Positions 1-64,000 of a DNA stretch of 64,000 nucleotides are shown one piece after another. The notes under the pieces were generated by a model that was not told the DNA's origin, ran no database searches, and saw only the letters and a list, made by a program, of their open reading frames with translations. Position 1 is the first letter of the stretch; each line of letters opens with the position of its first letter. The stretch is from the NCBI GenBank assembly GCA_905235745.1, contig CAJOMN010000009.1, forward strand, positions 62,001-126,000, given 5' to 3'. Both the position numbers and the translations under genes were made by a program. The stretch is from an uncultured Lachnospiraceae bacterium. Its GTDB lineage: Bacteria; Bacillota; Clostridia; Lachnospirales; Lachnospiraceae.

Positions 1-2
1 TA

Positions 3-521
3 AATGCATATTACAGGGAGGGAACCAAAAAGCTTGAGCTTATTCCCGGGCTTCTGGCCGAAGGCGACATCCGTAATTATGCGATCGAAGTGCACGGACT
101 CAAATCAAGCAGCGCGGCGATCGGAGCGGGCGGTATGTCTGTATTGTTCCGTGAACTTGAGTTTGCCGCCAAGGCGGATAATATTGAGTTCATTGAGAGC
201 CGCACGGGCAATGTCATGAGTATATTCGCTGATGTACTCGGGATCGTAAAGGGTTATCTTACCGAAAACGGTATGTTTGAGACGGAAGACGTCATCGCGG
301 AGCCGGAAGGTGAGGAAGTGCCGCTTGACATGGAGCTTGTCAGACATATAGCGGATGATCTTGCGAATTTCAATATCAGGGAAACGGAACAGGCCGTTGC
401 CGAATGCGTTACGGTCAATTACGGACACGAGATAAACGGGATATTCAGACAGGTCAGGAACTGCCTTGATATGTTTGATTATCGCAAAGCAAAAGACCTT
501 CTCGAAGGTCTTATGAAGTAG
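3..521 (+). CDS. Hpt-domain phosphotransfer protein, C-terminal part (truncated by window start)
   Basis: The reading frame is open from the first bases of the window to a TAG at 519-521, so only the C-terminal part of a longer protein is present. It contains a histidine phosphotransfer motif, HGLKSSSAAIGA, whose His (codon 93-95) would accept a phosphoryl group, followed by the usual helical ELEFAAKAD segment. A further C-terminal segment of about 80 residues ends in DYRKAKDLLEGLMK. Proteins of this layout are often large hybrid sensor or receiver-Hpt proteins; the missing N-terminus would decide which. An apparent GTG start at 90 is only an internal Val. The gene ends 8 bases before the next and may be co-transcribed with it. 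Confidence 0.8.
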   Translation, partial: NAYYREGTKKLELIPGLLAEGDIRNYAIEVHGLKSSSAAIGAGGMSVLFRELEFAAKADNIEFIESRTGNVMSIFADVLGIVKGYLTENGMFETEDVIAEPEGEEVPLDMELVRHIADDLANFNIRETEQAVAECVTVNYGHEINGIFRQVRNCLDMFDYRKAKDLLEGLMK

Positions 522-529
522 GAGGTAAT

Positions 530-1360
530 ATGAATCCGGTTTATGAAAAATTAAAAAACTGCCATGACAGTGTCAGGGCGAAGACATCATTTGAGCCGAA
601 GGTTGCACTGGTACTTGGCTCGGGACTGGGCAGATTTGCCGAAGAGATCGACGTTACGGATACGATCCCCTATTCCGATATAGAGGGATTCCCGACATCG
701 ACCGTTCCGGGGCATGCCGGACAGTTCGTATTCGGCTATCTTGACGGTGTTCCCGTTGTATGTATGCAGGGTAGAGTACATTATTATGAAGGTTATCCGA
801 TAACCGATGTCGTCCTTCCCGTAAGGCTTATGGGCATGCTCGGTGCGAAGTATCTGTTCCTGACAAATGCTTCGGGCGGGATCAACCGTGATTTTTCAGC
901 GGGTGATTTTATGCTGATACGCGATCATATATCACTGTTTGCGCCGAATCCCCTTATAGGTGCCAATATCGACGAGATAGGAACAAGGTTTCCCGATATG
1001 TCATCGGTCTACGATCCGGCGCTGTCGGACATAATACTTCAGGTTGCGGATGATTTCGGCATAACGATGAAGACCGGTGTATACGCACAGCTTACCGGTC
1101 CTTCGTTCGAAAGCCCGGCAGAGATCAGGATGCTCGGAAAGCTCGGAGTTGACGCTGTCGGAATGAGTACAGTGGTGGAAGCGATAGCGGCCAACCATAT
1201 GGGTATGAAGATCTGTGCGATATCATGCGTATGTAATCTTGCCGCCGGGATATGCGAAACGCCGCTTACACATGATGAAGTCCAGGAGGCGGCTGCCAAG
1301 GCATCTCCTCTGTTCACGCAGATAGTAAGGGAATCAATAGTCAGGATCGGAGCTTTATGA
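530..1360 (+). CDS. punA: purine nucleoside phosphorylase (trimeric PNP family)
   Basis: Predicted to cleave inosine and guanosine with phosphate to the free base plus ribose-1-phosphate in purine salvage. The 276-residue length fits the low-mass trimeric PNP/PunA family. Visible motifs are the phosphate-binding LGSGLGRFAEEI near the N-terminus, QGRVHYYEGY, LTNASGGIN, the base-contacting Glu in SFESPAEIRML, the methionine-containing GMSTVVEA and the purine-binding Asn in SCVCNLAAG (often SCVTN in relatives). The start is preceded by a strong GGAGGTAAT site. The stop overlaps the next start as ATGA, so the downstream lipoprotein is translationally coupled, which ties the enzyme to nucleoside uptake. 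Confidence 0.93.
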   Translation: MNPVYEKLKNCHDSVRAKTSFEPKVALVLGSGLGRFAEEIDVTDTIPYSDIEGFPTSTVPGHAGQFVFGYLDGVPVVCMQGRVHYYEGYPITDVVLPVRLMGMLGAKYLFLTNASGGINRDFSAGDFMLIRDHISLFAPNPLIGANIDEIGTRFPDMSSVYDPALSDIILQVADDFGITMKTGVYAQLTGPSFESPAEIRMLGKLGVDAVGMSTVVEAIAANHMGMKICAISCVCNLAAGICETPLTHDEVQEAAAKASPLFTQIVRESIVRIGAL

Positions 1361-2463
1361 CAGTGATCTACCGAAGATTATTACGATATGCCGCACTGTG
1401 TCTTCTTGCTGCGGCACTTTCCCTTTCGGGATGCGGTAAGAGCGACTCACAGAATTCCGGTGATCCGCAGGCTGACGTAGTGCTTGTTACGGATTACGGT
1501 ACTATTGACGATAACGGTTATAACCAGGCCGCATGGGAAGGGATCAGGAAATATGCCGAGGAATCAGGCATTACATATGATTATTACTGCCCCGAGGATA
1601 CCGATACCGACAGTATACTGACCCAGTTCAAAAGGGGTGAGGCGAACGGTGCCAGGCTCTTTGTATGTCCGGGCACGATGCTTGAGGTTCCGGTATATAT
1701 TGCCCAGAAGAAATACAGTGACTGTTCGTTCATCCTTATCGACGGGGAACCGCACAGTGAGGACGGCACCGACTATGAAACGGCAGATAATGTCTCCGTC
1801 ATCACATTTGCCGAGGAAGAGGCCGGATTTCTGGCAGGATACGCCGCTGTACGCGACGGATACAAGGGGCTGGGATTCATGGGCGGTATTCCCGTGGATC
1901 CGGTCATCAGGTACGGGTACGGATTCGTACAGGGAGCCGATTACGCCGCGATCGAAATGGGCGTGAACGTCCATATCAGGTATACCTATACCGATACATT
2001 TGCCGAGGACGAGCATGTGGAAGAGATGGCAGGAGCATGGTACGACGACGACACGGAGGTCATCTTCGCATGCGGAGGAGCTATTTCCAAATCCGTGATC
2101 CGCGCCGCGGAAAATCATTCGGGCAAGGTTATAGGAGTCGATATCGACGAATCCTCCGAGTCTGAAACCGTGATAACGTCAGCCATGAAGGGCGTAAGCT
2201 CCGCCGTATATAACGGGGTAAAAGCATATTTCGAAGGCACATTTGCGGGAGGCGTGGAGTCGACCATGTCGGCTAGATCCGACGGGATATGCCTTCCTAT
2301 GGAGACGTCGCGTTTTGAAAGATTTGACGAGGCCAGTTACAATGCCGTGTATTCCCATATAGTCGACGGGATGATAGTACCGTATAACAAGACGGACATT
2401 GGAACATGCGATGAACTGAGCCTTATCAATACGGAAGTAACGTATATAGAATACGGACAGTAG
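1357..2463 (+). CDS. BMP/PnrA-family nucleoside-binding lipoprotein
   Basis: Predicted surface lipoprotein of the basic membrane protein family, the solute-binding component of purine nucleoside ABC transporters. The N-terminus has a basic stretch, a hydrophobic segment and a lipobox LSGC with lipidation expected at Cys26. The mature part starts with VVLVTDYGTIDDNGYNQAA, the typical opening of the fold, and later shows a GGxxxDPVIRYGYGFVQGADY segment. The start overlaps the PNP stop by four bases. No ATPase or permease genes follow, so any transporter partners must be encoded elsewhere; a purely sensory role is also possible. Ligand inferred from neighbours, not from identified binding residues. 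Confidence 0.85.
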   Translation: MTVIYRRLLRYAALCLLAAALSLSGCGKSDSQNSGDPQADVVLVTDYGTIDDNGYNQAAWEGIRKYAEESGITYDYYCPEDTDTDSILTQFKRGEANGARLFVCPGTMLEVPVYIAQKKYSDCSFILIDGEPHSEDGTDYETADNVSVITFAEEEAGFLAGYAAVRDGYKGLGFMGGIPVDPVIRYGYGFVQGADYAAIEMGVNVHIRYTYTDTFAEDEHVEEMAGAWYDDDTEVIFACGGAISKSVIRAAENHSGKVIGVDIDESSESETVITSAMKGVSSAVYNGVKAYFEGTFAGGVESTMSARSDGICLPMETSRFERFDEASYNAVYSHIVDGMIVPYNKTDIGTCDELSLINTEVTYIEYGQ

Positions 2464-2471
2464 GAGATGTC

Positions 2472-2891
2472 ATGGATTACACAGAGCTTATCAGATCGGC
2501 ACTTGATGCAAGGAAACGTTCATACGCTCCGTATTCGCAGTATAATGTCGGGGCTGCGATATTGTGTGCCGACGGTGATATCATTACGGGTTCCAACATA
2601 GAGAATGCCTCATATTCCGCGACCGTATGTGCGGAAAGAAGTGCGATATTTACCGCGGTAAGTGCCGGAAAGCATGATTTTACGGCTATTGCCATTGCTG
2701 GCGGAAGGAAGGAAGAGTCGGATAAGATGTCAGACTACGCATATCCGTGCGGTATATGCCGGCAGGTCATGAGGGAGTTCGTATCCCCCGGCACGTTTAA
2801 AGTCATAGTCGCAAGGTCGCCTGACGACTACAGAGAGTATTATCTGTCCGAACTTCTTCCCGACAGTTTCGGACCCGATAATCTGTCGTAA
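2472..2891 (+). CDS. cdd: cytidine deaminase
   Basis: Predicted to deaminate cytidine and deoxycytidine to uridine in pyrimidine salvage. At 139 residues it has the length of the homotetrameric, three-cysteine zinc enzymes of Gram-positive bacteria. The two zinc motifs are clear: CAERSA, with the catalytic Glu next to the first Cys, and PCGICRQVM, giving the other two Cys ligands. The SKKRSYAPYSxYxVGAA-like opening and the SGSNIENASY-like stretch also match. It begins 8 bases after the lipoprotein stop with GGAG upstream, continuing the nucleoside-salvage operon. Confidence 0.95.
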   Translation: MDYTELIRSALDARKRSYAPYSQYNVGAAILCADGDIITGSNIENASYSATVCAERSAIFTAVSAGKHDFTAIAIAGGRKEESDKMSDYAYPCGICRQVMREFVSPGTFKVIVARSPDDYREYYLSELLPDSFGPDNLS

Positions 2892-2938
2892 ACGAAATCA
2901 ATTAGTTAACTATAATTCCGGAAATGGAGAAATACTAT

Positions 2939-4228
2939 ATGAATACAAGACTGTATAATGCAAGAATACTTACAATGGAAGAAGGCAGTGACCTGTTTGA
3001 AGGCGAAGTCTGGATAAGCGGCAATACGATCTCTTATGTCGGAAAGAGCCTTTCGGATAGCGAGATTAAGGAGCGGGGCATCAGATTTGATACTGTAAAA
3101 GACTGCAGGGGGAATGTTCTTATGCCGTCGTTTAAGGATGCCCATACGCACTCGCCGATGACAGGCATGAGATCATACGCGGACGGCATGCCGCTGTGGG
3201 ACTGGCTGTCAACCAAGATATTCCCGCTTGAAGCAAAGCTGACGCCCGACGATATGTATGAACTGACAAAGCTGGCAGTACTCGAGTATCTGACAAGCGG
3301 CATAACGGCGGTGTTTGATATGTATATGAATCCCGACGTTATCTCACGATGCTGTGAGGAAATGGGCATCAGATATGTCGGATGCTGCGATATCAACAAC
3401 TTCGGTCCCACACTTGATGTTGTAAGGCACAGATATGAGACACTCAACAAGAATAACGGCTTTTCGAGTTATTTCATCGGATTTCACGCCGAGTATACAT
3501 GCTCAAAGGAATTATTGCAGAGTATATCGGATCTTGCCGCCGAATATCATTCTCCTGTATTTACGCATAATTCCGAGACCGAAAAAGAGGTCAGGGAGTG
3601 TATCGAAAGACACGGGATGACACCGACGCAGCTGTTTGAGAGCCTTGACATGTTCAGGTACGGCGGAGGCGGTTACCACTGCGTATACTTATCGGACGAG
3701 GATATTGAGATATTCAAAAAGCATGATCTGACCGTTGTAACGAACCCCGCATCGAATGTCAAGCTCGCAAGCGGGATAGCACCGATATCGAGGTATCTTG
3801 ACGAGGGGATAAGGGTCGCGATAGGTACCGACGGAGCTTCTTCCAATAACAGCCTTGATATGTTCAAGGAGATGTTCCTTGTGACCGGACTTGCCAAGAT
3901 ACGGGATAAGGATGCTTCGGCCGCTCCCGCCGGGGAAGTGCTGAGGATGGCGACGGTCAACGGAAGCAGGTGCATGGGTCTTGAAGAGAGCGACACGCTT
4001 TCGGAGGGAAAACGTGCCGATATCATTATGATCGACCTTGAGCAGCCCAATATGCAGCCGCTTAATGATATCACATGTAATATCGTATATTCCGGAAGCA
4101 AGACGAATATCAAAATGACTATGTGCGACGGAAAAGTGCTGTATGAGGACGGAAGGTTCACACAGAATGTTGATCCCGCCAAGATATATGCAACGGCTAA
4201 TGAGATAATGAACAAATACAGGGACTGA
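2939..4228 (+). CDS. mtaD: amidohydrolase, SAH/5'-methylthioadenosine deaminase-like
   Basis: Member of the metal-dependent TrzA/AtzA amidohydrolases, closest by motif to S-adenosylhomocysteine/methylthioadenosine deaminases. Visible are the DAHTHSPMTGMRSYADGMPL metal-binding segment, THNSETEKEV, the third metal His in YHCVYL, NPASNVKLASGIAPI and the catalytic Asp in IGTDGASSNNSLDM. It would deaminate an adenosine derivative, in keeping with the upstream PNP and cytidine deaminase. I prefer the ATG at 2939 (429 residues) because GGAG at 2926-2929 lies 9 bases ahead; an upstream in-frame ATG at 2924 overlaps that site. One odd point is VTNPASN where relatives usually have VxHNPxSN. Substrate is not settled; guanine or other aminopurines are alternatives. 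Confidence 0.8.
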   Translation: MNTRLYNARILTMEEGSDLFEGEVWISGNTISYVGKSLSDSEIKERGIRFDTVKDCRGNVLMPSFKDAHTHSPMTGMRSYADGMPLWDWLSTKIFPLEAKLTPDDMYELTKLAVLEYLTSGITAVFDMYMNPDVISRCCEEMGIRYVGCCDINNFGPTLDVVRHRYETLNKNNGFSSYFIGFHAEYTCSKELLQSISDLAAEYHSPVFTHNSETEKEVRECIERHGMTPTQLFESLDMFRYGGGGYHCVYLSDEDIEIFKKHDLTVVTNPASNVKLASGIAPISRYLDEGIRVAIGTDGASSNNSLDMFKEMFLVTGLAKIRDKDASAAPAGEVLRMATVNGSRCMGLEESDTLSEGKRADIIMIDLEQPNMQPLNDITCNIVYSGSKTNIKMTMCDGKVLYEDGRFTQNVDPAKIYATANEIMNKYRD

Positions 4229-4231
4229 TAA

Positions 4232-5872
4232 ATGGCAGGATACGTATTTACGATCATCATCGTATTCCTTGTACTGGTGCTCTTACTGTCGGGGATAATG
4301 CATGATATCGCACACAGGAAGGCTGTATACGAGCGTATCAGAAGCACTTTCGGAAGCAGCAGTGACAGTTCCTTCGATACGAAAGTGTTTGACCGTCTCC
4401 CCGCAATGTACACGTACATGACAGGGAAGGATCCGGATGATTTTACTCTCGATGATATAACCGAAAGCGATCTGTCACTTCGTGATATATTTGCCCGGAT
4501 GAACAGATGCGCCACCAACGCGGGAGAGGAATACATGTACTGCCGGTTCCGCACATTCTCGCCGGAGCCGTTCAAGCTGTATGATGAGATAACAAAATAT
4601 GCGGATGACAGCGAAAGTGCCGTTGACCTTCTGTATATTCTCGAGACATATATCGGAAAACATGACTATGACGGATTTGCCGTGATACAATCAATGCAAG
4701 GCGCAAAAAGGCAGAGCGTCGTTTCCGACATTGTTTCCCTTATACTGCTCGTCATATCCGTCGTACTAATCGCGGCAAGTCCCGTTATCGGTATAACCGC
4801 GACGGTAATAATGGTATGCGTATCCGTATGGGGATATTTCAGGGGCAGAAGATCGATGGATGAGAACCTGAAGGGATTCGCCCTGGCTCAAAGGCTCATC
4901 AGGTGCTCGCAGAAGCTTTCGCAAAGCGGATGTGACAACTTCGCTCAATATAAGGAGCTTACCGGTATACTTCGCGGCGGATTCCTTATATCGGGGAAGG
5001 ATCAGACAAGTTCGAGTCCCGTGTCCATTATCCTTGATTATGTCAGGATGATCACCCATATAGACATAATCGTATTTAAGCTTAAGATATCCCGGCTGAT
5101 CGGTCATATCGACCTTCTGGAGTCACTGTATATCGATACCGGCAGGCTTGACTGCATCCTTGCAGTCTCATCTTATATCAGGGAACGCAGGTACTGCAGG
5201 GCTGTCATTTCCGATGATAAGATAATAAAGGCGTCGCAGATATATCATCCTCTTGTACCAAAGCCCGTATATAATGATTTTAGGGCCGGACGCGGAGTAC
5301 TGATAACCGGCTCGAACGCATCCGGTAAATCGACCTTTCTGAAGGCGGTCGCCGTAAACGTACTGTTTGCCCGGTCATTCGGATTTGCCTTTGCCGATGC
5401 ATTTGAGACGGGAAAATTCAAGATATATACATCTATGGCGCTTGCCGATAACCTTCTCGGAAGCGAGAGCTATTATGTGGTCGAGGCGCGTTCCATTAAG
5501 AGGATGTGTGATATAGCGGCATCTGACTGCCTGTTTATAATCGACGAGGTATTAAAGGGAACGAATACGGTCGAAAGGATCGCCGCGGGTGCCAATATAC
5601 TGAAATATCTGTGCGATCGTTCGGCAATGTGCTTCGCGGCAACCCACGATCTTGAGCTTACATACCTGCTCGAAGACAGGATGGATCTGTATCATTTCAC
5701 GGAGGAGATAAGCGAGGATACTGTCACTTTCCCGTTTATCATCACCCCGGGAGTATCCGACCGGACAAACGCTATACGGCTGCTGGCCATGCTTGGATTT
5801 GACGCAACTATAGTCAGCGGTGCCGACGAACTTGTCGGGCAATATAATACAACGGGAAACTGGATCAGATAA
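4232..5872 (+). CDS. membrane-anchored MutS-like ATPase
   Basis: A 546-residue protein with the MutS-family ATPase domain but without the mismatch-reading N-terminal domain. Near the C-terminus are Walker A GSNASGKST, Walker B LFIIDEVLKGTNTVER and the AATHD signature. The N-terminus starts with a hydrophobic helix (about residues 3-23), and two more hydrophobic segments lie around residues 170-205 before a GRRS positive patch, so the protein should sit in the membrane with the ATPase inside. Such membrane MutS homologues are known in Firmicutes but their job is not established; mismatch repair should not be assumed. It is followed by rnhA after one base. Confidence 0.82.
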   Translation: MAGYVFTIIIVFLVLVLLLSGIMHDIAHRKAVYERIRSTFGSSSDSSFDTKVFDRLPAMYTYMTGKDPDDFTLDDITESDLSLRDIFARMNRCATNAGEEYMYCRFRTFSPEPFKLYDEITKYADDSESAVDLLYILETYIGKHDYDGFAVIQSMQGAKRQSVVSDIVSLILLVISVVLIAASPVIGITATVIMVCVSVWGYFRGRRSMDENLKGFALAQRLIRCSQKLSQSGCDNFAQYKELTGILRGGFLISGKDQTSSSPVSIILDYVRMITHIDIIVFKLKISRLIGHIDLLESLYIDTGRLDCILAVSSYIRERRYCRAVISDDKIIKASQIYHPLVPKPVYNDFRAGRGVLITGSNASGKSTFLKAVAVNVLFARSFGFAFADAFETGKFKIYTSMALADNLLGSESYYVVEARSIKRMCDIAASDCLFIIDEVLKGTNTVERIAAGANILKYLCDRSAMCFAATHDLELTYLLEDRMDLYHFTEEISEDTVTFPFIITPGVSDRTNAIRLLAMLGFDATIVSGADELVGQYNTTGNWIR

Positions 5873-5873
5873 T

Positions 5874-6347
5874 ATGAAAGTCACCATTTATACGGACGGG
5901 AGCGCGAGAGGGAATCCGGACGGTCCCGGAGGATACGGCGTTATCCTTCAATATGTCGATAAGCAGGGAGTGCTCCACGAAAGCACGAGAAGTGCGGGAT
6001 ACAGGAAGACGACCAACAACCGTATGGAGCTTATGGGCGTTATCGCAGGACTTGAAAGCCTGCTGAAGCCATGCGACGTCGAGGTTGTATCCGACAGCAA
6101 GTACGTTACGGATGCATTTAACCGGAAATGGATAGACGGCTGGATCCAAAGAGGCTGGAAGCGTGCAGACAAAAAACCTGTTCTTAACGTTGACCTGTGG
6201 GAGCGGCTGCTTCGGGCCATGAAGCCGCATAACGTGACTTTCACGTGGGTCAAGGGGCATAATGATCATCCGGAGAACGAAAGATGTGATAAAATGGCTG
6301 TTGAAGCCGCCCTGTCGACGGAGCTTCTGGACGATGTTACCGAATGA
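5874..6347 (+). CDS. rnhA: ribonuclease HI
   Basis: Degrades RNA in RNA-DNA hybrids. The catalytic carboxylates of the family are visible: Asp in YTDGSARGNPDGPGGYG, Glu in NNRMELMG, Asp in VSDSKYV and the final Asp with the flexible-loop His in VKGHNDHPENERCDKMA. The length of 157 residues matches E. coli RNase HI. I place the start at the ATG at 5874, where the conserved fold begins; an in-frame ATG at 5820 would add residues with no family counterpart and lie inside the upstream gene. It begins one base after the MutS-like stop, so the two are probably co-transcribed. Confidence 0.94.
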   Translation: MKVTIYTDGSARGNPDGPGGYGVILQYVDKQGVLHESTRSAGYRKTTNNRMELMGVIAGLESLLKPCDVEVVSDSKYVTDAFNRKWIDGWIQRGWKRADKKPVLNVDLWERLLRAMKPHNVTFTWVKGHNDHPENERCDKMAVEAALSTELLDDVTE

Positions 6348-6377
6348 TGTTATAGTAGAAAAAGCGGAGGATATAAT

Positions 6378-6548
6378 ATGATCTCTTTTATCAATATGTT
6401 TCTGACATATCTGATCCTTGTCATAGTAAGCATCGGAGTTATAGTGCTTGCTGTAATATGCGGCAAGAAGCTTCGGGAGCGCAAGGATGCCAAGGATGCG
6501 GCAGAAGCTGCGAATGCTCCGGCAGACGGCGGGGAGAGTCAGAAATGA
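6378..6548 (+). CDS. small membrane protein upstream of thrC (function unknown)
   Basis: A 56-residue frame starting at the ATG at 6378, preceded by a strong GGAGG at proper spacing. It encodes one hydrophobic helix (about residues 5-29, rich in Ile, Leu and Val), then a basic patch CGKKLRERKDAKD and a short Ala/Glu-rich tail. Its stop overlaps the thrC start in an ATGA arrangement, so translation of thrC is probably coupled to it. I do not recognise a family. The good ribosome binding site, typical membrane topology (short outside, basic inside) and coupling argue that it is a real gene and not a random frame. Confidence 0.7.
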   Translation: MISFINMFLTYLILVIVSIGVIVLAVICGKKLRERKDAKDAAEAANAPADGGESQK

Positions 6549-8014
6549 ATTACGTTAGCACCAGGGGCGGCACGAAGAAGTACAGCGCTTCCGAGGCGGT
6601 TATCCGCGGTCTTGCCGATGACGGCGGACTGTTTGTCCCGGAGTATATACCGTCACTTGACATACCCGTAAGTATGCTTGCCGGTATGAGCTATAAGGAA
6701 ACGGCTTATGAAGTGATGAAGCTGTTTTTTACCGACTACTCCGAAGAAGAATTAAAGCGCTGCATAGATAATGCGTATGATTCCAAGTTTGATACCGGTG
6801 TGATCGCGCCGGTCGTAAAGCGCGGGGACAGCTTCTATCTCGAACTCTTTCACGGCAGGACGATAGCCTTCAAGGATATGGCATTATCGATCCTTCCGCA
6901 TCTGCTGACATGCGCACTTCACAAAAACAATATCAAAGACAAGGTACTGATCATGACCGCGACAAGCGGAGATACCGGGAAAGCTGCGCTTGAGGCATTT
7001 GCGGATATTGAAGGTACGAAGATAATCGTATTCTATCCGAAGGGCGGGGTCAGCCGCATTCAGGAGCGGCAGATGGTGACCCAGAAAGGTTCCAATACGA
7101 AGGTAGTCGGTGTTACGGGTAATTTTGACGACTGCCAGAGCGCTGTCAAGAGAATGTTTTCCGATCCCGCGCTGGGTGAAGAGCTTGCCGCACGCGGCTA
7201 CCGTTTCTCGTCAGCCAATTCTATCAATATCGGAAGACTGATACCCCAGATAGTATATTACGTGTATTCCTATGCGCAGATGGTCGACAGGGGTTACATA
7301 CAGGAGAACGACAAGCTTAATTTTACCGTTCCGACCGGTAATTTCGGTAATATACTTGCTGCTTTTTATGCGCGCCAAATGGGGATCCCGATAGGAAAGC
7401 TCATATGTGCGTCGAACGTTAACAAGGTTCTGTATGATTTCTTCCAAACGGGAACTTACGATAAGAACAGGGATTTTATTCTTACATCTTCCCCGTCAAT
7501 GGATATACTGATATCGAGCAATCTTGAGAGGCTGATATACCATTCGCTCGGTGATGATGCCGCGGCAAATGCGGCGCTCATGAACGATCTTGCCCAAAAG
7601 GGCAGTTATACCGTTGCCGGCACTTCCGGAAAGTATCTCGATGTGTTTGAAGGGATATACGCCACCGAAGAGCAGGTGAGCGATACGATAAGATCGGTCT
7701 ACGAAAGCTGCGGCTACGTTATAGACACTCATACCGCCGTGGCGGCATACGCGGATGGCATATACAGACAGAAGGACGATACCGCATCGGTCATTGTGTC
7801 TACAGCAAGCCCATATAAGTTTATGTCGAGCGTGCTCGGGGCTATTGACGCCGGGCTTGTATCGGATGATGATTTTGCAATGGCAGAGGAGCTTTCAAAA
7901 CTCTCTAAAGTACCAGTTCCGGCGGCTGTCACAAAGCTTAAAGATGCGGCAATCCTCCATGATACCGTATGCACTGTGGAAGGTATGAAGGAACAGGTGC
8001 GGGGCTTTATTTGA
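6545..8014 (+). CDS. thrC: threonine synthase
   Basis: PLP enzyme converting O-phosphohomoserine to threonine, the last step of threonine synthesis. The start YVSTRGG, the ADDGGLFVPE segment, the PLP lysine in GRTIAFKDMALS, the phosphate-binding ATSGDTGKAALEAF and PTGNFGNILAAFYARQMGIP are all typical of the long threonine synthases. The predicted 489 residues fit the family. The start at 6545 overlaps the upstream small gene by four bases and has GGGAG upstream; a longer frame opening at 6458 would run through the small membrane gene and is rejected. A nested inverted repeat lies 36 bases after the stop. Confidence 0.95.
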   Translation: MNYVSTRGGTKKYSASEAVIRGLADDGGLFVPEYIPSLDIPVSMLAGMSYKETAYEVMKLFFTDYSEEELKRCIDNAYDSKFDTGVIAPVVKRGDSFYLELFHGRTIAFKDMALSILPHLLTCALHKNNIKDKVLIMTATSGDTGKAALEAFADIEGTKIIVFYPKGGVSRIQERQMVTQKGSNTKVVGVTGNFDDCQSAVKRMFSDPALGEELAARGYRFSSANSINIGRLIPQIVYYVYSYAQMVDRGYIQENDKLNFTVPTGNFGNILAAFYARQMGIPIGKLICASNVNKVLYDFFQTGTYDKNRDFILTSSPSMDILISSNLERLIYHSLGDDAAANAALMNDLAQKGSYTVAGTSGKYLDVFEGIYATEEQVSDTIRSVYESCGYVIDTHTAVAAYADGIYRQKDDTASVIVSTASPYKFMSSVLGAIDAGLVSDDDFAMAEELSKLSKVPVPAAVTKLKDAAILHDTVCTVEGMKEQVRGFI

Positions 8015-8049
8015 TAGAACATTTTTAGACTATATAAAACTTGTTGCGG

Positions 8050-8088
8050 CTGCTTTTGATTGGTGTTATTATAACACTGCAAAAGCAG
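8050..8088. other. nested inverted repeat downstream of thrC
   Basis: CTGCTTTTG at 8050-8058 pairs with CAAAAGCAG at 8080-8088, and inside it GTGTTA at 8063-8068 pairs with TAACAC at 8072-8077 with a TTA loop. The result is a long hairpin with internal mismatches. It is followed by a mixed T-rich stretch, not a clean T run, so it could be a weak terminator for thrC or an operator-like element. The rest of the 223-base gap up to the Rpn-type gene shows nothing else I can name. Confidence 0.45.
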
Positions 8089-8237
8089 TCGTTTCTGTTT
8101 ACGGTATGCCGTATCAACTCTGTGAATCATATCAGATCACATTTGGTGAAATTCCTGCTTTTTCAATAACATATCGTTTAAGCGGGAAAATCACAGGCTA
8201 ACCATATTTTCCTGCGCCACATCTATGGAGGAATACT

Positions 8238-9161
8238 ATGGGAAAAAAGAAAGTAAACAAGAAGTACAAGGATACGGTATTCAGACTGTTATTCGGGAAG
8301 AACAAAAATGAACTGCTGAAACTTTATAATGCGGTAAACGGCTCGGACTATACAAATCCGGATGAACTCATCATAAATACGCTGGAAGAGGCAATCTATG
8401 TCGGGATGAGAAACGATGTATCGTTCGTATTTCAGGATTATCTGAATCTGTATGAGCATCAGTCGACATTATGTCCTAATCTTCCGCTGAGGGATCTGTT
8501 CTATGTGTCTGACCTCTTGCAGGAAATGACAGCGGATATGAACATATACGGGACGCGTAGACTAAAGATTCCCACACCGAGGTTCTGTGTGTTCTATAAC
8601 GGAGAGGGTGATCCGGGAGAAGTTAAAGAATACAGGCTGTCGGATATGTTCGAGAAGCATGAGGAGGCCCCGGAGATTGAGCTGGTTGTTAAGATAATAG
8701 ACATCAACGACGGACAGAATAATAAAGCGCTTAAAGGCTGCAGGACATTGCAGGAGTATGCAAAGCTTATCGCAATGATAAGAGATAACCGCAAGAGCAT
8801 GAGCGCGGAAAAGGCTGTTACAAAGGCGGTAAACGATTGCATTGAGCAGGGAATTCTAAGGGAGTTCCTGTTAAAGTATAAGGCACAGGTGATCAAGATG
8901 AGTATATATGAATATGATGAGAAGAAACAGCGGAAACTGGACCGAGAGGAAGGCGTCCAGATTGGAATTGAGCAAGGTATACCTGTGGGAGACAGTATTC
9001 GTTTGATCATCCAGATTCAAAAGAAACTAACAAAAGGGAAATCACTGGATGCCATTGCCGATGAACTTGAAACAACGGTTGAAGATATCAAGCCCATATA
9101 TGATGCAGTCATCAAGTATCCGCTTGATACTGAGCCGAAAGACATAATTGCGCATTTATAG
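8238..9161 (+). CDS. Rpn-family PD-(D/E)XK nuclease (recombination-promoting/putative transposase type)
   Basis: A 307-residue protein resembling the Rpn nucleases, formerly called transposase_31 or PD-(D/E)XK transposases. The KKYKDTVFRLLFGKNK opening, an acidic residue in RNDVSFVFQDYLNLYEHQS with the ExQ form of the nuclease motif, and the NLPLRDLFYVSDLLQEM stretch are characteristic. The C-terminus (from about residue 235) is a variable tail with an EEGVQIGIEQG repeat-like linker and an ADELETTVEDIKPIYD segment resembling a small DNA-binding or oligomerisation motif. Preceded by GGAGG. There are no flanking inverted repeats, so this is a solitary nuclease gene, not an intact insertion sequence. 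Confidence 0.85.
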   Translation: MGKKKVNKKYKDTVFRLLFGKNKNELLKLYNAVNGSDYTNPDELIINTLEEAIYVGMRNDVSFVFQDYLNLYEHQSTLCPNLPLRDLFYVSDLLQEMTADMNIYGTRRLKIPTPRFCVFYNGEGDPGEVKEYRLSDMFEKHEEAPEIELVVKIIDINDGQNNKALKGCRTLQEYAKLIAMIRDNRKSMSAEKAVTKAVNDCIEQGILREFLLKYKAQVIKMSIYEYDEKKQRKLDREEGVQIGIEQGIPVGDSIRLIIQIQKKLTKGKSLDAIADELETTVEDIKPIYDAVIKYPLDTEPKDIIAHL

Positions 9162-9209
9162 AATAAAATGAATTAAACCAAAGCAGTAAAGCATTTAAAA
9201 GGAAGTTAT

Positions 9210-9719
9210 TTATACCTCACACAGGTAGAATTTGACGGTGCCGTATTGGAATATCACGGGTATAACGGTTATAGAACGGTACTGCGCATTGTCGACAGAA
9301 AAGCTGCCGCCCTGCACCGGTGCTTCAAGAGACAGCTCGCATATATTGTTCCGGCTGAGCATGACTGCAAAGAGTCCGTTATTGAGGTTCAGAAAATCAA
9401 GAAGAGCTTCTCTGGCAAGGATATCAAATGAGCGGATACCGAGCTGCGAATAACTCTCGGCAAAAGCTACGAGAACCTCATCCCTGCCGTCAATGTATGA
9501 ACAGGCAGAACGCTCACCGCCAATAGTCTGGCACAGCTCGCACCTGCCGGAAAATCCTTGTATCAATTCAATGCTTCCGAGGGTACAATCCGCATCCGCA
9601 TAGATGCTGATGTTGTATACCAGCTTTTCTATGTAATATCCGGCAAATTCCGATAAGCCTTCGACCTGACTGAAATTGGAGGACTCAAGGATCCGGGAAT
9701 ACGGTCTTTTGTTATCCAT
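9210..9719 (-). CDS. CheX/CheC-like protein
   Basis: A 169-residue protein with a C-terminal stretch, LLDFLNLNNGLFAVMLS, that resembles the active-site helix of the CheC/CheX/FliY phosphatases. The usual E-x2-N dyad reads D-x2-N here, a conservative change. These proteins dephosphorylate CheY-type receivers, which suits its position directly after a receiver gene with an 8-base overlap. I use the ATG at 9719, which has GGAG seven bases upstream; a TTG three bases earlier is possible. The N-terminal half, with several Cys (CELC, a later C), is not recognisable to me. The family call is by pattern only. Confidence 0.55.
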   Translation of the reverse strand: MDNKRPYSRILESSNFSQVEGLSEFAGYYIEKLVYNISIYADADCTLGSIELIQGFSGRCELCQTIGGERSACSYIDGRDEVLVAFAESYSQLGIRSFDILAREALLDFLNLNNGLFAVMLSRNNICELSLEAPVQGGSFSVDNAQYRSITVIPVIFQYGTVKFYLCEV

Positions 9720-10080
9720 CAATGTTCTCCACTACCTGCTTGAGAAGATCCGCATCGATCGGCTTCTGGATAAAATCCCTGGCACCGGCCTTTATCGCTT
9801 CCTTGAGGTTGGTCTGTGTACCTACGGAAGATACTATTATGATCCTGGCACCGGGATATCCGGAGATTATCTCGCGTGTAGCGGTAACGCCGTCCTTGAC
9901 GGGCATTACAATATCAAGAAATATAAGATCAGGTTTATTCTCCAGTGAGTATTTGACAGCGTCCTCTCCGTTACTAACCTCGGCTATGTTCGTGTATCCG
10001 AACTGTCTGAGAAGACCGTTCAGGTTCTTTCTGGCAAGAATGGAATCATCACATATTAGAATACTGATATCTTTGTTCAT
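9712..10080 (-). CDS. CheY-like single-domain response regulator
   Basis: A 122-residue stand-alone receiver domain. The acidic pair in ILICDDS, the phosphoacceptor Asp in IFLDIVMP, the switch Ser in IIVSSVG and the Lys in FIQKPID are all present and in order. There is no output domain, so it must act through a partner, plausibly the overlapping CheX-like gene. I choose the ATG at 10080, which has AGGAAAGG upstream, over an ATG at 10101. A TATAAT-like box lies on the minus strand at 10108-10113 in the divergent region facing the aminopeptidase gene. Confidence 0.92.
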   Translation of the reverse strand: MNKDISILICDDSILARKNLNGLLRQFGYTNIAEVSNGEDAVKYSLENKPDLIFLDIVMPVKDGVTATREIISGYPGARIIIVSSVGTQTNLKEAIKAGARDFIQKPIDADLLKQVVENIDG

Positions 10081-10205
10081 ACTATGCCTTTCCTGTCGCA
10101 ATCGTGTATTATATAATTAAACGCATTTACATATACATTTACAGTTTATATTCTATCACATGATAACGCATTTTTAAAAGGGTATATTTGATAACCGGAG
10201 GAAAA

Positions 10206-11981
10206 ATGATAAACGAATTAAGAGAATTGATGGCAAAGGAAAACATAGACTGGTTTGTCGTATTTACCGAAGACCCGCATCTGTCGGAATATACCGGAGA
10301 GTGCGACAAGTACAGAGAGGCATTGTCGGGCTTTACGGGCTCTGCCGGAACGCTTGCGGTAGGAGAAAGCGAGGCTTATCTGTGGACCGATTCGAGATAC
10401 TTTGTCCAGGCGGAAAGTGAACTTGCCGGAAGCGGGATCACTCTTAAGAAATACGGACTTCCCGGCGTGGAATCTTTTGAATCGTTCCTTGCCGACCATA
10501 TATGGGACGGTCAGACGGTGGCGTTTGACCATATGACGCTTTCATACAGCCGGTACAGGGAGATCAGGAACAAGCTTCCGCGAAGCGTCGATATTATCGA
10601 CGGCAGGAAGCTGCTGAGGGAAGCGGTAAGTATGCCGCCAAGGGCATTCGGCCGGGTAGAATCCGTCCCCTTAACCTTTTCCGGCAGGGACATTTCCGAT
10701 AAGCTGTCCGCTCTTTGCGATAAGATAGAACAGGATTACATACGTGAAGACAGCTATACATATATCCTTTCCGATCTTACGAGCATCATGTGGCTGTATA
10801 ACCTTCGCGGATGCGATATCAGGTATGTTCCGGTCGCATATTCCTACGCACTTGTAACAAAGTATTCGGCGACATTGTTCGTATCATTATCAAACCTTAC
10901 CGATGAGGCACGGGAAATGCTCACGGATAACGGTGTCGCCGTCAGAGAATATCCGGAGTTTATACATGAGCTTGACGAGATAGCGACCGACCGTGTGATA
11001 GCCGATCCGCATAATAATAACAGCAGGATACTTGCGCGCTTTGATGAAAATCATATGCTGACCGAATGTTCGGACGCACAGCTTATCACCAAACCGGTAA
11101 AGACCGCCGCGGAAACGGACGGCATGATAAACGCTCATCTCAAAGATGCGGTTATAATGATAAGATTTATCAAGAAGGTCAAGGAAATGGCGAAGGACGG
11201 ATGCCTTCCTGACGAATATGAGCTTGGGAAAATGCTCGATGATATGAGGCTTGCAGGGGGATGTTCGTCTTTTTCGTTTGAAACGATATGCGCATATGCA
11301 CACAATTCCGCGATAGTGCATTATACAGCCGGTAAGGATACAGCGGCAAAGCTCTCTTCCAGGGGATTCCTGCTTGTTGATTCGGGAGGGCAGTACAGGT
11401 TTGAAGGTACGACCGATATTACGAGGACGATATCACTCGGGGATGTTACCGATGAAGAAAAGAAGATATACACGACGGTTCTCAAAGGAAACCTGCGGCT
11501 GATGAACATGACGTTCCCGGATGGTGTAAAGGGATCGCTTCTTGATGCCGTTGCCGAAACACCGATCTGGGAGATCGGGGAATTCTGCGGACACGGGATC
11601 GGGCACGGTGTCGGAGCATATCTATCCGTACATGAATCGGAAGCCGTGATATCGAGAAGATCAGGCGAACGTGATGCTTCCTTTGTTCCCGGGGTAATAG
11701 TAAGCGACGAACCGGGTATATATCTTGAAGGAAGATTCGGCGTCAGGCTTGAAAACCTGCTGCTTACGGAAAGGGCGGAGGATGCGCACGGCTATAAGAT
11801 GTGCCGTTTCACACCGTTAAGCCTTGTTCCGTTCGATACGGAATCCATAGATCTATCCGCGTTATCGGATGAAGAGCTTGAAATATTGTCACATTATAAC
11901 AGTCTGATAGAAGAGAAGGTTTTCCCTCTTCTTGACGAAAATGAGAGGGAATGGGCAAAAAGCTATATGATTTTACGGTAA
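10206..11981 (+). CDS. pepP: Xaa-Pro aminopeptidase (M24B, aminopeptidase P)
   Basis: Removes N-terminal residues ahead of proline in peptides. The 591-residue length is that of the three-domain aminopeptidase P form found in many Clostridia. The N-terminal creatinase-like domain has YTGECDKYREALSGFTGSAG. The dimetal site is formed by Asp in LVDSGGQY, Asp in TTDITRT, His in HGIGHGVG, Glu in SDEPGIY and Glu in RLENLLL. The start at 10206 has GGAGG four bases upstream; a TTG at 10188 would put that site inside the coding region. Probably monocistronic, as pckA has its own promoter. Confidence 0.94.
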   Translation: MINELRELMAKENIDWFVVFTEDPHLSEYTGECDKYREALSGFTGSAGTLAVGESEAYLWTDSRYFVQAESELAGSGITLKKYGLPGVESFESFLADHIWDGQTVAFDHMTLSYSRYREIRNKLPRSVDIIDGRKLLREAVSMPPRAFGRVESVPLTFSGRDISDKLSALCDKIEQDYIREDSYTYILSDLTSIMWLYNLRGCDIRYVPVAYSYALVTKYSATLFVSLSNLTDEAREMLTDNGVAVREYPEFIHELDEIATDRVIADPHNNNSRILARFDENHMLTECSDAQLITKPVKTAAETDGMINAHLKDAVIMIRFIKKVKEMAKDGCLPDEYELGKMLDDMRLAGGCSSFSFETICAYAHNSAIVHYTAGKDTAAKLSSRGFLLVDSGGQYRFEGTTDITRTISLGDVTDEEKKIYTTVLKGNLRLMNMTFPDGVKGSLLDAVAETPIWEIGEFCGHGIGHGVGAYLSVHESEAVISRRSGERDASFVPGVIVSDEPGIYLEGRFGVRLENLLLTERAEDAHGYKMCRFTPLSLVPFDTESIDLSALSDEELEILSHYNSLIEEKVFPLLDENEREWAKSYMILR

Positions 11982-12006
11982 TCGGTAAATTTTATGAATG
12001 ATTTTA

Positions 12007-12036
12007 TTGCTTAATGCACCGTTTATGTATTATAAT
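12007..12036 (+). promoter_or_regulatory. promoter of pckA
   Basis: TTGCTT at 12007-12012 and a perfect TATAAT at 12031-12036 are separated by 18 bases, about 55 bases ahead of the pckA start. The -10 box matches the vegetative sigma factor consensus exactly. Confidence 0.7.
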
Positions 12037-12092
12037 CGTCTTCGGTAAACAAATCGCAAAGATTTATATAAAGAAAAGGAGTGATACTAATT

Positions 12093-13706
12093 ATGGCTAA
12101 CATTGATCTTACAAAGTATGGCATAACAGGTACAACGGAGATCGTCTACAATCCTTCGAACGAGACGCTTTTCGATGAGGAAATGAAGCCCGAGCTTACC
12201 GGTTACGACAAGGGTCAGCTTACAGAGCTTGATGCGGTTAACGTTATGACGGGTATATACACCGGACGTTCACCCAAAGACAAATTCATTGTCGATGATG
12301 CCAAGTCACATGATACGGTATGGTGGACAACAGAGGAATATCCGAATGACAACCATCCCGCAACACAGAAGGCATGGGACGAGTGCAGGAAGCTTGCGGT
12401 TAATGAGCTTTCCAACAAGAGACTGTTTGTTGTCGATGCATTCTGCGGCGCCAACAAGGATACGCGTATGGCAGTACGTTTCATAATGGAAGTTGCATGG
12501 CAGGCACATTTCGTAAGAAATATGTTCATCAAGCCCACCGCTGAAGAGGAAGCTTCATTCGAGCCCAACTTCGTTGTATATACTGCTTCCAAGGCCAAGG
12601 TCGACAACTACAAGGAGCTCGGCCTTAATTCCGAAACGGCTGTACTGTTCAATGTATCGAGCCGCGAGCAGGTTATCCTGAACACATGGTACGGCGGAGA
12701 AATGAAGAAGGGTATGTTCTCGATGCAGAATTACTTCCTGCCTCTTGACGGTATCGCTTCGATGCACTGCTCCGCAAATACAGATATGGAAGGTAAGCAT
12801 ACAGCTATATTCTTCGGACTGTCCGGAACAGGTAAGACGACACTTTCAACAGATCCCAAGAGACTTCTTATCGGTGACGACGAGCACGGCTGGGACGACA
12901 ACGGCGTATTCAACCTTGAGGGCGGCTGCTATGCGAAGGTTATCAACCTTTCCAAGGAGAACGAGCCTGACATCTACGGCGCGATCAAGAGGGACGCTCT
13001 TCTTGAGAACGTTACTGTTGACAAGGACGGCAAGATCGACTTTAACGACAAGTCCGTAACAGAGAACACTCGTGTTTCCTATCCTATCGAACACATCAAG
13101 AATATTGCCAAGAATGTGAACGGTATTTCATCGGGTCCTGCGGCTGAAAATGTTATATTCCTTTCGGCCGATGCATTCGGTGTACTTCCTCCGGTATCCA
13201 TTCTTACACCCGAGCAGACACAGTACTACTTCCTGTCGGGATTTACGGCTAAGCTCGCAGGTACGGAGCGCGGCATCACCGAGCCCACACCTACATTCTC
13301 TGCATGCTTCGGACAGGCTTTCCTGGAACTGCATCCTACCAAGTACGGCGAGGAGCTCGTCAAGAAGATGCAAAAGAGCGGTGCCAAGGCATATCTTGTT
13401 AATACAGGCTGGAACGGAACAGGCAAGAGGATCTCGATCCCCGATACAAGAGGTATCATTGATGCCATACTTAACGGCGACATCAAGAAGGCTCCGACGA
13501 AGAAGATCCCTTACTTTGATTTCGAAGTACCTACCGAGCTTCCCGGGGTCAGCACCGAGATACTCGATCCGAGAGATACATACGCAGATCCCTCACAGTG
13601 GGACGAGAAGGCAAAGGATCTTGCAGGAAGGTTTATCAAGAACTTCAAGAAGTATGAGACCAACGATGCCGGCAAGGCTCTTGTTGCGGCAGGTCCCAAG
13701 CTTTGA
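12093..13706 (+). CDS. pckA: phosphoenolpyruvate carboxykinase (ATP)
   Basis: Interconverts oxaloacetate plus ATP with PEP plus CO2. In fermenting gut Clostridia the enzyme often runs toward oxaloacetate, but direction cannot be read here. The 537-residue protein shows the PEPCK Walker [14 protein letters not shown], the metal-binding [22 protein letters not shown] and the [11 protein letters not shown] opening. Start set at [10 protein letters not shown] (12093), with AAAGGAGTGAT upstream; an in-frame ATG 12 bases earlier lacks spacing. Codon use is noticeably biased toward a few preferred codons compared with neighbours, as expected of a highly expressed gene. It has its own promoter and a strong terminator and stands alone. 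Confidence 0.97.
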
Positions 13707-13752
13707 TCTGAATCCATTACGGCAGAGTAATCTGCGAAGATGGACGTATGAT

Positions 13753-13792
13753 AAAACCCCGCGAAGGCTTTATGGCCCGGCGGGGTTTTTTA
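13753..13792 (+). terminator. rho-independent terminator of pckA
   Basis: AAAACCCCGC at 13753-13762 pairs with GCGGGGTTTT starting at 13780, a 17-base loop lies between, and a T run follows. Confidence 0.9.
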
Positions 13793-13796
13793 TATA

Positions 13797-13825
13797 TCCA
13801 CAAGGCCGGTATTATATGTTATAAT
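13797..13825 (+). promoter_or_regulatory. probable promoter of the tyrS operon
   Basis: TCCACA at 13797-13802 (four matches to TTGACA) and TATAAT at 13820-13825 with 17-base spacing. Transcription would begin near 13832, leaving a leader of about 155 bases before tyrS. Confidence 0.55.
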
Positions 13826-13842
13826 TCGTAATTGTGTATATT

Positions 13843-13960
13843 GGGTGGTGTAAAGTTTTCTATGAAAACTTTGCAGCACGTAGGCCACGACTCGTTTATC
13901 CTGCACGAAGTGCTGGATGCCACCCCGGCGAGGGGCGAAGCGAGCTTTTAATGGCGTGGC
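13843..13960 (+). ncRNA. structured leader or repeat element ahead of tyrS (unassigned)
   Basis: Several pairings can be drawn by eye. GGGTGG at 13843-13848 pairs with CCACCC at 13920-13925. AAAGTTTTC at 13852-13860 pairs perfectly with GAAAACTTT at 13864-13872. CAGCAC at 13874-13879 pairs with GTGCTG at 13910-13915. These form a three-way junction. The CCCC at 13923-13926 could instead pair with GGGG at 13932-13935, and GCCACG at 13884-13889 in the third loop with CGTGGC at 13955-13960 near the ribosome binding site. Mutually exclusive helices suggest regulation, but the element could equally be a dispersed palindromic repeat. It does not contain a convincing T-box motif. A 29-codon frame (13862-13951) lies inside but lacks a ribosome binding site. 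Confidence 0.5.
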
Positions 13961-13987
13961 TGTCAAGAATTGAATCGGAGGGATGAT

Positions 13988-15217
13988 ATGAAGATATATG
14001 AAGAATTGGTAGCCAGAGGCCTTATAGCGCAGGTAACCGATGAAGAAAGAATAAGGGAACTTGTCAATAACGGAGAGGCTACATTTTATATAGGATTTGA
14101 TCCTACGGCCGACAGCCTTCATGTCGGACATTTTATGGCACTGTGTCTTATGAAGAGGCTGCAGATGGCCGGCAACAGGCCGATCGCGCTGCTCGGCGGC
14201 GGAACCGGGATGATTGGCGATCCTTCCGGAAAGACCGAGATGCGCAAGATGCTGACCAAAGAGACGATTGACCATAATATAGAATGCTTCAAACAACAGA
14301 TGAGCCGCTTTATTGATTTTTCCGACGGGAAGGCTCTTATGGTCAATAATGCAGACTGGCTGCTAACGCTCAATTACGTTGATCTGCTCCGTGAAGTGGG
14401 GGCTGATTTTCATGTGAACAATATGCTGCGTGCCGAGTGCTACAGGCAGCGTCTCGAACGTGACGGCGGATTGTCGTTCCTTGAATTCAACTACATGATA
14501 ATGCAGAGCTATGATTTTCTCGAGCTGTACAGAAGATACGGATGCAATCTCCAGTTCGGCGGCGACGACCAGTGGAGCAATATGCTCGGAGGACGTGAGC
14601 TCATCAGGAAGAAATACGGAGAGAAGAAAGCTGATGCGATGACGATAACACTGCTGCTCAATTCCGAGGGGCAGAAGATGGGCAAGACCGTCGGGGGCGC
14701 GGTATGGCTCGATCCCGACAAGACAAGCCCTTATGATTTCTACCAGTACTGGAGAAATGTTAATGACGCCGATGTATTAAAATGTATCCGTATGCTGACC
14801 TTCCTGCCTCTTGAACAGATAGACGAGATGGATTCATGGGAAGGCGCAAAGCTTAATACCGCGAAGGAGATACTTGCATACGAGCTCACAAAGCTCGTTC
14901 ACGGTGAAGAAGAAGCCGGGAAGGCTCAGAACGCGGCACGGTCCATATTCTCATCGGGCGATTCGTCGGATATGCCGACGGTTACGATAGGCGATAACGA
15001 TCTGAAGGACGGTTCCATCGATATATGCACCATACTCATTAAGTGCGGCTTTGCCACATCAAGATCCGATGCGAGAAGATGCATAGAAGGCGGCGGGGTA
15101 AGCATTGACGGCGATAAGGTAACGGATATCTATCAGTCGTTTGAAGGCTCGGAATTTGCCGAGGGGCGCGTCGTTAGAAAAGGCAAGAAGAACTATAAAA
15201 AGGTCATATATAAATGA
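13988..15217 (+). CDS. tyrS: tyrosyl-tRNA synthetase
   Basis: Charges tRNA-Tyr. The class I signature region reads GFDPTADSLHVGH, and the KMSKS-equivalent loop is KMGKTVGGAVW. NYMIMQSYDFLELY and FGGDDQWSNMLGGREL are tyrosine-site motifs of bacterial TyrRS. A C-terminal S4-like RNA-binding domain follows (about residues 345-409, ARRCIEGGGVSIDG). The predicted 409 residues fit the family. GGAGGG lies 5 bases ahead of the ATG at 13988; the longer frame from a TTG at 13970 would bury that site. The stop overlaps the next start by four bases (ATGA), coupling it to the adenylating enzyme. Confidence 0.97.
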   Translation: MKIYEELVARGLIAQVTDEERIRELVNNGEATFYIGFDPTADSLHVGHFMALCLMKRLQMAGNRPIALLGGGTGMIGDPSGKTEMRKMLTKETIDHNIECFKQQMSRFIDFSDGKALMVNNADWLLTLNYVDLLREVGADFHVNNMLRAECYRQRLERDGGLSFLEFNYMIMQSYDFLELYRRYGCNLQFGGDDQWSNMLGGRELIRKKYGEKKADAMTITLLLNSEGQKMGKTVGGAVWLDPDKTSPYDFYQYWRNVNDADVLKCIRMLTFLPLEQIDEMDSWEGAKLNTAKEILAYELTKLVHGEEEAGKAQNAARSIFSSGDSSDMPTVTIGDNDLKDGSIDICTILIKCGFATSRSDARRCIEGGGVSIDGDKVTDIYQSFEGSEFAEGRVVRKGKKNYKKVIYK

Positions 15218-16731
15218 GCAGCGGTATGAAGACCAACATTCTTGAATATCTCGAGGAAGCCGCAAGGGTATTTCCGGATAAATGCGCATATTTTGATGAG
15301 GAGCAAAGCTATACCTATTCGCGGCTTCTTGCCGAGTCAAGGGCGGTTGGGGCAAGGCTTATCGGAAAAGGAGATTTCAAATGCCGCCCCGTTGTGATCT
15401 ATATGGAGAAATCCCCCAAAGTGCTCGCTGCCTTCTGGGGGTGCCTGTACAGCAGGAACTTCTATGTGCCGCTTGATACCGCCATGCCCGAGGTCAGGAT
15501 CAGGATGATAGTCGAAAATCTCAAACCGGCCGCTGTCATTACTGATATGGCATACTACGATATGGCGCGCAAATTCTCCAATAACGTATTCATATTTGAG
15601 GAGATGATCACGACGCCTGTTGATGAAGAGGCGATAGATGCAAGGCTTCTGACAGCGCTTGATACCGATCCGGTATATGTACTGTATACGTCGGGCTCGA
15701 CCGGAGTACCGAAGGGTGTCGTTGTCAGCCACAGGTCGCTTATAGACTATGTCGAACAGTTCTGTAACGAAATATCAATAACAGAAGAAGATGTGATAGC
15801 GAACCAGGCTCCCTTCTATTTTGATGCCTCACTTATAGACATATACTGTACGCTTGCCGCAAAGGCTTCAATGGGGATAGTCCCGGTCGAATATTTCTCG
15901 GTGCCCAAAAAGCTCCTTGAATTCCTGCAGAAGTATAACGTAACGACTATACGCTGGGTTCCCTCGGCAATGAAGATGGTGTCGACGTTCAAGGGATTTG
16001 CCTCGGTCCGTCCGGATAAGCTTCGAAAGATCATATTCGGAGCGGAAAGCATGCCGGTAAAGGTCTATAATTACTGGAAAGAGAATTATCCCGACGCCGT
16101 CTTTGTGCAGATCTACGGTCCCACGGAGATCACGGGGGTATGCACGTACCATATTGTCGACCGTGAGTATTCGGATGACGAGACAATACCTATAGGCAAG
16201 GCTTTCAGGAATACGGAGGTATTCCTGCTTGATGATGAGAACAGGCTGATCAGCAGATCGGATGTCATCGGAGAGATATGCGTCAAGGGCAGCTGCCTTG
16301 CAAACGGATATTACAATTCCCGTGAGAAGACCGACGAGGTATTCGTCCAGAATCCGCTCAATCCCTATTACAACGAGAAGATATACAGGACGGGAGACCT
16401 TGCAAGATACAATGACAGGAAAGAGCTCGTATTCGTGTCACGGAAGGATTACCAGATAAAGCATATGGGACACCGGATAGAGCTTGGCGAGATAGAAACG
16501 GCGGTTATGACTCTTCCCGGTATGAAGAACGCATGCTGCGTATATGACGAGCGGCGGCAGAAGATCGTTCTGTTCTATGAATCGGAATCATATGATGATG
16601 TTACTCTTGCCGAAGCATTGAAGACAAGACTGCTGCGTTATATGATACCAAACGTCACGAAAAAGCTTGATGATTTTCCGCTCCTTCGAAGCGGAAAGGC
16701 AGACCGGGTAAAGCTTAAGGAAATGATATGA
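15214..16731 (+). CDS. amino acid adenylating enzyme, DltA-like
   Basis: A 505-residue ANL-superfamily enzyme expected to activate an amino acid as aminoacyl-AMP and load it on the adjacent carrier protein. The P-loop YTSGSTGVPKG, FDASLIDIY with the Asp that binds the alpha-amino group in this class, IYGPTEITG, YRTGDLARYN and the C-terminal catalytic Lys region RSGKADRVKL are present. It resembles DltA (D-alanine ligase) in length and order. The pocket segment reads FGAE (residues 275-278) where DltA proteins have FCGE, so the Cys reported to help select D-alanine is replaced by Gly276. The substrate is therefore open. It overlaps tyrS and is followed by carrier, MBOAT and SGNH genes, a dlt-like order. 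Confidence 0.8.
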   Translation: MSSGMKTNILEYLEEAARVFPDKCAYFDEEQSYTYSRLLAESRAVGARLIGKGDFKCRPVVIYMEKSPKVLAAFWGCLYSRNFYVPLDTAMPEVRIRMIVENLKPAAVITDMAYYDMARKFSNNVFIFEEMITTPVDEEAIDARLLTALDTDPVYVLYTSGSTGVPKGVVVSHRSLIDYVEQFCNEISITEEDVIANQAPFYFDASLIDIYCTLAAKASMGIVPVEYFSVPKKLLEFLQKYNVTTIRWVPSAMKMVSTFKGFASVRPDKLRKIIFGAESMPVKVYNYWKENYPDAVFVQIYGPTEITGVCTYHIVDREYSDDETIPIGKAFRNTEVFLLDDENRLISRSDVIGEICVKGSCLANGYYNSREKTDEVFVQNPLNPYYNEKIYRTGDLARYNDRKELVFVSRKDYQIKHMGHRIELGEIETAVMTLPGMKNACCVYDERRQKIVLFYESESYDDVTLAEALKTRLLRYMIPNVTKKLDDFPLLRSGKADRVKLKEMI

Positions 16732-16746
16732 TATGGAGGCATGTTA

Positions 16747-16974
16747 ATGGACAGGATTATTGAGATACTGCGGGAGATCCATCCCGAGACGGACTATGAG
16801 AATGAAACGCATCTGATCGACAACAGGATATTTGATTCATTTGACGTTGTAACGCTTGTCGGGGAGCTTATGGATGAATATGACATAGAGATCACGGCAG
16901 AGCATATGATACCGGAGAATTTTAATTCGGCATCTGCCATATATGCGCTTGTACAGTCATTAGAGGAAGAGTGA
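16747..16974 (+). CDS. acyl/aminoacyl carrier protein, DltC-like
   Basis: A 75-residue carrier protein. The phosphopantetheine attachment Ser is Ser31 in RIFDSFDVVTLV, with the usual DSx motif showing Phe in place of Leu or Met. The rest is a four-helix acidic protein ending EEE. I take the ATG at 16747, which places GGAGG (16735-16739) seven bases upstream; the ATG at 16741 would leave one base. It lies between the adenylating enzyme and the MBOAT protein, as DltC does in dlt operons, and its stop lies inside the spacing before the MBOAT start, so expression is coupled. Confidence 0.85.
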   Translation: MDRIIEILREIHPETDYENETHLIDNRIFDSFDVVTLVGELMDEYDIEITAEHMIPENFNSASAIYALVQSLEEE

Positions 16975-16976
16975 AC

Positions 16977-18572
16977 ATGTCATTTGCCTCGATGGGTTTT
17001 GCCTTTTTCGTAACAGTTGTTATTGTTATCTTTTATATCGTGCCGGCAAAGTTCCAGTGGGTAGTTCTTCTGGCAGCAAGCTGGTATTTCTACGGATATT
17101 ACAGCTTTAACGATCTTGTCTATATCATCATTACGACCGTATCCGCATATGTGTGCGCCGCACTTATTGAAAACGCAAGGATACGGCAGGATGCATATCT
17201 TAAGGACAATGCGGAGACCCTGTCCAAAGAGGACAGGAAAGAGTATAAGGCTCGTACGAAGAAGCACCAGAGGCTGTTCCTGATATGTACTCTTGTACTT
17301 AATTTCGGCATACTGGCATATCTGAAATATGCCAATATTACTATCGCATATATTAATATGTACAGGCTGAAGTGGTTTGGAGATACTGATTTTATCCCTT
17401 TTATCCGGGTGCTTCTGCCGCTCGGCATATCCTTCTATACATTCCAGACAATGGGATACCTGATCGATATATATTACGGCAAATATGCCAGGGAGCGTAA
17501 TTTCCTGAAGTTTGCCCTATACGTATCGTTCTTCCCGCAGATAGTCCAGGGACCGATCAGCCGTTTCGGGCAGCTTGCCCCGCAACTGTACAGTCCCAAG
17601 AAGTATGATTTTAACAATATCAGATCCGGCTTCTACAGGATCATGTGGGGCCTGTTCAAAAAGCTTGTTATCGCAGACAGGCTTGCCGGATATGTTACTT
17701 CCGTAATGTCGCAGAAGGAATACTTCGGCGGATTCTATATACTTCTGGCAGTATTCTTCTATTCGATGCAGATATACGGTGATTTTTCCGGAGGTATAGA
17801 TATTGCCTCGGGTGTTGCCGAGATGTTTGGGATTAGGCTTACCGAGAACTTCGAGCGACCGTTCTTTTCCAAATCGATCTCGGAGTACTGGCAGAGGTGG
17901 CATATCACACTCGGAACATGGTTCAAGGACTATATATTCTATCCGCTGTCCGTCAACAAGAAGATATTAAAGCTCGGGAAACGCTTACGGGAGCACGGGC
18001 ATGAATCGCTCGGAAAGCGTATTCCGATCTATATCCCGATGCTGTTTGTATGGATACTGACCGGTATGTGGCACGGGTCGGAAAGCCGTTTTGTCGTGTG
18101 GGGACTGTTTAACTATGTATTCATCGTTCTTGGAACGGAACTTGAAGGTGTATCGGCGCGTATTACCGGACGCCTACGGCTGCGGGAGAGCGGAACGCTT
18201 ATGAAATCATACAGGGCGTTCAAAACATTCTGGCTGATGTCGTTCCTGCGGCTGTTTGATATCAACCAAACCCCGTCGGACGCTTTTCGCGCCTTCAGGC
18301 TCATATTTACCGACTGGAGAACATTTGATATCGTCAAGGTCTATGAACAGCTGTCTCTTCCGCAGGAGGACTTTATCGTAGCTGCAGCTGCGATAGTAAT
18401 ATTGTTTGTATTTGAGCTCATCCAGAGAAAGGGGAGCGTCAGGGAGAGGATATTTGCGATGCCTGTAGCGTGCCAGTGGGTGATTTTGTCGGTGCTTTTC
18501 GTCGCGGTATCCGTATTCGGGTATTACGGACCCGGGTATGATGCGTCGGCATTCATATACGGAGCGTTCTGA
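16977..18572 (+). CDS. MBOAT-family O-acyltransferase, DltB/AlgI-like
   Basis: A polytopic membrane protein of 531 residues that would pass an acyl or aminoacyl group from the carrier protein across the membrane onto a polymer hydroxyl. Family marks are the FPQIVQGPISRFGQ segment, EYWQRWHITLGTWFKDYIFYPL and the catalytic His366 in LTGMWHGSE. Roughly ten hydrophobic segments are visible, including the first at residues 6-23. The start at 16977 has GAGGAA 9 bases upstream; a GTG two codons earlier overlaps the carrier stop. In dlt operons this role belongs to DltB; AlgI-type acetyltransferases share the fold, but the adenylation and carrier partners favour an aminoacyl donor. Confidence 0.88.
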   Translation: MSFASMGFAFFVTVVIVIFYIVPAKFQWVVLLAASWYFYGYYSFNDLVYIIITTVSAYVCAALIENARIRQDAYLKDNAETLSKEDRKEYKARTKKHQRLFLICTLVLNFGILAYLKYANITIAYINMYRLKWFGDTDFIPFIRVLLPLGISFYTFQTMGYLIDIYYGKYARERNFLKFALYVSFFPQIVQGPISRFGQLAPQLYSPKKYDFNNIRSGFYRIMWGLFKKLVIADRLAGYVTSVMSQKEYFGGFYILLAVFFYSMQIYGDFSGGIDIASGVAEMFGIRLTENFERPFFSKSISEYWQRWHITLGTWFKDYIFYPLSVNKKILKLGKRLREHGHESLGKRIPIYIPMLFVWILTGMWHGSESRFVVWGLFNYVFIVLGTELEGVSARITGRLRLRESGTLMKSYRAFKTFWLMSFLRLFDINQTPSDAFRAFRLIFTDWRTFDIVKVYEQLSLPQEDFIVAAAAIVILFVFELIQRKGSVRERIFAMPVACQWVILSVLFVAVSVFGYYGPGYDASAFIYGAF

Positions 18573-18584
18573 CCGGAAAATCAT

Positions 18585-19583
18585 ATGAGAACGAAGAGGG
18601 TACTGACAGTAATATTCAAGATAGTCCTGATAGTGTTAATGTATGAGACATTAACACGGATTATGATGCCCAAATATATATTTGAGAACCAGGACGGAAG
18701 GATCACAAGGGAGTACTATAGCTCCGCAAAGTATGATGATGTCATATTTGTCGGGTCCTCGACCGTATTTTCGGGGATAGATCCTGCCATATTATGGAAT
18801 GATGCCGGTATCTCGTCATATATCAGGGCGAATGCTTCACAGCCTATGTGGATATCGTATTATATGGTAGAGGATGCCGTGCGCTGCCACAAGCCGGAGC
18901 TTGTCTGCATCGATACGACGTTCATTAAATACGAGGATGATTATGTTGAAGAGCCAAGTACCCGCAAGGCGCTTGACGGCATGCGCCTGTCGCCGTCAAA
19001 GATCGGCGCGGTCAATGCTTCAATGGGAGAAGATGAGAAGATGATAGAGTATATCATCCCGCTTTTCCGGTTCCATACGAGATGGAAGGAGCTTACGTGG
19101 AACGATATCAGATACGCGTGGTATAATAAGAAAGTCACATTAAACGGCTTTATCGAGGATGACGAGATCGATCCCGTCACAGAGCCGGAGCTTATATACA
19201 CGGCCGAGGCAAAGGAGCTTGGACCCCGCAATATGGAATATCTGTGCAGGACGATAGAACTGTGTCAGGAAAACGGCATAGAAGTCATGGTGTTTAAGAT
19301 GCCGTCGCATTCATCCAACTGGAATGCCGTATATGATGAACAGATAGCGGAAGCGGTCAGCCGTTACAAAATAGACTACATTAATTTTGACGGTTTAAAT
19401 GATGAGATAGGTATTGATTACAGCACCGATACGCCTGATGCGGGATCGCATCTCAATTCCTCCGGCGCTTACAGGTTTTCGGCCTATCTGGCTGATTACA
19501 TTACGGAGAGATTTGATGTGACCGACCGCAGGAATGACGAACAGTACGTCAAATACTGGAACAGGAATACTAACAGTTTGTGA
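18585..19583 (+). CDS. membrane-anchored SGNH-like protein, DltD/AlgX-like partner
   Basis: A 332-residue protein with one N-terminal membrane helix (about residues 6-24) and an extracytoplasmic SGNH-like domain. The serine block is FVGSSTVFSGIDPAIL (Ser58/Ser59), and the C-terminal acid-His block is DAGSHLNSSGAYRFSAYL. It takes the place of DltD as the last dlt-type gene, where such proteins transfer or edit aminoacyl or acyl groups at the cell surface. Overall similarity to DltD cannot be judged without a search. It starts 12 bases after the MBOAT stop, with GGAAA upstream. Its stop codon lies inside a perfect 11-base inverted repeat. Confidence 0.72.
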   Translation: MRTKRVLTVIFKIVLIVLMYETLTRIMMPKYIFENQDGRITREYYSSAKYDDVIFVGSSTVFSGIDPAILWNDAGISSYIRANASQPMWISYYMVEDAVRCHKPELVCIDTTFIKYEDDYVEEPSTRKALDGMRLSPSKIGAVNASMGEDEKMIEYIIPLFRFHTRWKELTWNDIRYAWYNKKVTLNGFIEDDEIDPVTEPELIYTAEAKELGPRNMEYLCRTIELCQENGIEVMVFKMPSHSSNWNAVYDEQIAEAVSRYKIDYINFDGLNDEIGIDYSTDTPDAGSHLNSSGAYRFSAYLADYITERFDVTDRRNDEQYVKYWNRNTNSL

Positions 19584-19602
19584 ACGGATCGGATCCGTTC
19601 AC
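19580..19602 (+). repeat. intercistronic stem-loop between the SGNH-like gene and eam
   Basis: GTGAACGGATC at 19580-19590 is the exact reverse complement of GATCCGTTCAC at 19592-19602. It folds into a 9-base-pair stem with a 5-base loop and covers the upstream stop codon. No T run follows, so it may act on mRNA stability or partial attenuation, not full termination. Confidence 0.55.
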
Positions 19603-19618
19603 TGTTTATGGAGATAAT

Positions 19619-20842
19619 ATGGACGACAAGAGAAGGATATCGCTTGAAAGGGCAAATGAACTGCATGAGGAAATAGAAGATTATCTTGCCTTCAAGGATG
19701 AGTTCATGCGCGAAACATCCGAAATAAGGGATGTCATATCCGAAAAGCACAAGGAAGAGCTTATAGAATACTTCGGGGCAACCCGGGAAGAGTGGGACGA
19801 CTGGCACTGGCAGCTCAAGAACCGGATAAGCTCCGTATCTTTGCTGTCGAGGTTTATAAGGCTTACAGATGACCAGTACCGTATGTTCGAAGAAGTATCC
19901 GGTAAATACCGCTGGGCAACGACTCCGTATTATCTGTCGCTTATGGATTACGAGGACATGAGCTATCCGATCAATCTGATGGCGTTACCTTGCGCCGCTG
20001 AAAATGATCCGAGGGGCGAGCTTGATCCGATGAGCGAAGAGTATACCAATCCCGCTCCGTGTATTACGAGAAGATATCCGAACCGGCTGATCATAAATGT
20101 TACAAGCTCATGTGCCGTATTCTGCCGCCACTGCCAGAGGCGCAGAAAGATAGGAGAATGCGACCGCATAGAATCGGAAGAGAACATCAATGCGGCGATC
20201 GAATATATCAGAAACTGTCGGGAAATAAGAGATGTACTCATCACGGGCGGAGATCCGCTCATGCTGCCTGACGAAATGCTCGAGAATATCATCGGCAAGG
20301 TACGCGCGATCGGCCATGTTGAGATGATCAGGATCGGCACCAGGCTTCCGGTCACGATGCCGCAGCGTATCACGCCGCAGCTGTGCGATATGCTGAAGCA
20401 ATACCATCCCCTGTATATGAACATACAGTTCAATCATCCGGGAGAGCTTACAAGGGAAGCCGTAAAAGCATGCGGTATGCTTGCGGATGCCGGCATCCCG
20501 CTCGGCAACCAGATGGTATTCCTGAAGGGTGTCAATAATGATAAATATGTTGTCCAGATGCTGAATGAGGGTCTGCTGAAGGCACGTGTAAGGCCTTACT
20601 ATATCTTCCATCCGAAGCAGGTTACTGGAACAGGGCATTTCCAGATAACCGTAGAGGAGGGTCTTAGGATAATGAAGTATCTTCGCGGCCATACATCGGG
20701 ACTGGCGATACCGCAGTATATCCTAAACGCTCCCGGGGGACTTGGCAAGATACCTCTTCTTCCCGAATATATCAGGGAAAGCGACAGCGAGCATATCGTT
20801 CTGACGACGTGGGAAGACAAGGAGGTTGAGATAATATATTGA
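19619..20842 (+). CDS. eam: glutamate 2,3-aminomutase (radical SAM, KamA family)
   Basis: Radical SAM, PLP-dependent aminomutase of 407 residues. The cluster motif is CAVFCRHC (Cys165, Cys169, Cys172). The N-terminal WDDWHWQLKNRI and the PLP-lysine region APGGLGK (Lys377) are family marks. In lysine 2,3-aminomutase two Asp residues (293 and 330 in the Clostridium subterminale enzyme) bind the substrate epsilon-amino group. At the matching places this protein has Lys333 (FHPKQVTGTGHF) and Asn370 (ILNAPGG), the pair known from C. difficile glutamate 2,3-aminomutase (Lys332, Asn369). It should therefore make beta-glutamate, known as an osmolyte in other organisms. Start at 19619 because GGAG lies 5 bases ahead. 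It follows the dlt-like genes by 35 bases. Confidence 0.82.
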   Translation: MDDKRRISLERANELHEEIEDYLAFKDEFMRETSEIRDVISEKHKEELIEYFGATREEWDDWHWQLKNRISSVSLLSRFIRLTDDQYRMFEEVSGKYRWATTPYYLSLMDYEDMSYPINLMALPCAAENDPRGELDPMSEEYTNPAPCITRRYPNRLIINVTSSCAVFCRHCQRRRKIGECDRIESEENINAAIEYIRNCREIRDVLITGGDPLMLPDEMLENIIGKVRAIGHVEMIRIGTRLPVTMPQRITPQLCDMLKQYHPLYMNIQFNHPGELTREAVKACGMLADAGIPLGNQMVFLKGVNNDKYVVQMLNEGLLKARVRPYYIFHPKQVTGTGHFQITVEEGLRIMKYLRGHTSGLAIPQYILNAPGGLGKIPLLPEYIRESDSEHIVLTTWEDKEVEIIY

Positions 20843-20850
20843 ATTCGTTC

Positions 20851-20879
20851 TTGTATATTTAGCGGATAGCTATTATAAT
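20851..20879 (+). promoter_or_regulatory. promoter of the 6S-like RNA
   Basis: TTGTAT at 20851-20856 and TATAAT at 20874-20879, spaced by 17 bases. Transcription would begin near 20886. Confidence 0.7.
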
Positions 20880-20885
20880 AATATC

Positions 20886-21096
20886 AGCCTGGAATGTACG
20901 AACAAGTTCCTGTAATTTTGAACCTACATCACTTTAAACGGGATTCCTACATTGCCGGTCGGATGTCAGGCCTCATTATCCGGTGGAAGGCAGAAGATAC
21001 GGTTGCGGTTACCCACCTGGCATATTGCTAGGAGTCAAAATACAGGAATCGGCATTTCGGGTATCGGATTCTATAGATTCTATAGAATCTTTTTTG
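20886..21096 (+). ncRNA. ssrS: probable 6S RNA
   Basis: This 316-base intergenic stretch holds a promoter, a long self-complementary transcript and a terminator, with no reading frame. The closing stem is clear: TTCCTGTA at 20907-20914 pairs with TACAGGAA at 21041-21048, and TTTTGA at 20916-20921 with TCAAAA at 21035-21040. Inside are the TTTGAACCTACA and GGGATTCCTACATTG stretches that I associate with clostridial 6S RNAs, and a long central hairpin around CGGTCGGATGTCAGGCC. 6S RNA mimics an open promoter and binds housekeeping RNA polymerase. The fold and size fit; the identity rests on remembered motifs and has not been tested with a covariance model. Confidence 0.7.
21066..21096 (+). terminator. 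terminator of the 6S-like RNA
   Basis: GATTCTATAG at 21067-21076 pairs with CTATAGAATC at 21080-21089 around a 3-base loop and is followed by a run of six T residues. Confidence 0.85.
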
Positions 21097-21158
21097 TTTG
21101 ATTTTCCGCCTGATTATGCTATCATTCTAAAGTTGGAGCGTATCAGGTAATCTCGCTT

Positions 21159-22025
21159 ATGAAGAAGATTAAAGAATCCAAAATATACAGGGAATTGGAG
21201 CAATTCATATATATCGCTTCCGATAAACGGCTGGACTCTTATTCCGCCGGCGCAGCCTTTTATATATTTATCTCCTTTGTTCCCTTTATACTGATACTTC
21301 TGTCGACAATTAAGTATCTGCCTTTTACAAAAGAAGATCTGCTTTTGTTTATTGAAGATATCCTTCCCGGCGAGCGTGACTATTTTATCTCCTATATAAT
21401 AGACGAACTGTACCGGCAGGGTATCGGCGTACTGTCGATTTCTATTTTTGCTGCCATCTGGGCAAGCGGCAGAGGAGTACTCGGCATCACCAAGGGCATG
21501 AATGAGATATTTGATGCCAAGGACCCGAGAAATTACCTGATAGTCAGGGCAAGGAGTGCGGTATTTACCGTATTTCTGATGATTTCGATAATCCTCCTGC
21601 TTGTTCTGTCTGTCTTCGGAAATACGATCACGACGATAGTCAGACAGTATATTACGATACCGGAGAGGATATCCGGCATACTGGAGGTCAAGAACTCCAT
21701 TATGTTCCTTGTTCTGTTTATCCTGTTCATGTTCTTCTACTGCGTGCTTCCGGCCAAGAGGATACGAGCCGGCTCGCAGATACTCGGCGCTGCCGGGGCA
21801 AGCCTGTTGTGGATACTGTTCACAAAGCTGTTTTCATTCTATCTGTCTACGTTTAACGGATACAGTATGTACGGCAGTTTTGCCATAATCCTCATACTGG
21901 GGATATGGCTCTATACCGGAATGTATATAATGTTTATGGGGGCACTTGCCAATGTAGTTATCGCCTCCAGGAAAGGTAAAAGCTATGAAAGACCGAATAA
22001 GCGAATTGAGGGAAAGGTTCAGTAA
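21159..22025 (+). CDS. YihY/BrkB-family membrane protein
   Basis: A 288-residue polytopic membrane protein of the YihY (once 'ribonuclease BN') family. The SYSAGAAFYIFISFVPFIL opening, WASGRGVLGITKGMNEIF in the middle and the YGSFAIILILGIWLYTGMYI stretch are typical. About six hydrophobic segments are visible. The nuclease activity once given to this family belongs to another protein, so the function is unknown. Its 3' end overlaps the pheS start by 41 bases, so it is almost certainly co-transcribed with pheST, with the 6S terminator just upstream. Confidence 0.88.
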   Translation: MKKIKESKIYRELEQFIYIASDKRLDSYSAGAAFYIFISFVPFILILLSTIKYLPFTKEDLLLFIEDILPGERDYFISYIIDELYRQGIGVLSISIFAAIWASGRGVLGITKGMNEIFDAKDPRNYLIVRARSAVFTVFLMISIILLLVLSVFGNTITTIVRQYITIPERISGILEVKNSIMFLVLFILFMFFYCVLPAKRIRAGSQILGAAGASLLWILFTKLFSFYLSTFNGYSMYGSFAIILILGIWLYTGMYIMFMGALANVVIASRKGKSYERPNKRIEGKVQ

Positions 22026-23046
22026 AGAGCTCTCACAGGTTTCCGATCAAAAATCACTTGAGGAACTTCGTATCGCGTTCCTGAGTAAAAAGGGACAGAT
22101 CTCAGTACTCATGCAGGAACTGTCGAAGATACCGAATGAGAAGAAAAAGGAAGCCGGCCAGCTTATCAATTCGTTCAAGCAGGAAGTAAACGAAAGATTT
22201 GATGCGAGAATGGAAGAGATCAGGAAGATCGAGGAGGAATGCCTTATATCTTCCACGGAAAGCTATGACGAATCGCTTCCGGTAAACAGCGATACCGGTT
22301 CATATCATCCGATAACACTCGTCCAGCGTGAGCTTGAGGATATATTTGAATCAATGGGGTTTGATGTGGAGGATTACAGTGAGATAGTTGACGACTACCA
22401 CTGCTTTGAGGCGCTTAACATCCCGCAGTATCATCCGGCGAGGGATATGCAGGACACATATTATCTCACGACTCCGGGCCAGCTCCTGAAGAGCCATACT
22501 TCTGCCGCGCAGAATGCGATCATGCACAAGTACGGCAAGCTTCTCAAAGAGAAGGGCCGCCCGATAAGAGCCGTTTTCCCCGGAAGGTGCTTTCGAAACG
22601 AGGCTATCGATGCCTGCCATGAGAATACATTTTTCCAGATGGAAGGCATCATGATCGACAAGGATATATCGATATCCAATCTTATATATTTTATGAAGAC
22701 GATGCTTTCCGAAGTATTTGAAAGGGATGTAAAGGTAAGGCTCCGTCCCGGATTCTTCCCTTTTGTCGAACCCGGATTTGAGCTTGATATACAGTGCCTG
22801 ATATGCGGCGGGAAGGGATGCCCTTCATGCAAGAACTCGGGGTGGCTGGAGCTGTGCCCGTGCGGAATGATTCATCCGAATGTGCTCAAATACGGCGGTA
22901 TCAATACCGAAGAGGATCCGTATGAATACACGGGATTTGCTTTCGGTCTCGGTCTTACAAGGCTGGCGATGATGAAGTACGGGGTCGGTGACATACGTAC
23001 ATTCAACGAAGGCGATCTGAATGCTTTGTCGCAGTTCGTATCGTAA
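21985..23046 (+). CDS. pheS: phenylalanyl-tRNA synthetase, alpha subunit
   Basis: Catalytic subunit of the alpha2-beta2 enzyme that charges tRNA-Phe. The 353-residue protein begins with an N-terminal coiled coil (about residues 1-85), then class II motifs: HPITLVQRELEDIFESMGF, the motif 2 region PGRCFRNEAIDACHENTFFQMEG, and motif 3 FAFGLGLTRLAMMKYG. The cysteine-containing LICGGKGCPSCKNSGW segment suggests a bound metal as in some bacterial PheS. The start lies inside the end of the YihY gene, with AGGAAAGG upstream. No T-box leader is visible upstream, which is unusual for a Firmicute pheST. Confidence 0.96.
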   Translation: MKDRISELRERFSKELSQVSDQKSLEELRIAFLSKKGQISVLMQELSKIPNEKKKEAGQLINSFKQEVNERFDARMEEIRKIEEECLISSTESYDESLPVNSDTGSYHPITLVQRELEDIFESMGFDVEDYSEIVDDYHCFEALNIPQYHPARDMQDTYYLTTPGQLLKSHTSAAQNAIMHKYGKLLKEKGRPIRAVFPGRCFRNEAIDACHENTFFQMEGIMIDKDISISNLIYFMKTMLSEVFERDVKVRLRPGFFPFVEPGFELDIQCLICGGKGCPSCKNSGWLELCPCGMIHPNVLKYGGINTEEDPYEYTGFAFGLGLTRLAMMKYGVGDIRTFNEGDLNALSQFVS

Positions 23047-23061
23047 ATAGGAGGATAACTG

Positions 23062-25428
23062 ATGTTTGTATCAATGAATTGGATAAAGGATTTTGTGGAT
23101 CTTGACGGATTCGATACCGAACAGCTGATACACAGATTCACTTTGTCGACAGCCGAGGTTGAGGGTATAGAGTATAAAGGCCGCGATGTACAAGATGTTG
23201 TCGTCGGTGAAGTACTGTCATGTGAAGATCACCCCGATTCGGATCATCTGCATGTGCTGAAGGTGGATGCCGGTGGCGAGGTATTTGATGTAGTGTGCGG
23301 AGCTCCCAATGCGCGTGCCGGGATCAAGACCGCTTTTGCCAAACCGGGCGGAAGCGTGTGCGGTATGAAGATCAAGCCTGCCAAGCTTCGCGGGATAATG
23401 TCATACGGTATGTGCTGTTCGGCCAGGGAGATCGGGATCAGCGACGACCATTCCGGGATCATGGAGCTGGATGCTTCCTATGCGAACGGAACGGATCTTA
23501 AGGAAATATATCCGATAGACGACGTCATATTTGAGGTGGATAACAAGTCTCTTACCAACAGACCGGATCTGTGGGGACATTACGGTATAGCAAGGGAGTT
23601 CGCCGCTCTTGCCGGAAGACCTCTCCGTGAGCTTCCGGTTGCCGACAACCCGTATCAGGGAGAAGATACCGTTGATATCGTCATCAAAGACGAGGATAAA
23701 TGCTACAGATACACTTCGGTCAGGGTTGAAAACATTACCGAACATGTAAGCTCCAATGTCATGCAGGTAAGGCTCTATTATTGCGGATCGCGTGCCATCA
23801 ATCTGCTTGCCGACATTACCAACTACATAATGCTCGAGCTCGGACAGCCGATGCATGCATTTAACGGCGATAAGATCAGCAGGATAGTTGTATCGACGCC
23901 CAAAGAGGATTATAAGTTCACTACGCTTGACGGTAACGAACGTGATATCACGACCGATACGCTTATGATCAATAACGAAGATACGCCGGTCGGTATCGCC
24001 GGGATAATGGGCGGACTGGACAGTGAGATAGTGGACGACACGAATTCGCTCGTTCTCGAGAGCGCCAATTTTGACGCGGTAAGCATCAGAAAGAGCGCAA
24101 GCCGTATGGCGCTGCGTACGGATGCATCCGCAAGATACGAAAAGACGCTTGATCCCGAGATGACGCTCCTTGCCGTAAAAAGGTTCTTAAAGCTCCTGTT
24201 TGACCGTGACAGCGGCTGCAGGTGCGTAACAATTATCACCGATGTATATGTCAAAAAGTATCCGAAGATCACTGTTCCGTTCAACAAACAGTTTATCGAC
24301 CGTTATACCGGCATCGATATTTCTTCGGACACTATAGAAAATACACTTACAAGCCTTGGCTTTGCGGTTGAAAGGGACGGTGATGAATTCAAAGCGGCAG
24401 TTCCCACATGGCGCGCGACCAAGGATGTCAGCATGCAGGCCGACATTGTAGAAGAGATTACGAGGATCTACGGATATGATAATTTTGATATTAAGACAAC
24501 ATATGAACCCCTTATTCCCGCAAGACCTTCCGCACGTAAGATAAACGAGAACAGGACAAAGGATCTGCTTGTTAACAGGTACAGTCTTCATGAGGTTCAT
24601 ACAAGGATCTGGTGTGATCCCGATGACCTTCGCACTCTCGGCCTTGCACCGGAGGATAATGTAAGGCTTCTTGGCTCGTCGGAAGAAAAGGGAACCGGAA
24701 TACTGCGTACATCGATGATGCAGTGCCTCCTTCCGGTTGTCTACAGGAACAGAAGCTTTAATGATACGTTCGGGATCTTCGAGATAGGAAGATGCGTAAA
24801 CGGCACAAGGGACGACGGTACGGCAGATGAAAGACGCAGGTGCGGCGTAGTATTATACAGCAAGGACAGAAGCGAGAAATCGCTCTATATGCAGGGCGTT
24901 GATATAGTAAATACAATGGTCTCGCAGTTAAAGCATCTAAAAGCATCGTATACGAAGACGCAGCCGGAGCATGCATGGCAGCATCCGAAGAATACGAGCC
25001 GGATCGCCGTAGGCGATGATGTCATCGGCATCATAAGCACCCTGCATCCCGCAACGCTTGCCAGGATCGCCAAAAACTGTGCGGTTGTAACAATAGAGAT
25101 CGATATGGATATGTTTGACTGCGTAAACGGCAGTTATCTTGAATTCAATGAGCCATCAAGATTCCCGGCCGTAGAATACGATCTGTCGCTTGTGGTTCCG
25201 GACGGCGTCAGGTTTGAGGATCTGGAGAGCTGCTGGAGCCGGTCCGATATTCCGGAGCTATCCGGGGTAAGGGTCATTGACGTATATGACTCGGCCGATA
25301 AGAAGAGCATAACGCTCAGATTTTCATTCGTACTGTTTGACAGAACGCTTACCGGAGAAGAGGTTCAGTCGAGGATCGACGGTATTATCGAAAAGCTTGC
25401 GGCAAGGAACGTCAGCTTAAGGGCATAG
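23062..25428 (+). CDS. pheT: phenylalanyl-tRNA synthetase, beta subunit
   Basis: The 788-residue beta subunit. An N-terminal tRNA-binding domain ([16 protein letters not shown]), the B3/B4 editing domain that hydrolyses Tyr-tRNA-Phe, a B5 domain and a C-terminal FDX-ACB anticodon-binding domain ([18 protein letters not shown]) are recognisable in order. It starts 15 bases after pheS with a strong TAGGAGGAT site and forms the holoenzyme with PheS. The next gene begins one base after its stop. Confidence 0.96.
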
Positions 25429-25429
25429 A

Positions 25430-26476
25430 ATGAAAACGTCTGATTTTTACTATGATCTTCCGCCTGAACTCATAGCACAGGATCCTTTGAGCGACCGTTC
25501 GTCTTCAAGGCTACTGGTGCTTGAGCCGGATACGGGAAATATAAGGCACCGGACATTTTGCGATATCACGGATTATCTGAAGAGCGGAGACTGTCTGGTA
25601 CTGAACGATACGAAGGTAATTCCGGCAAGGCTCATCGGCGTTAAGTCAGACACCGGTGCCGCCGTTGAAGTATTCCTGCTGAAGAGACGTGAAGAAGGGA
25701 TATGGGAAACTATCGTGCGTCCCGGCAAAAAGCTGCGGCAGGGTGCGCGAGTAACGTTTGGAGACGGAGCCCTTGAAGGCGAGATCATTGAAGTATTGCC
25801 GGACGGAAACCGTCTTGTCAGATTCGAATACGAAGGCATATTCGAAAATCTGCTGGACAGACTTGGCCAGATGCCGCTTCCGCCTTATATCACCCATAAG
25901 CTTGAGGACAGGAACAGGTATCAGACTGTCTATGCCAGATATGAAGGAAGTGCCGCCGCTCCTACAGCGGGGCTTCACTTTACAAGGGAATTACTCGACA
26001 ATATTTCGCAGATGGGTGTTAATATATGCTATGTCACGCTGCATGTCGGACTCGGTACCTTCAGGCCGGTCAAGGTCGAAGATGTATCAGACCATCATAT
26101 GCATACGGAATGGTATAACATAACCGGGGAGTCGGCCTCCCTCATAAATGATGCCAGGGCATCCGGTCACAGGATCATCTGTGTTGGTACGACAAGCTGC
26201 CGATGTATAGAAAGCGCCTGCCAGAGCGACGGAAAAGTGGCCTGCGGCAGCGGTGAGACGGATATCTTTATCTATCCCGGATATAAGTTCAGGGTAATGG
26301 ACGGGCTAATCACCAATTTTCATCTTCCGGAAAGCACGCTGCTCATGCTTGTCAGCGCGCTCGCGGGCAAAGATAATATCATGAAAGCATATGGTGAGGC
26401 GATAGGTGAACGCTACAGATTCTTCTCGTTCGGGGACGCGATGTTCATACTCCCGCGCGGCATCTCTTGTTTTTGA
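25430..26476 (+). CDS. queA: S-adenosylmethionine:tRNA ribosyltransferase-isomerase
   Basis: Transfers and isomerises the ribosyl group of SAM onto preQ1 at tRNA position 34 in queuosine synthesis. The 348-residue protein opens with [25 protein letters not shown], and shows [12 protein letters not shown]-like [25 protein letters not shown] and [18 protein letters not shown], all standard QueA motifs. It is placed directly after pheT; in many bacteria queA sits by ruvAB or tgt, and here ruvAB lies 6 kb downstream. Confidence 0.96.
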
Positions 26477-26568
26477 GCACCTTTTGTATTATGATGATAT
26501 GGTCAAAAGTCAGGATTCGGTGACATATTTCAATATAGGAAATTGCACACTATAAGGAGAAGACTGTT

Positions 26569-26913
26569 ATGGAAGAAAAGAGAAAGAGCAAAAGATTTGT
26601 CCTTGAGGCAATGATAGCTATGGAAAGGGTTGACGGATCGAAGAACCGGCTCGTTCCGATAAGTATTATCGATGTTTCCGGATCGGGCATCGGATTTTCC
26701 TGCAAGGAGATACTTGAATTGAATTCCGTATATAAGCTTCAGCTCAAGATATGGACCGGTGACATTGTCGATGCGCTTGTCAATATCGTAAGATTTGACA
26801 ACAGCAATGATGATATGTACATATACGGCGCGAACTTTATAGGAATGCCGGAAAATGACACCTCAAAGTTCAATATCCATGAGCTTTTCGAGGAAGCCAA
26901 CAATAATGATTGA
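26569..26913 (+). CDS. PilZ-domain c-di-GMP-binding protein
   Basis: A 114-residue single PilZ domain. The two c-di-GMP-binding motifs are visible: RKSKR near the N-terminus (RxxxR) and DVSGSG (D/NxSxxG) about 35 residues later. It should act as a small receptor for the second messenger; its output partner is unknown. The window also encodes a diguanylate cyclase and an HD-GYP protein, though not adjacent. It has AAGGAGA upstream and sits directly before gpmI. Confidence 0.85.
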   Translation: MEEKRKSKRFVLEAMIAMERVDGSKNRLVPISIIDVSGSGIGFSCKEILELNSVYKLQLKIWTGDIVDALVNIVRFDNSNDDMYIYGANFIGMPENDTSKFNIHELFEEANNND

Positions 26914-26936
26914 TATATGTAAGAGGAGTACAGAAG

Positions 26937-28478
26937 ATGAGTAAAAAACCGACAGTTTTAATGATTCTTGACGGATACGGTCTGTCAGACAACGCGGAGG
27001 GCAATGCCGTTAAGCTTGCCAAGACACCGGTAGTTGATTCGCTTATGGCCAATTATCCGTTCGTAAAAGGGCTTGCAAGCGGTATGGCGGTAGGACTTCC
27101 GGACGGGCAGATGGGCAATTCAGAGGTCGGACATCTTAATATGGGTGCCGGCAGGATCGTATATCAGGAGCTTACCAGGATCACGAAAGAGATAAATGAC
27201 GGTGATTTCTTCGAGAACAAGAATCTGTTGAGAGCTATCAACAACTGCAAGGAGAAGGATTCCGCGCTTCACTTGTACGGCCTGCTGTCTGACGGAGGAG
27301 TCCACAGCCATATAACGCATCTGTACGGGCTCCTGGAGCTTGCGAAAAGAAACGGTCTTGGCAAGGTATATATCCACTGCTTCCTTGACGGAAGAGACAC
27401 ACCGCCCACTTCGGGAATAGATTACATCCGTCAGCTCCAGAGCAGGATGCGCCAGATCGGCGTCGGTGAGATCGCATCGGTTATGGGCCGTTATTATGCG
27501 ATGGACAGGGACAACAACTATGACAGGGTCAAGCTCGCCTACACCGCGCTTACAAAAGGCGAAGGCCTTACGGCTGCAAATGCCGAAGAGGCCGTTGAAG
27601 CATCATATGCAAGAGACGAGACCGATGAATTCGTAAAGCCTACCGTTATAGTTAACGGCGGTGTTCCGGTGGGAACGATCAATGACGACGATTCCATCAT
27701 ATTCTTTAATTTCAGACCCGACAGAGCCCGTGAGATCACACACGCATTCTGTGATGACGAGTTCCGCTCGTTCAAGCGCGAGAAGAAGCTTGACGTTGTA
27801 TATGTATGCTTTACGGATTACGATCCGCTTATCGAGAACAAATATGTTGCGTTCGAGAAGGTAGGCGTCAACAATACATTCGGTGAATATCTGTCTTCGC
27901 TGAACATGACACAGGCGAGGATAGCCGAAACGGAGAAATACGCGCATGTGACTTTCTTCTTCAACGGCGGTGTTGAAGAGCCAAACCCGGGTGAACAGAG
28001 GATACTGGTCAAATCGCCGAAGGTTGCGACCTATGATCTCAAGCCCGAGATGAGCGCGTATGAGGTATGCGATAACCTTGTAAAAGCGATCAAGTCGGAC
28101 AAGTATGATGTTATCATAATCAACTTCGCCAATCCCGATATGGTCGGACATACAGGAGTACTGGATGCCGCAATCAAAGCGATAGAAGCCGTTGACGAGT
28201 GTGTCGGAAGAGCATATGAGGCCGTTAAGGAAGTAGGCGGCATATTGTTTGTATGCGCCGATCACGGAAATGCGGAGCAGCTTATAGATCCCGAGACCGG
28301 TGAACCACATACCGCGCACACGACCAATCCGGTTCCGTTCATCCTCGTCAATTATGATGAAGCCTATACACTTCGCGAGGGAGGATGCCTTGCGGATATC
28401 GTTCCGACACTGTTGGAGTGTATGGGGCTTGAGCAGCCGAAAGAGATGACCGGAAAATCACTCCTAATTAAAAAATAA
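26937..28478 (+). CDS. gpmI: 2,3-bisphosphoglycerate-independent phosphoglycerate mutase
   Basis: Glycolytic enzyme interconverting 3- and 2-phosphoglycerate with a manganese-dependent phosphoserine mechanism. The 513-residue protein shows metal-binding MILDGYGLSDN, the catalytic Ser in GNSEVGHLNMGAGRI, HCFLDGRDTPPTSG and the C-terminal ADHGNAEQ metal site. I start it at 26937, preceded by AGAGGAG; an upstream frame beginning inside the PilZ gene adds unconserved residues. A long hairpin terminator follows. Confidence 0.96.
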   Translation: MSKKPTVLMILDGYGLSDNAEGNAVKLAKTPVVDSLMANYPFVKGLASGMAVGLPDGQMGNSEVGHLNMGAGRIVYQELTRITKEINDGDFFENKNLLRAINNCKEKDSALHLYGLLSDGGVHSHITHLYGLLELAKRNGLGKVYIHCFLDGRDTPPTSGIDYIRQLQSRMRQIGVGEIASVMGRYYAMDRDNNYDRVKLAYTALTKGEGLTAANAEEAVEASYARDETDEFVKPTVIVNGGVPVGTINDDDSIIFFNFRPDRAREITHAFCDDEFRSFKREKKLDVVYVCFTDYDPLIENKYVAFEKVGVNNTFGEYLSSLNMTQARIAETEKYAHVTFFFNGGVEEPNPGEQRILVKSPKVATYDLKPEMSAYEVCDNLVKAIKSDKYDVIIINFANPDMVGHTGVLDAAIKAIEAVDECVGRAYEAVKEVGGILFVCADHGNAEQLIDPETGEPHTAHTTNPVPFILVNYDEAYTLREGGCLADIVPTLLECMGLEQPKEMTGKSLLIKK

Positions 28479-28508
28479 TCCCTGAATCGGGACATATATG
28501 TAATACTT

Positions 28509-28564
28509 ACGGGTTTGTTTGTTAATTATGCATAAATTGCTTGAAAACAAACCCGTATTTTTTT
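28509..28564 (+). terminator. terminator of gpmI
   Basis: ACGGGTTTGTTT at 28509-28520 pairs with AAACAAACCCGT at 28545-28556 across a 24-base loop, followed by A and seven T residues. The loop itself holds the palindrome TTATGCATAA. Its 3' arm overlaps the next promoter. Confidence 0.8.
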
Positions 28565-28569
28565 ATAAT
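28541..28569 (+). promoter_or_regulatory. promoter of the EF-G paralogue
   Basis: TTGAAA at 28541-28546 and TATAAT at 28564-28569 with 17-base spacing. The -35 box is embedded in the gpmI terminator hairpin, so one stretch serves both genes. Confidence 0.65.
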
Positions 28570-28629
28570 TATTCTAAACGTATTAAGAGAATGCGTTAAT
28601 AATCTTACACTTATTGGAGGTAGTTACAA

Positions 28630-30723
28630 ATGAAGGTTTATCCCAGTAACAAGATCCGTAATGTCGTTATATTGGGACACGGCGGATGCGGAAAGACAAC
28701 ACTGACTGAAGCTATGGCATATCTGGCCGGGATTACCACGAGAATGGGCAAGACCGATGACGGTAATACTATAAGCGACTATGACAAGGAGGAGCAGAAG
28801 CGTCATTTCTCGATAGGGACAAGTGTTATCCCGATAGAATGGGATGACTGCAAGATCAATGTACTCGATACTCCCGGATATTTTGATTTTACCGGAGAGG
28901 TTGAGGAGGCAGTCGGAGCAGCTGCAGGTGCGATCATAGTTGTTTCCGGGAAGGCAGGCGTTGAAGTCGGTACTGAAAAGGCATGGGAAATATGCGAGAA
29001 GTACAAGCTGCCGAGGATCTTCTTTGTAACGGATATGGATGTCGACAACGCGAGCTACAGGAAGATTGTTGATGATCTCGAAGCTATGTACGGCAAGAAG
29101 ATAGCACCTTTCCATCTGCCCATACGCGAAGATGAGAAGCTTGTCGGATATGTAAATGTTGTCAGCGAAAAAGGCTACAGATGGACAGACGCGGGGAAGG
29201 CCGACGAATGCGATGTTCCTGATTACAGCCGCGAATATCTGGATAAGTACAAGGAATCACTTATGGAGGCAGTTGCCGAGACAAGTGAGGAATTCATGGA
29301 AAGGTATTTCGCCGGCGAGACATTCTCGGATGCCGAGATCCGTTCCGCTCTCTATGCGAATATCAATGACGGGACGATAGTTCCTGTCACGATGGGTTCG
29401 GGAATATTGTGCCGCGGGGTATATACCCTTATGGACGATATAATCAAATACTTCAAGAGCCCCGACCAGAGGCAGCTTAACGGTATCAATCAGAAGACGG
29501 GAGAGATATTCGAGGCCAACTATGATTTCTCCAAGCCCAAATCGGCATATGTATGGAAGACGATAGTAGATCCGTTCATCGGTAAATATTCGCTGATAAA
29601 GGTATGCTCGGGCGTGCTCAAGAGTGATGATACGCTCTATAACAGCGACAAGGATACGGACGAGAGGATCGGTAAGCTCTATGTGCTTCGCGGCAACAAG
29701 CCGATCGAAGTGGAAGAGCTTCAGGCCGGCGATATAGGCGCTCTTGCAAAGCTTACGAGCGTCAAGACGGGCGATACGCTCTCTACCAAGGCCAATCCGA
29801 TACAGTATCCGAAGACCGAGATCAGCAAGCCTTACACATATATGAGATACAAGGCCAAGAATAAGGGAGATATCGATAAGGTATCCTCGGCTCTTGCTAA
29901 GATCATGGAAGAGGATCTTACAGTCAAGAACGTTAACGATGCCGAGAACAGACAGAGCCTTATATATGCCCTCGGAGACCAGGCTATCGAGATCGTTGCA
30001 AGCAAGCTTGCCAATGTATACAAGGTGGAGATAGAGCTTGAGGAGCCCAAGGTTGCTTACAGAGAGACTATCAAGAAGACTTCGGATGTTGAGGCGAAAT
30101 ACAAGAAACAGTCGGGCGGACACGGACAGTATGGTCATGTTAAGATGAAGTTCGAACCCCTTGGCGATATGGAGAAGGCATATGAATTTGAACAGATAGT
30201 TGTCGGCGGAGCAGTTCCGAAGAACTATTTCCCCGCTGTTGAAAAGGGACTTGCCGAGTCAGTATTAAAGGGACCCATGGCAGCATATCCCGTTGTCGGA
30301 GTCAAGGCTATACTGTACGACGGATCATACCATCCGGTTGATTCATCGGAGCAGGCATTCAAGATGGCGACCATTCAGGCGTTCAAGAAAGGCTTCATGG
30401 AAGCCGGACCTGTTCTGCTCGAGCCTATAGCATCCCTGAAGGTTACCGTACCGGATCAGTATACCGGTGATGTAATGGGTGATCTTAATAAGAGACGCGG
30501 AAGAGTACTCGGAATGAATCCCGTTGGCGGTGGCAAGCAGGTCGTTGAAGCGGAGATACCGATGACAGGTCTGTACGGATACTGCACTGTACTTCGTTCG
30601 ATGACCGGCGGACGCGGCGTATATGAATATGAGTTTGTGCGTTACGAGCAGTGCCCTTCGGATGTACAGGAGAAGGAAGTTGCCGCAAGAGCGAGCAAAC
30701 TTGTTGACGAGAGTGCAGACTAA
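28630..30723 (+). CDS. elongation factor G-like translational GTPase (EF-G paralogue)
   Basis: A 697-residue protein with the five-domain layout of EF-G: G domain, domain II, and C-terminal domains with KQSGGHGQYGHVKMKFEP and NKRRGRVLGMNP. The P-loop GHGGCGKTTLTEA and the DTPGYFDF switch match the second group of bacterial EF-G (EF-G2), not the canonical one with GHVDHGKTT. The guanine-specificity motif NKxD reads TDMD here, a notable change. It stands alone, away from rpsL, rpsG and tuf, so the main EF-G is expected elsewhere. Its exact role (translocation, recycling or other) is not known. Strong GGAGG site upstream. Confidence 0.85.
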   Translation: MKVYPSNKIRNVVILGHGGCGKTTLTEAMAYLAGITTRMGKTDDGNTISDYDKEEQKRHFSIGTSVIPIEWDDCKINVLDTPGYFDFTGEVEEAVGAAAGAIIVVSGKAGVEVGTEKAWEICEKYKLPRIFFVTDMDVDNASYRKIVDDLEAMYGKKIAPFHLPIREDEKLVGYVNVVSEKGYRWTDAGKADECDVPDYSREYLDKYKESLMEAVAETSEEFMERYFAGETFSDAEIRSALYANINDGTIVPVTMGSGILCRGVYTLMDDIIKYFKSPDQRQLNGINQKTGEIFEANYDFSKPKSAYVWKTIVDPFIGKYSLIKVCSGVLKSDDTLYNSDKDTDERIGKLYVLRGNKPIEVEELQAGDIGALAKLTSVKTGDTLSTKANPIQYPKTEISKPYTYMRYKAKNKGDIDKVSSALAKIMEEDLTVKNVNDAENRQSLIYALGDQAIEIVASKLANVYKVEIELEEPKVAYRETIKKTSDVEAKYKKQSGGHGQYGHVKMKFEPLGDMEKAYEFEQIVVGGAVPKNYFPAVEKGLAESVLKGPMAAYPVVGVKAILYDGSYHPVDSSEQAFKMATIQAFKKGFMEAGPVLLEPIASLKVTVPDQYTGDVMGDLNKRRGRVLGMNPVGGGKQVVEAEIPMTGLYGYCTVLRSMTGGRGVYEYEFVRYEQCPSDVQEKEVAARASKLVDESAD

Positions 30724-31820
30724 GAGTTCACTACCTGATTGCGGCCATTCTGCTTACCTTTATACAGGCGTTTGTCCGCAATCTCGATAAGTGTTTTTAC
30801 CTTTGCTCCGGAGTAGTAACCACATACTCCGAGCGTTATGGAAACATGTAGTTTCCTGCCTTCATATTCGAATTCATAATCATTAATGGCGGCCCTGATC
30901 CTGTTTGCAACTTCAATTGCAATGTCAGGGTCGTCGTTTATGAGCAGCAGAAACTCCTCGCCTCCCCATCTGCAGGCACTGTCCTTGGCTCGTATCTGCG
31001 CCGATATCAGTCTGCTGATATTCTGGAGGACATAATCCCCGCAGTCATGACCGTATGTATCGTTGAATTCCTTGAAATGGTCGATATCGCCCATGATAAG
31101 GCTGTATTTGACATCATTCATCAGCGCGTTGCGGTGCGCCTGATTAAGCCGCTCGTCCATACTGCGTCTGTTGAGAAAATGTGTAAGCGGATCAAAGCTC
31201 GCTTCGTCTTCAAGGCGTTCCTGCTCCGATTCCATTTTAAGCTGCATCGCATTGACTTCGATCGCAAAGAGTGCTGAGAACAGAAACGTCATTGCTAGTC
31301 CGATCACAATATTAAAATATGCCATGAATACTTCGATGGATTTACCTATCCCGGTGACAAAAGCAGGCATGGCGTACGATACGCCCCGCATGATCATATA
31401 GCCGGCGGATACCGACGCGCCGGTAATAAACGGATATAAGAGCTTGCGCTTTAATGACGATACAGAATAAGCCAGATAGTACGAGACGGGAATCATTGCG
31501 ATAAGATAGAACATGAAATTGTAATCCCATCCGACAAACAGTGTCGCAAGACACGAGTGAAGCAATACCTCGATCATGACTATGATATATATACTGCCGT
31601 AATGGCTCGTATTGACGTTCGGTACTACGCGGGCAACCGTTATATAGAATATAACCGCGGCAATATTGTATATTCCCATAAACATTATCCCGATGAGAAA
31701 GAATATTACCATGAACAAAAAATGTATGATCGCCGTTCCGTTCAGTAGTATCGAATACCTGATCGCATCATAATTTGTCCGATCATTGTCCTCGCGTGCC
31801 AACAGTATTTTCTGAAGCAT
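30720..31820 (-). CDS. membrane diguanylate cyclase (GGDEF)
   Basis: A 366-residue protein with about six N-terminal membrane segments (residues 30-190), a short coiled linker and a C-terminal GGDEF domain that would make c-di-GMP from two GTP. The active site reads GGEEF, and RAKD five residues before it is an intact RxxD inhibitory site, so product feedback is expected. DPLTHFLNRRSMDERL and DIDHFKEFNDTYGHDCGD are the standard GTP-binding parts. It converges with the EF-G paralogue and overlaps its stop by four bases. Strong GGAGGT ribosome binding site. Confidence 0.94.
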   Translation of the reverse strand: MLQKILLAREDNDRTNYDAIRYSILLNGTAIIHFLFMVIFFLIGIMFMGIYNIAAVIFYITVARVVPNVNTSHYGSIYIIVMIEVLLHSCLATLFVGWDYNFMFYLIAMIPVSYYLAYSVSSLKRKLLYPFITGASVSAGYMIMRGVSYAMPAFVTGIGKSIEVFMAYFNIVIGLAMTFLFSALFAIEVNAMQLKMESEQERLEDEASFDPLTHFLNRRSMDERLNQAHRNALMNDVKYSLIMGDIDHFKEFNDTYGHDCGDYVLQNISRLISAQIRAKDSACRWGGEEFLLLINDDPDIAIEVANRIRAAINDYEFEYEGRKLHVSITLGVCGYYSGAKVKTLIEIADKRLYKGKQNGRNQVVNS

Positions 31821-31871
31821 GATATACCTCCGTGCACTCTTTCAAGCGCGTCCTGTCTGTGATATTATATC

Positions 31872-31899
31872 ATTATTGATAATATGATGATAGTGTCAA
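31872..31899 (-). promoter_or_regulatory. promoter of the diguanylate cyclase gene
   Basis: On the minus strand, a perfect TTGACA (plus-strand 31894-31899) and AATAAT (31872-31877) with 16-base spacing, about 52 bases before the start. Confidence 0.55.
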
Positions 31900-31926
31900 A
31901 AGGCAAAATGAAATTTTCCAAAGTCA

Positions 31927-31955
31927 TTTACAAACATATGTTCGTGTAGTATTAT
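31927..31955 (+). promoter_or_regulatory. promoter of the NusG-II/Gx/ruvAB genes
   Basis: TTTACA at 31927-31932 and TATTAT at 31950-31955 with 17-base spacing. The -10 box ends only seven bases before the ATG at 31963, so the transcript may be nearly leaderless. Confidence 0.6.
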
Positions 31956-31962
31956 CATAATT

Positions 31963-32322
31963 ATGAATAAGAAGGATTATGTGCTTCTTGCCGTGCTGCT
32001 TACGGCGGCTATTGTCATGCTTATCCCGCTAAGGCACAGAGCTTTGGCTGATGAGGCATATATATATGTGAACGGGGATCTGTACGGTATATACGATCTT
32101 GGTGTCCCGCAGGATATACATATAGATAATAACGGGATAGGCGATGATATTGCCATATCGGGCGGCACCGTGTATATGAAGGATGCAACATGCCCCGGCA
32201 GACAGTGCGTTGCGAGCGGACATATCAGCCGCGCTAACGAGAGCATATGCTGTGCACCGGCAGGGGTATTGATAGTGGTACATTCCGATAAGAATGCTGA
32301 ATATGATGCGATCACCAGGTAA
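31963..32322 (+). CDS. NusG domain II-containing exported protein
   Basis: A 119-residue protein with an N-terminal hydrophobic helix (about residues 6-23, possibly a signal or anchor) and a NusG_II domain: YIYVNGDLYGIYDL, then the cysteine-bearing CPGRQCVASGHI and ICCAPAGVLIVV. This family is common in Clostridia beside Gx transporters and electron-transport genes, but its function is not established. No Shine-Dalgarno sequence precedes the ATG, and the promoter is immediately upstream, so translation may start on a leaderless message. It overlaps the next gene. Confidence 0.82.
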   Translation: MNKKDYVLLAVLLTAAIVMLIPLRHRALADEAYIYVNGDLYGIYDLGVPQDIHIDNNGIGDDIAISGGTVYMKDATCPGRQCVASGHISRANESICCAPAGVLIVVHSDKNAEYDAITR

Positions 32323-32821
32323 GACAATCACGCTTGCTGCCGCTTTTGCCGCGGCAGGTCTGATATTGGGATATATTGAGACGATCTTTATCCTTCCGGT
32401 CAATATCCCGGGATTCAGGATAGGGCTCGCCAACATTGTGAGCGTATTGTCGCTTTACATGCTGGGCGGATATTACGCATCATTTATAGTCATATTACGG
32501 GTGGTAACAGGCTCGGTTTTATTCGGTACTCCGGTAAGCTTTGCATACAGTATATGCGGAGCCGTATTGTCGCTGGCGGTTATGACTCTTCTCAGAAGGA
32601 CCGGGCTGTCCGTTTACGGGGTAAGCGTTGCCGGAGCAGTATCGCACAATATTGCCCAGATTCTTGTGGCGCTTGTATTTGTCAGGAACGTATATATCCT
32701 TTCATATATTCCGGTGCTGATCATCATCGGAGTATTATCGGGACTCATTGTCGGACTTGTTTCGGATATCATATATAAGAGGCTTAGGAAGATCTCTGCA
32801 TTTGATCCGGAGGAACTGTGA
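32294..32821 (+). CDS. Gx transporter family membrane protein
   Basis: A small polytopic protein of up to 175 residues with about five membrane helices. GYIETIFILPVNIPGFRIGL followed by ANIVSVLSLYML is the recognisable Gx-family block, once named heptaprenyl diphosphate synthase component I by association. It resembles the membrane (S-type) part of ECF transporters; substrate unknown. The start is uncertain: ATGs at 32294, 32303 and 32306 all lie within the end of the NusG-II gene and none has a good ribosome binding site, so translational coupling is likely. Confidence 0.82.
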   Translation: MLNMMRSPGKTITLAAAFAAAGLILGYIETIFILPVNIPGFRIGLANIVSVLSLYMLGGYYASFIVILRVVTGSVLFGTPVSFAYSICGAVLSLAVMTLLRRTGLSVYGVSVAGAVSHNIAQILVALVFVRNVYILSYIPVLIIIGVLSGLIVGLVSDIIYKRLRKISAFDPEEL

Positions 32822-32827
32822 GGAAAT

Positions 32828-33439
32828 ATGATAGGTTATCTTAAAGGCGAAGTGGCCGGTATTTATGAAGACAGCATCATACTTGAGGTCGGAGGAGTCG
32901 GGTACAATATATTTATGCCGGCAAGTTCACTTGATCTCATCGACGGTCTGGGGATAACGGTCAAGATATACACATATCTGCTTGTAAGGGAAGATGCACT
33001 GTCACTGTACGGATTTCTTACAAGGGATGATCTCGAACTGTACAAGATGCTTATAAGCGTTAACGGGATCGGACCAAAGGGAGGTCTCGCGCTGCTGTCC
33101 GTAATGACATCGGATGAGCTTCGTTTCGCGATTCTGTCCGGCGATGCGAAGCAGATAGGCAAGGCTCCGGGGATAGGACCCAAGACCGCACAGCGGCTTA
33201 TCATAGATCTGAAGGATAAGGTCAGCATTGCGGATGCTTTTGATATGAGTACGGACGGCGGTTCGCGTCATGATGAGGCGGGAGGACTTGGCTCGATACG
33301 CGAAGAAGCGGTTGAAGCACTTGTATCACTCGGCTATTCGCAGTCGGAAAGCTACCGGGCTGTCAGAAGCGTCGGTAATGAACTTGAGGATGTTGAATCT
33401 GTATTAAAGGCAGCTCTTGGCAACATGTCCAAATATTAG
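32828..33439 (+). CDS. ruvA: Holliday junction branch migration protein RuvA
   Basis: DNA-binding subunit of the RuvAB branch-migration machine. The 203-residue protein has domain I ([19 protein letters not shown]), two helix-hairpin-helix motifs ([17 protein letters not shown] and [20 protein letters not shown]) and a C-terminal domain III ([22 protein letters not shown]) that contacts RuvB. It is followed by ruvB after eight bases, the usual order. Confidence 0.96.
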
Positions 33440-33447
33440 GTGAGTAC

Positions 33448-34440
33448 ATGACAAGAACAATAGAAACAAAGCTTACGGAAGAGGATATCAGGATAGAAGG
33501 GAGCCTGCGGCCATCCAATCTTGACAGTTACATAGGTCAGGAGAAGGTCAAGGACAATCTCAGGATATACATAGAGGCAGCCAGGCGAAGGGGCGATACG
33601 CTTGACCATGTGCTGTTCTACGGCCCTCCCGGTCTTGGTAAGACTACGCTTGCCGCTATAATCGCGAATGAAATGGGAGTCGGCATCAAGATTACGAGCG
33701 GACCTGCCATTGAAAAGCCCGGGGAGATAGCGGCCATTCTGAACGGTCTGTCCGAAGGTGATGTCCTGTTTATCGATGAGATACACAGACTCAACAGACA
33801 GGTTGAGGAGGTGCTGTATCCCGCAATGGAGGATTTTGCGATAGATATCATGGTGGGAAAGGGGCCTACCGCACGTTCGATACGACTGGATCTTCCGAAG
33901 TTCACGCTTGTCGGCGCCACGACAAGGGCAGGGCTTCTTACGGCACCGCTTCGCGACCGTTTCGGTGTACTGAGCCGGCTGGAATTCTACAATGCCGATG
34001 AGCTTGCAACTATCATCGGCAATTCCGCCGTTATCCTCCATGTTGATATTGAAGAGACCGGCGCATATGAGATCGCCAGAAGGAGCCGCGGAACGCCGAG
34101 GCTTGCGAACAGGCTTCTTAAGAGGGTAAGGGACTTTGCCCAGGTACGCTACAACGGTGTCATCACCGAAGAGGTCGCACGGGAAGCTCTTGACCTTATG
34201 GGTGTGGATCCGCTCGGGCTTGACAATTCGGACAGAAACCTTCTGATGACAATGATCAACAAGTTTTCCGGAGGCCCTGTGGGACTTGATACTCTGTCGG
34301 CAGCCATCGGAGAGGATGCGGGAACAATATCAGATGTTATTGAACCGTATCTTATACAGAACGGCTTTATCAACCGCACGCCGCAGGGAAGAGTGGTTAC
34401 CGACAGGTGTTACGGTCATTTCGGTATCAGACCCGAATGA
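33448..34440 (+). CDS. ruvB: Holliday junction branch migration ATPase RuvB
   Basis: Hexameric AAA+ motor of the RuvAB complex, 330 residues. Visible are [19 protein letters not shown], Walker [13 protein letters not shown], Walker [10 protein letters not shown], sensor 1 [18 protein letters not shown] and the winged-helix end [15 protein letters not shown]. RuvA is immediately upstream. No RuvC is seen; RecU, the Firmicute resolvase, is encoded at 59 kb. Confidence 0.97.
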
Positions 34441-34458
34441 ACCATATTAATATTAAGG

Positions 34459-34486
34459 TTGTTTTATTTTATCTATTTGGTATAAT
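34459..34486 (+). promoter_or_regulatory. promoter of zapA
   Basis: TTGTTT at 34459-34464 and TATAAT at 34481-34486, 16-base spacing, with an extended -10 (TGG directly ahead of TATAAT). Confidence 0.6.
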
Positions 34487-34517
34487 CTATTGAGCAGTAT
34501 TTTTTTCGGAGGATGAT

Positions 34518-34793
34518 ATGATCGGAAACAATGATATCGAAGTCGTAATAGGCGGGAAGGTAGTTACCTTAAGCGGCTCCGAAAGTGAAGAATATTTGCA
34601 GAAGGTAGCTTCGTATATTAATAACAAGATTGCCGAATACAACAATGTCGACTCTTTCAGAAGACAACCGGCCGATATGCAGAATGTCCTGCTGCTTCTT
34701 AACATAGCCGATGACTATTTTAAACTGAAGAAGCAGATTGATTCCTTTCAGGATGAGATAGATGCCAAGGAATCGGGAGCTTTACGACCTTAA
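34518..34793 (+). CDS. zapA: cell division protein ZapA (shortened by an apparent frameshift)
   Basis: FtsZ-ring stabilising protein. The N-terminal domain NDIEVVIGGKVVTLSGSESEEYLQKVASYIN and the start of the coiled coil NVLLLLNIADDYFKLKKQ are typical. As read, the protein ends after 91 residues with DAKESGALRP. The +1 frame then continues the expected coiled coil (NRELYDLKHELIASQIKLES and on) to a stop at 34864-34866, so one base appears to be extra near 34770. The joined product would be about 115 residues. The truncated form still has the FtsZ-binding domain. The shift could be a sequencing error, a mutation or, less likely, programmed. GGAGG precedes the start. Confidence 0.8.
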   Translation: MIGNNDIEVVIGGKVVTLSGSESEEYLQKVASYINNKIAEYNNVDSFRRQPADMQNVLLLLNIADDYFKLKKQIDSFQDEIDAKESGALRP

Positions 34794-34866
34794 GCACGAA
34801 CTGATAGCATCCCAGATCAAACTGGAAAGCAGAGAAAAGCAGATCAAGACCCTGCAGGGTAAATAA
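34771..34866 (+). pseudogene. out-of-frame C-terminal coiled-coil part of zapA
   Basis: The +1 frame relative to zapA encodes a charged helix of about 31 residues with RELYDLKHELIASQIKLES, the pattern that continues ZapA in related Clostridia. It overlaps the last codons of zapA and ends just ahead of the terminator, which supports it being the detached end of the same gene. Confidence 0.65.
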
Positions 34867-34870
34867 TCAA

Positions 34871-34896
34871 AAGGATGCCTTCCGGCATCCTTTTTT
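34871..34896 (+). terminator. terminator after zapA
   Basis: AAGGATGCC at 34871-34879 pairs with GGCATCCTT at 34884-34892 around a TTCC loop, followed by T residues. Confidence 0.9.
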
Positions 34897-34919
34897 GAAC
34901 CGTATTATAGCGGAAACGA

Positions 34920-37052
34920 ATGAATATGGAACAGACAAAAGTAGAATTGCTGTCGCCTGCGGGCAATTATGAATGTTTTCTGGCGGCGGTATCGGCCGGA
35001 GCGGATGCCGTATATCTCGGCCTTGACCGGTTCGGAGCAAGGGCGGGGGCGCATAATCTTTCGATTGCGGAGCTTAAGGACGCTCTTAATATTGCGCATC
35101 CGGCCGGAAGAAAAATATATCTTACCGTTAATACGCTCTTGAAGGATGACGAGACAGACCAATTGTATGATTTTCTGTATGAGCCGTATATATACGGTAT
35201 TGACGGCGTGATCGTACAGGACGTCGGTGTAATGTCATATATCAGCAGGGTCTATCCCGACCTTCCGATACACGTCAGCACACAGGCGGCGGTAACATCA
35301 TCCGCAGGCGCAGGGTATCTTCAATCTCTTGGCATTAAGAGGATAGTTCCGGCAAGGGAACTGTCACTTCGCGAGATCAGGAAAATGGTGTCTGAAACCG
35401 GGCTGGAAGTGGAATGCTTCATACACGGCAGTATGTGCTATTCGTACTCCGGCAAATGTCTCCTGTCATCCTATATCGGGGGAAGGAGCGGCAACCGGGG
35501 CAGATGTGCGCAGCCGTGCCGCCTGATGTATGAAGACAGGTATCCGCTCAGCCTTAAGGATATGTGTACTGTCGATATACTGCCGGATCTTATTGACGCC
35601 GGGATCACATCGTTTAAGATCGAAGGCAGGATGAAGGGAAGCGGTTATGTATATTCCGTAACGAGCCTGTACAGAAAATACATAGATATGTACTATGAGA
35701 CCGGAAGGTGTGACATTTCGGACCGGGACAGGAGGGCGCTTACATCAGCGTATTCGAGAAGCGGCAACTGTGAGGGATATTACAGGCGCCATAACGGCGC
35801 GGACATGATAACGCCCGAATCTCCGTCATATACATCCGATGAAGATAACGATTACGGCAGGATGCTTCCGGTTACGGATGTCAATATCGAATGCATACTG
35901 TACAGGGGCAGTAACGCGCGGATAAGGGTATATAACGATAAGGCGGAGGCGGAAGCCGAGGTACCTGTCATAGCCGAACAGGCGGTCAATTGCGCGCTTA
36001 CGGATGATGATATAATAAAACAGATGACCAGAAGCGGGGGTACGCCCTTTAATGTCCGTGATGTCAGTATCATACGCGATGATGATATATTCATTCCCAA
36101 ATCCGGACTTAACGCGATAAGGAGGCAGGGACTTGATGCATTTATGAACGCATGCCTTGCCGGATATATCAGGAAAGCCCCGCAAAAGCGTGACATCCAC
36201 AGCCCGAAGCATCTGCCGGCATCAGGCGGCATTGGAAATATCCCGGTAAATGTCAGCGTTCTTGACAGGGAACAGTTTGACGCTGCCTTATCTTCATCTG
36301 CGGACGGTATCATCATTCCGATGCATATATTTGAAGAATGCATGAACGATACAGCGGTTCCGGCCGGAACTGCCATATATGCCGAGCTTCCTTATGTTAT
36401 AAGGGATGAGGGGCTTGCGAACAGTCCTGATAGCGTAGAAAAGTTCGCAAGGGATGCGATAATGCGATATGGAGTTGACGGTTTTTACGTATCAAACAAT
36501 GAGTCGGTACGTTTACTCCGCGATATCGGCTATGAGGGGGCTGTCGTTGCGGGGATCTTCATGTATGCGTATAATAATGAGGCATATGATTACTACATTA
36601 GAAGCGGCATCACCAGGACGACCGTTCCGTCGGAGCTCAATGAAAGGGAGCTTCAAAGGCGCGGCATTACCGGCGAAGAGCTCATTGTATACGGAAGGGT
36701 GCCGGTAATGGTAAGCGCCAACTGTGTATATAATACACTTGCTTCATGCAGCAGGGAAGGACACAAGATGTACATTACCGACAGAAAGCGGGAGAGGCTG
36801 TTTGCCGACTGTATATGCAGCGAATGTACGAATGTGTTATATAACAGTGTCCCGTCATTTGCCGCTGACGAAGAGAGGCTCTTTGCATGTATAAGGCCGT
36901 CTTCATTAAGGTTTTGCTTTACCGATGAGAAGGGTGAGGAAGTCACCCGTATACTTGATACATATTATAAACACCGAAGGAATGACGGGACAATTTCCGT
37001 GCATCTGACCGGGAAATACACAAGGGGACATCTTAAAAGAGGAGTAGAATAA
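34920..37052 (+). CDS. U32-family peptidase-like protein (RlhA/TrhP type)
   Basis: A 710-residue protein of the U32 family. The N-terminal TIM-barrel-like part begins KVELLSPAGNYECFLAAVSAGADAVYLG, and the family signature with conserved Cys residues lies around FIHGSMCYSYSGKCLLSSY, GNRGRCAQPCR; a long C-terminal part (DUF3656-like) carries further Cys near CICSECTN. Family members once called collagenases are now known in E. coli and Bacillus as RNA-modification factors (RlhA, TrhP) that hydroxylate rRNA or tRNA, with an iron-sulfur cluster. The length and the C-terminal extension favour the RlhA-like group. Starts at 34920 or 34926 cannot be told apart. Confidence 0.82.
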   Translation: MNMEQTKVELLSPAGNYECFLAAVSAGADAVYLGLDRFGARAGAHNLSIAELKDALNIAHPAGRKIYLTVNTLLKDDETDQLYDFLYEPYIYGIDGVIVQDVGVMSYISRVYPDLPIHVSTQAAVTSSAGAGYLQSLGIKRIVPARELSLREIRKMVSETGLEVECFIHGSMCYSYSGKCLLSSYIGGRSGNRGRCAQPCRLMYEDRYPLSLKDMCTVDILPDLIDAGITSFKIEGRMKGSGYVYSVTSLYRKYIDMYYETGRCDISDRDRRALTSAYSRSGNCEGYYRRHNGADMITPESPSYTSDEDNDYGRMLPVTDVNIECILYRGSNARIRVYNDKAEAEAEVPVIAEQAVNCALTDDDIIKQMTRSGGTPFNVRDVSIIRDDDIFIPKSGLNAIRRQGLDAFMNACLAGYIRKAPQKRDIHSPKHLPASGGIGNIPVNVSVLDREQFDAALSSSADGIIIPMHIFEECMNDTAVPAGTAIYAELPYVIRDEGLANSPDSVEKFARDAIMRYGVDGFYVSNNESVRLLRDIGYEGAVVAGIFMYAYNNEAYDYYIRSGITRTTVPSELNERELQRRGITGEELIVYGRVPVMVSANCVYNTLASCSREGHKMYITDRKRERLFADCICSECTNVLYNSVPSFAADEERLFACIRPSSLRFCFTDEKGEEVTRILDTYYKHRRNDGTISVHLTGKYTRGHLKRGVE

Positions 37053-37054
37053 GG

Positions 37055-38446
37055 GTGGAGAGTATATTAATCGAGATCTGCAGATATCTGATTATCATAT
37101 TCATGTCCGTATACACGATACAGTGCTTTTCCGTTTTCAGGTATTCAACGGAGTACGAACGCAAGGGCATCTATTTTCGCCAGAACTATTTTATGGTAAT
37201 GATCCATTTTATGGCATTTCTGTCGCTGTTCGCGCAAAACGGTGATGTCAAATACCTTAAGACCTATGTGATGCAGCAGCTCGGAATACTTGCGATACTT
37301 ATTGCATACAGGGTCATATATCCGCGCGCCAACAGACTGATCATCAATAATATGTGCATGCTCATCACCATAGGACTTATCATTCTCACAAGGGTAGCGT
37401 ATGACAAAGCGATCAGGCAGTTCTATATAGTCATGGGTTCTGCGACGGTAACAATCATCATTCCGTTTATAATCAGCAGGATACGGTTCTTTGAGAAGTT
37501 CAAATGGGCATATGTCATCGTCGGGCTTGCGGCGCTTGGCGCCGTACTTATGTTCTCGACCGTGATAAACGGATCGAAGATCAACATCAATATTGCGAGC
37601 TATACGTTCCAGCCTTCGGAGTTCGTCAAGATAATATTTGTATTTGCAATAGCGTCGATGCTGGCAAGGAGCCACAGACTGGGTGATATACTGTTAAGCG
37701 CTGCCGTTGCGGCTGCGCATGTCATACTTCTTGTTCTGTCACGGGATCTCGGAAGTGCCATTATATTTTTTGTAGTATATTTTACGATGCTGTTTGTGGC
37801 GACAAGAAACGCAATATACTATTGTATCGGCCTTCTGGCGCTTGCAGGCGGGTCTGTTGCGGGATACAGGCTGTTTTCGCATGTAAGGGTCAGGGTCACG
37901 GCTTTTCTCGACCCTATCGGAACGATCACCAATGAAGGCTACCAGATCGCACAGAGCCTGTTCGCGATAGGAACCGGAGGTTGGCTCGGAATGGGAATAG
38001 GACAGGGCGCACCGAACAATATACCGGTCGTTGCCGCTGACTTTGTATTTGCGGCGATCTGTGAGGAGCTCGGCGTAGTATTCGGAATGTGCCTCGTGCT
38101 TTTGTGTCTGTCATGCTTTGTAATGTTTATGAATATTGCGATGAAGTTTGAAGATCCGTTCTTCAAACTGGTCGCGCTCGGGCTTGCTGTTGCATATATT
38201 TTCCAGGTATTCCTGACGATCGGCGGTGTTACCAAGTTTATACCGCTTACCGGCGTTACGCTTCCTCTTGTCAGTTACGGAGGTACGAGCGTGGCAGTCA
38301 CTCTATGCATATTTGCGGTCATACAGGGACTGTACATCGCAAAGGGAAGGGATAACAGAAGGCCTTATGTGCCTTCGCCCGATGATTTCAGGACTGAAAA
38401 TCTCAATATAGTTGATCTTGACGGGGAACTTAACGGTTATGTTTAA
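37055..38446 (+). CDS. FtsW/RodA/SpoVE-family peptidoglycan polymerase
   Basis: SEDS-family glycosyltransferase of 463 residues with about ten membrane segments. FQPSEFVKIIFVFAIASML, SRDLGSAIIFFVVYFTMLFV, the loop with QGAPNNIPVVAADFVFAAICEELGV and PLVSYGGTSV are family marks. It polymerises lipid II in partnership with a class B penicillin-binding protein, and the next gene, which overlaps by eight bases, is one. Which SEDS subtype (division, elongation or sporulation) is not decided. Start codon is GTG, two bases after the U32 stop, with GGAGTAG upstream. Confidence 0.92.
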   Translation: MESILIEICRYLIIIFMSVYTIQCFSVFRYSTEYERKGIYFRQNYFMVMIHFMAFLSLFAQNGDVKYLKTYVMQQLGILAILIAYRVIYPRANRLIINNMCMLITIGLIILTRVAYDKAIRQFYIVMGSATVTIIIPFIISRIRFFEKFKWAYVIVGLAALGAVLMFSTVINGSKININIASYTFQPSEFVKIIFVFAIASMLARSHRLGDILLSAAVAAAHVILLVLSRDLGSAIIFFVVYFTMLFVATRNAIYYCIGLLALAGGSVAGYRLFSHVRVRVTAFLDPIGTITNEGYQIAQSLFAIGTGGWLGMGIGQGAPNNIPVVAADFVFAAICEELGVVFGMCLVLLCLSCFVMFMNIAMKFEDPFFKLVALGLAVAYIFQVFLTIGGVTKFIPLTGVTLPLVSYGGTSVAVTLCIFAVIQGLYIAKGRDNRRPYVPSPDDFRTENLNIVDLDGELNGYV

Positions 38447-39902
38447 CAGAAGATCATCCGACAGGAAAGATAAGGTAATACAGGGAAAACATCATATAGA
38501 TTCCAACCGGGAGATTGGATTTGTTACCTATCTGTTTATAGGTATCTTTCTCGTGATGCTCGTATATCTCGGATATTACACCCAGGTAAAGAGCAAGACC
38601 GTCATTAACAATACATATAATAAACGCCAGACGCTGCTGGAGTCGAGGCTGATACGCGGAGATATACTCTCAAGAGATGGAGACGTACTTGCGACAACGT
38701 TATCCGATAATGACGGCGGCTACTACAGAAGCTATCCGTACAGGAACACCTTCGCCCATATAGTCGGATATTCGACGCACGGTGTTCTCGGGATCGAAAA
38801 CATGGAAAACTATACGCTGCTTACGTGCGACGCCAATATTGTAAGCCGCGTCTCCAACGATCTGTCCGGCCGGAAAAATCACGGGAACAACGTTTGCACA
38901 ACCCTTGATACACGTATGCAGGAGGCGGCTTACGATGCGATGGAGGATCGTAAGGGAGCGGTCGTGGCAATGAATGTCAAAACAGGTGAGATATTGTGCG
39001 TTGTCAGTAAACCCGATTTCGATCCGAATGAAGTGATAGGCCACTGGGACCGGCTGAACAGCGATGAAGAGAACAGCCCTCTTCTTAACAGGGCATTTCT
39101 CGGATCATATCCTCCGGGTTCGACCTTCAAGATAGTCACCGCACTTGAATATCTGAAAGAGCATAACGGAAAAACGGCGGACTACGGGTTTGAATGTACG
39201 GGAAGCTTTGAGTATAACGGTTCGGTCATCAACTGCTTTAATGAGACAAGCCACGGATGGGTCAATTTTGACGACAGCTTCGCACAGTCGTGCAATTCGA
39301 GCTTTGCCAATATTTCATCAACGATTAACAAAAGAGGATTTGAGACAACGCTTGATGAACTGCTGTTCAATAATGAGCTGCCGCTTCCATTCAAGTATTC
39401 AATGTCATATTCCGATATTGGTCCAGGATCTTCGACAGATGACCTTCTCCAGACGGGAATAGGGCAGGGGCGTACAACTATCAGTCCGATACATATGCTT
39501 ATGATCACTTCCGCAATAGCCAATGACGGAGTGCTCATGAGACCGTATGTTGTCTCCGAGATCCAAAATGCGGACGGAGGCGTTATATCGAGGACAAGGG
39601 TCAGGGAATACGGCACACTCATAGATCCCGTGTATACCGGGAGCCTCCGGAATATGATGCGGCAGGTCGTTGTCAACGGAACCGCAAAAAGAGTGCTTGA
39701 TACAAACGGATACAAAATATCGGGCAAGACCGGATCTGCCGAGTATTCCTCCAACAAATCACTTTCACATGCATGGTTTACCGGCTTTGCCGGAGCGGAT
39801 GAGCCCGAGATCGCGGTCACGGTCATCGTGGAAGGCGGCGGATCGGGCGGTGCGGTCGCTGCCCCTATCGCCAAAAGAGTATTTGACGCATATTTCAACT
39901 GA
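38439..39902 (+). CDS. class B penicillin-binding protein (transpeptidase)
   Basis: A 487-residue membrane-anchored transpeptidase that cross-links peptidoglycan. One N-terminal membrane helix (about residues 30-50) is followed by a short dimerisation domain (LLESRLIRGDILSRDGDVLA) and the transpeptidase domain with the catalytic Ser in PGSTFKIV (SxxK), SCNSS (SxN) and SGKTGSAEYSS (KTG). The size is small for PBP2 or FtsI, resembling PbpA-type partners of FtsW-like proteins. Start at 38439 inside the end of the SEDS gene, so the pair is translationally coupled. Confidence 0.93.
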   Translation: MFNRRSSDRKDKVIQGKHHIDSNREIGFVTYLFIGIFLVMLVYLGYYTQVKSKTVINNTYNKRQTLLESRLIRGDILSRDGDVLATTLSDNDGGYYRSYPYRNTFAHIVGYSTHGVLGIENMENYTLLTCDANIVSRVSNDLSGRKNHGNNVCTTLDTRMQEAAYDAMEDRKGAVVAMNVKTGEILCVVSKPDFDPNEVIGHWDRLNSDEENSPLLNRAFLGSYPPGSTFKIVTALEYLKEHNGKTADYGFECTGSFEYNGSVINCFNETSHGWVNFDDSFAQSCNSSFANISSTINKRGFETTLDELLFNNELPLPFKYSMSYSDIGPGSSTDDLLQTGIGQGRTTISPIHMLMITSAIANDGVLMRPYVVSEIQNADGGVISRTRVREYGTLIDPVYTGSLRNMMRQVVVNGTAKRVLDTNGYKISGKTGSAEYSSNKSLSHAWFTGFAGADEPEIAVTVIVEGGGSGGAVAAPIAKRVFDAYFN

Positions 39903-39992
39903 TGTTATTATCGTAAACGAAATTATTTCGCTTATGACAATAAATGATGCACACGATTGCGATTATTACTACAGGATATACGGGGATTCGTG

Positions 39993-40430
39993 ATGATTGA
40001 AGCGAAAAGCTGCGGCGGACTTGTAATACACAGGGGCAAGATCCTGCTGCTGTACAAGAACTATAACAACCGTTATGAAGGATGGGTATTACCAAAGGGA
40101 ACAATAGAAGAAGGTGAAACATATGAGGCGACGGCTCTTCGTGAAGTACATGAAGAGGCCGGAGTCGACGGGGTTATCGTCGAATATATCGACAAGACCA
40201 CATATTCATTCGAAGTCCCGGAGGATACGGTCTCCAAGGATGTCCACTGGTATCTCATGCGTTCAGAAAGCTACGAATCCCATCCGCAGTCGGAGGAATT
40301 CTTTCGCGACAGCGGATATTACAAATATCATGAAGCCTATCATCTGCTCAAGTTCGAGAATGAACGCACGATCCTTGAAAGGGGATACAGTATATACAAA
40401 AGGCTGAAAAGAGAGCAGAAATGGGATTAG
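39993..40430 (+). CDS. Nudix hydrolase
   Basis: A 145-residue single-domain Nudix protein. The Nudix box is intact, GTIEEGETYEATALREVHEEAGV (Gx5Ex7REVxEExGV with the two catalytic Glu). WVLPKG precedes it as in the diadenosine-polyphosphate or nucleotide-sanitising members. Substrate cannot be read from the sequence. Start at 39993, with GGGGA upstream; a GTG directly precedes it. The gene ends one base from the convergent HD-GYP gene. Confidence 0.9.
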   Translation: MIEAKSCGGLVIHRGKILLLYKNYNNRYEGWVLPKGTIEEGETYEATALREVHEEAGVDGVIVEYIDKTTYSFEVPEDTVSKDVHWYLMRSESYESHPQSEEFFRDSGYYKYHEAYHLLKFENERTILERGYSIYKRLKREQKWD

Positions 40431-40431
40431 C

Positions 40432-41493
40432 TCATACAAGAGCCTTGATAGACAGATCCTTCTGCGTTGCCAGATCTATATATTTACCATCCTCGGTCTT
40501 TACCATTGGTCTTGAATATTTCTGCTTGTTGATGAGCACAACAACACATATTGTGCCGTCGGAAAGCTCCACTTCCTTGCCGATATATTCCTCAACCATT
40601 CTCTCCAGAAATGTAATATAGAAACCGGTATCATACTTGCCGTACCCGTCCTTCTCGAATATCTCAATGACGGTAAACGGGCACAGCGGAGCACGGTATG
40701 ATCTGTAGCTCGTCATTGCCTCGTAGCTGTCGAGTATTGCTATGATCTTGGCGAACTGATCTATCTGTTCGTCAACAAGATTACCCGGGTATCCGCTCCC
40801 GTCGATCCTTTCATGGTGCATCAGGGCAGCGAGCTTGATACGCTCATCTATATCAAGAGGCTCCAGTATCTTGTAGCCCGTCGTTGCATGCGACTTGATC
40901 ATCTTAAATTCCGAGTCGGAGAGTCTCCCGCGCTTGAGAAGTATCTCACTGGGTATCATAAACTTGCCAATATCATAATAGAATCCGCACAGTACAAGCG
41001 ACCTTGCATCATCATCATCGAGCCGGAACCATTTGGCGGTATATTGGCATATGAGAGCAACATTTATGGAATGTGTATACAGAAAATCAGCCTCTGATGT
41101 CTCAAGAACCGTTAACATATCAAGTATCGTTATCTTGCTGTGCTTGAAGGGCGCAGTGATATCATCGATGATCGCGAACAGTTTTTCGCTGTCAAGCGGA
41201 TCTTTGGTACGGAGAAAATCATCCATCATTTTCTTGTATTCATAGAAATTCTTCGAGTACAGTTCGTAGAACTGCTTAAAAGTCTTGCTGACCTTGATCT
41301 TCTCAAAATACGTGGTCAGAAAATCCTCGGGCTCTTTGATGTTAATACAGCTTATCTTCGCGATCGTGAGCTTCTGGATCAGATATTTGTCCAAAGATGT
41401 GTTCTTCTTGACAATGACATTCCCCTTATGGTCGAGAACATCCTCGGCAACCACCGCACCGGGTTGTAAAGCAATAACGGCTTTAAGTTCCAT
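40432..41493 (-). CDS. HD-GYP-type protein with altered HD dyad
   Basis: A 353-residue protein with an N-terminal domain and a C-terminal HD-GYP domain, normally a c-di-GMP phosphodiesterase. HSINVALIC (His141), KSHA (His202), HHERIDGSGYPG (His226, His227, Asp231, GYP) are present. The HD dyad itself reads FYYDIGKF, so the metal-ligand His is Tyr173 and only Asp174 remains. Either the metal site works differently or the protein senses c-di-GMP without cleaving it. It has an excellent promoter and a GGGAG ribosome binding site, so it is likely expressed. It converges with the Nudix gene. Confidence 0.88.
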   Translation of the reverse strand: MELKAVIALQPGAVVAEDVLDHKGNVIVKKNTSLDKYLIQKLTIAKISCINIKEPEDFLTTYFEKIKVSKTFKQFYELYSKNFYEYKKMMDDFLRTKDPLDSEKLFAIIDDITAPFKHSKITILDMLTVLETSEADFLYTHSINVALICQYTAKWFRLDDDDARSLVLCGFYYDIGKFMIPSEILLKRGRLSDSEFKMIKSHATTGYKILEPLDIDERIKLAALMHHERIDGSGYPGNLVDEQIDQFAKIIAILDSYEAMTSYRSYRAPLCPFTVIEIFEKDGYGKYDTGFYITFLERMVEEYIGKEVELSDGTICVVVLINKQKYSRPMVKTEDGKYIDLATQKDLSIKALV

Positions 41494-41515
41494 AGATCAG
41501 GCTCCCTTCTTTTTT

Positions 41516-41544
41516 AGTATAAAAATCACTTTGTTGATTGTCAA
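41516..41544 (-). promoter_or_regulatory. promoter of the HD-GYP gene
   Basis: On the minus strand, a perfect TTGACA (plus 41539-41544) and TATACT (plus 41516-41521) with 17-base spacing. Confidence 0.8.
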
Positions 41545-41553
41545 TAATTAGGA

Positions 41554-41582
41554 TTAACTTTTTGCATGATTTTTGGTATAAT
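41554..41582 (+). promoter_or_regulatory. promoter of the 110-residue unknown gene and ytfIJ
   Basis: TTAACT at 41554-41559 and TATAAT at 41577-41582 with 17-base spacing and an extended -10 TGG. It is back to back with the HD-GYP promoter. Confidence 0.65.
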
Positions 41583-41620
41583 GGGTGAGGTTTTGACAGG
41601 TTTGGTCAGGGAGAGGAAAA

Positions 41621-41953
41621 TTGGTTCGTTTTGTTGACAGACCATATATGACAGCGAAGGCTGGCCCGAAGATATCAACGATTAAATGGAAGATGGCCTG
41701 CGGGATAGGTATGGCAGGTTACCATTTTATCACTCTTTCCGATAACGGAAATGATCTGTTCGATATATATCCGGCTGCCGTTTTCAAGCAGAAACACTTC
41801 AGGAGAAGCGACCGGGTGATACTCGGTGTTGCAGACAGCATGCGGTCAGCCAGACGGCTTATATCCGACATGGTCATGGAATGCCTCGATAATAGCGGCG
41901 ATATCAACAACATACGCGGATATTATGAAAATTACATTAAGGAACATCTTTAA
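41621..41953 (+). CDS. protein of unknown function, 110 residues
   Basis: I do not recognise this gene. It begins with TTG at 41621 behind a good GAGAGGAAAA site. It encodes a soluble, basic protein without membrane segments; KWKMACGIGMAGYHFITLSDNGNDLFDIYPAAVFKQKHFRRSDRVILGVADS (given here as several overlapping pieces: GYHFITLSD, DLFDIYP, VILGVADS) suggests a small alpha-beta fold. The stop overlaps the start of the DUF2953 gene by one base, so it is part of the ytfIJ transcript and may belong to the same cell-envelope or spore process. Confidence 0.7.
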   Translation: MVRFVDRPYMTAKAGPKISTIKWKMACGIGMAGYHFITLSDNGNDLFDIYPAAVFKQKHFRRSDRVILGVADSMRSARRLISDMVMECLDNSGDINNIRGYYENYIKEHL

Positions 41954-42918
41954 TGCCTGCTGTATTGCTTACAATCCTTAAGATCATAGGAATCATAATC
42001 GCTGCCGCAGTTGGACTTGTTATAGTGATTGCCGCGATCATACTGTTTGTTCCGGTCAGATACAGGATCAAGGCGAAGAGCGGCGATGAAGGGTTTCATG
42101 CATATGTCAATGTGAGCTTTCTGCTGCATATTCTGTCGGGAGTATACCGTTATGACAAAGAGTCTTACCGTCACGTTAGATTGTTCGGTATCCGTATATG
42201 GCCGAAAGATGTCGGTGGCATCGACGACGAAAGTAGATACAGCGTAGACTGGAATGAGGCAGAAAGTGACGGGCACGAAGATGATGCCCCCGAAGAGACA
42301 TCAGAAGATGCACCCTGCCCCGGGAATATGCCGCAGGCAGAAGATGCGGAAGAATACGATGAACCGGCAACCGCAAACGGAGCGCATCGAAGAAGCGAAG
42401 ATGCCGCAGATGATGAGCGGCAGGATGAGGCGGATGATGAGGATGATGAGCCGGGCGGGATCGCCGGCTGGATCAAACGGCTTGCGGACAGGATCGTTGC
42501 CAAATATGACACCTTAAAGGCCCGATATGATAGAATAAAAAAAGATATCAGATTCTGGCGCAGGATGTTTCAGGATACCGGGAACAAAAATGCCGTAGAA
42601 CTTGTCAGGAAAGAGGCGCTTCGTCTGCTTCGGGCGATACGCCCGCGGAAGATCAAAGGCTTCATACATTTCGGTTTTGAGGATCCCGCCACATGCGGGA
42701 AGGTGCTCATGTATCTGTCAATGATATATCCGAACCTTCCGAGAAAGCTTGTTTTCGAACCGAGCTTCGAGGATACGGATATATACGGTGATATATATAT
42801 CAAAGGGCGTGTTTTTCTGATAGTACCGGCCGTTTCTTTTGTGAGGCTCTATTTTAACAAGGACATCAAACGGATGCTGCGGCTATACAAGAAGCATAAG
42901 AACAGATTATCAGCATAA
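41953..42918 (+). CDS. ytfI: DUF2953 membrane protein, YtfI-like
   Basis: A 321-residue protein with one N-terminal membrane helix (about residues 5-32), then FVPVRYRIKAKSGDEGFHAYVNVSFLL split as the DUF2953 core, an acidic low-complexity linker (residues about 100-165, rich in Glu, Asp and Ala) and a C-terminal conserved half containing GFIHFGFEDPATCGKVL and VFEPSFEDTDIYGDIYIKGRV. In Bacillus subtilis ytfI sits beside ytfJ, and the same pair is seen here 15 bases apart, which supports the assignment. YtfI is linked to spore germination or envelope function; the molecular role is unknown. Confidence 0.82.
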   Translation: MPAVLLTILKIIGIIIAAAVGLVIVIAAIILFVPVRYRIKAKSGDEGFHAYVNVSFLLHILSGVYRYDKESYRHVRLFGIRIWPKDVGGIDDESRYSVDWNEAESDGHEDDAPEETSEDAPCPGNMPQAEDAEEYDEPATANGAHRRSEDAADDERQDEADDEDDEPGGIAGWIKRLADRIVAKYDTLKARYDRIKKDIRFWRRMFQDTGNKNAVELVRKEALRLLRAIRPRKIKGFIHFGFEDPATCGKVLMYLSMIYPNLPRKLVFEPSFEDTDIYGDIYIKGRVFLIVPAVSFVRLYFNKDIKRMLRLYKKHKNRLSA

Positions 42919-42933
42919 AATTGGAGGATCATT

Positions 42934-43329
42934 ATGGCAGAAAGCAGTTTTAACTCGGTTGTGAACTCGCTTCTTGACGGGATGGAAGGATTCCTGTCAA
43001 GCAAAACGGTTGTAGGAGAACCCGTGATCGTTAAGGACACGGTTCTGATACCGTTTGTTGATGTTTCTTTCGGAGTCGGAGCGGGAACGTTCCGCGGCGA
43101 CAAGAAGGATAACGGCGCGGGCGGACTGTCCGGTAAGATGACCCCCACCGCTGTTCTTGTAATACAGAATAATTCCACAAGGGTCGTATCGATCAAGAAT
43201 CAGGATTCGCTCACCAAGATAATTGATATGGTTCCGGAGCTTGTGAATAAGTTCACATCAAGAAAAGAATCGGAGCTTAGCGATGATGAGGTAAGAGAAG
43301 CCGCGCAGTTTGATGATGATAATAAGTAA
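42934..43329 (+). CDS. ytfJ: GerW-family sporulation protein, YtfJ-like
   Basis: A 131-residue protein of the GerW/YtfJ family, needed in Bacillus for spore germination. It shows VVGEPVIVKDTVLIPFVDVSFG and a Gly-rich loop GVGAGTF followed by AGGLSGKMTPTAVLVI. GGAGG lies upstream. It implies that the organism, or its lineage, forms spores, although the family also occurs in asporogenous Clostridia. A shared bidirectional terminator separates it from rpmB. Confidence 0.88.
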   Translation: MAESSFNSVVNSLLDGMEGFLSSKTVVGEPVIVKDTVLIPFVDVSFGVGAGTFRGDKKDNGAGGLSGKMTPTAVLVIQNNSTRVVSIKNQDSLTKIIDMVPELVNKFTSRKESELSDDEVREAAQFDDDNK

Positions 43330-43340
43330 CAGACATAATA

Positions 43341-43366
43341 AAAGAACCTCTATGCGGAGGTTCTTT
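43341..43366. terminator. bidirectional terminator between ytfJ and rpmB
   Basis: AAAGAACCTC at 43341-43350 pairs with GAGGTTCTTT at 43357-43366. Read on the minus strand it is followed by TTTATTAT, making it a fair terminator for rpmB; on the plus strand the T run is short. Confidence 0.75.
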
Positions 43367-43380
43367 GCAACAAACAGTAT

Positions 43381-43566
43381 CTATGCTCTCTGAACCTTGT
43401 CTGATTTCAGACATCTTGTGCAGACATGAAGAGTAGTCGGTGTACCGTCCACGATACACTTAACACGCTTAACATTTGAATGAAAAATACGGTTTGATCT
43501 TCTGTGTGAGTGACTCACGTTATTACCGAAATGAACGCCTTTATTGCAAATATCACATTTAGCCAT
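43381..43566 (-). CDS. rpmB: ribosomal protein bL28
   Basis: A 61-residue large-subunit protein. It begins MAKCDICNKGVHFGNNVSHSH and ends with a VCTRCLKSDKV segment; the CxxC pairs at both ends show the zinc-binding (C+) form. HRRSNRIFHSN is the rRNA-binding core. The start is at 43566, behind a strong GGAGG; the longer frame from 43623 is not needed. As in Bacillus, rpmB is divergent from yloU. Confidence 0.96.
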   Translation of the reverse strand: MAKCDICNKGVHFGNNVSHSHRRSNRIFHSNVKRVKCIVDGTPTTLHVCTRCLKSDKVQRA

Positions 43567-43594
43567 TTCCAATTCCTCCTTACAGACTTTTAAT

Positions 43595-43623
43595 ATTTTA
43601 ACAAATGTTATTGAGCTTTGCAA
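43595..43623 (-). promoter_or_regulatory. promoter of rpmB
   Basis: On the minus strand, TTGCAA (plus 43618-43623) and TAAAAT (plus 43595-43600) with 17-base spacing, 28 bases before the start. A TATAAT at 43686-43691 on the plus strand, with TTTAAT 17 bases upstream, probably serves yloU. Confidence 0.6.
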
Positions 43624-43748
43624 GTAAAACTTTAAGTATTTGCAGGGGGATGAATTTTATTGTTTAATTTAACAGTGAATATGTGTATAATGCTTTAGTG
43701 AAGATTATATACGTTCACTATTAATGTTATATATACAGGAGGTTCTAT

Positions 43749-44105
43749 ATGAAGGAAACATTGGCAACGGGTTCCGGCAACCTGATCATTGATATTGATG
43801 TTGTTGCCCAATACGCCGGCAGTGTGGCGGTAGAGTGTTTCGGAATAGTGGGAATGGCCGCGGTCAGCATGACTGACGGTATCGCCAAGATGCTGAAGAA
43901 AGAAAACCTGACAAGAGGAATCAAGGTTGAAATGGTCAATGATAAGCTCACGCTTGATTTTCATGTTATTGTCAGCTACGGAGTCAACATCAGGGCGGTT
44001 GCACAGAATCTTGTTAATAATGTCAAATACAAGGTGGAAGAATACACCGGGTTTCAGGTAGGCAGGATAAACGTCTTTGTTGAAGGTGTTCGTGTGATCG
44101 ATTAA
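43749..44105 (+). CDS. yloU: Asp23/Gls24-family protein, YloU-like
   Basis: A 118-residue soluble alpha-beta protein of the Asp23 family. The motif block YAGSVAVECFGIVGMA, LTLDFHVIVSYGVNIRAVAQNL and the closing VNVFVEGVRV-type strand (INVFVEGVRVID) are typical. In Firmicutes these proteins are abundant and linked to envelope stress and fatty-acid kinase operons. Here it precedes the yloV/fakA-like gene by 14 bases, the conserved order. Strong AGGAGG site. Confidence 0.92.
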   Translation: MKETLATGSGNLIIDIDVVAQYAGSVAVECFGIVGMAAVSMTDGIAKMLKKENLTRGIKVEMVNDKLTLDFHVIVSYGVNIRAVAQNLVNNVKYKVEEYTGFQVGRINVFVEGVRVID

Positions 44106-44119
44106 AGGAGGTTAGAATA

Positions 44120-45832
44120 TTGCAGTCAGATAAGATCGATGCCGCAACATTTTCCAAGATGTTTTTGTCCGGCGCGAGAAGGCTTGAGGCCGAAAAAGAG
44201 ATAATAAATGAACTGAATGTATTTCCGGTTCCCGACGGGGATACCGGAACCAATATGTCGCTTACGATAATGTCTGCGGTAAGCGAGGTCGAAAGTATCG
44301 CGGAGCCTGATATGGCAACTCTTTCAAAGGCTATTTCATCGGGTTCGCTTCGCGGAGCGAGAGGCAACTCAGGTGTTATCCTCTCACAGCTCTTCCGCGG
44401 ATTCACCAAGGTCATCAAGGACAAGGAAGAACTTGACATAGATATATTCACGCAGGCCATGCAAAAAGCCGTTGAAACGGCCTATAAGGCGGTCATGAAG
44501 CCCAAAGAGGGCACGATACTCACGGTTGCCAGGGCAGCGGCGGAAAAAGGCCTTGAGATATGTGATACAGCGGGGGATTTTGATACTTATTTCAGACAGA
44601 TCATATTCCACGCCGAGGATGTATTGCAGCAGACCCCAGAAATGCTTCCCGTGCTCAAGGAGGCAGGTGTTGTGGACTCCGGCGGACAGGGACTTCTGGA
44701 AATATTAAAAGGCGGCTATGCGGCATATTCGGGTGAGGATGTTGACGAGTTGTTTGTTAGATCCAAACCGGAAGGCGCTTCTGCCGCAGCTCCCGAAAAA
44801 ATCATTACGTATAGGACTTATCTTTCCATTATAAAGGGTGCCGCATTTCAGGCTGAATACACTGCTTCTGTATTGGAATATGCCGAAACATACGGTGAGA
44901 GCGCCGCTGTCAGCGACAAGAATGACAGGGTCGTACTATCGGTATATACCGACGAACCCGGCAGGATCATTTCCAAGTGCCTGTCGTTCGGTACGATAGA
45001 TGATGTTACCGTAACACCGTGCGACAAGAATGAGGTTTGCGACAAGAGTGAAGATGTCAGCGAAGTCAGGGACGAAGCCCCCGAAGGAAATACGGAATCC
45101 GTAAGAGCCGGTGAATCAGAACCGGATGAAGCAGAACAGGGTGAAGCAGCGGACGTTTCCGCCGGGCCGGAAAAAAGCATGGGATTTGTAGCTGTTTCCT
45201 GCGGCAAGGGACTTGACGAGATATTTAAGAGCCTTGGTGTCGATTATCTGATCACGGGCGGACAGACGATGAATCCTTCAACGGATGATATGGTAAATGC
45301 GATCGCCAAAGTAAACGCCAGAACGGTATTTATCCTTCCGAACAACAAGAACATTATACTGGCTGCCAATCAGGCACAGTATCTTGTGGAAGATAAAGAG
45401 ATCATTGTCATACCGACCAAAACGATACCGCAGGGTATTACGGCTCTTATCACATATATGAGCGACGGTACGCCTTCCGATAATGAAAGCGCCATGAATG
45501 CCGCCATATCAGGTGTTAAGACCGGACAGGTGACATACGCGGTAAGGGATACGACGATCAATGGCATCAGTATCCAGAAAGGCAATATAATGGGTATCGG
45601 GGATCACGAGATCCTTGCGGTCGGCAATGTTGTCGAAGATACAGCGATGGAAATGCTCGGACATATGGTTGATGATGAATCAGAGGTTATCGGCATTTAT
45701 TACGGTGATGAGGTTGATGAAGAGATCGCGGCTGATTTTTCCGCGGAAGTCGAGAAGAAATATCCCTCGCTTTCAGTCGAGCTCTATCCGGGAGGACAGC
45801 CCATTTATTACTATATAATCTCAGTGGAGTAG
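44120..45832 (+). CDS. fakA: fatty acid kinase catalytic subunit-like (DAK2 domain, YloV)
   Basis: A 570-residue protein with an N-terminal DAK2 kinase domain (LNVFPVPDGDTGTNMSLT, the ATP and metal site; GARGNSGVILSQLFRG), a middle domain and a C-terminal DegV-like part (ITGGQTMNPSTDD, PNNKNIILAANQA, VRDTTINGISIQKGNIMGI). FakA phosphorylates fatty acids presented by FakB. An acidic, low-complexity insert lies at about residues 310-355. The start is TTG at 44120, with GGAGG 8 bases ahead. It overlaps nothing but sits tightly between yloU and recG. Confidence 0.9.
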   Translation: MQSDKIDAATFSKMFLSGARRLEAEKEIINELNVFPVPDGDTGTNMSLTIMSAVSEVESIAEPDMATLSKAISSGSLRGARGNSGVILSQLFRGFTKVIKDKEELDIDIFTQAMQKAVETAYKAVMKPKEGTILTVARAAAEKGLEICDTAGDFDTYFRQIIFHAEDVLQQTPEMLPVLKEAGVVDSGGQGLLEILKGGYAAYSGEDVDELFVRSKPEGASAAAPEKIITYRTYLSIIKGAAFQAEYTASVLEYAETYGESAAVSDKNDRVVLSVYTDEPGRIISKCLSFGTIDDVTVTPCDKNEVCDKSEDVSEVRDEAPEGNTESVRAGESEPDEAEQGEAADVSAGPEKSMGFVAVSCGKGLDEIFKSLGVDYLITGGQTMNPSTDDMVNAIAKVNARTVFILPNNKNIILAANQAQYLVEDKEIIVIPTKTIPQGITALITYMSDGTPSDNESAMNAAISGVKTGQVTYAVRDTTINGISIQKGNIMGIGDHEILAVGNVVEDTAMEMLGHMVDDESEVIGIYYGDEVDEEIAADFSAEVEKKYPSLSVELYPGGQPIYYYIISVE

Positions 45833-45833
45833 C

Positions 45834-47834
45834 ATGACAGAGCTTAATGCTTTAAAAGGCATAGGTGATAAAACAGCGAAACTATACGGCAGGCTTGGAA
45901 TAGATACCGTAGAGTCCGCTGTTTTTTACTTTCCGAGAGACTATGTTCAATACGAACCGCTAAGTGAAGCTGCCGATTTTAAGGAGAATGTTACGACCGC
46001 TTTTGAAGCGGTTGTCGTCAAACGGCCGCTTGTTAGGAGAGTACGCAGACTTTCAATAACAACCGTTACCCTTGCGGCTTCTTCCGTCGAGGTTTCCGCG
46101 ACATGGTTTAATATGCCATATCTTGCGCAGAGCCTGAAGATTGGTGAAACATATGTATTTCGCGGCAAGCCCGTCATAAAGGGCGGACATTATCACATAG
46201 AGCAGCCGCAGATATTCACAAGGGAGCATTACGACGAAATGCTCGGGCGCATCAATCCCATCTATACACTTACAAAGGGACTGACCAACAATTCCGTAAC
46301 ATCAACGATCCGCAAGGCGTTTGATTATCTTGACGGAAATTACAGTCAGGAAGTATATGACATGCATTTCCCGAAAGACGAGGATACACTTCTTCGTGCC
46401 CGCCGTAAGCTCGTATATGATGAATTCCTTGCGTTTATATTAAGGCTGAGGCTCATTCGGGCTGCCGATACCGCACAGAATGATTTTCACATCGTGGAAT
46501 GCGCTCAGTGCGCAAGGATAATAGAAAAGCTTCCGTACAGGCTTACCGGTGCGCAGCGGCGCGTCTGGGACGAGATAAGAGAGGATCTGTGCTTGCCCAG
46601 ATCAATGAGAAGGCTGATACAGGGGGACGTCGGCTCGGGCAAGACGATACTCGCCGCCCTTGCGGCTGTAATGGTCGCAGCAAACGGATACCAGAGCGCT
46701 ATTATGGCGCCTACGGAAATACTGGCAAACCAGCATTACGAATACATCAGGAGCCTTGTTGCAGGCATATCGTCAGATATCAATACAGTGCTTCTTACCG
46801 GATCTATGAGCGCTTCTTCCAAAAAGAACGTGCATAAGCTTATCGAAACAGGGGAAGCTGACATTATAATCGGCACCCATGCGCTGTTCCAGGAAAAGGT
46901 CACCTACAATAACCTTGCGCTTGTAGTAACAGACGAACAGCACAGGTTCGGCGTCAATCAGCGAAGCATGCTATCGTCGAAGAATACCGATACGAACTGC
47001 CATGTACTTGTTATGAGTGCGACTCCCATTCCCCGGACGCTTGCGATGATAATGTACGGTGATCTCGATATCTCCGTGATCGACGAGACGCCCGCCTACA
47101 GGAAACCGGTTAAAAACGCCGTTGTCGGAGAGGAATACCGCCAAAAAGCATATGATTTCTTCGAAAAGGAAATAAAGGCCGGACATCAGGTCTATGTCAT
47201 ATGCCCGCTTATCGAGGAAAGCGAGGGGCTTGAGGCCAGGAACGTTACGGATACGGTACAGGAACTGAACGCATATTATGACGGGCGCGTCAGGGTCGGA
47301 ATGCTGCACGGCAGGATGAGCGGCAGCCAGAAGCAGGATATAATGGATTCTTTTGCAAATGGTGCCGTTGATATACTTGTATCCACAACGGTCGTAGAGG
47401 TCGGAGTCAATGTACCGAACGCGACCGTGATGATGATAGAAAATGCCGACAGATTCGGGCTGTCCGCCCTTCACCAGCTAAGAGGCAGGATCGGACGCGG
47501 AAGCGGCCAGTCATACTGCATATTCATGACCGGCAATGATCCCGGGAGGAACAAACGGCTGGAGATATTAAAGTCGACAAACGACGGGTTTAAGATAGCG
47601 GAAGAAGACCTTAAGCTGCGCGGCCCCGGAGACATGTTCGGTCTGAGGCAGTCGGGAGATGTGAGGTTCATGCTGGCCGATATATACGCTGATGCGGATC
47701 TTCTTAAAAAAGCATCTGATGAGGCGGACATTATCCTACAGAGCGACCCTGACCTGTCAAAGCCTGAAAATAAGGAACTTCGCGAAAGAGTATATGCTCT
47801 CGGGATCACGGACGATATAGCCTCATCGATGTGA
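45834..47834 (+). CDS. recG: ATP-dependent DNA helicase RecG
   Basis: A 666-residue branch-migration helicase that remodels stalled forks and Holliday junctions. An N-terminal wedge OB-fold domain is followed by the superfamily 2 motor: LTGAQRRVWDEI, Walker A QGDVGSGKTILAALA, APTEILANQHY, DEQHRFGV, MSATPIPRTLA, and the C-terminal VSTTVVEVGVNVPNAT and LHQLRGRIGRG. It follows the fakA-like gene by one base, with GGAG upstream, the same neighbourhood as in Bacillus. Confidence 0.96.
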   Translation: MTELNALKGIGDKTAKLYGRLGIDTVESAVFYFPRDYVQYEPLSEAADFKENVTTAFEAVVVKRPLVRRVRRLSITTVTLAASSVEVSATWFNMPYLAQSLKIGETYVFRGKPVIKGGHYHIEQPQIFTREHYDEMLGRINPIYTLTKGLTNNSVTSTIRKAFDYLDGNYSQEVYDMHFPKDEDTLLRARRKLVYDEFLAFILRLRLIRAADTAQNDFHIVECAQCARIIEKLPYRLTGAQRRVWDEIREDLCLPRSMRRLIQGDVGSGKTILAALAAVMVAANGYQSAIMAPTEILANQHYEYIRSLVAGISSDINTVLLTGSMSASSKKNVHKLIETGEADIIIGTHALFQEKVTYNNLALVVTDEQHRFGVNQRSMLSSKNTDTNCHVLVMSATPIPRTLAMIMYGDLDISVIDETPAYRKPVKNAVVGEEYRQKAYDFFEKEIKAGHQVYVICPLIEESEGLEARNVTDTVQELNAYYDGRVRVGMLHGRMSGSQKQDIMDSFANGAVDILVSTTVVEVGVNVPNATVMMIENADRFGLSALHQLRGRIGRGSGQSYCIFMTGNDPGRNKRLEILKSTNDGFKIAEEDLKLRGPGDMFGLRQSGDVRFMLADIYADADLLKKASDEADIILQSDPDLSKPENKELRERVYALGITDDIASSM

Positions 47835-47860
47835 CGGCACAATAAGTTGTGTGTTTTTGC

Positions 47861-47888
47861 TTGAAAAATCAATATATTGTGATATAAT
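47861..47888 (+). promoter_or_regulatory. promoter of the topoisomerase pair
   Basis: TTGAAA at 47861-47866 and TATAAT at 47883-47888 with 16-base spacing, giving a leader of about 85 bases. Confidence 0.65.
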
Positions 47889-47978
47889 CTATCCGGTAGA
47901 TCATAAGCGTATGTCTGTACGCTTTGCGGGAATTGAAGGCTGCGAGGGGCAGTCATTAATCACGATAAGGGGTAGTAT

Positions 47979-49898
47979 ATGTCACCAAAATCAAATTATG
48001 ATGCGGCAAGCATCACTGTTCTTGAAGGGCTGGATCCTGTAAGAGCGCGTCCGGGAATGTATATCGGAAGCACCACTACAAAGGGTCTTAACCATCTGAT
48101 CTACGAGATCGTAGACAATTCGGTTGATGAACATTTAGCCGGTTATTGCAGCAGTATATGGGTCACACTTGAGAGCGACGGGAGCGCGACGATCGAAGAT
48201 AACGGGCGCGGCATCCCGGTCGGCATGCATGAAAAGGGTGTCAGTGCCGAAAGAGTGGTGTTCACTACGCTTCATGCTGGTGGAAAGTTTGACAATGAAG
48301 TATACAAGACAAGCGGAGGCCTTCACGGAGTCGGCTCGTCTGTTGTTAATGCGCTGTCCGAATACCTTGATATTGAGGTTAAGCGTGACGGCAATGTCTA
48401 TCATGACAGATATTCCCGGGGAGAGCCCGTTATAAAGCTTGAAAACGGTCTGCTTCCGGTCATCGGCAAGGCAAGGAATACCGGTACAAAGATCAATTTC
48501 ATGCCTGACGGTGAGATATTCGAAAAAACGCGTTTCAAGGAAGAGGACATCAAGTCGAGACTGCATGAGACCGCATATCTTAATCCCGAGCTTACGATAT
48601 ATTATTGCGATAAAAGGGTGACTCCGTTCGAAAAGGAGGAATTCCACGAACCCGACGGGATCATAGGCTTTGTCAAGGATATCAACAATAACAAGGAACC
48701 CGTGTGCAATCCGGTGTACTTTAGCGGGAACTGCGACGGTATCAATGTTGAGATAGCATTTCAGTATGTAAATGAATTTCACGAGATAGTGCTCGGATTC
48801 TGCAACAACATATACAATTCCGAGGGCGGTACCCATCTGACCGGGTTCAAGACGATGTTCACAAACGTAATGAACAATTATGCACGGGAAATCGGTATTC
48901 TGAAGGATAAAGACCAGAATTATACCGGCGCCGACATCAGGAACGGAATGACGGCGATAGTATCGATAAAGCACCCCGATCCGCGTTTTGAAGGCCAGAC
49001 CAAGACAAAGCTTGACAATCAGGACGCTGCCAAAGCGGTATCGAAGATAACGGGCGACGAGCTGCCGCATTATTTTGACAGGAATCTCGAAGAACTGAAA
49101 GCCGTTCTTGCCTGTGCCGAGAAGGCAGCCAAGATCAGAAAGAGCGAAGAGAAGGCCAGGACCAATATGCTTACGCGGCAGAAGTATTCGTTCGATTCGA
49201 ACGGCAAGCTTGCCAACTGCGAAAGCAAGGATCCGAAGAAATGCGAGATATTCATCGTAGAGGGTGATTCGGCGGGAGGCAGCGCCAAGACTGCGAGGAA
49301 CCGCAATTATCAGGCGATACTGCCGATAAGGGGCAAGATACTCAATGTCGAGAAGGCAAGTATAGACAAGGTTCTTGCCAATGCCGAGATCAAGACGATG
49401 ATCAATGCGTTCGGATGCGGGTTCTCGGAAGGCTACGGGAATGATTTTGACATAACAAAGCTTCGTTATGACAAGATAATCATCATGGCGGATGCCGATG
49501 TTGACGGCGCACATATTTCGACTCTGCTGCTGACGCTGTTCTACAGATTCATGCCGGAGCTGATATATGAAGGGCATGTGTATATCGCGATGCCGCCTCT
49601 GTATAAGGCAATGCCCGCAAAGGGCAAGGACGAATATCTGTACGACGACAAAGCTCTGGCAAGGTACAGAAAGGATCATACCAATTTCAAGCTCCAAAGG
49701 TACAAGGGGCTTGGAGAGATGGATGCGCAGCAGCTGTGGGAGACAACGCTCGATCCGGCAGCAAGACGGCTGAAGCTTGTTGAGATAGAGGATGCGATCC
49801 TCGCGAGCAGCACGACAGAGATGCTGATGGGAACCGATGTGGCTCCGAGAAAGGATTTTATATACAGGCATGCCCGTGAGGCAGAGCTTGATTATTGA
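47979..49898 (+). CDS. parE: type II topoisomerase subunit B (topoisomerase IV ParE or GyrB paralogue)
   Basis: ATPase subunit, 639 residues. The GHKL ATP site is clear: YEIVDNSVDEH, DNGRGIPVGMH, and GGLHGVGSSVVNALS; the Toprim domain has VEGDSAGGSAK and MADADVDGAHI. The C-terminal PLYKA and the QRYKGLGEMDAQQLW segment complete it. The length and synteny outside the dnaA region favour topoisomerase IV over gyrase, but sequence motifs alone do not separate the two. AAGGGG lies upstream of the ATG. Confidence 0.85.
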   Translation: MSPKSNYDAASITVLEGLDPVRARPGMYIGSTTTKGLNHLIYEIVDNSVDEHLAGYCSSIWVTLESDGSATIEDNGRGIPVGMHEKGVSAERVVFTTLHAGGKFDNEVYKTSGGLHGVGSSVVNALSEYLDIEVKRDGNVYHDRYSRGEPVIKLENGLLPVIGKARNTGTKINFMPDGEIFEKTRFKEEDIKSRLHETAYLNPELTIYYCDKRVTPFEKEEFHEPDGIIGFVKDINNNKEPVCNPVYFSGNCDGINVEIAFQYVNEFHEIVLGFCNNIYNSEGGTHLTGFKTMFTNVMNNYAREIGILKDKDQNYTGADIRNGMTAIVSIKHPDPRFEGQTKTKLDNQDAAKAVSKITGDELPHYFDRNLEELKAVLACAEKAAKIRKSEEKARTNMLTRQKYSFDSNGKLANCESKDPKKCEIFIVEGDSAGGSAKTARNRNYQAILPIRGKILNVEKASIDKVLANAEIKTMINAFGCGFSEGYGNDFDITKLRYDKIIIMADADVDGAHISTLLLTLFYRFMPELIYEGHVYIAMPPLYKAMPAKGKDEYLYDDKALARYRKDHTNFKLQRYKGLGEMDAQQLWETTLDPAARRLKLVEIEDAILASSTTEMLMGTDVAPRKDFIYRHAREAELDY

Positions 49899-49922
49899 CC
49901 AAAGGGAAAGTGAGTAGTCAGT

Positions 49923-52187
49923 ATGGCGAGAAAAGCAGAGCCGGAAACGATTGAAGAGAATATCATCAAGACCGAATATTCCGATGTCATGCAAAAATCA
50001 TATATAGATTATGCAATGAGCGTTATCATTGCCAGAGCCCTGCCTGATGCGAGGGACGGGCTCAAACCGGTGCAGCGGCGCACATTGTATGATATGTATG
50101 AACTCAATAACAGGTATGACAGGCCGCATCTTAAGAGCGCGCGTATCGTAGGGGATACAATGGGTAAATACCATCCGCACGGCGACAGCTCGATATATGA
50201 CTGTCTCGTCGTCATGAGCCAGGATTTCAAAAGGGGCATCGCTCTTGTAGACGGGCACGGTAACTTCGGCTCAATAGAAGGCGACGGCGCTGCCGCGATG
50301 CGTTATACGGAAGCAAGGCTTCGCAAGATCACGCAGGAAGAGATGCTGTCGGATCTTGACAAGGATGTTGTTGATTTTATACCGAATTATGATGAGACCG
50401 GTAAGGAGCCGGTCGTGCTGCCGTGCAGATTCCCCAATCTTCTCGTGAACGGTTCGGAAGGAATTGCGGTGGGAATGGCAACCAGTATGCCGCCGCATAA
50501 TCTCGGAGAGGTCATTGACGCCGAGATCGCGTTTATGAGAAATATTGACATTACAACCGCGGAACTGCTGCGTATCATGCCCGGTCCTGATTTTCCCACA
50601 GGCGGTATAGTGACCAACAAGGACGAACTGGCAGAAATATACGAGACGGGATGCGGCAAGATCAGGATCCGCGGTAAAGTGGAGCTTGAGATCGGCAAGG
50701 GCGGCAAACCTTCCCTTGTCATCACGGAGATACCGTATACGATGATCGGAGCCAATATCTCCAAGTTCCTGCTTGATATAGTGTCGCTTATCGATTCGAG
50801 GAAGACTACGGATATAGTCGATATATCGAACCAGTCGAGCAAGGAGGGGATCAGGATCGTTGTCGAGCTCAAGAAGGATGCCGATGTTGAAAACGTTCGC
50901 AACATGATCCTGAAAAAGACAAGGCTTGAGGATACGTTCGGTGTCAACATGCTTGCGATAAGCGACGGCAGACCCGAGGTTCTGTCGCTTCGTTCGATCC
51001 TGTCCAATCATGTCAATTTCATGAGAGAGCTTGAGACAAGGAAGTACAAAACGCTCCTGTCAAGGGAACTTGACAAGAAAGAGATACAGGAGGGCCTTAT
51101 TAAGGCAGTTGACGTCATAGACGTGATAATAGAGATACTCCGTGGCTCCAAGGATCTCAAGACCGCGAAGGCATGTCTTACATCGGGTATTACGGATAAT
51201 ATCAATTTCAAGACAAGAGTGTCCGCCAAGGTCGCATCTGCGCTTCGGTTTACCGAGAAGCAGGCATCCGCAATACTGGATATGAGACTGTACAAGCTTA
51301 TCGGGCTTGAAATGGACGCGCTTATCGCCGAGCATAACAAGACGCTTGCGGATATCAAAGAATATAAGGAAATACTGACAAAGCCCGAAAAAATGGATTC
51401 CGTTATAATCGCGGAGCTTGAATCGGTCAAAAAGGAATACGGACGCCCGAGAAGAACCGTAATAGAGAACGCCGAAGAGGTCGTATTTGAAGAAAGTAAG
51501 CCTCAGGAAATGGAAGTAGTATTTCTGATGGATCGGTTCGGTTATGCCAAAACGGTCGATACCGCCACTTATGAGCGTAACCGCGATGCTGCCGATGCGG
51601 AATTTGCCACGAGCTTTACATGCCTGAATACCGGCAGGATATGCCTGTTTACCAATACGGGTGTCATGCATTCCGTAAAGGTGTCGGATCTGCCGTTCGG
51701 CAAATTCAGGGATAAGGGAATACCTATAGATAATGTCAGCAATTACAATTCCGCACAGGAGCGTATAATATATGTCCTTCCGATGGGAGATCTCGTTCTC
51801 CAGAAGCTTATGTTCGGTACGAAAAAGGGTATGTTCAAGCAGGTCTACGGAAGCGAATTTGACGTTATCAAGAGGAGCGTTGCCGCTACCGGTCTTACGG
51901 ACGGAGACGAGCTTGTCACTGTATTTCCCGTGACCGAGCAGAAATATGTTGTCCTCAGGACGGAATTTGATGTATTTCTCAAATTTGACATTGATGAGAT
52001 CCCTCTCAAGAAAAAAGGCGCGATCGGTGTAAGGGCAATTAAGCTTACAGGAAACGATAAGATCGAAAATGTATATTATCTGTACGAAGATGATGATACA
52101 ATTGTCAAAGTGGGCAGCCGTGATGTACTGTTATCAAGGCTCAAGAGTGCAAGACGCGATACAAAGGGTAGCAAACTTCGGGGCTGA
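49923..52187 (+). CDS. parC: type II topoisomerase subunit A (topoisomerase IV ParC or GyrA paralogue)
   Basis: DNA-cleaving subunit, 754 residues. The winged helix with catalytic Tyr is present: ARALPDARDGLKPVQRR, KYHPHGDSSIYD, and the Tyr in AAAMRYTEARL. A coiled coil (about residues 360-480) and a beta-pinwheel C-terminal domain follow. I see no GyrA-box (QRRGG-type) in the C-terminal domain, which argues for ParC, since that box is what lets gyrase introduce supercoils. It begins 24 bases after the parE stop. Confidence 0.85.
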   Translation: MARKAEPETIEENIIKTEYSDVMQKSYIDYAMSVIIARALPDARDGLKPVQRRTLYDMYELNNRYDRPHLKSARIVGDTMGKYHPHGDSSIYDCLVVMSQDFKRGIALVDGHGNFGSIEGDGAAAMRYTEARLRKITQEEMLSDLDKDVVDFIPNYDETGKEPVVLPCRFPNLLVNGSEGIAVGMATSMPPHNLGEVIDAEIAFMRNIDITTAELLRIMPGPDFPTGGIVTNKDELAEIYETGCGKIRIRGKVELEIGKGGKPSLVITEIPYTMIGANISKFLLDIVSLIDSRKTTDIVDISNQSSKEGIRIVVELKKDADVENVRNMILKKTRLEDTFGVNMLAISDGRPEVLSLRSILSNHVNFMRELETRKYKTLLSRELDKKEIQEGLIKAVDVIDVIIEILRGSKDLKTAKACLTSGITDNINFKTRVSAKVASALRFTEKQASAILDMRLYKLIGLEMDALIAEHNKTLADIKEYKEILTKPEKMDSVIIAELESVKKEYGRPRRTVIENAEEVVFEESKPQEMEVVFLMDRFGYAKTVDTATYERNRDAADAEFATSFTCLNTGRICLFTNTGVMHSVKVSDLPFGKFRDKGIPIDNVSNYNSAQERIIYVLPMGDLVLQKLMFGTKKGMFKQVYGSEFDVIKRSVAATGLTDGDELVTVFPVTEQKYVVLRTEFDVFLKFDIDEIPLKKKGAIGVRAIKLTGNDKIENVYYLYEDDDTIVKVGSRDVLLSRLKSARRDTKGSKLRG

Positions 52188-52192
52188 GCGTT

Positions 52193-52753
52193 ATGAGAGT
52201 TATAGCCGGGAGTGCAAGAAGACTTACCCTTGTAACTCCGAAAGGAAACAATACACGACCTACAAGCGATAAAGTCAAGGAGACTCTGTTTAACATCCTT
52301 GCGGGAGAGCTTTCCGACATTAATTTCCTTGATCTGTTTGCCGGAAGCGGCGGGATCGGGATAGAGGCGTTATCGCGGGGAGCTTCGCACTGCACGTTCG
52401 TGGAAAAGGATAAAAGCGCTGTGGCTGCTATCCGCAGGAACATCGCGACCACGCATTTTGAAGAACAGTCGACGATATATCCTTATGATGTAATGTCGTG
52501 CCTGCATACTATAGATGCCGGAGAAGGATTCGATATTGTATTCATGGATCCCCCGTACGGATGCGGGTTGGAAAAGGATGTGCTTACAATTCTGGCCGGA
52601 TCGGATATAATAAAAGAGGATGCACTTATCATTGCAGAGGCATCATCCGACACTTCATTCGATTATCTGCCGCAGCTTGGATTTGCTGTCTCAAGAGTCA
52701 AGGATTACAGGAACAATAAGCATGTATTTATCGTAAACAAAGAGAGGATTTAG
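52193..52753 (+). CDS. rsmD: 16S rRNA (guanine-966-N2)-methyltransferase
   Basis: A 186-residue class I methyltransferase modifying G966 of 16S rRNA. SGKAR-like AGSARRLTLVTPKG, TRPTSDKVKETLFNIL, the SAM-binding FLDLFAGSGGIGIEALSRGA and the catalytic DPPYG are present. It lies six bases after parC and directly before coaD, the widespread rsmD-coaD pair. Confidence 0.95.
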   Translation: MRVIAGSARRLTLVTPKGNNTRPTSDKVKETLFNILAGELSDINFLDLFAGSGGIGIEALSRGASHCTFVEKDKSAVAAIRRNIATTHFEEQSTIYPYDVMSCLHTIDAGEGFDIVFMDPPYGCGLEKDVLTILAGSDIIKEDALIIAEASSDTSFDYLPQLGFAVSRVKDYRNNKHVFIVNKERI

Positions 52754-53233
52754 ATGAAAAGAGGGATATATCCGGGCAGCTTTGATCCGGTCACATACGG
52801 ACACATTGATATTGCGCAGAGGGCGTCCGAGATTTTTGATGAACTGATCGTCGCCGTTCTTAAGAACAAGTCGAAAACTGCGTTGTTTTCTATTGATGAA
52901 CGTGTTAATATATTACAGGAAGTTTTTAAGGATCTGCCAAATGTCAGGGTGATCTCGTATGAAGGGCTTCTGGTCGATTGTGCGACATCTACCGGTTCCG
53001 GCGTTATAGTAAGGGGTCTTCGTGCCGTTACCGATTTTGATTATGAACTTCAGCTCGCTCAGACCAACAGGGTCCTTAGCGGCGGAGTTGATACTATCTT
53101 CCTGACAACTTCTTTGAAATACGCATATCTGTCAAGCTCGACGGTCAGAGAAGTTGCAAGTTACGGAGGCGACATAAGCAGGTTTGTACCGCCCTTGGTA
53201 GAAAAGCTGACATATGAGAAGTACGGATTATAA
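52754..53233 (+). CDS. coaD: phosphopantetheine adenylyltransferase
   Basis: Adds AMP to 4'-phosphopantetheine in coenzyme A synthesis. The 159-residue protein opens [19 protein letters not shown], with the TxGH nucleotide motif, and contains [13 protein letters not shown] and [13 protein letters not shown]. It abuts the rsmD stop. CoA made here is also the donor of the phosphopantetheine arm of carrier proteins such as the one at 16.7 kb. Confidence 0.97.
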
Positions 53234-53258
53234 AGGGGTCTTATATAGGAGAGTGTAG

Positions 53259-53900
53259 ATGAGCAGCAGGATTGAACAGGTTATCGACGAAATAGAATTA
53301 TTTATTTCCGAGTGCAAGTATCAGACTTTTTCCTCAACGAACATAATCGTCGACAAGGACAGGATGGATGAACTTCTGAGGGATCTGAGACTCCGGACGC
53401 CTGAGGAGATCAAGAAATACCAGAAGATCATCAGCAACAAAGAGAGAATACTTCAGGACGCGCGCGATAAGGCCGATGCGATGCTCAATATGGCACAGGC
53501 CGAGACCGTCAGGATGGTTGACGAGAATGAGATCATGCAACAGGCATACGCCCAGGCAGGCGAAGTGGTCAAACAGGCGACCGAGCAGGCGCAGCAGATA
53601 ATCGATATGGCGACCATCGAGGCCAATAATGTCAGACAGTCTGCAATGGAATATACTTTCGGGCAGCTATCAAGACTACAGGAGATAATTGAGCATGCGA
53701 TCGGCACCGCCGATGCCAAGTACGGGGATCTGCTGGCAAAGCTTCGTGAATGTGAGACGATAATAGCACAGGATCGGTCACAGCTGTATCCGCAGGTTGA
53801 ACTGGATAATGATATCGCTGCACTGGAAGGATATCCTACCGGTCAGAATGCACCGGACGGCAGAGCGGAGGGCGGCACAAAGGATGTGAATGTCATTTAG
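53259..53900 (+). CDS. coiled-coil protein of unknown function
   Basis: A 213-residue cytoplasmic protein dominated by a long coiled coil (about residues 45-165; ERILQDARDKADAMLNMAQA and AGEVVKQATEQAQQIID are representative), with a charged N-terminus and a disordered tail. Similar proteins are found after coaD in Lachnospiraceae and are sometimes annotated as ATPase subunits or DivIVA-like on coiled-coil grounds alone; I do not assign a function. GGAGA precedes the ATG. It ends with a strong terminator. Confidence 0.75.
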   Translation: MSSRIEQVIDEIELFISECKYQTFSSTNIIVDKDRMDELLRDLRLRTPEEIKKYQKIISNKERILQDARDKADAMLNMAQAETVRMVDENEIMQQAYAQAGEVVKQATEQAQQIIDMATIEANNVRQSAMEYTFGQLSRLQEIIEHAIGTADAKYGDLLAKLRECETIIAQDRSQLYPQVELDNDIAALEGYPTGQNAPDGRAEGGTKDVNVI

Positions 53901-53910
53901 CCGTATATTA

Positions 53911-53941
53911 AGCGAAACCGCATCATGGTTTCGCTTTTTTT
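53911..53941 (+). terminator. terminator after the coiled-coil gene
   Basis: AGCGAAACC at 53911-53919 pairs with GGTTTCGCT at 53927-53935, followed by a run of seven T residues. Confidence 0.9.
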
Positions 53942-54023
53942 GTAGTTCACTGCATGTATTATGCATTCCATGGTGAATGATTGTAATGCGTTTACTGTAG
54001 CAGGCTTTAACAGGAGGCATACA

Positions 54024-55475
54024 TTGGATAATGTATTGGCCGGATTACAACCGGAAAGAGTATTTTATTATTTTGAAGAGATATCACGTATCCCCCGGCC
54101 TTCGGGCAGATGCGGCATGATCAGTGATTATATTGTTGATTTTGCCGTATCACATGAACTTTATTATGTAAGGGATGATATCGGGAATGTACTCATACGT
54201 AAGGCGGGAAGTAAAGGCGCAGACCATCCTGCGGTAATTCTGCAGGGACACATGGATATGGTGTGCGAAAAAAGCTACGATTACGAGGCAAAGCATGATT
54301 TTACGAAGGACGGTCTGAAGCTTGCCGTGCTCGAAGATTATATATTCGCAAAGGGCACCACGCTCGGCGCCGATGACGGCATAGCAGTCGCGTTCATGCT
54401 CAGTATACTTGAGGATGATACGCTTGATATTCCCGACATAGAAGCTCTCTTTACCGTTGACGAGGAAAACGGGATGAGGGGCGCCCTCGCTTTTGATACG
54501 TCGCTTCTTACCGGAAAGCTTCTCATCAATCTTGATCATGAAGTATTCGGTGAGATACTGACATGCAGTGCCGGAGGCAAGCGCGTCAAGTGCTCGATAC
54601 CCGTTACATACCGGGAAAGTGCGGGAATTGGATACAGCATAATAGTATGCGGTCTTACCGGGGGACATTCCGGTATGGAGATCGATAAGGGACGTGGAAA
54701 TGCGAATCTCATACTCGGAAGGATAATGCATACGCTCGCCAAGAACATGGATTATTCGATCAAGTATATCGGCGGAGGACTGACCGATTCCGCCATACCG
54801 AGAGAAGCCAAGGCCGAGATCATAATAGACGAAGCGGATACGGATACGCTCGAGACCATCATAGAACAATACTCCGCTATCATCTGTAATGAATTTGAGG
54901 GAATAGAAGAGAACATGATGATATACGCCGAGAATAAAGGCGGCGATCATGCAAAGTGTCTTGACGCTGAATCCGCAGATCGTATACTGTTCCTTCTCAA
55001 TACAATACCCGACGGTATCATCAAGATGAGCCGCAGGAATGACGGACTTGTCAGAACATCGCTTAACAGCGGTATCATGAAGCTTACCGACAGTGAATTT
55101 GCCCTTACCGTCAACATGAGAAGCCTTGCGGAATCCGAAAAGGAGGCACTTGCAGACAAGATCGAATACCTGATCGAAAAAACAGGCGGAACGTATACGG
55201 AAGAATATGATTATCCCGCATGGGAGTATCAGGAGGATTCCGATCTTCGAAGAAGCGCATTTGAAGTATATCAGAAGATTTTCCTGCACAATCCGCAGCT
55301 TCGAGGGTTCCATGCCGGACTCGAATGCGGGGTGTTCTACGATAAAATGCAGGATATTGACATTATCTCCGTCGGACCGGATATCAATAATATCCATACA
55401 CCCAAAGAGAAATTATCGATATCGAGCACTTTAAAGGCATATGAATATCTTCTTGAGATACTGAAGACAGTATAA
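54024..55475 (+). CDS. pepD: aminoacyl-histidine dipeptidase (M20, PepD)
   Basis: Zinc dipeptidase of 483 residues that splits Xaa-His and other dipeptides in the cytoplasm. The metal and catalytic residues are seen in LQGHMDMVCEK, GTTLGADDGIA, TVDEENGMRGA, INLDHE and the late HAGLECGVF. The M20 lid domain has GLTGGHSGMEI. The start is TTG at 54024, behind an AGGAGG six bases away; the frame continues upstream to an ATG at 53961 but that region shows no conserved residues and lacks a ribosome binding site. Confidence 0.92.
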   Translation: MDNVLAGLQPERVFYYFEEISRIPRPSGRCGMISDYIVDFAVSHELYYVRDDIGNVLIRKAGSKGADHPAVILQGHMDMVCEKSYDYEAKHDFTKDGLKLAVLEDYIFAKGTTLGADDGIAVAFMLSILEDDTLDIPDIEALFTVDEENGMRGALAFDTSLLTGKLLINLDHEVFGEILTCSAGGKRVKCSIPVTYRESAGIGYSIIVCGLTGGHSGMEIDKGRGNANLILGRIMHTLAKNMDYSIKYIGGGLTDSAIPREAKAEIIIDEADTDTLETIIEQYSAIICNEFEGIEENMMIYAENKGGDHAKCLDAESADRILFLLNTIPDGIIKMSRRNDGLVRTSLNSGIMKLTDSEFALTVNMRSLAESEKEALADKIEYLIEKTGGTYTEEYDYPAWEYQEDSDLRRSAFEVYQKIFLHNPQLRGFHAGLECGVFYDKMQDIDIISVGPDINNIHTPKEKLSISSTLKAYEYLLEILKTV

Positions 55476-55476
55476 A

Positions 55477-56877
55477 ATGGAATTACCCGTCAGTTACAAA
55501 GAATCCATGCGAAAGCTTCTCGGAGAGGAATATGATGCTTTTATCGCCACATACGATGATAAGCCCCGTACGGCTCTTCGTGTGAACACGTCGCGTATAA
55601 CATGCAGCGGATTCGAGAAAGCAGCTCCTTTTCCCATTGAGAAGATTCCATATATAACAAACGGTTATTATATAGATGATACGGATGCATGGGCAAAACA
55701 TCCGTATTATTATGCGGGTCTGTACTATATACAGGAGCCGTCCGCAATGCTTCCGGCAAGCATCCTTCCGGTAAAGGACGGTGATAATGTATGTGATCTA
55801 TGTGCCGCCCCGGGCGGAAAATCAACCGAGTTATCATGCCGTGTCGGCCCTTTGGGAGCTGTCCTTGCAAACGACATAAGCTTTAAGAGATGCATGCCGC
55901 TTGTCAAGAACATGGAACTGTTCGGTAACGGCAATTATATGATATCGTGCGAAGATCCGCATAAACTGTCCGGAATATACCGTGAGTCATTTGACTGCGT
56001 TCTTGTTGACGCTCCGTGTTCGGGCGAAGGAATGTTTCGAAAGGATCCGGGGCTTATCGGACAGTATGTTTCAAGAGGACCGGAATATTACAGCCCGGTA
56101 CAGCGGGATATACTGGAGTGTGCATATCTTATGACATGCCGGGGCGGATATATATTGTATTCGACATGTACATTTTCGGATATTGAGGATGAACAGGTCG
56201 TGCTTAATCTGCTTCGGTCCCATGAAGACCTGAGACTGTGTGATATCGACAGCGGCTACGGGCTTAGCGGACCATACGGCACGTATTCGGATACAGATGA
56301 GATATCGGGCTGCGTTCATGCCTTCCCGCACCGCTTTGCTGGAGAGGGACACTTCATTGCCCTGATCCGTAAGGAAGGGGAGAGTGGCAACAGGACAGAA
56401 AGCGGGGGATCGTTTGACGGTTTTCGGCATCTTCCCGGTACCGTGAAGGATTTTACAGAGCTGTTTTCGGATGAGTACAGAGCTTATTTTACCAATAATA
56501 AGTTCATGACAAGAGACGGTTATATATATATGATGACCGATGCTGCCGCCGCACTTTATGATAAAACGGTCAGATATGCCAGAACAGGCACCTGTATCGG
56601 ACAGGTGAACAAGGCCGGAAGGTTCGTGCCTCACACCTCGCTGGCGCTGTCAATGCGGGCGGACAACTTCAATAATACCGTAATACTGTCTCCGGATGAT
56701 GCCGCAATTATCAGGTATCTTAAGGGAGAGACAATAATACCGGATTCATCTTCCGATGCGTATAATACCGGCAAAGGCTATGTTCTCGTATGTGTGGATG
56801 AATATCCGCTGGGATTTGCTTTATCGGACGGAAGCAAGTTAAAGAACCTGTATGAAAAAGGATGGGTATACAGATAG
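55477..56877 (+). CDS. NOL1/NOP2/Sun-family rRNA cytosine-C5 methyltransferase, RsmF-like
   Basis: A 466-residue RNA m5C methyltransferase. SAM-binding VCDLCAAPGGKSTEL, the two catalytic Cys in DAPCSGEGMFRKDP and YSTCTFSDIEDE, and FPHRFAGEGHFIALI are typical of the RsmF group, which methylates 16S rRNA near position 1407. The C-terminal domain (from about residue 330) is RsmF-like and contacts RNA. It starts one base after the pepD stop and is followed directly by the HAD gene. Confidence 0.9.
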   Translation: MELPVSYKESMRKLLGEEYDAFIATYDDKPRTALRVNTSRITCSGFEKAAPFPIEKIPYITNGYYIDDTDAWAKHPYYYAGLYYIQEPSAMLPASILPVKDGDNVCDLCAAPGGKSTELSCRVGPLGAVLANDISFKRCMPLVKNMELFGNGNYMISCEDPHKLSGIYRESFDCVLVDAPCSGEGMFRKDPGLIGQYVSRGPEYYSPVQRDILECAYLMTCRGGYILYSTCTFSDIEDEQVVLNLLRSHEDLRLCDIDSGYGLSGPYGTYSDTDEISGCVHAFPHRFAGEGHFIALIRKEGESGNRTESGGSFDGFRHLPGTVKDFTELFSDEYRAYFTNNKFMTRDGYIYMMTDAAAALYDKTVRYARTGTCIGQVNKAGRFVPHTSLALSMRADNFNNTVILSPDDAAIIRYLKGETIIPDSSSDAYNTGKGYVLVCVDEYPLGFALSDGSKLKNLYEKGWVYR

Positions 56878-57552
56878 ATGTGGAAAGAAATCCTTGACAG
56901 TAAGACGGCTGTGCTGTTCGATCTGGACGGTACGGTAGTAGACTCCATGTGGATATGGAACAGCATCGATGTTGAATATTTCGGCAGATTCGGTCTTGAG
57001 CTTCCTCATGATTACCAGGACAGTATTGAGGGACTCAGTTTTTACGAGACCGCCGTTCTGACCAATAAAGTGTATCTGCCGGATATCAGTGTCGAGACAC
57101 TGATGAATGACTGGAACGAAATGGCCTACGAGCATTACTCGAACAAAGTATTGCCCAAGGAATACATACGTGAATTGCTGGATTATCTGAAGGAGACAGG
57201 CAAGAAGCTCGGCATTGCGACAAGCAATTCCGATGTATTATGTAATGCCACTCTTGAAAATAACGGTTTACTCGGATATTTTGACTCGGTTATTACCGGG
57301 GAGAACGCAGGCTCCGGAAAGCCCGCGCCGGACGTATATCTAAGATCCGCCGGGGCTCTTGGAGCCAACCCTTCCGAATGCCTCGTCTTTGAGGATCTGA
57401 TAAACGGGATAATCGCCGGAAACAGAGCCGGGATGACTACGGTGGCAGTTTTCGATGACTATTCGGCCGGTCAGTGGGATGAGAAATGCCGCATTGCCGA
57501 TCACAGCATCATATCGTACAGGGAGATAATTGATGAAGTATCTGAACCGTGA
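56878..57552 (+). CDS. HAD-superfamily phosphatase (beta-phosphoglucomutase-like)
   Basis: A 224-residue subfamily IA HAD hydrolase. Motif I FDLDGTVVDS (catalytic Asp pair), motif II ATSNSD, Lys in GSGKPAPDVY and motif IV FEDLINGI are present, with a helical cap between. Substrate is not readable; sugar phosphates, nucleotides or glycolate phosphate are possible. Its 3' end overlaps the next gene by 20 bases. Confidence 0.88.
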   Translation: MWKEILDSKTAVLFDLDGTVVDSMWIWNSIDVEYFGRFGLELPHDYQDSIEGLSFYETAVLTNKVYLPDISVETLMNDWNEMAYEHYSNKVLPKEYIRELLDYLKETGKKLGIATSNSDVLCNATLENNGLLGYFDSVITGENAGSGKPAPDVYLRSAGALGANPSECLVFEDLINGIIAGNRAGMTTVAVFDDYSAGQWDEKCRIADHSIISYREIIDEVSEP

Positions 57553-58108
57553 ATTAAAAGGCACATTCGGATATATAAGGAAACAGACGGTATTTGAGAT
57601 CATCAAGACGATAATACTGTTTGCCATGGCAGTAGGACTCTTTATGATCGGATATGTTACCCTTGGCACAAGGCGGAGCCTGTGGTCGGTATTCGCCGTA
57701 TTGTCGCTCCTTCCCGCGAGCAAATCGCTTGTCGGGGTCATAATGCTTCTGCGGTACCGGTCACTGACAGAATCCGAATATGAAAAGATAAGCTCCGTTA
57801 TCGCCGGTATCCCCGCTATATACGAGAATATACTGACAACGGAGTCTAAAGCTTATTATGTTCCGGTGATATGCTGTATGGCATCGACCGTTATTGCATA
57901 TTATCCCGGGCAAAAGGGCAGTACGGATGAGCTTAAGCAACATCTTGAGAATGTGATGAGTAATGCCGGTCATAAGGCATCCGTCAGGATATTTGATGAT
58001 GAGGATGATTTTCTTGACAGGGCGTCGGAGATGAAAGAAAAGCTTTCTTCCGACAAGGATGCGGTATCATACAGTATTCTCGCAACCATTAAAGCGGTAT
58101 CTCTATGA
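57533..58108 (+). CDS. membrane protein of unknown function
   Basis: A 191-residue protein I do not recognise. An N-terminal cytoplasmic stretch is followed by two membrane segments (about residues 22-42 and 48-72) and a soluble C-terminal domain with an acidic FDDEDDFLDRASEMKEKLSS region. Start at the ATG at 57533, with GGGAG upstream; a TTG three bases earlier is possible. It overlaps both neighbours (HAD gene and the pseudouridine synthase, ATGA), so all belong to one transcript. Confidence 0.72.
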   Translation: MKYLNRELKGTFGYIRKQTVFEIIKTIILFAMAVGLFMIGYVTLGTRRSLWSVFAVLSLLPASKSLVGVIMLLRYRSLTESEYEKISSVIAGIPAIYENILTTESKAYYVPVICCMASTVIAYYPGQKGSTDELKQHLENVMSNAGHKASVRIFDDEDDFLDRASEMKEKLSSDKDAVSYSILATIKAVSL

Positions 58109-59052
58109 AGGAATATGTCATTACGAAAAAAGATGAGGGCAGACGGCTGGATAAATATGTCATGCATATCCTTGCCGATGCTCCGGCATCATTCACATAC
58201 AAGATGCTCAGGAAGAAGAATATCGTCCTTAACGATAAGAAAGCCTCGGGAAATGAACTGATATGTGACGGGGATGTCGTTAAATTCTATCTGTCCGATG
58301 CCACTTTTGACAGATTCTCATCAAAGCCAAAGGATGATACATACTGCGGGGCTGATATTCCTCCGGTCGTATACGAGGATGATGATATCATGATCATCAA
58401 CAAGCCCAAGGGAATGCTGTCGCAGCGATCATCCGCCGGGTCGGTATCGCTTAACGAGATAATGCTTGCATATCTTGTTCGTGAGGGGATCACCGGCGAA
58501 GAGGATCTTATGACTTTCACGCCGTCCGTATGCAACAGGCTTGACCGCAATACTTCGGGGCTTATCACGTATGCGAAGACATACAGGGGCTCCAAATGCC
58601 TGTCGGAAGCGTTTGCCAGCCATACGATAAGCAAATATTACAGATGCATCGTAAAGGGCCGTGTGGATGATAAGCTTGACCTTACAGGAAGCATCGTTAA
58701 AGATGCCGCAACGAATACGGTCCGGGTATTTGATGATAAAGAATACGGAAGCTTTATCAATACCGTTGTAACTCCTGTCATAAGCGGCGATGAAGTAAGC
58801 CTTCTCGATATACTGCTCGTGACCGGCAAGACCCATCAGATCAGAGCCCATCTTGCCTCGATCGGGCATCCGATAATAGGGGACAGTAAGTACGGCGATA
58901 CGGCTCTTAACAGGAAGTACAGAAGCTGCGGCATAGATTCGCAGATGCTTGTATGTTATAAAATGATATTTCCGGATGATATCGGGCTTCCGGATGCTGC
59001 CGGAAGAACATTTACTATCGATATGCCGGATGACTTTAAGCAGGTGATCTGA
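58105..59052 (+). CDS. RluA-family pseudouridine synthase with S4 domain
   Basis: Converts uridine to pseudouridine in rRNA or tRNA. The 315-residue protein has an N-terminal S4 RNA-binding domain (EGRRLDKYVMHIL, KNIVLNDKKA) and the RluA catalytic domain with the Asp nucleophile in VCNRLDRNTSGLI, KYYRCIVKG and HQIRAHLASIGHPIIGDSKYG. Position specificity (RluC, RluD or other) cannot be called. The start overlaps the upstream gene by four bases; the stop overlaps the recU start. Confidence 0.92.
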   Translation: MKEYVITKKDEGRRLDKYVMHILADAPASFTYKMLRKKNIVLNDKKASGNELICDGDVVKFYLSDATFDRFSSKPKDDTYCGADIPPVVYEDDDIMIINKPKGMLSQRSSAGSVSLNEIMLAYLVREGITGEEDLMTFTPSVCNRLDRNTSGLITYAKTYRGSKCLSEAFASHTISKYYRCIVKGRVDDKLDLTGSIVKDAATNTVRVFDDKEYGSFINTVVTPVISGDEVSLLDILLVTGKTHQIRAHLASIGHPIIGDSKYGDTALNRKYRSCGIDSQMLVCYKMIFPDDIGLPDAAGRTFTIDMPDDFKQVI

Positions 59053-59582
59053 TGGCCACATGGAGTTCAAGGGGACTTCGCGGCTCAACGCTCGAAGATC
59101 TTATCAACAGAACAAACGAGATATACAAGGAACACGGGCTCTGCCTTGTTCAGAAGATACCGACACCGATAACGCCGATACAGATGAACAAAGAGCATAC
59201 CCAGATAACGCTTGCGTATTTTGACCAGAAGAGCACGGTTGATTACATAGGCGCGGTACAGGGTATCCCGATCTGCTTTGATGCCAAGGAATGCTCTGCC
59301 GATACGTTTTCACTTGCCAATATACATGAGCATCAGATCAGTTTCATGGAGGAATATGAGAAGCAGGGCGGTATCAGCTTTATAGTGATATATTATTCCC
59401 ATATTGACCGATTTCATTACATGAGGTTTGAAAAGCTATACGGATTCTGGGAGAGGATGAGGAGCGGAGGCAGGAAGAGCTTCAGGCTCGATGAACTGGA
59501 GGAGGGTTATGACCTGATACCTCATGAGGGTCTATTCGTGCCTTATCTGGACGGGATCAAAAAGGATTTGACAATGCGTTAG
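59052..59582 (+). CDS. recU: Holliday junction resolvase RecU
   Basis: Firmicute-type resolvase, 176 residues, acting with RuvAB. The N-terminal SRGLRGSTLEDLIN, the metal-binding Asp in TVDYIGAVQG and the FDAKE core (usually FEAKE) with Lys are present, then the HQISFMEEYEKQGGISFIVIY block. Start ATG at 59052 shares a base with the upstream stop. The promoter for the next operon lies in its last codons. No pbp1 gene follows, unlike in Bacillus. Confidence 0.94.
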   Translation: MATWSSRGLRGSTLEDLINRTNEIYKEHGLCLVQKIPTPITPIQMNKEHTQITLAYFDQKSTVDYIGAVQGIPICFDAKECSADTFSLANIHEHQISFMEEYEKQGGISFIVIYYSHIDRFHYMRFEKLYGFWERMRSGGRKSFRLDELEEGYDLIPHEGLFVPYLDGIKKDLTMR

Positions 59583-59597
59583 ATGATCCGATATAAT
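59568..59597 (+). promoter_or_regulatory. promoter of the histidine operon
   Basis: A perfect TTGACA at 59568-59573, inside the end of recU, and a perfect TATAAT at 59592-59597, spaced by 18 bases. The leader is about 50 bases and shows only a short direct repeat (GGTAGC twice at 59605-59620); no T-box is seen. Confidence 0.75.
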
Positions 59598-59655
59598 TTC
59601 ACGTGGTAGCATGGTAGCGAATTAGCAATTTAAAGTATTAAAGCGAGAGGCGGTT

Positions 59656-61290
59656 ATGAGCAATCAATATCATACACCGGAAGGAGTGCGCGATATCACG
59701 CCTTCCGAATATACAAGAAAGACCGGTGTCGAACACAGGATACTGAAGCTGATGGAGCAGGAAGGATTTTTGCTGATGCAGACTCCTTCTTTCGAATTCT
59801 TTGATGTATTTGCGAGCGATATAGGAACTGTTCCGTCGACACAGTTATACAAATTCTATGACAAGGAAGGGAACACCCTTGTTCTTCGTCCGGACTTTAC
59901 CCCTGCTATGGCAAGGGCATATTCCAGACTGTATTATAACGAGCCGTCACCTGTCAGGCTGTGCTATTGCGGCAATACATTCATCAATGGCGACGATCTT
60001 GACGGAAGGCTCAAAGAGAGTACGCAGATAGGCGCCGAGCTGTATAATGATGATTCGTGCGAGGCGGATGCCGCGATGATATCTCTCGTCGTAAACTGTA
60101 TGAAAACGGCGGGATTTTCCGATTTTGCAGTATCGGTCGGAAACGCGAATTACTTTAAGGGCCTGTGCGATGAGCTCGGAATATCGGAATCCGGAGAAGT
60201 CGCGCTTCTTCGGCTCATATCTGCCAAGAACCATTACAAGGCCAAGGATCTGCTGGCAGATCTTAATATAGACAGTGAACATACGGATCTAATAGTGAAT
60301 CTGTCGGATGAATATACTTCCAAGGATTCGCTCTACGCTCTTATGGAACGGACAAGGAGTGAAGTATGCCGTGAGGCGCTTATGCGTCTTGTAAAGATAT
60401 GCGACATTCTCGAAGAGCGCGGTATCGACCGTTATATCCGTATTGACCTTGGACTTCTCAACAAATACAACTACTATACCGGAGTACTGTTCCGTGCCTA
60501 TACATACGGGAGCGGCGATGCCGTTATGAAGGGAGGCCGCTACGATAATCTTGTCGGCAAATTCGGCAGGGACGTTCCCGCGATAGGATTCGGAATATCC
60601 GTTGACGAGGTTGTCGGTGCGCTTGACTGTCAGGAAGCCTCTCTTCCGCGGGCAGGTGAGTATCTGACATTTGCGCTTACAAAGGGCAGGCTTGCGGATA
60701 AGACGATGGAGATCCTGGGGCATGCCGGGATAACATGTGAAGAGATAACGGAAAAGGGCACAAGGAAACTGATATTTGTTAATGACGAGTTAAAGCTCCG
60801 GTTTTTCCTTGCCAAAGGGCCGGACGTTCCGACATATGTCGAGCACGGCGCTGCGGATATCGGAGTCGTCGGCGCGGATACTATCGCCGAAGAGAACAGG
60901 AAGGTTTATGAGGTGCTTGATCTTAAGACGGGGAACTGCCGTATGTGCGTGTGCGGACCCGAAAATGCCAAAGCTCTCCTTGATAAACGTGATATTATTA
61001 CGGTAGCTACAAAGTATCCGAGAACCGCAAAATCATATTTTAATGACGTACGCCACAGAAGCGTTGATATAATCAAGCTAAACGGAAGCATTGAGCTTGC
61101 TCCAATAATTGGTTTGTCTGACTGCATCGTCGATATAGTCGAGACCGGTTCGACACTCAGGGAGAACGGCCTTACGGTGCTTGACAAGATAAGCGATATT
61201 TCCGCAAGGATGATCGTCAATCCCGTATCGATGCGACTGCAAACGGCGAGGATCAATGATATAATTGACAGGATCAGGGAGGTATTATGA
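59656..61290 (+). CDS. hisZG: HisZ-HisG fusion: ATP phosphoribosyltransferase regulatory and catalytic domains
   Basis: A single 544-residue frame joins two proteins normally separate. Residues 1 to about 327 are HisZ, a class II histidyl-tRNA synthetase-like regulatory subunit (TPEGVRDITPSEY, RPDFTPAMAR, GLLNKYNYYTGVLFRAYT, GGRYDNLVGKFG). Residues about 335-544 are the short catalytic HisG (LTFALTKGRLADKTMEIL, VGADTIAEE, and the PRPP loop IVETGSTLRENGL). Short HisG needs HisZ for activity and feedback control, so covalent joining is mechanistically reasonable. It catalyses the first step of histidine synthesis. The start has GAGGCGG upstream. Its stop overlaps hisD. Confidence 0.93.
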   Translation: MSNQYHTPEGVRDITPSEYTRKTGVEHRILKLMEQEGFLLMQTPSFEFFDVFASDIGTVPSTQLYKFYDKEGNTLVLRPDFTPAMARAYSRLYYNEPSPVRLCYCGNTFINGDDLDGRLKESTQIGAELYNDDSCEADAAMISLVVNCMKTAGFSDFAVSVGNANYFKGLCDELGISESGEVALLRLISAKNHYKAKDLLADLNIDSEHTDLIVNLSDEYTSKDSLYALMERTRSEVCREALMRLVKICDILEERGIDRYIRIDLGLLNKYNYYTGVLFRAYTYGSGDAVMKGGRYDNLVGKFGRDVPAIGFGISVDEVVGALDCQEASLPRAGEYLTFALTKGRLADKTMEILGHAGITCEEITEKGTRKLIFVNDELKLRFFLAKGPDVPTYVEHGAADIGVVGADTIAEENRKVYEVLDLKTGNCRMCVCGPENAKALLDKRDIITVATKYPRTAKSYFNDVRHRSVDIIKLNGSIELAPIIGLSDCIVDIVETGSTLRENGLTVLDKISDISARMIVNPVSMRLQTARINDIIDRIREVL

Positions 61291-62588
61291 GGACTGTTGC
61301 ATTAACTGATGATTCAATTAGCGGCATTATGTCGGAGCTTCTGAAGAGAAATCCCGGAAGCTATACCGAATATGAACAGATTGTTGACGATATCATAGCG
61401 GATGTAAAGGTACGCGGTGATGATGCGGTATTTGAGTATACCGAAAAGTTTGACAAGTGGAACATCAATGCTGCCAACATAAGGGTGAGCGAAGAGGAGA
61501 TAGACGAGGCATATGCTTCCTATGACGGGGAACTGATCGAAGTCATGAAAAGGAGTGCCGCCAATATAACCGCTTACCACCAAAAGCAGGTTCAGAACAG
61601 CTGGATAGAGACAGGTGATGACGGTACGATACTCGGACAGAAGATCACCCCGATAGAAACCGCAGGCGTGTATGTACCGGGAGGCAAGGCCGTATATCCG
61701 TCGTCGACACTGATGTGCGTTATCCCCGCTGTAGTTGCGGGCGTTCGCAGGATAGTGATGCTGACTCCGGCAGATTCCGCCGGTAAAGTTGCGCCATCCA
61801 CTCTTGTTGCCGCCAGCATAACCGGGGTAACGGAGATATACAAGGTCGGAGGAGCGCAGGCGATCGCGGCGATGGCATTCGGAACCGGATCGATACCAAA
61901 GGTTGACAAGATAGTAGGCCCCGGGAACATATTTGTAGCCCTTGCCAAAAAGGCTGTATTCGGATATGTGAGTATAGATTCCGTCGCGGGGCCAAGTGAA
62001 ATATTAGTACTTGCCGATGAGAGCGCCGATCCGAAGTATGTGGCCGCGGATCTTCTCTCCCAGGCAGAGCATGATGAGCTCGCAAGCGCTATACTGATAA
62101 CCGACAGTTCAAAGCTTGCAGAGGATGTAAGCACTTATGTGGATGAGTTCGTATCACGCCTTGAGCGGCGTGACATAATCTCAAGATCACTTGACAATTA
62201 CGGATATATTCTTGTTGCCGAAAGCATGGATCAGGCTGAAGAGGCGGCCAATACCATAGCGTCCGAGCATGTTGAGATAATGACCCGCGATCCGTTTGAG
62301 ACAATGACAAGGATCAGGAACGCGGGAGCGATCTTTCTTGGAGAGTATTCATCAGAGCCTCTCGGAGATTATTACGCGGGTCCCAATCATGTGCTCCCGA
62401 CAAACGGAACCGCGAAGTTCTTCTCACCGCTCGGTGTTGACGCTTTTATCAAAAAGAGCAGTATCATCAGCTATTCACGCGCGGCTCTCATGGATGCGTG
62501 CGATGCCATCATGTGCTTTGCAAATGCCGAAGGGCTTACGGCACATGCCAATTCGATCGGAGTCAGATTTGATAAAGGAGTGATGTGA
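61287..62588 (+). CDS. hisD: histidinol dehydrogenase
   Basis: Zinc enzyme oxidising histidinol to histidine in two NAD-dependent steps, 433 residues. [38 protein letters not shown], the zinc-binding Gln and His in [17 protein letters not shown], and the catalytic Glu/His block ASEHVEIMT and GPNHVLPT are all visible. Starts with an ATGA overlap on the HisZ-HisG gene. Confidence 0.97.
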
Positions 62589-62589
62589 T

Positions 62590-63195
62590 ATGGCGGCAAA
62601 AGCAGCGACAAACAGGATCAGCGATAAGAAACGCGAGACGAAGGAAACGACGATATCCGTCAGACTGAATCTTGACGGAAAGGGAGAGGCAAAGATCGAT
62701 TCCGGGATAGGATTTTTCGATCATATGCTTGAAGGATTTGCGAAACACGGCTTTTTCGACCTTACGTTAGCATGCGAGGGCGATCTCCATGTAGACGGTC
62801 ACCACACGGTAGAGGACTGCGGGATCGTGCTCGGGGAGGCGATAAAAGAGGCTTGCGGGAACAAGGAAGGGATCAACAGGTACGGACATATGATACTCCC
62901 TATGGATGATGCGCTCGTATTATGTGCCGTAGATCTGTGCGGCCGTCCTTACCTTCAGTATGACGCATCATTTCCGACGGAGAATATCGGGTATCTTGAC
63001 ACCGAACTGATACGCGAATTCTTCTATGCCCTCAGCTGGAGCGCTGGAATGAATATACACATAAAGGTAATCTCGGGGATCAATTCGCATCATATATGCG
63101 AGGCTATGTTCAAGAGCTTTGCCAAAGCGCTTGATGCCGCAACCACCAGGGATCCCAGGATATCAAATGTTCTGTCTACGAAAGGATCGCTTTGA
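62590..63195 (+). CDS. hisB: imidazoleglycerol-phosphate dehydratase
   Basis: Dehydrates imidazoleglycerol phosphate, sixth step of the pathway; monofunctional form of 201 residues. Metal-binding [14 protein letters not shown] and [15 protein letters not shown] flank the fold, with [19 protein letters not shown] split across the middle. It starts one base after hisD and its stop overlaps the next start as TGATG. Confidence 0.97.
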
Positions 63196-64000
63196 TGAAT
63201 AAACTTCTGATACCCTGTGTATATCTTAAGAACAACAATCTGATAAAGGGATTTAGCGACGATACGGTCATAAGCCGCGATCCCGTATCTTACTGTGTGA
63301 GCCTTTCCGTAAACGGAGCTGACGCCATACTGCTCTTTGATCTGTCGGAAGGAGACGAAGAGCATGAAGAGGCGCTTCTTATCGTAAGAGCCGTGACAAG
63401 AGCCATTGATACTCCGGTATACGGAGCCGGAAACATCAACAGGCTCGAAGATGTCAAGAAGCTGTTATACGCCGGATGCCGGAGGGTCGCCCTCAATATG
63501 GCGAAGCAGACCAATATAGATCTTATCGAAGAGGCAGGGAAACGGTTTTCCACCGGTAAGATATATGTGTGCGCCGACAGCCTCGAACAGATACTCGATA
63601 ATCTCAAGGTCATCAAAGACAATACGTCGGGCGCTGTTTTGCTGGGACGCCTGTTTGTGGACAGTTTTGAGGAAATACCGGTCATACCGCTTATTAATGA
63701 TGATAAGGATATTGAGATCATCAGGAAGAACTGCGTATGCGGCCTGTCGGGCGACGTCGTCAATTCCCGCTCGGATGATCTGTATTCGTTCAAGGATGAG
63801 CTTGAATCGGACGGGGTGAGTACATGCCTCGGAAGGACGGCTGTTGCATTTTCCGACCTTAAATGCGACGAAAACGGCCTTGTCCCCGTAGTATGCCAGG
63901 ACGCGGCGACATCGGAAGTCCTGATGGTCGCATATATGAACCTGGAAGCTTATGACAGGACTGTCCGTGAAGGTATCATGACGTATTATTCAAGGTCGAG
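63195..64000 (+). CDS. HisA/HisF-like domain fused to phosphoribosyl-AMP cyclohydrolase (HisI), 3' end missing
   Basis: Open to the window edge (268 complete codons). Residues 1 to about 210 form a (beta-alpha)8 domain like HisA or HisF, beginning [17 protein letters not shown]. The catalytic Asp that follows IPC in both enzymes (IPCLDV) is Tyr10 here, so this half is probably not catalytic. From about residue 216 the HisI fold starts ([37 protein letters not shown]), which opens the purine ring of phosphoribosyl-AMP. A HisE domain may follow outside the window. Similar fused proteins exist in some Clostridia. The N-terminal part may be structural or regulatory. Confidence 0.82.

What the first reader, a model, noticed from the sequence alone, without database searches (positions are those of the whole stretch)
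15214..20842. Dlt-like surface aminoacylation genes in one unit with a beta-amino-acid-forming enzyme
Seen: adenylating enzyme, carrier protein, MBOAT transferase and SGNH-like protein in dlt order, then eam 35 bases later, no promoter visible between. Known: dlt systems attach D-alanine to teichoic acids. Inference: the machinery may load a non-standard amino acid, possibly beta-glutamate, onto an envelope polymer. The alternative is that eam only makes an osmolyte and shares a transcript by chance; the hairpin before eam could separate them.
Basis: inference. Interest (0 to 1): 0.7.

Follow-up and report, generated by a model that had tools for sequence, protein, structure and literature searches.

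The report
Surface aminoacylation operon with glutamate aminomutase
A gut-type bacterium carries a variant of the machinery that attaches amino acids to the cell surface, consistently paired with an enzyme that probably makes the unusual amino acid beta-glutamate, which suggests that this amino acid (not the usual D-alanine) may be what decorates the surface.

Summary
In detail: at 15214-20842 lie a stand-alone adenylation enzyme (A), a carrier protein (CP), an MBOAT, an SGNH protein and, 35 nt later, a glutamate 2,3-aminomutase (Eam). The pairing is conserved. In the genus the SGNH gene lies upstream of eam in 28 of 29 Eam-bearing genomes (the 29th is cut by a contig end), in several chromosomal contexts; 4 genomes of 3 other genera have the same order. 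More distant Eams (51-59% identity) are unlinked in 17 of 17 and 4 of 4 stretches examined. Homologous operons carry an amino-acid racemase; a paralogous type carries a LysA-like decarboxylase. The predicted A pocket follows the partner enzyme: 22 of 22 Eam-linked DAIR-type, 15 of 15 racemase-linked DAKC-type, 15 of 17 decarboxylase-linked DVK-type. Where one clade lost eam, two of ten pocket residues changed. Best reading: Eam makes beta-glutamate, A loads it on CP, and the MBOAT (with fused FIYGAF shuttle motif) and SGNH protein pass it to a surface polymer. No chemistry was tested; the pocket lacks VinN-type beta-amino-acid features; the acceptor is unknown; pocket classes are clades, so independent events are few.

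The parts
15214..16731 (+). stand-alone adenylation (A) enzyme, 505 aa ORF (likely start 15226); pocket code DAIRIGIGVK (D204 A205 I208 R247 I274 G276 I300 G308 V309 K495)
   Evidence: GrsA numbering of the pocket mapped with a recalled GrsA sequence
16741..16974 (+). DltC-like carrier protein, 77 aa ORF (likely start 16747), Ser in RIFDSFDV
16971..18572 (+). MBOAT acyltransferase, 533 aa ORF (likely start ATG 16977); H311 and H368 invariant in 11 aligned sequences; C-terminal acyl-shuttle hexapeptide FIYGAF
18585..19583 (+). SGNH protein with N-terminal helix (residues 2-27, probably a membrane anchor); GSS at 57-59 and D285, G287, H289 invariant in 15 aligned sequences
19580..19602 (+). hairpin overlapping the SGNH stop codon; no U-tract; not seen at the short junctions of relatives
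19619..20842 (+). glutamate 2,3-aminomutase (Eam), 407 aa; CxxxCxxC from 165; K333 and N370 at the two substrate positions that are Asp/Asp in lysine-type homologs
20883..21067 (+). 6S RNA (RF00013) directly downstream of eam; a neighbour, not part of the pathway
   Evidence: also found in 5 of 9 relatives' stretches searched
21066..21090 (+). terminator-like hairpin with T-run, directly after the 6S RNA and probably its terminator

Best explanation
The five genes form one dedicated pathway. Eam converts L-glutamate to beta-glutamate (3-aminoglutarate). The A enzyme adenylates it and loads it as a thioester on the carrier protein. The MBOAT moves the aminoacyl group across the membrane onto the tyrosine of its own C-terminal FIYGAF motif, and the membrane-anchored SGNH protein transfers it to a hydroxyl of a surface polymer, most likely a polysaccharide or teichoic-type polymer. 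Shown here: the genes, their motifs, the conserved linkage, and the match between A pocket and neighbouring amino-acid-making enzyme. Inferred: every chemical step, the identity of the aminoacyl group, and the acceptor.
For: Linkage: Eam at >=72% identity in 29 of 37 genomes of the genus (three of them as pieces at contig ends); the SGNH gene lies upstream on the same contig in 28 of these 29, 18 directly (gap -11 to 49 nt) and 10 with trpS (in two, also another gene) between. Four of 4 Eams at 63-68% in three other genera sit in CP-MBOAT-SGNH-EAM, 3 with A and the fourth cut by a contig end. Stand-alone Eams: 0 of 17 class-level stretches and 0 of 4 have the cluster; 0 of 11 more with flanks of only about 1.5 kb (L034-L044). 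Co-evolution: Mantel r 0.916. Eam specificity: K/N at the two substrate positions in every homolog >=50% identical that covers them, D/D in those of 45-49%. Pocket: Eam-linked 22 of 22 DAIR, racemase-linked 15 of 15 DAKC, decarboxylase-linked 15 of 17 DVKI or DVKV; two further Eam-linked A enzymes from other genera also DAIRIGIGVK. Arg at pocket position 278, where a code of Asp- and Asn-activating domains, mostly Asp, has Lys (DLTKVGHVGK, PMC12283262 passages). Eam-less clade: 3 of 3 DAVRIGNGVK; 2 of its 6 changes at otherwise invariant positions are pocket residues (hypergeometric P 0.032); nested inside the Eam lineage. Transfer parts: FxYxxF and WHG motifs, SGNH fold with DltD as best Foldseek hit. 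Context: some relatives carry the cluster among glycosyltransferase and nucleotide-sugar genes.
Against: The pocket lacks the features described for VinN-type beta-amino-acid enzymes (bulky 236, larger 301, beta13-beta14 loop one residue shorter; PMC11253843 passages): here 236 is Ala, 301 is Gly and the loop aligns without a gap to LgrA. The Glu/Gln code quoted in PMC12283262 (DAQDLGVVDK) does not resemble this pocket. Eam is 64 bits below the TIGR04368 cut-off. In 10 genus loci trpS interrupts the unit. Three genomes keep A-CP-MBOAT-SGNH without Eam, and 11 of 29 A enzymes outside the genus have no recognised partner enzyme, so the machinery can work without one. The pocket change with eam loss is one evolutionary event, and the pocket classes are clades of the A tree, so the match rests on few independent events. 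Two of 17 decarboxylase-linked A enzymes (L240, L244) lack the DVK code. The AlphaFold model of A was too poor to examine the pocket (pLDDT 51.6). In the incednine precedent the aminomutase activity of IdnL4 was not observed in vitro, only its genetic need (PMC11284099 passages).
Confidence: 0.6

Rival explanations
1. The A enzyme loads an acidic alpha-amino acid (L-Glu or Asp) on the carrier, the MBOAT/SGNH pair attaches that, and Eam has a separate role (osmolyte or nitrogen metabolism) that happens to share the transcript.
For: Pocket has alpha-type features (Asp235, Ala236, Gly301, loop not shortened). Arg278 fits an acidic side chain. Beta-glutamate is a known compatible solute, mainly in methanogens and a few bacteria (PMC1224877 passages), and eam is an occasional target of Na+ riboswitches (PMC9337991 passages). 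Three genomes run A-CP-MBOAT-SGNH without Eam.
Against: Eam stays with the cluster in several chromosomal contexts and in four genera, its divergence tracks that of A, pocket residues changed where eam was lost, and homologous or paralogous operons carry other amino-acid-modifying enzymes. No riboswitch reached the Rfam gathering score at window 12000-23000; this is weak, as no Na+ riboswitch was found beside 18 stand-alone Eams either.
Confidence: 0.17
2. The loaded beta-amino acid is real but is not delivered to a polymer: the MBOAT/SGNH pair acylates a secreted lipid, glycolipid or small metabolite.
For: No acceptor gene is constant: flanks vary between housekeeping genes and polysaccharide loci. 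No polymer-specific partner was seen beside the cluster in the window.
Against: MBOAT plus SGNH with a fused FxYxxF motif is the arrangement described for envelope polymer acylation (PMC12148441 passages). Some relatives carry the cluster among polysaccharide genes. The genome has three matches to the TagF-type family PF04464.
Confidence: 0.13
3. Ordinary D-alanylation: the cluster is a divergent dlt operon that attaches D-alanine, and eam is a passenger.
For: Gene order A-CP-MBOAT-SGNH recalls dlt; DltA, DltB and DltC models give significant but sub-threshold scores; Foldseek's best SGNH match is DltD.
Against: All dlt equivalog models are far below cut-off; the shuttle motif is fused to the MBOAT and no separate DltX-like gene lies in the unit as read; the pocket has an Arg (the recalled DltA pocket is D-L-M-T-M-C-T-V-A-K); the conserved linkage with Eam would have no meaning for D-Ala.
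Confidence: 0.06

Closest known systems
[quoted passage not shown]
   Same: Stand-alone A enzyme, carrier protein, MBOAT and SGNH protein encoded together.
   Different: Curated Dlt models not met; acyl-shuttle hexapeptide fused to the MBOAT instead of on DltX; pocket predicted for an acidic substrate; dedicated aminomutase.
PatA/PatB-type MBOAT-SGNH O-acetyltransferases (peptidoglycan; by the paper's model also alginate, cellulose)
   Same: MBOAT with C-terminal FxYxxF motif plus SGNH partner (PMC12148441, passages).
   Different: Those systems are described there as using acyl-CoA and lacking a carrier protein; here an A enzyme and carrier protein supply the acyl group, a mixture of the two described designs.
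Incednine starter-unit pathway (IdnL4 aminomutase, IdnL3 decarboxylase, IdnL1 A enzyme) and the related VinN family
   Same: A glutamate 2,3-aminomutase gene feeds a stand-alone A enzyme and carrier protein (PMC11284099, passages).
   Different: There beta-glutamate is decarboxylated first and goes to a polyketide; IdnL4 activity was not seen in vitro. Here no decarboxylase, and transfer genes of the envelope type. VinN-type pocket features not met.
Glutamate 2,3-aminomutase of Clostridioides (Ruzicka and Frey 2007; recalled, the paper is not held)
   Same: TIGR04368 is the best-scoring model; K/N substrate residues.
   Different: The cluster-linked Eams are at least 62% identical to the window's; the stand-alone Eams examined are 50-59% identical and unlinked.
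Exosortase-A-associated ligase/decarboxylase pair (TIGR03098/TIGR03099)
   Same: The paralogous operon of this genome pairs an A enzyme and carrier with a decarboxylase that hits TIGR03099 at 167 bits.
   Different: Below the cut-off of 478; concerns the paralog, not the window cluster.

Membership tests
Dlt D-alanylation system | DltA equivalog (TIGR01734) | tested here: not met
   282.9 bits against 559.85
Dlt D-alanylation system | DltB and DltC equivalogs | tested here: not met
   133 against 375; 29.3 against 68
Dlt D-alanylation system | acyl-shuttle motif on a separate microprotein DltX, none on the MBOAT | tested here: not met
   FIYGAF at the MBOAT C-terminus; criterion from PMC12148441 passages
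Dlt D-alanylation system | SGNH transferase of DltD type | tested here: inconclusive
Dlt D-alanylation system | activation of D-alanine | not testable with these tools
   needs an enzyme assay
MBOAT-SGNH envelope acyltransferase pair | C-terminal FxYxxF and invariant His on the MBOAT, adjacent SGNH gene | tested here: met
   FIYGAF in the window; FxYxxF in 24 of 24 MBOATs at DAIR-type loci; H311 and H368 invariant in 11 sequences
MBOAT-SGNH envelope acyltransferase pair | acyl-CoA donor, no carrier protein (PatA type) | tested here: not met
   A enzyme and carrier protein encoded next to the MBOAT; the donor itself not assayed
Glutamate 2,3-aminomutase | TIGR04368 equivalog cut-off | tested here: not met
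   586 bits against 650, best of all models; a near miss, so membership is probable, not established
Glutamate 2,3-aminomutase | Lys/Asn instead of Asp/Asp at the two substrate-binding positions | tested here: met
   K333 and N370; D/D in the homologs of 45-49% identity. That K/N marks Eam is recalled
Glutamate 2,3-aminomutase | conversion of L-glutamate to beta-glutamate | not testable with these tools
   needs an enzyme assay
VinN-type beta-amino-acid A enzyme | bulky 236, larger 301, shortened beta13-beta14 loop | tested here: not met
   Ala, Gly and no gap against LgrA; criterion from PMC11253843 passages

The most novel reading that the evidence does not exclude
Lachnospiraceae carry a modular family of dlt-like surface aminoacylation operons in which the amino-acid-making enzyme (glutamate 2,3-aminomutase, acidic-amino-acid racemase, or LysA-like decarboxylase) is swapped and the A-enzyme pocket retuned, so that different strains decorate their surface with different glutamate- or aspartate-derived groups. 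The window's version would be the first beta-glutamate decoration of a cell envelope: a zwitterionic group, unlike the cationic D-alanine.
Probability: 0.5. Interest if true: 0.82.

Novelty: new variant of a known kind. Interest (0 to 1): 0.7.

Why it matters
D-alanylation is the textbook way to tune surface charge with an amino-acid ester. A system that makes its own non-standard amino acid and carries it through an MBOAT-SGNH pair would show that the chemistry is modular. It also joins two designs described as separate: carrier-fed Dlt with DltX, and CoA-fed MBOATs with a fused shuttle motif (PMC12148441, passages). The pocket codes give testable predictions for dozens of uncultured Lachnospiraceae genomes. 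Beta-glutamate was reported raised in the gut metabolome of people with Parkinson's disease and correlated there with Methanobrevibacter smithii and Clostridium spp. (PMC12502400, passages); whether eam operons of this kind contribute was not examined.

Tried and rejected
Terminator between the SGNH gene and eam: rejected, since the hairpin has no U-tract and was not seen at the short junctions of relatives. First taken as the end of the operon, the hairpin at 21066-21090 turned out to follow a 6S RNA directly, so it is no proof of where the eam transcript ends. Chance neighbourhood from housekeeping synteny: rejected, because the cluster with Eam occurs beside tyrS/pheST, with trpS, and among polysaccharide genes. 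Na+ riboswitch control as a sign of an osmolyte role: none at window 12000-23000, none in 9 relatives' cluster stretches, but also none in 18 stand-alone Eam stretches, so it does not discriminate. Eam-less clade compensated by another Eam: of the 37-38% KamA homologs of G334 and G394 only that of G394 (L105) was examined and has D/D; G401 has no match. AlphaFold model of the A enzyme: pLDDT 51.6, not used. PDB-fold ranking could not decide between DltD and other SGNH enzymes. Whether such a pairing is in print: searches (0 papers; 7; 2; 2; 3; 96, 30 listed; 0) of the held open-access library showed no report; most papers were seen as listings only, passages were read in PMC11284099, PMC1224877, PMC12148441, PMC12502400 and PMC9337991; most subscription papers are not held.
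Full report

IS THE LINKAGE REAL? In 37 genomes of the genus, Eam at >=72% identity is found in 29. An A ortholog at >=61% is found in 31, plus a 95-residue piece in G393. Both are in 28; Eam alone in 1 (G425, whose contig begins in the carrier gene); A alone in 4 (G334, G394, G401, G413); neither in 4. I took stretches around the Eam and A hits of these genomes, not of the 4 with neither. Eam has the SGNH gene upstream on its contig in 28 of 29 genomes, the window included; in G403 the contig begins with trpS. In 18 of the 28 nothing lies between (gaps -11 to +49 nt; the start of the 49-nt case, L143, is uncertain). In the other 10, trpS lies between, in two of them with another gene as well. 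The A gene lies within 12 kb on the same strand in 21 of the 29; in 7 of the other 8 the A hit is on another contig, and G425 has none. The chromosomal surroundings differ: tyrS and pheST; tyrS with trpS; GT2 and fucosyltransferase (PF01531) loci; and a locus with UDP-GlcNAc 2-epimerase, UDP-sugar dehydrogenase, GT8 and GT2 genes. Among 397 family genomes, Eams at 63-68% occur in 4 genomes of 3 other genera, and all 4 are in the same order (L224, L301, L302, L303), with A present in 3 and cut by the contig end in L302; 15 further family genomes have homologs of 42-48%, not examined for context. By contrast, 17 class-level Eams at 51-59% (of 55 class genomes with a match, mostly the best-ranked) show none of the partner genes in the stretches fetched, some of which are cut by contig ends, and neither do 4 further ones nor 11 with short flanks. 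In 21 loci the pairwise distances of A and Eam correlate (Mantel r 0.916, 0 of 9999 permutations as high).

WHAT DOES EAM ACT ON? At the two positions that are Asp/Asp in the homologs of 45-49% identity (lysine-type), the window and every homolog of >=50% identity that covers them have Lys/Asn (four rows do not reach these positions). From memory, this Lys/Asn pair distinguishes the characterised glutamate 2,3-aminomutase; the paper is not held. The TIGR04368 score (586) is below the cut-off (650), a near miss.

WHAT DOES THE A ENZYME ACTIVATE? The ten pocket positions (235-517 in GrsA numbering, mapped from a recalled GrsA sequence) read DAIRIGIGVK. In one search I classed 80 A-domains from the fetched loci (hits under 330 aligned residues, at 33% identity or less, or in frames of 1200 aa or more were dropped). 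Those with Eam within 12 kb on the same strand are DAIR-type in 22 of 22; with a racemase within 6 kb, DAKC-type in 15 of 15; with the LysA-like decarboxylase, DVKI- or DVKV-type in 15 of 17 (exceptions L240 and L244). Of the 26 with no such partner in reach, 7 are DAIR-type (6 from genomes whose Eam is on another contig; 1 from G413, where no Eam was found and the contig ends after the MBOAT gene), 3 are the eam-less clade, 6 have the DVKIMSLCNK code, 2 the DAKCAGLGMK code and 8 other codes. Outside the genus 11 of 29 A-domains have no recognised partner. The racemases reach the cut-offs of TIGR00035 and CuyB, amino-acid and cysteate racemase families, in 5 of 5 tested. A code of Asp- and Asn-activating domains has Lys at pocket position 278 (DLTKVGHVGK; PMC12283262, passages), so Arg there suggests an acidic substrate; the Glu/Gln code quoted there (DAQDLGVVDK) does not resemble this pocket. 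In the racemase class the pocket cation, besides the catalytic Lys, is at 239 instead.

A NATURAL EXPERIMENT. Three genomes (G334, G401, G394) have A-CP-MBOAT-SGNH followed by yihY or pheS where eam would be. Their A enzymes read DAVRIGNGVK. Of 174 positions invariant in the 28 other A enzymes (the window and 27 relatives, G413 included; the paralog and the G393 piece dropped), 6 changed in all three, and 2 of the 6 are pocket positions (hypergeometric P 0.032). A control clade with Eam and only 61-62% identity changed at 16 of 209 positions, one of them in the pocket (Ile to Val). On the tree (midpoint root) the eam-less clade is nested inside the Eam lineage, so this is one loss event, not three. 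The partner classes are likewise largely clades, so the match between pocket and enzyme rests on a handful of events, however many rows there are.

AGAINST THE BETA-GLUTAMATE READING. VinN-type beta-amino-acid enzymes have a bulky residue at 236, a larger residue at 301 and a shortened beta13-beta14 loop (PMC11253843, passages). The window's enzyme has Ala, Gly and a loop that aligns without a gap to LgrA. Either beta-glutamate is bound in another way (Gly at 330 could make room; inference) or the substrate is an alpha-amino acid. The model of A was too poor to help. Eam elsewhere may serve osmoprotection: a paper lists eam among occasional Na+ riboswitch targets (PMC9337991, passages). I found no riboswitch near the window's eam and no Na+ riboswitch in 9 cluster stretches, but none beside 18 stand-alone Eams either, so this does not discriminate.

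HOW THE TRANSFER PROBABLY WORKS. The MBOAT ends in FIYGAF. In Dlt the FxYxxF motif sits on DltX; in PatA-type MBOATs it is fused to the C-terminus and receives the acyl group on Tyr, which the SGNH partner then uses (PMC12148441, passages). That paper states that MBOAT/SGNH pathways other than Dlt lack a similar carrier protein. Here both occur together: carrier-fed, but with a fused shuttle. The motif is present in 24 of 24 MBOATs at DAIR-type loci, 19 of 20 at DAKC-type and 16 of 18 at DVKI-type loci; the three eam-less MBOATs end FIYGNI. A precedent for an aminomutase gene feeding an A enzyme exists in incednine biosynthesis, by gene disruption, with the in vitro activity not observed (PMC11284099, passages). 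The acceptor is not known: the genome has three PF04464 (TagF-type) matches, and some relatives carry the cluster among polysaccharide genes.

VERDICT. Observation confirmed; conserved pairing shown; loading of beta-glutamate the most likely reading at about 0.6; acceptor polymer inferred. The searches named under Tried and rejected turned up no report of such a pairing, in an open-access library only and mostly judged from listings. I rate it a new variant of a known kind.

Noticed in passing
L069 6081-11649 (same genome, contig C14): Paralogous operon in the same genome: LysA-like PLP decarboxylase, MBOAT, SGNH-position protein, carrier and A enzyme with code DVKIMSLCNK; a pPLP gene lies near the paralogous A gene in 15 of 20 genus stretches fetched.
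   Followed up: partly
L226-L230, L232-L235, L237, L239, L242, L243, L258 (other Lachnospiraceae genera): Homologous operons with an amino-acid (TIGR00035/CuyB) racemase directly upstream of the A gene in 14 loci (5 of 5 tested pass both cut-offs).
   Followed up: partly
L225-L231, L233, L235, L238, L239, L248, L253, L255: A related small lipoprotein-like gene of roughly 190 aa after the SGNH gene in 14 of the 40 surveyed stretches; no NCBIfam match in two tested.
   Followed up: no
window 20883-21067: A 6S RNA lies directly downstream of eam; 6S RNA was also found in 5 of 9 relatives' cluster stretches (L155, L165, L166, L167, L301).
   Followed up: partly
window 13844-13961; L069 and L072: An interspersed repeat of about 118 nt upstream of tyrS that shares 24-mers with two other places of the same genome.
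   Followed up: no
L154, L156-L159, L161-L163, L168, L170: trpS lies between the SGNH gene and eam in 10 genomes of the genus.
   Followed up: no
L022, L023: Stand-alone Eam homologs that appear to lie between dnaN and recF (by eye from the translations).
   Followed up: no
G000, several contigs: Twelve Pfam MBOAT matches in one 2.5 Mb genome, one protein counted twice; several may acylate other surface polymers.
   Followed up: no
L240 10716-14084: Decarboxylase-like domain in one 1123-aa open frame with a transglutaminase-like and surface Ig-like domains, beside a DAKC-type A enzyme.
   Followed up: no
L135-L137: In the eam-less clade the MBOAT shuttle motif also changed (FIYGNI, last Phe lost).
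   Followed up: no
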